A stretch of 25,053 nt of DNA from a virus. How positions within the stretch are numbered: position 1 is the stretch's first letter; every line of letters starts with the position of its first letter. Position numbers and translations under genes: made by a program. The notes beneath the pieces are model-generated. The model worked only from the letters and a program-made list of their open reading frames with translations, had not been told where the DNA came from and did no database searches. The stretch is from positions 1 to 25,053 of the IMG/VR virus record IMGVR_UViG_3300027861_000185. The stretch is one strand, 5' to 3'. Shown here piece by piece: positions 1 through 25,053 of the stretch.

Positions 1-1
1 G

Positions 2-742
2 GCTGAAACGATCAGAACACTAACGTCGGGCGGTAGTGGACTAACGGCCCAGGAAACACGCGACGCTATGAAGCTCGCCCCGACTGCCGGTGCACCTGCG
101 GCTGACTCATTGGATGATAAGTTAGATGAACTGGAAACTCAGGTGGCAACGATAGAAGCGGATACCAATGAACTGCAACAGAATCAAGGCGATTGGCTGA
201 CCGCGACAGGATTTGCCACACCGACAAATGTTACAGATTCAGAAACAGTTGTTACCAACGATATCGCTGCTTTGAAGGATTTCGATCCCGCGATAGATGA
301 AGTAATCACTAACGCAGCTTCAAGAGCAGCTTCAAAAGCTGATGTAAGCTCGTTAGCTACTTCAGTTGAGATTGCGGCTTTAAATGATATTAGCCCGGCC
401 GAAGTAAATGCGGAAGTTGATACAGCCCTAGCCGATTACGATGGCCCGACTAAAGCCGAGCTCGACTCAGCAGTCGCCCCACTCGCGACTGAAGCAAATG
501 CCACCTCGAACAAGAGCGCGGTTATAGCAGAGGTAGACGCGAATGAAGTGAAGATCGACGAGATTAAAGCCAAAACTGACCTACTGAGTTTTGCTGGAAC
601 GGATGTAAAATCGACTCTCGATGGAGAAGAGGTAACCACTGACTCCGCCAGTAGGTCGGCATCGCAAGCTGACGTGACAACGGCATTAACAGCATATAAA
701 GCAGCAACCAAAGCTGACGTAATCAATGCGACACAGATATAA
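2..742 (+). CDS. Fibre-like phage structural protein, C-terminal part (5' end outside window)
   Basis: The frame is open from nucleotide 2, so the gene begins before the window and 246 residues are visible. An internal ATG at 68 is not a convincing start: codons before it read on as LTAQETRDAM, a phrase typical of phage fibre and structural proteins, and no ribosome binding site precedes it. The protein is rich in Ala, Asp, Thr and Ser, has no Cys, and is predicted to be mostly helical. A short motif of the type [ST][KQ]A[DE][VL] recurs four times (SKADV, TKAEL, SQADV, TKADV), and ASRAASKADV near 320 is echoed as ASRSASQADV near 650. Such repeats are common in elongated trimeric phage fibres and head fibres. 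The role as fibre or head decoration is inferred from composition and position upstream of the capsid genes; no enzymatic motif is visible. Confidence 0.6.
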   Translation, partial: AETIRTLTSGGSGLTAQETRDAMKLAPTAGAPAADSLDDKLDELETQVATIEADTNELQQNQGDWLTATGFATPTNVTDSETVVTNDIAALKDFDPAIDEVITNAASRAASKADVSSLATSVEIAALNDISPAEVNAEVDTALADYDGPTKAELDSAVAPLATEANATSNKSAVIAEVDANEVKIDEIKAKTDLLSFAGTDVKSTLDGEEVTTDSASRSASQADVTTALTAYKAATKADVINATQI

Positions 743-767
743 ATATAGCAATAATTTTTCAAATTAC

Positions 768-796
768 TTGACATTCAATGACATCATGTGTACAAT
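768..796 (+). promoter_or_regulatory. Sigma70-type promoter upstream of capsid block
   Basis: TTGACA at 768-773 is a perfect -35 box, followed after exactly 17 nt by TACAAT at 791-796, a 5-of-6 match to the -10 box. It lies in the only AT-rich gap in this part of the window, 23 nt upstream of an ATG with an AGGAGA ribosome binding site. It probably lets host RNA polymerase transcribe the small gene at 819 and the capsid module behind it, as far as the terminator near 4831. Confidence 0.75.
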
Positions 797-818
797 TATT
801 GAATACAGGAGACATTAA

Positions 819-1058
819 ATGATCAAACTAGATGACTACGAGCTGCAAACTCTGGCAAACTTTGAACAGGGCGACTTTTGGACTCTGCTTAAAAAGGTTG
901 TTGGATCGCATCTTGATATGCTAGAAGATGAGATCAGGACATCTCCAAAATTTTCCGATGAGGATCTAACGGAAGATCTTCGCTTCAAAATGGGCGGCGT
1001 TGACTGCCTGAAATGGGTTCTTGAGCGACCAAGTGAAGCTCGAAAGCTACTAAAATAA
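819..1058 (+). CDS. Small acidic protein of unknown function
   Basis: A 79-residue protein that I do not recognise. It starts at an ATG six nt after AGGAGA (807-812), directly behind the promoter at 768-796, so it is the first gene of that transcript. The sequence is soluble, charged and probably all helical, with no Cys, signal peptide or membrane segment. Asp/Glu-rich stretches (SDEDLTEDLRF) alternate with Lys/Arg. It resembles small accessory proteins in phage late operons, for example head-associated or assembly factors, but nothing specific supports a role. The next gene begins 10 nt downstream with its own ribosome binding site, consistent with co-transcription. Confidence 0.65.
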   Translation: MIKLDDYELQTLANFEQGDFWTLLKKVVGSHLDMLEDEIRTSPKFSDEDLTEDLRFKMGGVDCLKWVLERPSEARKLLK

Positions 1059-1068
1059 AGGTGAGAAT

Positions 1069-1737
1069 ATGTCACAACCTTCGACGTATGTGCCAAAAAT
1101 CCTCAGAAAGTTCTTAAATCAACCGCATGTATGGCGGAAGACTCAGACTTTCATTCAAGCGTTAAACCTTACTGGAGCATTCCAGATAGGTGGAGTCGCA
1201 GTTAATGCAACCGCAGCCGAATTGAACAAAATGGACGACTCTGCTGCTGCTGCCCTTGTCACTCCATCAACTGTTATTTCTGCATCAGCAGAAGCCGTAC
1301 AAACATCTGTTTTGCGCACTGGTAATATTATCAAAACAACTATCGCTATCGATATTACCGGATTGAAATCCGTTGCGACCGCTGGCGATATCATCGGTGA
1401 TACAGGCGTTTCCTATCTTGCACAGATTACTACCGCCATCAACGGCGTGATCTACAAGGGTGAGATCAATTGCGGCGAAGTTCCCTTGACTGGTGATGAT
1501 GATATCGACCTGTATTCAGCCACAGAAGCAACCGGTGCTTATGATGGCGCGATTGGCGATCTTACGGAAACAGCGCTTATGACCGCCGGTGCCGCGCTTG
1601 CTATCGGTACTGCAAATCCGTTAACCGCGCTACCAGCAGCAGATGAATATCTTTATCTGACAGCAGGCGCAGGCGACACAGCAGGGACATACACCGCTGG
1701 TCGTTTGATTATCGAACTATGGGGAACAGTTGCTTAA
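1069..1737 (+). CDS. Head-fibre or decoration-like structural protein
   Basis: A 222-residue protein starting at ATG 1069 after AAAGGTGAG. Residues about 36-52 read TGAFQIGGVAVNATAAEL, matching the 'GG...VTATAAELN.LD' phrase found in many phage head-fibre and tail-fibre proteins. A short basic N-terminus (RKFLNQPHVWRK) could attach it to the capsid. The remainder is Ala/Thr/Gly-rich and beta-predicted, with paired segments such as ITTAINGVIYKGEI, ending in GRLIIELWGTVA, which resembles a surface beta-sandwich domain. Its place before scaffold and capsid genes suggests a capsid decoration or head fibre. The motif is seen directly; the role is inferred, and a minor tail protein is the alternative. 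Confidence 0.6.
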   Translation: MSQPSTYVPKILRKFLNQPHVWRKTQTFIQALNLTGAFQIGGVAVNATAAELNKMDDSAAAALVTPSTVISASAEAVQTSVLRTGNIIKTTIAIDITGLKSVATAGDIIGDTGVSYLAQITTAINGVIYKGEINCGEVPLTGDDDIDLYSATEATGAYDGAIGDLTETALMTAGAALAIGTANPLTALPAADEYLYLTAGAGDTAGTYTAGRLIIELWGTVA

Positions 1738-1763
1738 TTGCAATTGTTTCATAACTGAATCTT

Positions 1764-1793
1764 GATTGAGGTCAGCAATGGCCTCGGTCAATC
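1764..1793 (+). other. Intergenic hairpin before the scaffold gene
   Basis: GAGGTC (1768-1773) pairs with GGCCTC (1780-1785) around the loop AGCAAT, and GATT (1764-1767) can pair with AATC (1790-1793) across a bulge. No T-run follows, so it is a poor terminator. It might instead be an RNA processing or stability element in the 74-nt gap before 1812. Confidence 0.35.
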
Positions 1794-1811
1794 TAAATTA
1801 AGGAAAATATC

Positions 1812-2771
1812 ATGGCAGACGACATTAATATGAGCGCAGACCAGGACGAGATTAACGAAGAAGAAATGTCCACCGAGGAGCTTGATGCTCTATTTGATCA
1901 GGACGAATCTGAATATGAAGAAGAACAGCCAGATATCAACGAAGACGACGAAGATTCCGATGATGAAGAAGAGCTTGACGACGATGAAGAAGACGAAGAT
2001 CCTGGCGACGAAGATGATTCTGAGTCTGAAGAAGATGAAGAAGAATCGGACGATGACGACGATGAAGAGGCAGATGACGAAGAGGACGAAGACCCTCTTG
2101 CTGAAATCAAAGCCCAGGCCGAAGCTCTAAGAAAGCAAGGCGATGAAGACGCAGCTCAAGCCGCTGCTGAAGCTGCGCGTGCCGAAAAGATGTCTACTGT
2201 CAAGGATGATGTCCTAAAAGAAATATTCGGTCAAAAAACAGTCAAGATTGGCGACAAAGAAGTTAATCTTGAAGAACTTGGCGCAGAGTACGGCGAAGAG
2301 ATTGACACCCTTATTACAGCCAGGTCATATCAAATGGCAGAAACTATGGTTGCTAAGGCAATGGAAGCTCAAGGGTTTGCAAGCAACGAAGACTTGCAAT
2401 CAATTAAGGCTGAAAATGCAGAATTTCGACTAATGAGCGAGGTTGCACAAGATCACCCGGACGTATTCAAATTGAAGAATGATGACAAGTTCTGGAATTG
2501 GGTTGATACTCAAGGCGAAGATGTCAGCACTTTGATGGGTGCCGGCGCAAAAGGTGTATCAACTGTGATATCTGCTTACAAGAAAACATCAATCACAAGT
2601 AAAAACGAGAAGATTGACAAAGGCGCTTCTAAGAAGATCGAGAAGCACAAGAGCCTTCACAAGTCAACAATGCGCAGTAAGAAGGGAAGTAAGAGTAAAG
2701 GCAGAAAAGACGGTCAAATGTCTGAAGCCGAAGCAGCCGCAGAATTTGACAAAATTGAGGTAACGGATTAA
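1812..2771 (+). CDS. Scaffold-like head assembly protein with very acidic N-terminus
   Basis: A 319-residue protein starting at ATG 1812 after TAAGGA. Residues 10-94 are an extreme low-complexity acidic tract in which I count 60 Asp/Glu among 85 residues. An Ala/Glu-rich helical stretch follows (about 97-130), then a compact segment with GQKTVKIGDKEVNLEELG, a helical part to about 250, and a strongly basic, Lys/Ser-rich tail (about 255-300) before a short acidic end. A charged, helical, Cys-free protein immediately upstream of the major capsid gene is the usual signature of a phage scaffolding protein, whose basic C-terminus typically contacts the capsid protein. The call rests on position and composition, not on a recognised family. 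The bipolar charge could also help keep the prohead interior free of DNA. Confidence 0.65.
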   Translation: MADDINMSADQDEINEEEMSTEELDALFDQDESEYEEEQPDINEDDEDSDDEEELDDDEEDEDPGDEDDSESEEDEEESDDDDDEEADDEEDEDPLAEIKAQAEALRKQGDEDAAQAAAEAARAEKMSTVKDDVLKEIFGQKTVKIGDKEVNLEELGAEYGEEIDTLITARSYQMAETMVAKAMEAQGFASNEDLQSIKAENAEFRLMSEVAQDHPDVFKLKNDDKFWNWVDTQGEDVSTLMGAGAKGVSTVISAYKKTSITSKNEKIDKGASKKIEKHKSLHKSTMRSKKGSKSKGRKDGQMSEAEAAAEFDKIEVTD

Positions 2772-2983
2772 TGAGCAGCGAAAAGTCTCAGACTATTACC
2801 GCCACGTCAACATATAAGACCAAAGTTCTTGATGTTGAAGCGATGAAGTATGAAACACGCTGCCCGCATCCCCGTTGCAAAAAAATACTTTTCAAAGGAA
2901 TACTTGGACCAGGAACGAGAATCGAAGTGTTATGTCAAGGTTGTCGTAACATGACGATTATTCAGGTGGTGCCAAGTCAATAA
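2771..2983 (+). CDS. Com-like zinc-ribbon protein
   Basis: A 70-residue protein whose ATG overlaps the previous stop by one nt (TAATG), implying translational coupling to the scaffold gene. Residues 30-66 resemble the Mu Com family: RCPHPRCKKILFKG, a spacer, then IEVLCQGCRNMTIIQV. The metal ligands are Cys31 and Cys36 (CX4C, longer than the usual CX2C) and Cys55 and Cys58 (CX2C). Mu Com is an RNA-binding translational activator of mom; relatives occur widely in phages, usually without known function. Here no mom-like gene is adjacent; the next gene is the major capsid protein. The zinc-ribbon fold is well supported. RNA binding is family knowledge, and any target in this phage is speculation. 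Confidence 0.75.
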   Translation: MSSEKSQTITATSTYKTKVLDVEAMKYETRCPHPRCKKILFKGILGPGTRIEVLCQGCRNMTIIQVVPSQ

Positions 2984-3001
2984 ATAACTAACGTTTCACA
3001 T

Positions 3002-3063
3002 CTAGTAACTACCACTAGCCCGAACGCCATGAGTGTCAGTGCATTGGTCAACCAACAAGGAGG
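3002..3063 (+). promoter_or_regulatory. Capsid gene leader: short inverted repeats and strong ribosome binding site
   Basis: The 86-nt leader of the capsid gene has CTAGT/ACTAG arms (3002-3006 and 3014-3018) and TTGGT/ACCAA arms (3044-3048 and 3051-3055). It ends in a near-perfect ribosome binding site, AAGGAGG (3057-3063), six nt before the ATG. The second repeat is one base from this site, so folding or protein binding there could affect capsid translation. No convincing promoter is seen. Confidence 0.45.
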
Positions 3064-3069
3064 CTACCA

Positions 3070-4101
3070 ATGGCCACTAACTACAACACGAATGGCGATC
3101 TGACTCAAAGAACCGCTGTTTATGCTGCAAAGCGTCTTCTGAAGCGCGCCCAAGAGAAAATGATCTTGGAACGTTTCGGGCAGAAAGACCCGCAGCCCCA
3201 AAACAAGGGTAAGACTCGTACCTACCGGCGGTATCATTCGCTGGCGTCTCTTCCCGCAACCGCGCCTTTGGCTGAAGGTGTAACTCCGACCGCGAAGAAA
3301 CTTACGTATTCTGACGTGTCCGTTACTCTTGAAACTTATGGCGATCTCGTGGAATTGACCCGGGAACTGAAGATCTACCATGAAGACCCTGTTTTCAAAG
3401 AAACCTTCAATATCCTCGGCGAACAGCAGGCGGAAGTCGTTGAGCTGATTCGTTGGAATGCGCTGAAAGGCGGAACTAACGTATTCTATGCTAACAACGT
3501 CGCATCTCGCGCTACTGTTGATTCCCCAGCAACACTGTCTGACCTTAAGCGCATCGAGCGTGGATTCATGCGTAATCGCGCAGCGAAGATCACTCGCATC
3601 GTTAAGGCTAGTCCAGCTATCTCCACAGAGCCTATCCAAGACGCCTTTATCCTGTTGGGTCACACCGACACTAAAGCCGACCTGGAAGCTATGTCCGGTT
3701 GGATTCCTGTTGCTAATTACAGTAACAGCATGAAAGCCATGCCTCAAGAAGTTGGAAGCATTGGATGCTATCGCGTTCTCCTGTCTTCCCTCTTTACCGC
3801 ATGGGAAATCGCCGGTGCCTCTGGAACTACCTACTTGTCTGGTGGTGAAGAAGTGTCCGTTGCTGCTAAGTGTGATGTATATCCACTTATCGCTCTCGCC
3901 CGAGATGCTTATGCTATCGTTCCTCTCCAGGGACATGGCTCTACCAAACCGGTAGTTCTGCAACCTAAACCTGCTCCTGGTGATCCTATGGGTCGTAAGG
4001 GTTCAGCAAGTTGGACCGCAGATCAGGCATGCTTGATCCTAACCCAAACCTTCATTGCCCGGTTGGAAGTCGCTGCAAGCGCCGTCCCACCTGGTGAGTA
4101 A
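3070..4101 (+). CDS. Major capsid protein, N4-gp56 family
   Basis: A 343-residue protein that forms the icosahedral shell (HK97-type fold expected for this family). Diagnostic segments are: LAEGVTPTAKKLTYSDV (about 67-83); a strand pair VTLETYGDLVELT (about 85-97); HEDPVFKETFNILGEQQAE (about 104-122); and ALKGGTNVFYAN (131-142), the phrase I most associate with the N4-gp56 capsid family. The C-terminal half contains the expected beta-rich capsid core and ends GSASWTADQACLILTQTFIARLEVAAS, where the late conversion to a 'W..D.A..I' pattern is also typical. AAGGAGG lies six nt before ATG 3070. A Lys/Arg-rich N-terminus (about 20-54) could be an interior arm. Scaffold lies upstream and a terminator downstream of the next gene, consistent with very high expression. 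Confidence 0.92.
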   Translation: MATNYNTNGDLTQRTAVYAAKRLLKRAQEKMILERFGQKDPQPQNKGKTRTYRRYHSLASLPATAPLAEGVTPTAKKLTYSDVSVTLETYGDLVELTRELKIYHEDPVFKETFNILGEQQAEVVELIRWNALKGGTNVFYANNVASRATVDSPATLSDLKRIERGFMRNRAAKITRIVKASPAISTEPIQDAFILLGHTDTKADLEAMSGWIPVANYSNSMKAMPQEVGSIGCYRVLLSSLFTAWEIAGASGTTYLSGGEEVSVAAKCDVYPLIALARDAYAIVPLQGHGSTKPVVLQPKPAPGDPMGRKGSASWTADQACLILTQTFIARLEVAASAVPPGE

Positions 4102-4117
4102 TTAGGAGGATTGAAAT

Positions 4118-4780
4118 ATGATATTACAAGCTTCTGGAACGTTTAAGGCAACTGCTGCTGACCTTTACTTCTCTCTTGGGTTCGTCCCTGATTGGGTAAA
4201 GCTTCGCACACTTGTCACCGCCGACGAAGAACGTATCGAGTGGTCACGCAATATGCGCAGTATTGAGGCATTTGGTGGACAAGACATCGACGACGACGGG
4301 GCAATTGCTCCTATCGCTCTCGGTGCCGGTGTTGCTGAATACCTCGGTGGCGATGAACTTGCTGCTGCATCGACGGTGTATATCGGTCGTATGGCCGATC
4401 AAGACATGCGCAATAAAGGTACTGGCGATGTTATCAGCTCGTGGACACTGGATACTCCAGCTAGCCGCACTGGTAAATTCAACGCTGGTGTCAATACTAC
4501 GTATGTTGGTGTTGGTTCACCTGTACGCATTGGCTATGAAGTCACTGCTACAAGCGAATGGGCATACATCATGGCCCTGACTAATGACGGCGACGCAGAC
4601 GACGAAGTTACGTTGTCCAAGGCGATTAAGAGCGGCAGCGTTCTTTCCCTTGGTGCAATGAATGACTTCAGTGGTCTTCCCGCTGGAACAGTCACCAAAG
4701 CCGGTTTCTTCCTCGATAGTACTGCTGCTGTTAACATCAGCGCTCAGTACTGCATGTTTGAAGCTGGAACCTATAACTAG
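4118..4780 (+). CDS. Conserved-looking virion protein following the capsid gene
   Basis: A 220-residue protein starting at ATG 4118, eight nt after AGGAGG. The N-terminus (ILQASGTFKATAADLYFSLGFVPDWVKLRTL) has a pattern seen beside N4-gp56-type capsid genes: a beta hairpin followed by GFVPDWV. The rest is Gly/Ala/Thr/Asp-rich with alternating hydrophobic residues and is probably a beta-sandwich. One Cys (near the end) and no membrane segment are visible. It lies between the capsid gene and the terminator at 4780-4831, so it should be made at similar levels to the capsid protein. A decoration, cement or surface protein is the most likely role, but this is inference. Confidence 0.65.
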   Translation: MILQASGTFKATAADLYFSLGFVPDWVKLRTLVTADEERIEWSRNMRSIEAFGGQDIDDDGAIAPIALGAGVAEYLGGDELAAASTVYIGRMADQDMRNKGTGDVISSWTLDTPASRTGKFNAGVNTTYVGVGSPVRIGYEVTATSEWAYIMALTNDGDADDEVTLSKAIKSGSVLSLGAMNDFSGLPAGTVTKAGFFLDSTAAVNISAQYCMFEAGTYN

Positions 4781-4831
4781 GTTGCTTTTCCGGTGCTCAC
4801 TTTTAATTAGGTGAGTGCCGGAACCCTTTTT
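4780..4831 (+). terminator. Rho-independent terminator after capsid unit
   Basis: CCGGTGCTCAC (4790-4800) pairs along all 11 positions (two G-T wobbles) with GTGAGTGCCGG (4811-4821) around a 10-nt AT-rich loop. A TTTTT run follows at 4827-4831 after AACCC, and GGTT/AACC (4780-4783 and 4822-4825) could extend the stem. It sits directly after the stop of the gene at 4118 and likely ends or attenuates the abundant capsid transcript. Confidence 0.75.
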
Positions 4832-4889
4832 CCAAACAATAACCCCACCCGAAGAGTCTACAGCACAAATTAGGAGGCGAAAGACCACT

Positions 4890-5552
4890 ATGGCAGCACC
4901 AAAAAGACCCGAAAAGAAAAAGCCCGCAAAGTCAACAGTTAAAGGCACAGGTTCCGTACCAAAGGGATCACCGATCAAGCCTGAAGTTGAAGAAAATGAG
5001 GTTGTCGAAGTTGATGCAGTTCTTGAAACTGAAACGACTGAAACAGTTGATAAAGATGCTTTGATTAAATCACTTCAGGACGACATCCGCTCTAAAGAAG
5101 AACAAAGCGACACTATTAAAGAGCTTCAAAAGCAGCTCGCAGAAGCAGAAGCCAAGGCAGGCAGTTCAGCCGCAATAGGCTCAGAAGAATTTAAGACACG
5201 TCCAGACCCAGAAGTAGATGACGAGAAGTATTTCTACTTTGAAATCAACTGGCACCCAAAACGAAGCGACTCAGATGAAGAGTTTGTGACCATCGGTGTC
5301 AATGGAAAGATGATGATTTGGCCTCGTAACAAGCCAACTGTTATCCGTAGCGACTATTTAGAAGTTGCAGACAACGCATTTGTTCCGAAGTTCAAGCAGC
5401 TTCCAGGTGAAGAACGCAAAGAGATTGGCGGATTAAAGCCATACACTTACACGATTAACCGCAAGATCACTGAAGAAGAGTACACCAAGCGTAAGAAAGA
5501 TGGTGACAAAGCCCTTCGCGATGATCTTTCAAATAAAGGAATGTCTCTATAA
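4890..5552 (+). CDS. Coiled-coil virion protein of unknown function
   Basis: A 220-residue protein. I choose ATG 4890, 12 nt after AGGAGG (4872-4877). The frame also extends upstream to a GTG at 4815, but that codon lies inside the terminator stem and has no ribosome binding site. The N-terminal 25 residues are Lys/Pro-rich (RPEKKKPAKS), followed by an acidic stretch and a heptad-like coiled coil (about 50-95, KSLQDDIRSKEEQSDTIKEL). The C-terminal domain (about 115-200) is beta-rich, with FVTIGVNGKMMIWPRNKPTV followed by a short helix. This 'VNG.....R.KPV.V' pattern recalls small phage proteins between head and tail genes. A minor head or neck role is inferred from position. Confidence 0.6.
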   Translation: MAAPKRPEKKKPAKSTVKGTGSVPKGSPIKPEVEENEVVEVDAVLETETTETVDKDALIKSLQDDIRSKEEQSDTIKELQKQLAEAEAKAGSSAAIGSEEFKTRPDPEVDDEKYFYFEINWHPKRSDSDEEFVTIGVNGKMMIWPRNKPTVIRSDYLEVADNAFVPKFKQLPGEERKEIGGLKPYTYTINRKITEEEYTKRKKDGDKALRDDLSNKGMSL

Positions 5553-6127
5553 TGGCCTTATCCGCACTTACTGAACTCGAAGTAAAGGTTATCCGGGATA
5601 TGCCAAAGCGCCCGGGAACGAACCTTGTTATGGATGCCTTGCGCAGTGCATGGCGCAAACTATTGTTCGAGTCGGAAGTGTGGAGAGAAGAATTAACGGC
5701 GTTTGATGCCGTCGAGGATCAGTCCACTTACACGCTGACGCCAAGTGCGGGCGAGATTAAGCGTATCATTAAAGTTGAATTTAATGGTAGCGAGGTTTCT
5801 GAAGAAGGATATTACCTTGACGGCACAAACACGCTTACTTTTGAAGAAGATTATGTACCAACGGAAGACCTCACTGACGGAATAGAGGTTGAGGTTGCAC
5901 TTAATCCAGAAGTTGATGCGGTCGATGGTCCAGCGTGGATATTAAATAGGTTCTCTGATGGAATCGTTGCCGGGGCACAGATGAAGCTTTACGGACAAAG
6001 CGGACGCCCTTGGTATGATCCATCTCAATTTGCTTTAACTCGATCAGATTTTTTCACTGCCATTGGCGACGCCGTGGTAACTCGCAGTCAGAAACGAACA
6101 ACCCGGAAAACCGGATTCTCAGCATAG
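5552..6127 (+). CDS. Head-tail connector / neck adaptor-like protein
   Basis: A 191-residue protein whose ATG overlaps the preceding stop by one nt. The layout matches phage adaptor proteins: a helical N-terminus with PGTNLVMDALRSAWRKLLFE (21-40) and SEVWREEL; a beta section with QSTYTLTPSAGEIKRIIKVEFNG (57-79); and a helical C-terminus with GAQMKLYGQSGRPWYDPSQF. The combination of 'AL..A.....F..SEVWR', 'Y.L.....I.RI..V...G' and 'A...LY...GRPW..P..A' is one I associate with a common family of connector proteins that extend the portal ring. I cannot name a specific family member. Its position three genes after the capsid gene agrees with the role. Confidence 0.65.
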   Translation: MALSALTELEVKVIRDMPKRPGTNLVMDALRSAWRKLLFESEVWREELTAFDAVEDQSTYTLTPSAGEIKRIIKVEFNGSEVSEEGYYLDGTNTLTFEEDYVPTEDLTDGIEVEVALNPEVDAVDGPAWILNRFSDGIVAGAQMKLYGQSGRPWYDPSQFALTRSDFFTAIGDAVVTRSQKRTTRKTGFSA

Positions 6128-6139
6128 GGAGATAATGAA

Positions 6140-6664
6140 ATGGAAAATTGTATTAATTGGCTCGAAGAAAACTGGATTTGGATTTGTCCTGTTCTCGTAG
6201 CACTTTACGGAGTTGCTCGTGCGATTGTTGTAGCGACGCCAACACCAAAGGATGATGAAGCATTAAAGAAGGTGAGTCGGTTGCTTAAACTTATCGCTGG
6301 AGCATTTGGGCTTGACTTAAAGCAAGGTCGAAAGCTTCCTGCTATAATCATCATTGCAGGAATAGCACTATCTCCGGGATGTGCAACCATTGAAGCATTA
6401 GGAAAAGATCCGGCAAAGCAATACAAGCTCGCGAAGATAGCCTATTCGGAGTCAGTAACTATTTTGATTGCCATGAAGAAAGCTGGAAAGCTTGATAAGG
6501 ATGAAACAGAAGCGGCCACGCGAGTCATCAAGCTAGGTCGCGATGTTCTCCGTAATTGGGAAGATCAGCTTATAAAAGGCGAAAAGTACCCAAGTGGATC
6601 CGGACTTGTTATGAATGTCGTTACCCAACTTCAAGACTTCATTAAGACAGGTGAATCCAAATGA
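6140..6664 (+). CDS. Holin-like membrane protein joined to a lipoprotein-like C-terminal half
   Basis: A 174-residue protein starting at ATG 6140 (GGGA about 10 nt upstream). Residues about 11-32 form a first membrane segment (ICPVLVALYGVARAIVVA). It is followed by ATPTPKDDEALKKVSRLLK, a phrase typical of small phage holin-like proteins after their membrane segment. Residues 66-80 form a second hydrophobic stretch, PAIIIIAGIALSPG, ending at Cys81, which looks like a degenerate lipoprotein signal (S-P-G-C). The remainder (82-174) is helical and charged, like small phage lipoproteins encoded next to holins. In many phages these two halves would be separate genes, so this may be a fusion. No plausible separate start codon with a ribosome binding site is visible before the second half. 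Function in lysis is inferred. Confidence 0.5.
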   Translation: MENCINWLEENWIWICPVLVALYGVARAIVVATPTPKDDEALKKVSRLLKLIAGAFGLDLKQGRKLPAIIIIAGIALSPGCATIEALGKDPAKQYKLAKIAYSESVTILIAMKKAGKLDKDETEAATRVIKLGRDVLRNWEDQLIKGEKYPSGSGLVMNVVTQLQDFIKTGESK

Positions 6665-6855
6665 TTGATCCAGCAACAGCAATAGCCGTATTTAGTTTGA
6701 TCGAGAAAACCGTTAAGGTTGGTGCAGAGATTGCCAACCTTATCCAGCGCACTAAAAATGGTGAATCCATTCCAATTGAAGAGATCAAGGCTGATGGCGT
6801 AGAGCTTGACTCCCTGGTTGATGATTGGGATGCAGCATGCGAGGGTGATGAATAA
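6661..6855 (+). CDS. Small protein in lysis-like cluster, unknown function
   Basis: A 64-residue protein joined to the previous gene by a 4-nt ATGA overlap. It begins MIDPATAIAVFSLIEKTVKVGAEIANLIQ, an amphipathic or moderately hydrophobic helix of a type seen in small proteins near phage holin genes, and ends in an acidic tail (DSLVDDWDAACEGDE). The N-terminal helix is too interrupted by charge to be a confident membrane span. It could act in lysis regulation or be membrane-associated. The tight overlaps on both sides (the next gene also overlaps, by one nt) support co-translation of the three small genes. Confidence 0.55.
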   Translation: MIDPATAIAVFSLIEKTVKVGAEIANLIQRTKNGESIPIEEIKADGVELDSLVDDWDAACEGDE

Positions 6856-7202
6856 TGAACACCTTACTTGCTTCCACACTTATCAACGAAGAATACATAC
6901 AATGGGGATTTGCTGGATTCTGCCTTATCCTTGTTGGTATTGTTGTCTGGTTAATCAACACGCATAATAAGATCAACGGCAAGAATAGCGATGCCCTGGT
7001 TGATGTCATCCAGAAGAATAATAAAGTACTCGCTCGCGTGTTTGATGGATTGAATGCAGTGAAAGAATCTGATGATCAAGTAAAGTACAGCGTTGAAAAC
7101 CTCCAGGATAGCAACAAGGAATCACATAAAGATTTATCGGTTAAGGTCGATAACCTTCGAGAGCTAATGCTGTCTCGCCCATGCCTAAAGAAGGATAATT
7201 AA
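6855..7202 (+). CDS. Single-membrane-segment coiled-coil protein, holin or spanin candidate
   Basis: A 115-residue protein whose ATG overlaps the preceding stop by one nt (TAATG). Residues about 17-35 (WGFAGFCLILVGIVVWLI) form one clear membrane segment. The rest is hydrophilic and helical with heptad-like spacing (DVIQKNNKVLARVFDGLNAV; DLSVKVDNLRELM) and a basic end. A membrane anchor plus coiled coil is the topology of inner-membrane spanins and also of BhlA/UviB-like holin-type proteins. Neither can be chosen without a search. Together with the genes at 6140 and 6661 it forms a compact cluster of likely lysis function, placed oddly inside the connector genes. No endolysin is present in the window. 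Confidence 0.55.
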   Translation: MNTLLASTLINEEYIQWGFAGFCLILVGIVVWLINTHNKINGKNSDALVDVIQKNNKVLARVFDGLNAVKESDDQVKYSVENLQDSNKESHKDLSVKVDNLRELMLSRPCLKKDN

Positions 7203-7203
7203 C

Positions 7204-7539
7204 ATGTTAGCAAGTGACGTAATCGATGTAGTAAGGCAGAATCTTGATGATATCAAAGAAGAGTATCGCTTTGATGACCCTGAATTACTGAACACGCTTA
7301 CGAGTTCAACAAGAAGGCTCGCGGTTGATCGTCCTGACCTGCTGGTTGATGATGATGGTTTAATTATCCCCATCGTTGATGTGACAACACTAAGTCAAGT
7401 ATTAGTCTTTGATCGCGACTTCCTTGAGGCACTATCAAACCATGTATGTTTCTTGATATTTGCAAAAGACAATAGCGATAATCACAATGCTACTCAATCA
7501 GCAATTCATAAATCATTGTACGACGCCGCAATAAATTAA
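7204..7539 (+). CDS. DUF6682-like phage adaptor protein
   Basis: A 111-residue protein starting two nt after the previous stop, with AAGAAGGA upstream. The N-terminus (ASDVIDVVRQNLDDIKEEYRFDDPELLNTL, then RRLAVDRPDLLVDDDG) matches the opening of phage adaptor proteins annotated DUF6682, where 'V...L.D....RW.D.ELL..L.....I...RPD' is usual. The C-terminus (FLEALSNHVCFLIFAKDNSDNHNATQSAIHKSLYDAAI) matches their closing helix. The protein is shorter than the usual family members because the middle beta region is reduced. Family members are encoded among neck and tail genes, so a head-tail joining role is likely. Identification is by pattern from memory. Confidence 0.6.
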   Translation: MLASDVIDVVRQNLDDIKEEYRFDDPELLNTLTSSTRRLAVDRPDLLVDDDGLIIPIVDVTTLSQVLVFDRDFLEALSNHVCFLIFAKDNSDNHNATQSAIHKSLYDAAIN

Positions 7540-7545
7540 CCCCGC

Positions 7546-7567
7546 AACCAAGTAACCAAGTAACCAA
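7546..7567 (+). repeat. Short tandem repeat, AACCAAGT units
   Basis: AACCAAGT occurs twice in direct succession (7546-7553, 7554-7561) followed by a partial third copy AACCAA (7562-7567). It lies in the 82-nt gap after the adaptor gene. The gap shows no promoter or terminator; the rest contains only the AAAAGGA ribosome binding site of the next gene. Confidence 0.6.
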
Positions 7568-7621
7568 TAATTAGGACAGAACTCTTAACGAAGTCAGATC
7601 CAAACAAAAGGAAAAAGTAAC

Positions 7622-8116
7622 ATGAAGTTCAAACCACAGACCTATCAGGAAATCATTGATCTCGCAAATGGTGTAAACGCCGCAGGTGCAGACAAGAAAA
7701 ACGCAAAATTCAGTCTCCGCATTGCTCAGACAAAGTACGCCTTGAAGAAGCATGTTGATTTTGTTGATGCAGCCAAAGAAGTGCCTCCAGAGGTAGAAAA
7801 GGCTGAAAAAGAAAAGCGTGAACTTTTCGATAAATACGCCACTGATATCACTGAAGATGGACGGCCAAAGATCCCTAATGATAAATGGCCTGAGTTCAAA
7901 TCAGAACTTGATGACTTAAGGACTAAGAACAAGAAAATTGATGATGCGTTTGAGGCTCAAATGCAGTCATATAAAGAACTTTTGAAATCACAGCCCAAAG
8001 ATGCCAACGAGAAGCCGCTTATTATTGATCTGGTAGAGATACCTGAGTCAATGATTCCTGGCACTCTTACTGGCAATCAGATTGCAGACATTATGCCGAT
8101 TGTCAATCTGAAGTAA
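7622..8116 (+). CDS. Small helical phage protein, DUF1617-like pattern
   Basis: A 164-residue protein starting at ATG 7622, nine nt after AAAAGGA. It is almost wholly helical and charged. The order of parts is: an N-terminal segment with LRIAQTKYALKKHVDFVDAA (about 32-51); a region with RELFDKYATDITEDGRPKI; a second helix pair (WPEFKSELDDLRTKNKKI); and a C-terminal end IDLVEIPESMIPGTLTGNQIADIMPIV. This 'YAL.KN...L......Y......DG.P.I......F..EL..L' layout is one I associate with small tail-region proteins of many phages, including those labelled DUF1617. Function is unknown in those too; assembly of tail or fibre is a reasonable guess from its place before the fibre gene. Confidence 0.55.
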   Translation: MKFKPQTYQEIIDLANGVNAAGADKKNAKFSLRIAQTKYALKKHVDFVDAAKEVPPEVEKAEKEKRELFDKYATDITEDGRPKIPNDKWPEFKSELDDLRTKNKKIDDAFEAQMQSYKELLKSQPKDANEKPLIIDLVEIPESMIPGTLTGNQIADIMPIVNLK

Positions 8117-8139
8117 GGGCATAACCGAGGAATAGTCAT

Positions 8140-11100
8140 ATGCCGATTGCAGTAGAACCAAAAATACCACAGACGACCGTTGGGCCTCCTAATCCACTTG
8201 AAGAACAGGAGGCACTTAGTTATGTGTTCAGCTTCAAGGGTCGAACTGGTGATGTATTGCCAGCAGCAAGTGACTATTCCGCGAGTTTTATCGGTAATGA
8301 CAGTAGTGTTAGTGGCGGCAACGTATCAGCCGCGTTAGATGAGCTTGAGTCTCAGATTGATGGATTGGGCTTTATTTATCAGCCATTAGACACAGGCTTG
8401 ACAAGTATTTCAGGCTTAACAACTGCCGCTGATAAGATGATTTACACGACTGCGCTTGATGTATACACGACTACTGATTTAACATCATATGCAAGGACAT
8501 TGCTCGACGATACTGATGCAGCGACCGCCAGGGGAACACTTGACGCTACAGGCGGAAGGTCAGCGTTGACACAAAATTATATACCAAAGGTTGACGCGAA
8601 CGGTGATTTGATTAACTCATCGGTTACAGACGATGGATCAACTGTTACATTTAGCGGCAATGTTACCATTAACGGAACAACTACCATCGTTGACAGCACA
8701 GTTGTTGCTATTGGTGACTCATTAATGAAGTACGCCAAAGATAACACTGCTTCTGATGTCATCGACATAGGCTGGTATGGCGTTTATGGAAGTGGTGGGG
8801 CAAAGTATTCTGGAGTATTTCGAGATGCGTCAGATGGAAAATTCAGATTTTATTCCGGGCTTGAGGTTGAGCCAACTACAACGGTAGATACTGGCGCAGC
8901 CGGATACACCCAGGCAACCATCATTGCAGCGATTGAATCAAATAGCGTTGCGATAACCGGAGGAACGATTGACGGGTGCAGTTACAACACCCTACAGATG
9001 GATACTGCTTACGGAACTCCATCACATAGCGAAGGTCTTGTCTTCTATGATAATGTCAATAAATGCCTTGCTTATTATAATGACGTACCTGGTTCAACAT
9101 TGCAGATCGGTCAAGAGCTTTGGGTTCGCGTAAAGAATACCAGTGGAGCTGACATCACCAATGGTCAAGTTGTGTACCTCAATGGGCAAGATAGCGGCGT
9201 GCCAACTGTAGCACTAGCGGCTGCTGACCTTTTCTCGACTGCTGTTCCAACACTAGGCTTTGCAACACATCTTATCGCAAACGGCGCAATTGGGCTGATT
9301 ACGGCGTTTGGCACAGTTCGCGATATTGATACCAGTCTTTGCACCGCTGGAGACACACTTTACCTGTCAGAAACCCCGGGCGACTATACTATCGTTGCCC
9401 CTAACTCACCTTCTTATAAGGTTGTACTCGGTTCATGTACCTTGTCCGACGCTTCCAACGGTACAGCACTGGTTGACATCAATCCGCTTTCAAACACTGA
9501 CACCGTTATCAATTTCTGGAATGGTTCAATCTTAGAAGATCATGGTATAACTGTTATTAGTGATGGTGTGACCGTGTCCTGTACGCTTGAGAAGAGTGGC
9601 GGCGGCGATCTAAACCTATTCTTCAATGGCGGGTTTACTTCATTCGATGCGACCCCAACAGCGTCAGTAAATCTCTCAGCCGGAAGCGACACTATTCCGA
9701 CGCTAAACTATGTGTACATTCCTGAAAGTACCGGACTCTTAACAGCCAGCACTTCCTCTTTTCCTGCAACACAACATGTTCCCGTAGCTACGATTCTTTG
9801 CCAGAGTGCCGCTACCGTACAGACAGAAGGTGCCTACAAGGTTCACGCATGGACAGATCATATATCCACATCCAATGATCAAGGACATTTGTCCGACATT
9901 AATAGGTGGATACGTAACCAGAATGCCACATGGTTGTCCGGCATAGTTCCAACATTTAGCGGTACCGGAACTGGTACAGTCGGGTTATCATCAACTTCCG
10001 GCGTTATCCTTCAGTTGCACGAGCACGCATTCCCGACATTTACTGACCCTGCAAACATCTTTGTTGTAAACGATAGTGTGGCTGCTTATACCGAGATTAC
10101 GAACATCCACGACATCGATACAGACTCATTAGGCGCTACACTGAATAACTCCACATTTGGGTTGGTTATTTGGGGTTGTGTCAGTGAAGATACCGGGGAT
10201 TGCAAGTTCTATGCGAATCTTCCTAGTGGTGGGTATGGATCAGGCAAGCCGGACCTCGTTCGAGCAGACGCAGACAAATATCAAGATTTCTCTATTCCTA
10301 CCGAGTTCAAAGGCACTGGATTCCTCGTGTATCGACTGGTAATAAGTCGCAACGCTGGAGGTACGGCATCAACGCTCTATACTGGTGGTTCTGGTGACGA
10401 CCTTCGAGGAAGTACTCCCGGGTCTGGTGCGGGCGGTAGTTCTGCCGGTATTGCAATAACAGAGTTTGCGGATAGCCAATTTGACATCTACAACATTACC
10501 GATAATACGAAGCAGATAAACTTCAGTGCTGCTTCAATCACTACCGGCAATACTCGCACTATTACGATGCCTGATGCTGACGTTACCCTGATGCAAGGAG
10601 CTACGAACCTCACCACGCAATACCGCGGCGTGTTTGTTAATGCTGCGGGTGAGGTTACTGAGAGTAGTAGCATTGTTACGGATGCAGACGGACATCTTAC
10701 AATAGATGGCGTAACTATAAGAGGGGGTAATAACAATGTCTTTATGGGTTCTGCGACGGGTGACTTAGTTACTGGCGGATCAAATACCGCAGTCGGTAAC
10801 TTTGCTATGGCCTCCGCATCCTCTGGAACTGCTAACTCAGCATTCGGATATGTCGCACTGAATGCTGTCACTGGCTCCAATAACACTGCTTTTGGTAATA
10901 GTTCATTACGTAGCCTAACATCCGGCTCAACAAACTCTGCGTTTGGCCTTCAGGCAGGGCGATATATTTCCGGTGGATCTACTGCGCACACAACAGGGAT
11001 GAACTCTGTGTTTTTCGGCGCGAACTCTTACCCATTAGCTGATGGTCAAACCAACCAAATAGTGATAGGCTACAACGCGACCGGCGCGGGATCAAATACA

Positions 11101-11346
11101 GTTACCTTGGGTAATGATTCCATCGTCTCAACACTACTTAAAGGCAACGTCCTCATCGGCACAACCACCGCAGGCGCTAGTAAGCTGGTGGTGAATGACG
11201 ACTCCATACAGATCAACACAAGCAAGACACCCGCCAGCGCTACCGCAACCGGCACGCAGGGGCAGGTGGCGTGGGATTCGTCGTACGTTTATGTATGCAC
11301 GGCAACTGATACCTGGAAACGGGCAGCACTTTCAACATGGACATAA
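8140..11346 (+). CDS. Large tail fibre protein with YadA-like repeats
   Basis: A 1068-residue protein starting at ATG 8140 with GAGGA upstream. The N-terminal part holds phrases typical of phage fibres: YVFSFKGRTGDVLPAASDYS (28-47), LTSISGLTTAADKMIY, and TSYARTLLDDTDAATARGTL. A middle section (about 315-445) contains VRVKNTSGADITNGQVVYLN and a beta-rich domain common in fibre proteins. Around residues 862-955 are YadA-head-like repeats (NNNVFMGSATG, SNTAVGNFAM, NSAFGYVALN, NNTAFGNSSL, NSAFGLQAG), which form trimeric left-handed beta rolls in adhesins. The C-terminus ends GTQGQVAWDSSYVYVCTATD, a frequent fibre cap. It probably forms a trimer and contacts the host. No endosialidase-type self-cleaving chaperone domain is evident. 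Confidence 0.8.
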   Translation: MPIAVEPKIPQTTVGPPNPLEEQEALSYVFSFKGRTGDVLPAASDYSASFIGNDSSVSGGNVSAALDELESQIDGLGFIYQPLDTGLTSISGLTTAADKMIYTTALDVYTTTDLTSYARTLLDDTDAATARGTLDATGGRSALTQNYIPKVDANGDLINSSVTDDGSTVTFSGNVTINGTTTIVDSTVVAIGDSLMKYAKDNTASDVIDIGWYGVYGSGGAKYSGVFRDASDGKFRFYSGLEVEPTTTVDTGAAGYTQATIIAAIESNSVAITGGTIDGCSYNTLQMDTAYGTPSHSEGLVFYDNVNKCLAYYNDVPGSTLQIGQELWVRVKNTSGADITNGQVVYLNGQDSGVPTVALAAADLFSTAVPTLGFATHLIANGAIGLITAFGTVRDIDTSLCTAGDTLYLSETPGDYTIVAPNSPSYKVVLGSCTLSDASNGTALVDINPLSNTDTVINFWNGSILEDHGITVISDGVTVSCTLEKSGGGDLNLFFNGGFTSFDATPTASVNLSAGSDTIPTLNYVYIPESTGLLTASTSSFPATQHVPVATILCQSAATVQTEGAYKVHAWTDHISTSNDQGHLSDINRWIRNQNATWLSGIVPTFSGTGTGTVGLSSTSGVILQLHEHAFPTFTDPANIFVVNDSVAAYTEITNIHDIDTDSLGATLNNSTFGLVIWGCVSEDTGDCKFYANLPSGGYGSGKPDLVRADADKYQDFSIPTEFKGTGFLVYRLVISRNAGGTASTLYTGGSGDDLRGSTPGSGAGGSSAGIAITEFADSQFDIYNITDNTKQINFSAASITTGNTRTITMPDADVTLMQGATNLTTQYRGVFVNAAGEVTESSSIVTDADGHLTIDGVTIRGGNNNVFMGSATGDLVTGGSNTAVGNFAMASASSGTANSAFGYVALNAVTGSNNTAFGNSSLRSLTSGSTNSAFGLQAGRYISGGSTAHTTGMNSVFFGANSYPLADGQTNQIVIGYNATGAGSNTVTLGNDSIVSTLLKGNVLIGTTTAGASKLVVNDDSIQINTSKTPASATATGTQGQVAWDSSYVYVCTATDTWKRAALSTWT

Positions 11347-11349
11347 TTC

Positions 11350-11362
11350 AAGGAGATATACC
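11350..11362 (+). promoter_or_regulatory. Strong ribosome binding site resembling T7 gene 10 leader
   Basis: AAGGAGATATACC immediately precedes ATG 11363. AAGGAGATATAC is identical to the translation signal before T7 gene 10 (as I recall it). It decides the start of the gene at 11363 over an in-frame upstream extension lying inside the fibre gene. Confidence 0.7.
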
Positions 11363-11695
11363 ATGTCAATTTTAATAGAAGCAACCGAGAACGGAACGCT
11401 CACGCTTGAGGTAAAGGTAACTGACGCTTATGGCGTAGCAGTAACGCCTACCGCTGCTGTTTATACGGTAACGAATCGCGACGGTGATGTAATTAATAGT
11501 CAATCAGATGTCGCCATAACCCCGTTGGGCGAGTCAATGATTGTTAACTTGGCTGATGACGACCTTCTGATTGAAGATCAGACAAATGAGCGCGAATATC
11601 GTTTATTTACTGTTGAGACAGACAGGGGCGATGCGCTTCTTCCGGAGACTATTGAAACGCCATTTTGGGTTAAGAATCTAAAAGTAATAACATAG
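11363..11695 (+). CDS. Small beta-rich tail protein
   Basis: A 110-residue protein. ATG 11363 is chosen because a near-ideal ribosome binding site precedes it; the frame is open to about 11195 but that extension overlaps the end of the fibre gene and reads as Arg/Pro-rich nonsense. The sequence is strand-rich: LTLEVKVTDAYGVAVTPTAAVYTVTN, INSQSDVAITPLGESMIVNL, then YRLFTVETDRGDALLPETIE and a closing WVKNLKVI. This 'V.PT.V.WTLTD..G.VIN...DV.I....' pattern occurs in small phage proteins encoded beside fibre and tail genes and looks like a single Ig-like domain. A fibre-associated or baseplate role is inferred. Confidence 0.65.
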   Translation: MSILIEATENGTLTLEVKVTDAYGVAVTPTAAVYTVTNRDGDVINSQSDVAITPLGESMIVNLADDDLLIEDQTNEREYRLFTVETDRGDALLPETIETPFWVKNLKVIT

Positions 11696-11705
11696 AGGTT
11701 AAGCT

Positions 11706-13922
11706 GTGCCAGGAATTATACTCGACAATTTCAGTGGGATGATACCAAAGCTGGACAAGCGCAATTTGCCTCCAGAAGCGGCACAGAACGCGCACAATGT
11801 AAATATCGTAGGCGGTAAACTGTCGCCTATTAATGTTCCGTCTCCATTTAAGGTTCTGCATGATCCTGACACCGGAAAAATGAAGAGTGGTATTCCAGCC
11901 GGTAATATTATCAGTATTGAAGAACCTGTACCTCCTGTTGTTGCTGAGAGGATTAAACTGTTTAGGCCGATGGATTGGACTGGAACCGTATTTACTGTTG
12001 GTCTATGGGTTGGTTATTATGACCAAAACAATGATCACAGAATCCAAAGTGAGACGCCATCTATTGTAGCCGGATCAGGAGAATGGGAATATACAGAAGA
12101 TGGAATAATATGGAGAGCTAAGATAAACAAAAGTATTCTTACTGCTTATCAAGGCTTTTATTATGAATCATACGGCCTTAAGTTTGGAATGTCATTTGCG
12201 ATAGATGATAAATACTATGGCGGTCCTGATGCTGTTTACAATTTTTCAGACGATGGAACATTAGCCTGGTCTTCTCCGGATTGGCCGGACTTCAGTATGC
12301 CGATAACTGCACCTATTGACTATTCTGACTACGATGATGCTCCAGGTGATGGTGGATCAGTTTATGCAGGAGAGCGGTATACATACGGACATCTTCAGCT
12401 CGTATCCGTCAACGCTCCAAGGCCATTAGCAGTAGTTGACCGTACCATTGACCATAACGGGCAACCGTTGGCATATGACGGAAGCTCTATAAGCGTTGAC
12501 CTAATCGAGGCAGGAACGATTGAGTTTCATTTCAAGTGCAATTATCAGCGTAATACTCAAGTTTTTGTCAACTACGTTACCTCACTAATGGATCAGCGAA
12601 CCGCAGCGGGCGTTGCTGATATTGCTCTTTCTGGAGCTATTACACGAGTTGACATGAAGGAGATTGAGTACGGTGGAAACGATATACCGGCAACTGGATT
12701 GGTTCGTCTTGTAAATGCTGCTGGACAATTCGAGGACGTTGCGTACACATCTTACGGTGTGATTGATGATGTTTATCAGTTTACAGTCTCCACAACGCTT
12801 ACCTATTCATATGCTGAAGATGATGAGATACTTGTTATCGACAGAACGGTAGTAGGCAAAGAAGGTCCAGCGAGCGAACTTAGCGAATTAACCACAGTTG
12901 ACCCTGGCGATCTATTAAAGCTGACTGCAACTATAGACGACGGTTACTATCGGCAGATCATTTACCGAAGCGCTCAAGATGGTGATTTCCGCGTGCTTGA
13001 AGATGAACTTGAGTCGAACACCTTCATTGACACCTTTATTGAGAACCCGGGAGAGTCATTACCTCCAAACGGTAACTATCCTCATACAACATTGGCTGCT
13101 GCTATGGAAGGTAGCGTTGTCCTTGGCGGTCATACTGCAATGATCTTTGATGACGATGAAGTGCGTCCGAGCGAACCTTATAAGCAATGGGTTTACCCTG
13201 AAGAGTATGCATTCCCGCTTGATGCCCCATTTGTTGCGGCTGCATCGTTTGGAAGTACGGCTGTTATTTTCACTGATACAAATCCGATTACCGGCGAAGT
13301 TGGAAAGGTATTCTCTGTATCTGGACAAAATCCATCTCATTTGAACCGCATGCTAATTGCTGACGACAAGCCATTACTTAACAAGCGCTCACTGTGCATG
13401 ACTAATGGAACCGCGTTTTATGCAACTACAGATGGACTTATGGCCGTATCTCCTGGAGGTATCCAGAACATTACCGAAGGCTTGTTTACTCGCTCTCAGT
13501 GGCTTACATATAAGCCATCGTTTATGAGTGCATGGACTGCCGATAACTCAATCTTTGTCATTGGGCTATCAGAAACAAACCCTATTCATTTCAGATTTGA
13601 CCTTGGCGAGGGTGGCGGATTGGCTACATTTACAACATATGATTCATTCTCTGATGCCGACATGTACTGGAAAAGTAAGACATTTGTTATTCAAGGTCTC
13701 GTTAGTTTTAGGAATATCAAGGTCGTTGCCGATGGATATCCGGTTGAGGTTACCCTTATCGGCGATTGCGGAGTTGCAAAGAAAACTATCTCTGTACCAG
13801 ATTCAAGCTCTTGTATGATACCTCGTATGCGTCGATGTCGTGAATGGGAGGTTGAAGTTCGCGGAAGGTCTACAGTAAGCCGCGTGGCAATCGCAACCAG
13901 TTCAGGGGAGCTTGATGTTTAA
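11706..13922 (+). CDS. Large conserved virion (tail/nozzle-like) protein
   Basis: A 738-residue protein starting at GTG 11706, seven nt after AGAGG. The opening, GMIPKLDKRNLPPEAAQNAHNVNI followed by GGKLSPINVPSPF, is characteristic of a widespread phage virion protein of about 600-800 residues. Later family-typical segments include an exterior beta domain with VGKEGPASELSELTTVDPGD (about 385-405), IYRSAQDGDFRVLEDELESN (about 419-438), an unusually conserved 'HTAMIFDDDEVRPSEPYKQW' (about 477-496), and a propeller-like section with AFYATTDGLMAVSPGGIQNI (about 569-588). Proteins of this type lie between fibre and ejection genes and may form the tail nozzle or hub of short-tailed phages; that exact role is inferred. 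The C-terminus has a beta section with several Cys. Confidence 0.65.
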   Translation: MPGIILDNFSGMIPKLDKRNLPPEAAQNAHNVNIVGGKLSPINVPSPFKVLHDPDTGKMKSGIPAGNIISIEEPVPPVVAERIKLFRPMDWTGTVFTVGLWVGYYDQNNDHRIQSETPSIVAGSGEWEYTEDGIIWRAKINKSILTAYQGFYYESYGLKFGMSFAIDDKYYGGPDAVYNFSDDGTLAWSSPDWPDFSMPITAPIDYSDYDDAPGDGGSVYAGERYTYGHLQLVSVNAPRPLAVVDRTIDHNGQPLAYDGSSISVDLIEAGTIEFHFKCNYQRNTQVFVNYVTSLMDQRTAAGVADIALSGAITRVDMKEIEYGGNDIPATGLVRLVNAAGQFEDVAYTSYGVIDDVYQFTVSTTLTYSYAEDDEILVIDRTVVGKEGPASELSELTTVDPGDLLKLTATIDDGYYRQIIYRSAQDGDFRVLEDELESNTFIDTFIENPGESLPPNGNYPHTTLAAAMEGSVVLGGHTAMIFDDDEVRPSEPYKQWVYPEEYAFPLDAPFVAAASFGSTAVIFTDTNPITGEVGKVFSVSGQNPSHLNRMLIADDKPLLNKRSLCMTNGTAFYATTDGLMAVSPGGIQNITEGLFTRSQWLTYKPSFMSAWTADNSIFVIGLSETNPIHFRFDLGEGGGLATFTTYDSFSDADMYWKSKTFVIQGLVSFRNIKVVADGYPVEVTLIGDCGVAKKTISVPDSSSCMIPRMRRCREWEVEVRGRSTVSRVAIATSSGELDV

Positions 13923-14827
13923 TGGGCAAAAAAGCAACAGCAGGAAGTTCAGCGTTTAGGCCTGCTCAAAGCGATCCGAACGTTGAGGAGGCATTTCGCG
14001 TTCTTGAAGCTCGACTAAGCAGCGCTGAAGGCGTAAACAGAATTGGTCAAACAGAGAAGGGCTATGATGATACATACCTAAAGAACGTCATCAAGGCTAT
14101 TCAGCGTGAACTTGAAGAGCATACACATAGGCGTAGAAATGTTACGGCTGGTGACAGTTACGCTTCAGACTTCAAAGCTTCTTATTCTGGTAGTGGTAAT
14201 GCAATAAGTATCTCAGACGGTTATTACATATTCCCAAATTCAAATTATATCGCCGCTGCTGACGTAACGATTGATACTTCAACAAACGGAACGCATTACA
14301 TTTTCTTGACGCTATCGAACTATTCTGGAGTGTGGGATGCAACATACGGTTCTGGAACGTCAATCTCGTATACGTTGAATGATGTCATCCCTTATGTTAT
14401 CGCACAGGTTGATGTTGTAGATAACGCTATTGACGATTCAACTTTAATTCAACACCGTTTTGGTGAAATACAGAATCCGCCAGGAAGTAACGAACTTCGA
14501 TACCTTGCCGACTTTGCCGTACTGCCTACTTCTTCAGCGCTATCTGTTCAAGCGCGTCAAGGACGGATAATTACTGGGACTACGACGACAACCGAGGCAA
14601 CGACCACTAAGGCGATTACATCTACGACCGGTATTCATTATGTATACTATGAGATATCATATAGTAGTGGTATTGTTATCGCGTTAGCAGAATCGACAAC
14701 TTACCCAACTAACACAGATACGCATGAACGATTCGTGATAGCTGAAGTTGATGTTGCTGATTCCGTAGTTACACAAATCAGGCAAGCGTGGCATGGTCCT
14801 TTCCATAGCACAAGGATCTGGGACTAA
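13922..14827 (+). CDS. Tail or fibre protein with duplicated beta domain
   Basis: A 301-residue protein whose ATG overlaps the preceding stop by one nt, with AGGGGAG upstream. The N-terminus is basic and flexible (KKATAGSSAFRPAQSDPN), then helical (about 20-70) with a His/Arg cluster HTHRRR. Two related beta domains follow. The first (about 83-182) contains GTHYIFLTLSNYSGVWDA and PYVIAQVDVVDNAIDDSTLI; the second (about 208-294) contains GIHYVYYEISYSSGIVIA and RFVIAEVDVADSVVTQI. The shared 'FVIAEVDV.D..I..I.Q...G' ending is common in phage fibre domains. The duplication is visible in the sequence; the role as fibre attachment or receptor-binding component is inferred. Confidence 0.65.
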   Translation: MGKKATAGSSAFRPAQSDPNVEEAFRVLEARLSSAEGVNRIGQTEKGYDDTYLKNVIKAIQRELEEHTHRRRNVTAGDSYASDFKASYSGSGNAISISDGYYIFPNSNYIAAADVTIDTSTNGTHYIFLTLSNYSGVWDATYGSGTSISYTLNDVIPYVIAQVDVVDNAIDDSTLIQHRFGEIQNPPGSNELRYLADFAVLPTSSALSVQARQGRIITGTTTTTEATTTKAITSTTGIHYVYYEISYSSGIVIALAESTTYPTNTDTHERFVIAEVDVADSVVTQIRQAWHGPFHSTRIWD

Positions 14828-15801
14828 TGGCATGGGACCCTACATTTGACTGGGAAGATCCTGATAGCTTCAGAGGTGAAGCAAGGAAATACTCAATACT
14901 CACCGAAATAGCAACACAACTTAATATTAAGTGCACCGATGTTTCAGAGCCTACTGCCGCCTTGCCCCAATTAGGATATCCTATGGGTTACGTAAATGAC
15001 TTAAATACTAAGCTTGATGCGCTACTTCCGTCATATGTGGATATTATAAATCGAGAGATGTCCTATCTTGATCTTGTAAGATTAGAAGCAATCCTCGGCA
15101 CTCGTCCATCGGGTGTCTTTGGAGGTAGTTTAATAAACTGGTATTACAAGGCTATAAATCTATTAATCTTTGCAACGTTTTCTTATTATGGCGAAGATTG
15201 GGATGGGGTTGAATATAATTCTGCGGTAGTGAATGATGCTAACTACAGTAGGCGATGGCAGAACGTCCTATTTTACCCAGGAAAACCGCCGTATATACTG
15301 TCTGGAAAGCTATATATCCCGACTGACTCGCTTAGTATATTCCTCCAGCTACGTCAATTTGTTAATCATAATCCTGACGACCCTGCAAGAGATCTTGATA
15401 TAGACAACAGGACTTATGAATTCGATATGAACACAGAAGCGATTAATGGGGAGGGGTCTATTGTTCAGGTGTTATTTGGAAATAACTTCAAAATACTTAT
15501 ACAGAGAAATCGTTTTTTAGTTTACCTTGGAGCATGGGTGTCGGTAGGGACTTCTGGGTATACGAACGGTACTTGGAAATTTGCCTTCTACCCTGATACC
15601 GGTGGCATCAGAAGGGATGTATACTTTAACGGTTCTCTTGAATTTAGTCAAGTTAGTGCACTTACAGCCTCAGACATACAGTTTGGTATAGGTGGTGACG
15701 GGAGTGGTGCTAATGACTCTGTTTTAGAGGTTGGTCCGATATCAGTTACCAACTCACTATTAAACAAGGTGGAGTTTTATCCTGAGAGTGTTGGCTTGTA
15801 G
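14827..15801 (+). CDS. Putative receptor-binding protein with concanavalin/LamG-like domain
   Basis: A 324-residue protein with a one-nt overlap with the previous gene. Residues 1-115 are mainly helical and aromatic-rich (MAWDPTFDWEDPDSF; NWYYKAINLLIFATFSYY). Residues about 196-310 have the character of a lectin-type jelly roll: TYEFDMNTEAINGEGSIVQV, FKILIQRNRFLVYLGAWVSV, then YTNGTWKFAFYPDTGG and RRDVYFNGSLEF, where the 'W....F.........VYFNG' pattern is typical of LamG/concanavalin-like folds. It is the last gene of the tail module and is followed by a promoter, so it is plausibly a tail-tip or receptor-binding protein. No enzymatic residues for polysaccharide cleavage are recognised. Confidence 0.55.
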   Translation: MAWDPTFDWEDPDSFRGEARKYSILTEIATQLNIKCTDVSEPTAALPQLGYPMGYVNDLNTKLDALLPSYVDIINREMSYLDLVRLEAILGTRPSGVFGGSLINWYYKAINLLIFATFSYYGEDWDGVEYNSAVVNDANYSRRWQNVLFYPGKPPYILSGKLYIPTDSLSIFLQLRQFVNHNPDDPARDLDIDNRTYEFDMNTEAINGEGSIVQVLFGNNFKILIQRNRFLVYLGAWVSVGTSGYTNGTWKFAFYPDTGGIRRDVYFNGSLEFSQVSALTASDIQFGIGGDGSGANDSVLEVGPISVTNSLLNKVEFYPESVGL

Positions 15802-15812
15802 GACACTATAAC

Positions 15813-15840
15813 TTGAAATAAAACTAATAAAAAGTATACT
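15813..15840 (+). promoter_or_regulatory. Sigma70-like promoter for the internal/ejection protein genes
   Basis: TTGAAA (15813-15818), a 16-nt AT-rich spacer, and TATACT (15835-15840) each match the sigma70 boxes at 5 of 6 positions. It is in the 59-nt gap between tail and internal-protein genes, 20 nt before ATG 15861, whose ribosome binding site is AAAGGAG (15847-15853). Confidence 0.6.
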
Positions 15841-15860
15841 TAAAAGAAAGGAGATTTATC

Positions 15861-18011
15861 ATGGCTGGTTTTGAAAGACGAAGGAAAGGTCAACGAGTAG
15901 TAAGTAACATCATGGAACAGGGTGGTGATTCATCGCAACTCAATCGCATGGCACCTCGCGTATTTGCTCCGACAAGCGCGGATGCAGGACGTATGCAGCG
16001 AATCAATGAAGGCTCTCAACGCGACATGCTTGAGAAGCGCACACTCGATACTCGCCGCTTTAATCAGCAGAATATTGAAGATGCCGCACGAATGGCGGAA
16101 AGTAATCGCCGTTTTGATATTGGCAGAAGTGATGTACAGGACAGATTCGACGCAACAAGAGGTGACGCAAATCGACGATTTGACCTTGGACGCGAAGACA
16201 CTCTTAAAAACCGCGACGACATCAACCGCCGCTTTGATATTGGCCGTGGTGATACTCAGCGTAGGTTTGACGCTACACGCCGCGATACGCTTATGGGCAA
16301 ATACAGACCTGAAGACGTTGATGTTTATCTTGGTGGTTCTGGTGGAGTTCCTCGTACTGCTGAAGATACTGACCCTGGTTTCAATCCAGCGAATCGCGAG
16401 GTTGGAGCGCAACTGCAAACATTACCTCCACAGCCAATCGGTATGCGTCGTCCAGATCAAACAGGCGGCACTCAGTTACGCCCAAGGCAGGCGGCATCAA
16501 GCACAAAGCCTATGGACTTCACTAAAAACATGGAAGCATTGTCAACTGATCTTGAAAAACTTGGGTATCCAGCAGATCAATTATTTGATCCAGACAGCGG
16601 AGATGCCACGCGTCAGATGAAGTCTATCGCTCAGTCAATGAATAAGAGTATTGCAGGTGGTATGCCTCAGAATGAAGCATTGCTAAACGCTATTGCAGGA
16701 AGCGGTATTAAAAACCAAGGACAGTTTGATAAAGAGAGTTACGAGGGAGCAAAGGAATTTATCAAAGCTGGAAAAGGAAGTGGCGTTGCAGGATTTCTTC
16801 AGAGCGATGATTACAAGACGGCACTAAAGGAAGTGTCAGACTATGAACAGAATCAATCACAACAACAAGGACAACCTCGAAGTTTCACAGGTGACGGGCC
16901 GGTTCGTTCAGGTCAAGCGGGTCCAATTGCCGGATTGCGCAGGCCATCGCCGACACAAGCACAACCTCCAGTTACTCCACAGGCTCCAGCAGTCGCGCCG
17001 ACTCCCGCAACTCCTGTAATCGGTCGCCCCGTAGTCCCTGAGCTTCCATCAGGCGCACAGAGAGAGCGTGGTTCAGCGATACGTGAGCGCGGCGACTTAG
17101 CGGCGTTTGAAGGTATGAATGCTCGCGTTGGCAATAAAAACAATGTGCCGGGCGTATTCGTTCAAGATCCGGGTACAGGCAAGCAGCAATTTATCGGCGA
17201 GAATGAACTTAAGCAGCACTTTGGCGAAGACTTTGAGCTTGGCGCACAATCAGCGCAGACAGGTGAAGACGGAGCGATTTCATTCCGCGCTAATATGGTT
17301 AAACTTCCAGGTGGCGATGACGGAACTACAAGCGTAGCAGATCAGCGCGCCGCATTTGGTCCAACTCAAGCGCAGACACCAACGGCAGCAGGTCAGCAAG
17401 TTGGCATGCAGCGTCCGGCAACGGCTACAGGTGGACAAGCTGACCAATCAACTCTTTCTCGTTTTGATAGGGTTAATCAGAAGCTTGGAGGAAAGTTAGT
17501 TGAAGAAACATTAGAAGCAATAGATAGGGGCGATATTGATGACAAGCGCGCAGCGTCTCCAAAAATAAGAGAAATGCTTGCTAATCCTGACAGATATGGC
17601 GCTGAGATGACTAACAAATACTTAGATGCTGTCAACTTCTGGGAGCAACCTGTACAGTCAGACCCACAGAAGCGTAAGGTTGAAATGGAAACTCCACCAG
17701 AACAGCGCGCTAAGGAAAAGCGCGATCGTTGGGCAAATCGATATATGAGTAAGGTTATAACTGATGCTGCCGGAAGTGGAAATAAAGCATATGGAAGAAG
17801 CAAGGTCGGATACAAAAAGGCTTTAAATTTCTACAAACAGCAAAATCCAAACAAAACAGAACGTGACTTTGAGCTTGAGTTAATCGAGCTACAAGGAGGG
17901 TTGCGCGAGCCGGTTCTAAGATACTGGAGTGATAAGTCTGAGTTAGGAGATGTTGAGATATCAGCAGGTGAAGGTATACGAAAGAGAAGTCTTAAAGCTA
18001 GAGGGAAGTAA
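15861..18011 (+). CDS. Internal virion protein candidate with hendecad coiled coil
   Basis: A 716-residue protein without signal peptide, membrane segment or Cys-rich motif. The N-terminus is basic (GFERRRKGQR). Residues 65-142 carry repeated RRFD(I/L)GR.D and RFDATR.D units; the Phe residues fall at 67, 85, 96, 107, 125 and 136, spacings of 18, 11, 11, 18 and 11, which is the hendecad (11-residue) periodicity of some long coiled coils. A Gln-rich stretch and a Pro/Gln/Ala-rich linker (about 345-400) follow, then mixed helical regions with QAGPIAGLRRP and similar GMRRP/GMQRP phrases, and a basic C-terminus. It precedes the giant polyvalent gene by two nt, and both follow one promoter. An internal, ejected virion protein is the best inference; a linker or structural spike is possible. 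Confidence 0.55.
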   Translation: MAGFERRRKGQRVVSNIMEQGGDSSQLNRMAPRVFAPTSADAGRMQRINEGSQRDMLEKRTLDTRRFNQQNIEDAARMAESNRRFDIGRSDVQDRFDATRGDANRRFDLGREDTLKNRDDINRRFDIGRGDTQRRFDATRRDTLMGKYRPEDVDVYLGGSGGVPRTAEDTDPGFNPANREVGAQLQTLPPQPIGMRRPDQTGGTQLRPRQAASSTKPMDFTKNMEALSTDLEKLGYPADQLFDPDSGDATRQMKSIAQSMNKSIAGGMPQNEALLNAIAGSGIKNQGQFDKESYEGAKEFIKAGKGSGVAGFLQSDDYKTALKEVSDYEQNQSQQQGQPRSFTGDGPVRSGQAGPIAGLRRPSPTQAQPPVTPQAPAVAPTPATPVIGRPVVPELPSGAQRERGSAIRERGDLAAFEGMNARVGNKNNVPGVFVQDPGTGKQQFIGENELKQHFGEDFELGAQSAQTGEDGAISFRANMVKLPGGDDGTTSVADQRAAFGPTQAQTPTAAGQQVGMQRPATATGGQADQSTLSRFDRVNQKLGGKLVEETLEAIDRGDIDDKRAASPKIREMLANPDRYGAEMTNKYLDAVNFWEQPVQSDPQKRKVEMETPPEQRAKEKRDRWANRYMSKVITDAAGSGNKAYGRSKVGYKKALNFYKQQNPNKTERDFELELIELQGGLREPVLRYWSDKSELGDVEISAGEGIRKRSLKARGK
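16050..16286 (+). repeat. Protein-level 11-residue repeat block
   Basis: Codes for residues 64-142 of the 716-residue protein. Units NRRFDIGRSD, DRFDATRGD, NRRFDLGRED, NRRFDIGRGD and RRFDATRRD recur. Codons differ between units (for example CGCCGTTTTGAT and CGACGATTTGAC), so the protein pattern rather than the DNA is conserved. Confidence 0.75.
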
Positions 18012-18013
18012 AT

Positions 18014-21000
18014 ATGGGCTCATACGCAGATAAATTAAATAAAGCCAGTAATCTTGTTGATACTGAAATACAGCAGGAGGCTGCGCGCGTTGGCGCTAGA
18101 AATCGTGAAGATCGCAATTTCTTAACACGTACTGCTATAGGCGGAGTTAATCAAGCAATTGCATCTGGTTACGGAATGAAGGGCGCTTTTCATAGCCTTA
18201 TGGACGACAAAGTGTCAAGAGATGAGGCAGAGCGAGAGGCTCGCAGTTATCAAAGAATTGCAGCAGAAAACCCCCCGGACGTTGAGGGATTCTTACCCAA
18301 CGAACAAGATACTGCCGCGCTTGATAGTCCGCTAAATCTTGGACAGTTTGCTATCGAACAACTAGGGCGATCAATACCATCGATGGGTGTTCGTGCCGCT
18401 GGAGCTGCTGCTGGAGCAGGTTTAGGCACGTTAGTTGGCGGACCTGCTGGAACTATCGCCGGGTTAAGTGCTGGAACTGTTGGTGGGTTTGCAGGCGGAT
18501 TACTTTCATCAGGGGCTTTGCATACGGGAGATATGTGGCTTGATCTTAAAGAACAAGGAATCGACGCGCCCGGCAGTTCGTTAGCATTCGGCATGGCGTC
18601 TGGTGGAATAGAAAATATTATTGGTGGCGCTCCTGTTGTCAACAAACTATTAGGTATCCCGGGCTTACGTAATGCACTAACAAAAGCGTCAGCAAAAGGA
18701 GGCATCAGAAGCGCTGCTAAGGTATTGTGGGATGTAGGTACAGGCGTCGTAAAGACTTCTGGCGAAGAGGGATTTGAGGAAGGATTTCAAGAGGTTCTTG
18801 GTATGATGAATCGAGACCTCAATGACCCTAATTTTAAGTGGGACCGTGAAAAATTTATTCAAGTAGTCGAGGCTGCTGGCGGCGGCGCTGTCATCGGTGG
18901 TATGCTTGGTGGAGCTGGTAGCATTAAGCAGAGTGTTGCACAAAGGCTAAATAGGCCAATTCCAGTAGACAGCACAACTGGAGAAGATATCAAAGACGTT
19001 GAATCTCCAGAAAGGATAGCTGCAAATGATCGACTTATAAAAAGATCACAGGAAGAATTTACGAGATTTGCTGAAAATAACTCAGAAGTAATTGACAATC
19101 CAGAGTTTCAAACAGAAAATATTGACCTTCTTAATAGGCTGTCAATCGCTAGTGGCATGAGTGACCGTCACGAATTTAACAACATTAGCTCAGAGCTAAA
19201 GACCCGCGTACTTGAGTTCCAGACGCGTCCGGCAGAGCGCTATGTTCCGCCCGTATCACAGGAAGCGCAACCTGATTTAGCGAGTCCACAACTTACCCAA
19301 GATGAAATGCTTGGAGCTCAAGAACAGGCACCAGCACAGGTTGAACAAGAAGTTGCCCCTATTGCTGATGAAGCTCCACAGACACCAGTTGCACCTCAAG
19401 AAATGAGTGACCTTGAAAGAGGCATCAGAGACGAACAGCAGCAACTTATCGAACAGAAGGCGATTGAAGCGCAGACTCGTAAGGATGAGGCTCAGGAAGT
19501 AGAAAAGGTAGGAGAATTGGAAGAGCAAAAAGCCCTACCTATTCCAAATGCTGAAACTCAAATCCTCACTAAAACTGGAAAGCCATTTAAGGCTCCCGCT
19601 GCTGCTAAACGTGCTGCAAAGATCGCCGGTATTGACGCCACTAATGTTGTTCAGGTTGAAGGCGGCTATGCGGTTGAGAGGGGACCAGCTGTTGAAGAAA
19701 TTGGAAAAATTCTCTATCCAGAATCAAAGATACAAACCGAGAAAGTAACAAAGCCGGTAAAAACTGAGGCTAAAACTGAAGTTGCTGCTGAAGAAAAAGT
19801 AACAACGGCTAATATTCCGAAATCCCTAAAAGAAGCATCGCAAAAAGATATATACGACAGAGGAAAGCAGCCAGGAATTGATTACCGCGCTTTACCTAAT
19901 GTCGTTTCTTTACAGTTACGTGACCTTGATAGTAATCCTATTAGGGATGGATTACTTGCTGAATCCTATGATGGCAGTGAGGAAAGTGCAGCAAAGGCAG
20001 TTGTTAAGTTATTTGAAGATGCAAACGAGCGTGGCGTTGATTATAGTAGGCGAGAAACAGCAGTAGTCGCTACTGACGCGAATGGAGTTGCAAAGTACTT
20101 CATTAACGCAGATCAGACCAATGACAAGATTCGAGTTATGCCTATCGAGCGAATGCCTTGGGCAAGAAAGAAATGGGGACTTGATGATAAAAAGAAATCT
20201 GAAATAATTAAGCAAAAGCCAAAGACTATTTTAACTAAAGATGAATACCAAACGATCAGGGAGTGGGAAGATATATCTGATTTTTATGCAAATAAACAGA
20301 AAAATACTGCTGATATCGTAAAACAGCATATTGAGGAAAATTTCGGTCCAACAAAGATAGTATTTGATAAACATGAAACAGATAATGTCTATATTAAATC
20401 AGTTGAATTTGTTCCAAAAAAAGTCGCATTTAAGCCTAATGGATATTGGGATGTAAAAATAGTAACACCGCAAGGGATTGAATCAATCCAGCTTGGTATT
20501 CGAGATGCTGGACCAAACGCTGAGTTTGCCGCTGCTATGGGGCTTAATCGAATGATGTTGGACAAGGCTATTGATAGAGATGAAGATTTTGACGCTTGGG
20601 GTGCTATTGAATCATTTGCGTCGATAGGTATAAAGCAGAAAATAGACTTTAAGCTTAGAGGTCATGGGATATCTGATATTTTAAATCCAAAACAGCAGGC
20701 AAGGCAGGTGCAACCCACCAAAGGCGAGCAGATCAAAGCCAAGGTTAAGGCTAAACGTGAGGCTGAGAAGGCAAAAGAAACTGAAATAAAGAAGCCAAGA
20801 AAGAAAGATACCTACGTTGACCGCCGCGCTAAAGTTTCAAAAGAATCTCCATATCGTGAAGGTTGGGATTATTTGAAGAGAGGCATTAAGCCAGAAGGCA
20901 AAGAACTTCCTGCATTCTTCAAGAAGCGCGGAAATGCTGCATTCAAGGGTGACGAAAACTCATTGTCACTTGATCAATATGTAGCCGAAATGGCTGAATG

Positions 21001-24000
21001 GGATGATGCTACCGGGCAATTAATCAAGCGTATGATGAAGGATACCAATGATCAACTTGAGATCATCGACGCGGTTCTTTCATCTCATAGAGATCATTTA
21101 TCGCAAGGCATGAAAGAAGAGTTTGCTAAAGAAGGTGAATTATTCCCTCAAACCAATCCATTTGACCAGGCAATAAACATTGCAAAGCAGATTCAGGAAA
21201 CATTCAAGAAGCACGAGAAACCATCGACAAAGGGTCAACTTGCAGAGAATCACGCTCTTAATGAGTCTGAAACTGTAAGGACGCTTATTCTGGATGAAAA
21301 GATAACTCCTGAAGCAGCAACAGAAAGGCTGAATAAAGCATTGGCAGACGCTCAGAAGTTTGCAGAAGAAAAGGCAATTCCTCAGCAGCGACAAGAAGAG
21401 ACTTTATTCGACGTTACTCCGTTTGACGAACTTGATCTTGGTGATACAGCCGTTGACGATTCTTTTGATTTTGGAGCAAATGTTGAGGAAGAGGTAAAGC
21501 CGAAGTTGACAAAAGGCGAGCAAATAAAGGCTAAGGTTAAAGCGAAGAAGGAAGCGGCCAAAAAGCCGCCAGCAGATAAGGTGGGTATAAATCCAGATCA
21601 GGCAATAAGGATAGCCGCAGACAGTATAGAAGAACTGCGCGGTCAAGATGTTTTCCGCGTACTAGAAACGTATCCAGATAATGCTGAAGAGATAGCTGAA
21701 TACATAAAGAAGAATCGCCCGGATTTAGCAGAAACGGTAAATGAAGACATGGCGGAACTGAAGGATGACAAAGAGCGCGCAGAAGCAAGGCATGATGTTT
21801 ATATAAATCCAAAAGGTGGCGAAAGTCGAAAGATTAATACAGAGCCACTGTCTCTTGATGATGCTAAGAAACTAAGAAATAGCAAACCTTTGAGGATCAG
21901 AGGGCTTATTTCTATTCAGAAAGTCGAAACTAAGCCCGCAGCGAAGGCCGAGGCGGAAAGTAAGAAATCTTCCGAAAAAGTAAAAGAAGTTACCAAGGCT
22001 GAAAAGAAATCAGAAGAGATTGATAGTGTAGAATCTTACAATGCAGTCATTAAGCGCATAGATTCAGGCGATATAACAGCCGATGAACTACGAGCTGCAT
22101 TCAAATCATTCACTGAAAATCGTCAGGCATTTGTTGACTTTCTTAAAACTAAGAATAAAAAGCAGATTGCCGCCGCCTCTGGATACTTCAGAGATGATAT
22201 GAAGAAGGATAGATTGATAGAGGTTGCTGTAGATAGGTTCGCACAGGACTTCATCCCGCAGGCACCGTCTGTTAGCGGGATGACCTCATTCCAGATGGCA
22301 ATGTTTGAAAGCACCACAGATGCCGTTAATCGACAAATCAAAGATCTTACAGATGAAGACATTGCAAGGATTTCAGAGAAAACAAAAGAGGTTAAAAGAG
22401 AGCGCGAAGCTCAAAAGCAAAAGCGCAAGGATGCGGTAAAGGATCCTAAAACATTGACCGACTTCCGTATTGCACTTGATGAAGGCGTTGAGCTTACTGA
22501 AGAACAGCAGGCAATGTATGATGACTTGGCAACAGAAGCAAGGCGTGAACGAACCAAAAAGCGCAAAGAAGCCCGCCAAGCCAAGCTAACTGAAGCAGTT
22601 GGTGATTTAGGAATGTCAATGGTTGAGGCATATCACGACAAGAAAGATATTCCGATGTTTGTTGTTCAGCAAGAAAAGCGTGTAGAGCGCGATGAATTTA
22701 ACACCCTTAAATCACTCGCCAAAGCCAACGACGGATATTGGAGCAGGTACCGAGGCGGAAGAGCCAAGCCAGGATTCCAGTTTACAAGCCAGGAAAATGC
22801 GCAGGCGTTTATTGATGCCGCCACAGATGGAGACAAAGCGACGGCAACAGAAACCATTAAAGAGAAAACAGGATCCGAGAAGCTGAAGGATACGGCCGAG
22901 CGCATTATGGAACGCGCGGTAGATAAGCGGGACCAGGACCGCAGAACAAACACTGCACGCCAAGCAGGCATGGCTGCAAGTTCTATTGCCGATGCTGAGT
23001 CCGACATTGCGATTGCTAAGACTATGCAGAATATCGCTAAATCAATTGACGATGGAACTGCTGTTCACCTTACGGGGTTAAGAGATAAGACGCAGGTAGA
23101 GACGATAAAGAGCATAATGAGGCGTGCAAAACTTGACTACGCTCTAGCAAACGATATCAGCACAGTTTCCAACGAGTACAAGGCACTTCCTACGTGGGAC
23201 TCTAAGTACATGGAGTTCGTAAAGTATCCCGAATACCAGATGCACGCCGACTCTATAAACAGATTCGCAAACGAGCTCGACAACGTTGGTGGAGCTAAAT
23301 TAATGGCAAACAGGCTGCGCAAGATTCACAAAAGCCTTAGCGCCAGCGATAAGCAAATGTACACTTTTGACAGCGTTCGTGATCTTGAGATCATCGACAA
23401 GATGAAAAAGAAGCTAAAAGGCGAGTCGATCATGTGGCTAATCGACAATGATTCTGCCAATATCGGACGATTGAACAGGATGGATGTACTTAACCTTCAG
23501 GAACTCCGCGCTGCATTGCGTGAATTTGCATCACTGAAAGAGGATGCCAAGGGCGAGGACCCGATAGCAAAACTTGAGCGCGACATCAAGACAGACAAGT
23601 TTGACGGCCTTGACTTCTTCCCGACTCCGAAGCCCCTTGCAAATAGAATGGTCGAGATGGCTGATATTGAGCCAGGCATGAAGGTTCTTGAGCCAAGCGC
23701 CGGAAAAGGCGACATTGCCCAGTCAATCCAGGACGCACACCCAGACGCCGAGGTCACGGCCGTTGAAGTATCAGGGAAACTCCGCGAGATCATCAAGGCG
23801 AAGGGCTTGAACCTTTCAGAAGATCGCGACTTTTTAGAGCATGAAGGCGAGTACGACCGGATTGTTATGAACCCACCATTTTCAAAAAACAAGGACGTAG
23901 AGCATGTAAGACACGCCTACAGCCTTCTAAAGCCAGGCGGCAAGATAATCGCAATAGTCAGCGAACACCCGTTTTTCGCGAACGACAAAGTATCAAAAGA

Positions 24001-25053
24001 ATTCCGCGAATGGTTTGAAGAGGTTGGCGTTTTTGATGAAAAGATGGAGGGCGCATTCCAGGGACCAGACGCATTCAGGAAGACAGGCGTAAATACAAGG
24101 CTGATTGAGATTGAAAAGCCTGCTGGTGATGTAAAGTTCAGCGTCAAGGAGTTTAACAGCGTTGACGACATAAAAAGTAAGTGGGAGTCCCAGGTTGACG
24201 ATATTTTCATAAGTGAAGATGACAGATATATCCGCCTTAATAATCTAGTCGTTGCAAAAGGCGACAGAAAGCAAGGCGTTGGCACTGCAATAATGGAAGA
24301 CATTGTTTCTTATGCCGACCAGTCAGGAAAGGTAGCAAGACTTACTCCCGCTCTCAAGGATGATCGAAAAGGAACAACGTCGAAAGCACGACTGAAGAAA
24401 TTTTACAAGCGATTCGGGTTCGTCGAGAACAAGGGAAGAAATAAAGATTTCATCTATAACGCTGATGAGATGTACAGAGATCCCAAGGGCGATATAAAGT
24501 TCAGCATCGACGGAGCAGCAACCCGCGCACCTATCACGTCCGAGAATGTTGGCGATGAGTTTCCTGGTGCTACTGTAACTAACGACGGAAAGAACTACAC
24601 GGTCGAACTTCCTTCTGGTGCGAAGTTCAATATCACGATGACTAAAGAGATACCGACCGACGTAGCAACTATCATGCGCGACTATGGCGTAACTCGTGAA
24701 AAAGCTCAAATAATGGCAAAACAAGGCGCGAAGGGTGCAACGGTATCGGCTGGCGCAACTGTAGAGCTTTCAGACGGGCAGGAATTGAGCCTTGAAGATA
24801 TCAACATTATAATCCAAGAGTCTCGCGGCGGTATCGGCACTGTGAGACATGAGGGCTTGCACGTTGCAAAACAGCTTGGCTTCTTTGATAGTGCGTACGG
24901 CAAAAGCTTATGGGACTCCCTCATGCTTGAATATGGCAGTGAAGAGAACATAGCAAACGCCCGGGAAGTCTGGACGGGTCAAAACGGACTATGGGGCAAG
25001 TTGGTTCAATGGTTTAATCGCCTTAAGTTGCGCCTTGGTTTTGAGATTAACCC
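18014..25053 (+). CDS. Giant polyvalent phage protein: membrane-like N-terminus, DarB-like region, N6-methyltransferase, GNAT, metallopeptidase (3' end outside window)
   Basis: The frame from ATG 18014 (AGAGGGAAG upstream) has no stop before the window end: at least 2346 residues. Visible parts: Gly-rich helices (about 127-166 and 286-303) around EEGFEEGFQE (251-260); a Glu/Gln linker; TKTGKPF to GGYAVERG (519-557), a small recurrent phage module; an AT-rich unknown region (about 590-880); Lys-rich linkers with a repeated KGEQIKAKVKAK; a helical domain (about 1341-1460); GYWSRYRGGRAKPGFQF (1574-1590); RTNTARQAGM (1644-1653), similar to DarB-type antirestriction proteins; a methyltransferase (about 1860-2030) with VLEPSAGKGD (1891-1900) and NPPF (1953-1956); GNAT (about 2045-2158) with RKQGVGT (2085-2091); and a zincin with HEGLH (2279-2283). 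Probably packaged and injected. Motifs are seen; delivery and antirestriction are inferred from P1 DarB and related giant proteins. Confidence 0.88.
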   Translation, partial: MGSYADKLNKASNLVDTEIQQEAARVGARNREDRNFLTRTAIGGVNQAIASGYGMKGAFHSLMDDKVSRDEAEREARSYQRIAAENPPDVEGFLPNEQDTAALDSPLNLGQFAIEQLGRSIPSMGVRAAGAAAGAGLGTLVGGPAGTIAGLSAGTVGGFAGGLLSSGALHTGDMWLDLKEQGIDAPGSSLAFGMASGGIENIIGGAPVVNKLLGIPGLRNALTKASAKGGIRSAAKVLWDVGTGVVKTSGEEGFEEGFQEVLGMMNRDLNDPNFKWDREKFIQVVEAAGGGAVIGGMLGGAGSIKQSVAQRLNRPIPVDSTTGEDIKDVESPERIAANDRLIKRSQEEFTRFAENNSEVIDNPEFQTENIDLLNRLSIASGMSDRHEFNNISSELKTRVLEFQTRPAERYVPPVSQEAQPDLASPQLTQDEMLGAQEQAPAQVEQEVAPIADEAPQTPVAPQEMSDLERGIRDEQQQLIEQKAIEAQTRKDEAQEVEKVGELEEQKALPIPNAETQILTKTGKPFKAPAAAKRAAKIAGIDATNVVQVEGGYAVERGPAVEEIGKILYPESKIQTEKVTKPVKTEAKTEVAAEEKVTTANIPKSLKEASQKDIYDRGKQPGIDYRALPNVVSLQLRDLDSNPIRDGLLAESYDGSEESAAKAVVKLFEDANERGVDYSRRETAVVATDANGVAKYFINADQTNDKIRVMPIERMPWARKKWGLDDKKKSEIIKQKPKTILTKDEYQTIREWEDISDFYANKQKNTADIVKQHIEENFGPTKIVFDKHETDNVYIKSVEFVPKKVAFKPNGYWDVKIVTPQGIESIQLGIRDAGPNAEFAAAMGLNRMMLDKAIDRDEDFDAWGAIESFASIGIKQKIDFKLRGHGISDILNPKQQARQVQPTKGEQIKAKVKAKREAEKAKETEIKKPRKKDTYVDRRAKVSKESPYREGWDYLKRGIKPEGKELPAFFKKRGNAAFKGDENSLSLDQYVAEMAEWDDATGQLIKRMMKDTNDQLEIIDAVLSSHRDHLSQGMKEEFAKEGELFPQTNPFDQAINIAKQIQETFKKHEKPSTKGQLAENHALNESETVRTLILDEKITPEAATERLNKALADAQKFAEEKAIPQQRQEETLFDVTPFDELDLGDTAVDDSFDFGANVEEEVKPKLTKGEQIKAKVKAKKEAAKKPPADKVGINPDQAIRIAADSIEELRGQDVFRVLETYPDNAEEIAEYIKKNRPDLAETVNEDMAELKDDKERAEARHDVYINPKGGESRKINTEPLSLDDAKKLRNSKPLRIRGLISIQKVETKPAAKAEAESKKSSEKVKEVTKAEKKSEEIDSVESYNAVIKRIDSGDITADELRAAFKSFTENRQAFVDFLKTKNKKQIAAASGYFRDDMKKDRLIEVAVDRFAQDFIPQAPSVSGMTSFQMAMFESTTDAVNRQIKDLTDEDIARISEKTKEVKREREAQKQKRKDAVKDPKTLTDFRIALDEGVELTEEQQAMYDDLATEARRERTKKRKEARQAKLTEAVGDLGMSMVEAYHDKKDIPMFVVQQEKRVERDEFNTLKSLAKANDGYWSRYRGGRAKPGFQFTSQENAQAFIDAATDGDKATATETIKEKTGSEKLKDTAERIMERAVDKRDQDRRTNTARQAGMAASSIADAESDIAIAKTMQNIAKSIDDGTAVHLTGLRDKTQVETIKSIMRRAKLDYALANDISTVSNEYKALPTWDSKYMEFVKYPEYQMHADSINRFANELDNVGGAKLMANRLRKIHKSLSASDKQMYTFDSVRDLEIIDKMKKKLKGESIMWLIDNDSANIGRLNRMDVLNLQELRAALREFASLKEDAKGEDPIAKLERDIKTDKFDGLDFFPTPKPLANRMVEMADIEPGMKVLEPSAGKGDIAQSIQDAHPDAEVTAVEVSGKLREIIKAKGLNLSEDRDFLEHEGEYDRIVMNPPFSKNKDVEHVRHAYSLLKPGGKIIAIVSEHPFFANDKVSKEFREWFEEVGVFDEKMEGAFQGPDAFRKTGVNTRLIEIEKPAGDVKFSVKEFNSVDDIKSKWESQVDDIFISEDDRYIRLNNLVVAKGDRKQGVGTAIMEDIVSYADQSGKVARLTPALKDDRKGTTSKARLKKFYKRFGFVENKGRNKDFIYNADEMYRDPKGDIKFSIDGAATRAPITSENVGDEFPGATVTNDGKNYTVELPSGAKFNITMTKEIPTDVATIMRDYGVTREKAQIMAKQGAKGATVSAGATVELSDGQELSLEDINIIIQESRGGIGTVRHEGLHVAKQLGFFDSAYGKSLWDSLMLEYGSEENIANAREVWTGQNGLWGKLVQWFNRLKLRLGFEIN
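20717..20764 (+). repeat. Internal linker repeat, copy 1 (TKGEQIKAKVKAKREA)
   Basis: Residues 902-917 of the giant protein. Copy 2 is residues 1166-1181. They differ at one residue (Arg/Lys) but use different synonymous codons at most degenerate positions. Confidence 0.85.
21509..21556 (+). repeat. Internal linker repeat, copy 2 (TKGEQIKAKVKAKKEA)
   Basis: Residues 1166-1181 of the giant protein, 264 residues after copy 1. Both copies sit at the start of Lys/Ala-rich linkers between predicted domains. Confidence 0.85.
24125..24145 (+). repeat. Inter-domain motif GDVKFSV, copy 1
   Basis: Residues 2038-2044, between the methyltransferase and GNAT domains. Copy 2 matches it at 18 of 21 nucleotides. 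Confidence 0.75.
24488..24508 (+). repeat. Inter-domain motif GDIKFSI, copy 2
   Basis: Residues 2159-2165, between the GNAT and metallopeptidase domains. With copy 1 it brackets the GNAT domain exactly. Confidence 0.75.

Follow-up and report, generated by a model that had tools for sequence, protein, structure and literature searches.

The window, that is, the whole stretch of 25,053 bp analysed here, coincides exactly with a linear IMG/VR contig and ends within a giant open reading frame (ORF). The giant ORF stands at the end of a structural block, downstream of genes for the capsid, virion structural proteins, a probable tail spike and an internal virion protein (Table 1). It opens with an ATG placed 2 nt after the TAA of the upstream gene and runs on the plus strand from 18014 to 25051, 2346 codons in which re-reading found no in-frame stop up to the record end. 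Because the record ends with the window, the "at least 2346" residues of the initial annotation is correct, and the true stop lies outside the data. A stop-free run of this length has a chance probability of about 1e-61 at the base composition of the window, and codon-position GC is gene-like (GC1/2/3 = 0.57/0.38/0.40). The encoded protein contains no cysteine and has long charged stretches; the charged linkers that had been described between its domains are real and are also poor in glycine. The three enzyme motifs are located where they had been placed, NPPF at residue 1953 (23870–23881), RKQGVGT at residue 2085 (24266–24286) and HEGLH at residue 2279 (24848–24862), the first being preceded by FFPTP at residue 1868 and LEPSAGKGDIA at residue 1892. 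The window shows no recognisable gene for a tail tube or tape measure, so the phage is probably short-tailed. The closest capsid protein among isolated phages is distant (35% identity, Pseudoalteromonas phage Y3, a phage proposed as 'Poorviridae'; PMC11654794). A much closer relative, G009 (IMG/VR 3300035144_000004, a contig of 60,965 bp), was reached via the capsid gene.

Table 1. Features of the window and domains of the giant protein.
Feature	Residues	Position	Strand	Remarks
Major capsid protein		3070..4101	+	phrog_1357, Phage_capsid_4
Probable tail spike		8140..11346	+	Shared with G009 over the first 73 aa and one 36-aa piece only
Internal virion protein		11706..13922	+	phrog_511; 72% identity in G009
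Gene directly upstream of the giant ORF	716 aa	15861..18011	+	First ~147 aa 53% identical in G009
Shine-Dalgarno-like GAGGG		18001-18005	+	8 nt before the ATG of the giant ORF
Giant ORF	at least 2346 codons	18014..25053	+	3' end cut by record end
N-terminal domain	1-315	18014..18958	+	Gly/Ala-rich, mildly hydrophobic; 36% identity to G009 giant
Middle region	316-1293	18959..21892	+	Glu/Pro-rich and Lys-rich linkers, other segments
Helical extension	1294-1860	21893..23593	+	Conserved throughout the family; AlphaFold2 prediction good
Gamma-class adenine-N6 DNA methyltransferase core	1861-2036	23594..24121	+	FFPTP, LEPSAGKGDIA, NPPF
GNAT acetyltransferase domain	2040-2165	24131..24508	+	RKQGVGT, YKRFGFVENKGRNKDF
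Probable zincin metallopeptidase	2170-2346	24521..25051	+	HEGLH at aa 2279; right edge cut by record end

The best characterised part of the giant protein is a methyltransferase module of about 740 residues (1294–2036), composed of the helical extension and the methyltransferase core. Profile searches matched it to MTS (E 1.2e-6) and, over residues 1311–2041, to phrog_15406 'DNA methyltransferase' (E 1e-190); against PDB sequences, the profile retrieved only an adenine-specific DNA methyltransferase and a weak rRNA methyltransferase match. An AlphaFold2 model of the module reached a mean pLDDT of 85.5, and its best Foldseek matches were type I HsdM subunits and M.TaqI; the helical extension had no separate fold match among the matches listed. 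A gamma-class methyltransferase with a TP motif and NPP[Y/F] has been described for polyvalent proteins (PMC5512222), and the module, with its FFPTP and NPPF, is of this class.

The module is widespread. By tblastn it matched 240 phage records, mostly of Vibrio and Pseudomonas phages; full-length matches covered residues 1338–2036 at 31–36% identity, and weaker ones the methyltransferase core only. Used as a single-sequence query against viral contigs, the whole protein returned no relative; finding relatives there required a module alignment as the query. Viral contigs, prokaryotic genome contigs and isolated phages together yielded 88 full-length copies in ORFs of 710 to 5578 residues, which were reduced to 54 at 65% identity. 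Across these 54 distinct proteins, most of which are giants of 2,700–5,600 residues, the module is 27–36% identical to that of the window; NPPF is invariant and FPTP and LEPSAG are nearly so. The giants include those of phages H66 (3787 aa), FGH (2634), SSIP-1 (2319), 1.205.O (3130), 1F273_PE002 (3763), Y3 (3421) and X14 (2740). The module-bearing ORFs of L019, L017 and L078, with 5578 and 5340 residues, are among the largest phage ORFs here, those of L017 and L078 being truncated on the 5' side. The module also occurs as a standalone protein, of 706 residues in Cellulophaga phage phi17:2 (L009, 8614–10734) and of 846–956 residues in cyanobacterial, planctomycete and Burkholderia contigs (L094, L096, L102). 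In Salisaeta icosahedral phage 1 (SSIP-1; L004) it lies in gp43, a protein recorded as structural; as this icosahedral virus stands outside the tailed phages in classification, the module is used in more than one group of viruses.

The GNAT domain follows directly after the module. RKQGVGT fits the acetyl-CoA-binding R/Q-x-x-G-x-G/A motif of the GNAT fold, and the domain matches Acetyltransf_7 with an E value of 7e-6 (26.7 bits, just below the curated cut-off of 27). A homologue in L043, after the same module, scores above that cut-off, and another close one is present in Serratia phage Parlo. Scanning viral contigs with the GNAT domain returned 408 relatives, and 36 of the 83 GNAT-bearing ORFs examined are at least 1500 residues long.

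The HEGLH block is harder to assign. It has no match in Pfam, PHROG or PDB sequences, and tblastn against isolated phages retrieved nothing. Around the motif, about 175 residues align with the G009 giant at 53% identity; HE.LH and SEE.IA are among the conserved positions, the latter corresponding to the glutamates of SEENIA downstream of HEGLH in the window protein. The strict pattern HExxH...ExxA proved too narrow for a survey (5 of 101 large ORFs), and HExxH compared with shuffled sequences was used in its place: of 101 distinct large ORFs, 50 contain it, versus 5.25 in shuffles. An alignment made by MAFFT with GNAT rows mixed in misaligned the zincin block and was kept from folding; in a two-row AlphaFold2 model, the succession of helices and strands is compatible with the zincin pattern, in which a three-stranded sheet precedes the HEXXH helix and a helix bearing a Glu ligand comes after it, but the pLDDT is 50 and no fold match is significant. 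On motif and conservation the block is probably a zincin, with the fold unsupported by the model.

Upstream of the module the protein is less well conserved. The N-terminal domain carries EEGFEEGFQE at residue 251 and a 19-residue hydrophobic peak at residue 281. The motif E[AG]xxExxQE lies near residues 200–340 in 14 of 76 giants versus 2.2 in shuffles; examples within a Gly/Ala-rich block are found at residues 338 of L008, 331 of L038 and 253 of L098. This recurrence suggests an element common to the N-termini of the giants, possibly a shared element of delivery. For most of the middle region no relatives were detectable. A 13-residue linker, TKGEQIKAKVKAK, occurs there twice, at residues 902 (20717–20754) and 1166 (21509–21546), the copies being 264 codons apart and 82% identical in DNA.

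The initial annotation took the ORF for a polyvalent phage protein. This reading is borne out by a methyltransferase and a GNAT domain recognised by profile, a conserved HExxH block and adjoining late and virion genes. A 2017 study (Iyer et al., PMC5512222) described the polyvalent class, zincin, GNAT and methylase domains included. Pfam detects no LPD domain in the visible 2346 residues; LPD5 and LPD1 are present in the G009 counterpart. The suggestion that the domain combination may be undescribed did not hold, as at least four other giants combine methyltransferase, GNAT and HExxH, namely the Parlo protein and the IMG/VR giants L244, L250 and L199, the last in the order of the window. The Parlo protein, annotated 'DarB-like antirestriction protein' (3764 aa), thus resembles the window protein in combining the three in one giant, and L043 has methyltransferase and GNAT without HExxH. 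These four giants also rule out that the GNAT/HEGLH arrangement is unique to the window. Outside the common domains, the proteins of Parlo, L043, L199, L244 and L250 show low identity to that of the window, and their other domains differ. The window protein therefore joins an already described class; this is largely expected, and the kind of system is not new.

What the comparison with G009 adds is the exchange of the giant's centre. The structural genes of G009 match those of the window one by one, the capsid at 87%, the internal virion protein at 72% and most others at 24–67% identity. The spike matches over only 73 and 36 residues despite the 87% capsid identity, which indicates that the receptor-binding part has been exchanged too. 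Scans with the internal virion protein, the N-terminal domain and the zincin block each returned this 61-kb contig as the sole relative. The G009 giant is complete at 2974 residues, with further genes downstream of it. Two parts are common to it and the window giant, the HEGLH block at 53% identity and the N-terminus at 36% over ~315 aa; where the window has methyltransferase and GNAT, the G009 giant carries LPD5, LPD1 and two further HExxH motifs. The three HExxH motifs of this protein (P0002) stand at residues 1226, 1447 and 1751; the last only is related to that of the window, and the similarity of the zincin block to the second region is not significant. In a second capsid relative, G010, the methyltransferase module is found instead. 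With the ends kept and the centre replaced in G009, the centre of the giant is probably exchangeable between syntenic phages. The G009 protein runs 1156 residues beyond the point where the window ends, and the full gene of the window phage is therefore probably about 3,500 codons long. Hydrophobic stretches lie in this C-terminal part (peak 1.47), for which tblastn in isolated phages found one environmental phage.

Relatives of the giant protein have been recorded in virions. Pseudomonas phage H66 gp60 (3787 aa) is annotated 'verified by mass spectrometry as part of the virion', and SSIP-1 gp43 is annotated 'structural protein'. H66 gp60, F116 p59-60 and phiC725A_54, the last a very large F116-like homologue, represent the Hollowayvirus giant virion protein and carry the same methyltransferase module, 47% identical to that of the window over the core and 31% over the extension. 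The H66-type giant also resembles that of the window in position, closing the structural block ahead of the lysis genes, whereas it has no detectable similarity to the N-terminus, the GNAT domain or the HEGLH block of the window protein; in the F116-like L091 the module is followed by LPD23 and LPD3. In phage JC1, a 4515-residue 'DarB-like' protein ranks among the leading proteins of purified virions (51 unique peptides; PMC9144972). It has the same late-gene position and is a positional and functional analogue of the window protein, not an established homologue; the phrog_511 gene is common to the window phage and the JC1 group. By analogy with these relatives, we infer that the window giant is delivered in virions.

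The most likely product of the ORF is thus a giant polyvalent protein of the ejection type, from a phage with a probably short tail, a reading to which we assign a probability of roughly 0.8. The protein would be made late, packed into the head and threaded into the cell as loosely linked domains, with the N-terminal block engaging the envelope. Passage across the envelope can reasonably be inferred from the richness of the N-terminus in Gly and Ala and from the precedent of the N4 virion RNA polymerase gp50, whose payload is an RNA polymerase, unlike that of the window protein. Once inside, the methyltransferase would methylate adenines on the incoming genome and so shield it from host restriction enzymes, the GNAT domain would acetylate a host protein, and the zincin might free or mature domains. 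Packaging and delivery would fall to the constant ends, with the swapped centre as the payload. Such a protein is probably important to the phage.

The zincin could also act earlier. The giant may be a precursor polyprotein, which the zincin or a prohead protease would cut before or during head maturation so that fragments alone are packaged and injected. P1 DdrB, whose MPTase is C-terminal, is cleaved to 76 kDa prior to packaging (PMC5512222); HExxH is enriched in the large ORFs of the class, with three in G009, and the charged linkers would serve as cut sites. On the other hand, N4 vRNAP, ArdC and TraC1 are transferred unprocessed despite an MPTase domain (PMC5512222), and the zincin fold is unsupported by the model. 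We regard processing of this kind as a serious though minority possibility.

Transfer in the virion is itself not a necessity for the module. The 706-residue standalone modules of Cellulophaga phages indicate that it can work without virion delivery and, together with the standalone proteins in cellular contigs, are consistent with a giant that is not packaged and acts in the producing cell, for example by modifying phage DNA before packaging. Against this stand the relatives recorded in virions (H66, SSIP-1) and the Gly/Ala-rich N-terminus that recurs in giants, which make action confined to the producing cell improbable.

The comparison with P1 DarB, which the initial annotation had invoked, holds as a functional analogy and fails as orthology. 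Like the window protein, P1 DarB is a large late protein of a phage and has an adenine methyltransferase of the EcoKI/TaqI-like class. The similarity is restricted to the methyltransferase core (E 0.002–0.003); a profile of the module had no match in P1 DarB, nor did the helical extension. The DarB dyad is defined by a C-terminal SF2 helicase and an N-terminal LPD36 (PMC5512222). No helicase was found in the window protein or in the post-methylase segments of relatives (none in 10 of 10), a motif search found a Walker A and DExH pair in no large ORF, and LPD36 is not among the Pfam matches of the 2346 residues. A true DarB orthologue, with its helicase beyond the window end, would agree with the shared methyltransferase class and with the DarB-like annotation of the Parlo methyltransferase–GNAT giant. 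In DarB, however, the SF2 helicase comes directly after the methylase, where the window protein has GNAT; the complete G009 counterpart has no SNF2 helicase, and P1 DarB matches the core alone at an E value of about 0.003. Orthology is thus very improbable, although the window protein may work like DarB in protecting DNA.

An assembly artefact fusing separate genes can be dismissed as scarcely credible: the frame does run into the end of a single metagenomic contig, the only one from which it is known, and GC3 differs between the gene halves (0.33 versus 0.49; not significant by circular shift, 51/470), yet in G009 both ends and the regions homologous to those of the window follow the window's order within a single unbroken frame of 2974 codons, which speaks against a frameshift artefact, and dozens of relatives have single frames.

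The ejection-type reading extends to a more speculative proposal, which we consider rather doubtful at present. The module would be a helicase-free, entry-coupled DNA methylation machine in which the helical extension replaces the target-recognition and translocation parts of DarB and type I enzymes, and it would form an exchangeable cassette of payload, with the ends of the ejection giants acting as a dedicated chassis for delivery. If so, closely related phages would deliver different enzyme sets. The constant ends and exchanged centre make this idea of a delivery chassis with a swappable payload testable, and the finding is of most use in showing a centre exchanged among phages that are close relatives. 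Giant injected phage proteins have so far been known mostly from annotation. The present case points to a widespread adenine methyltransferase module without the DarB helicase and could aid the annotation of hundreds of very large 'hypothetical' phage ORFs.
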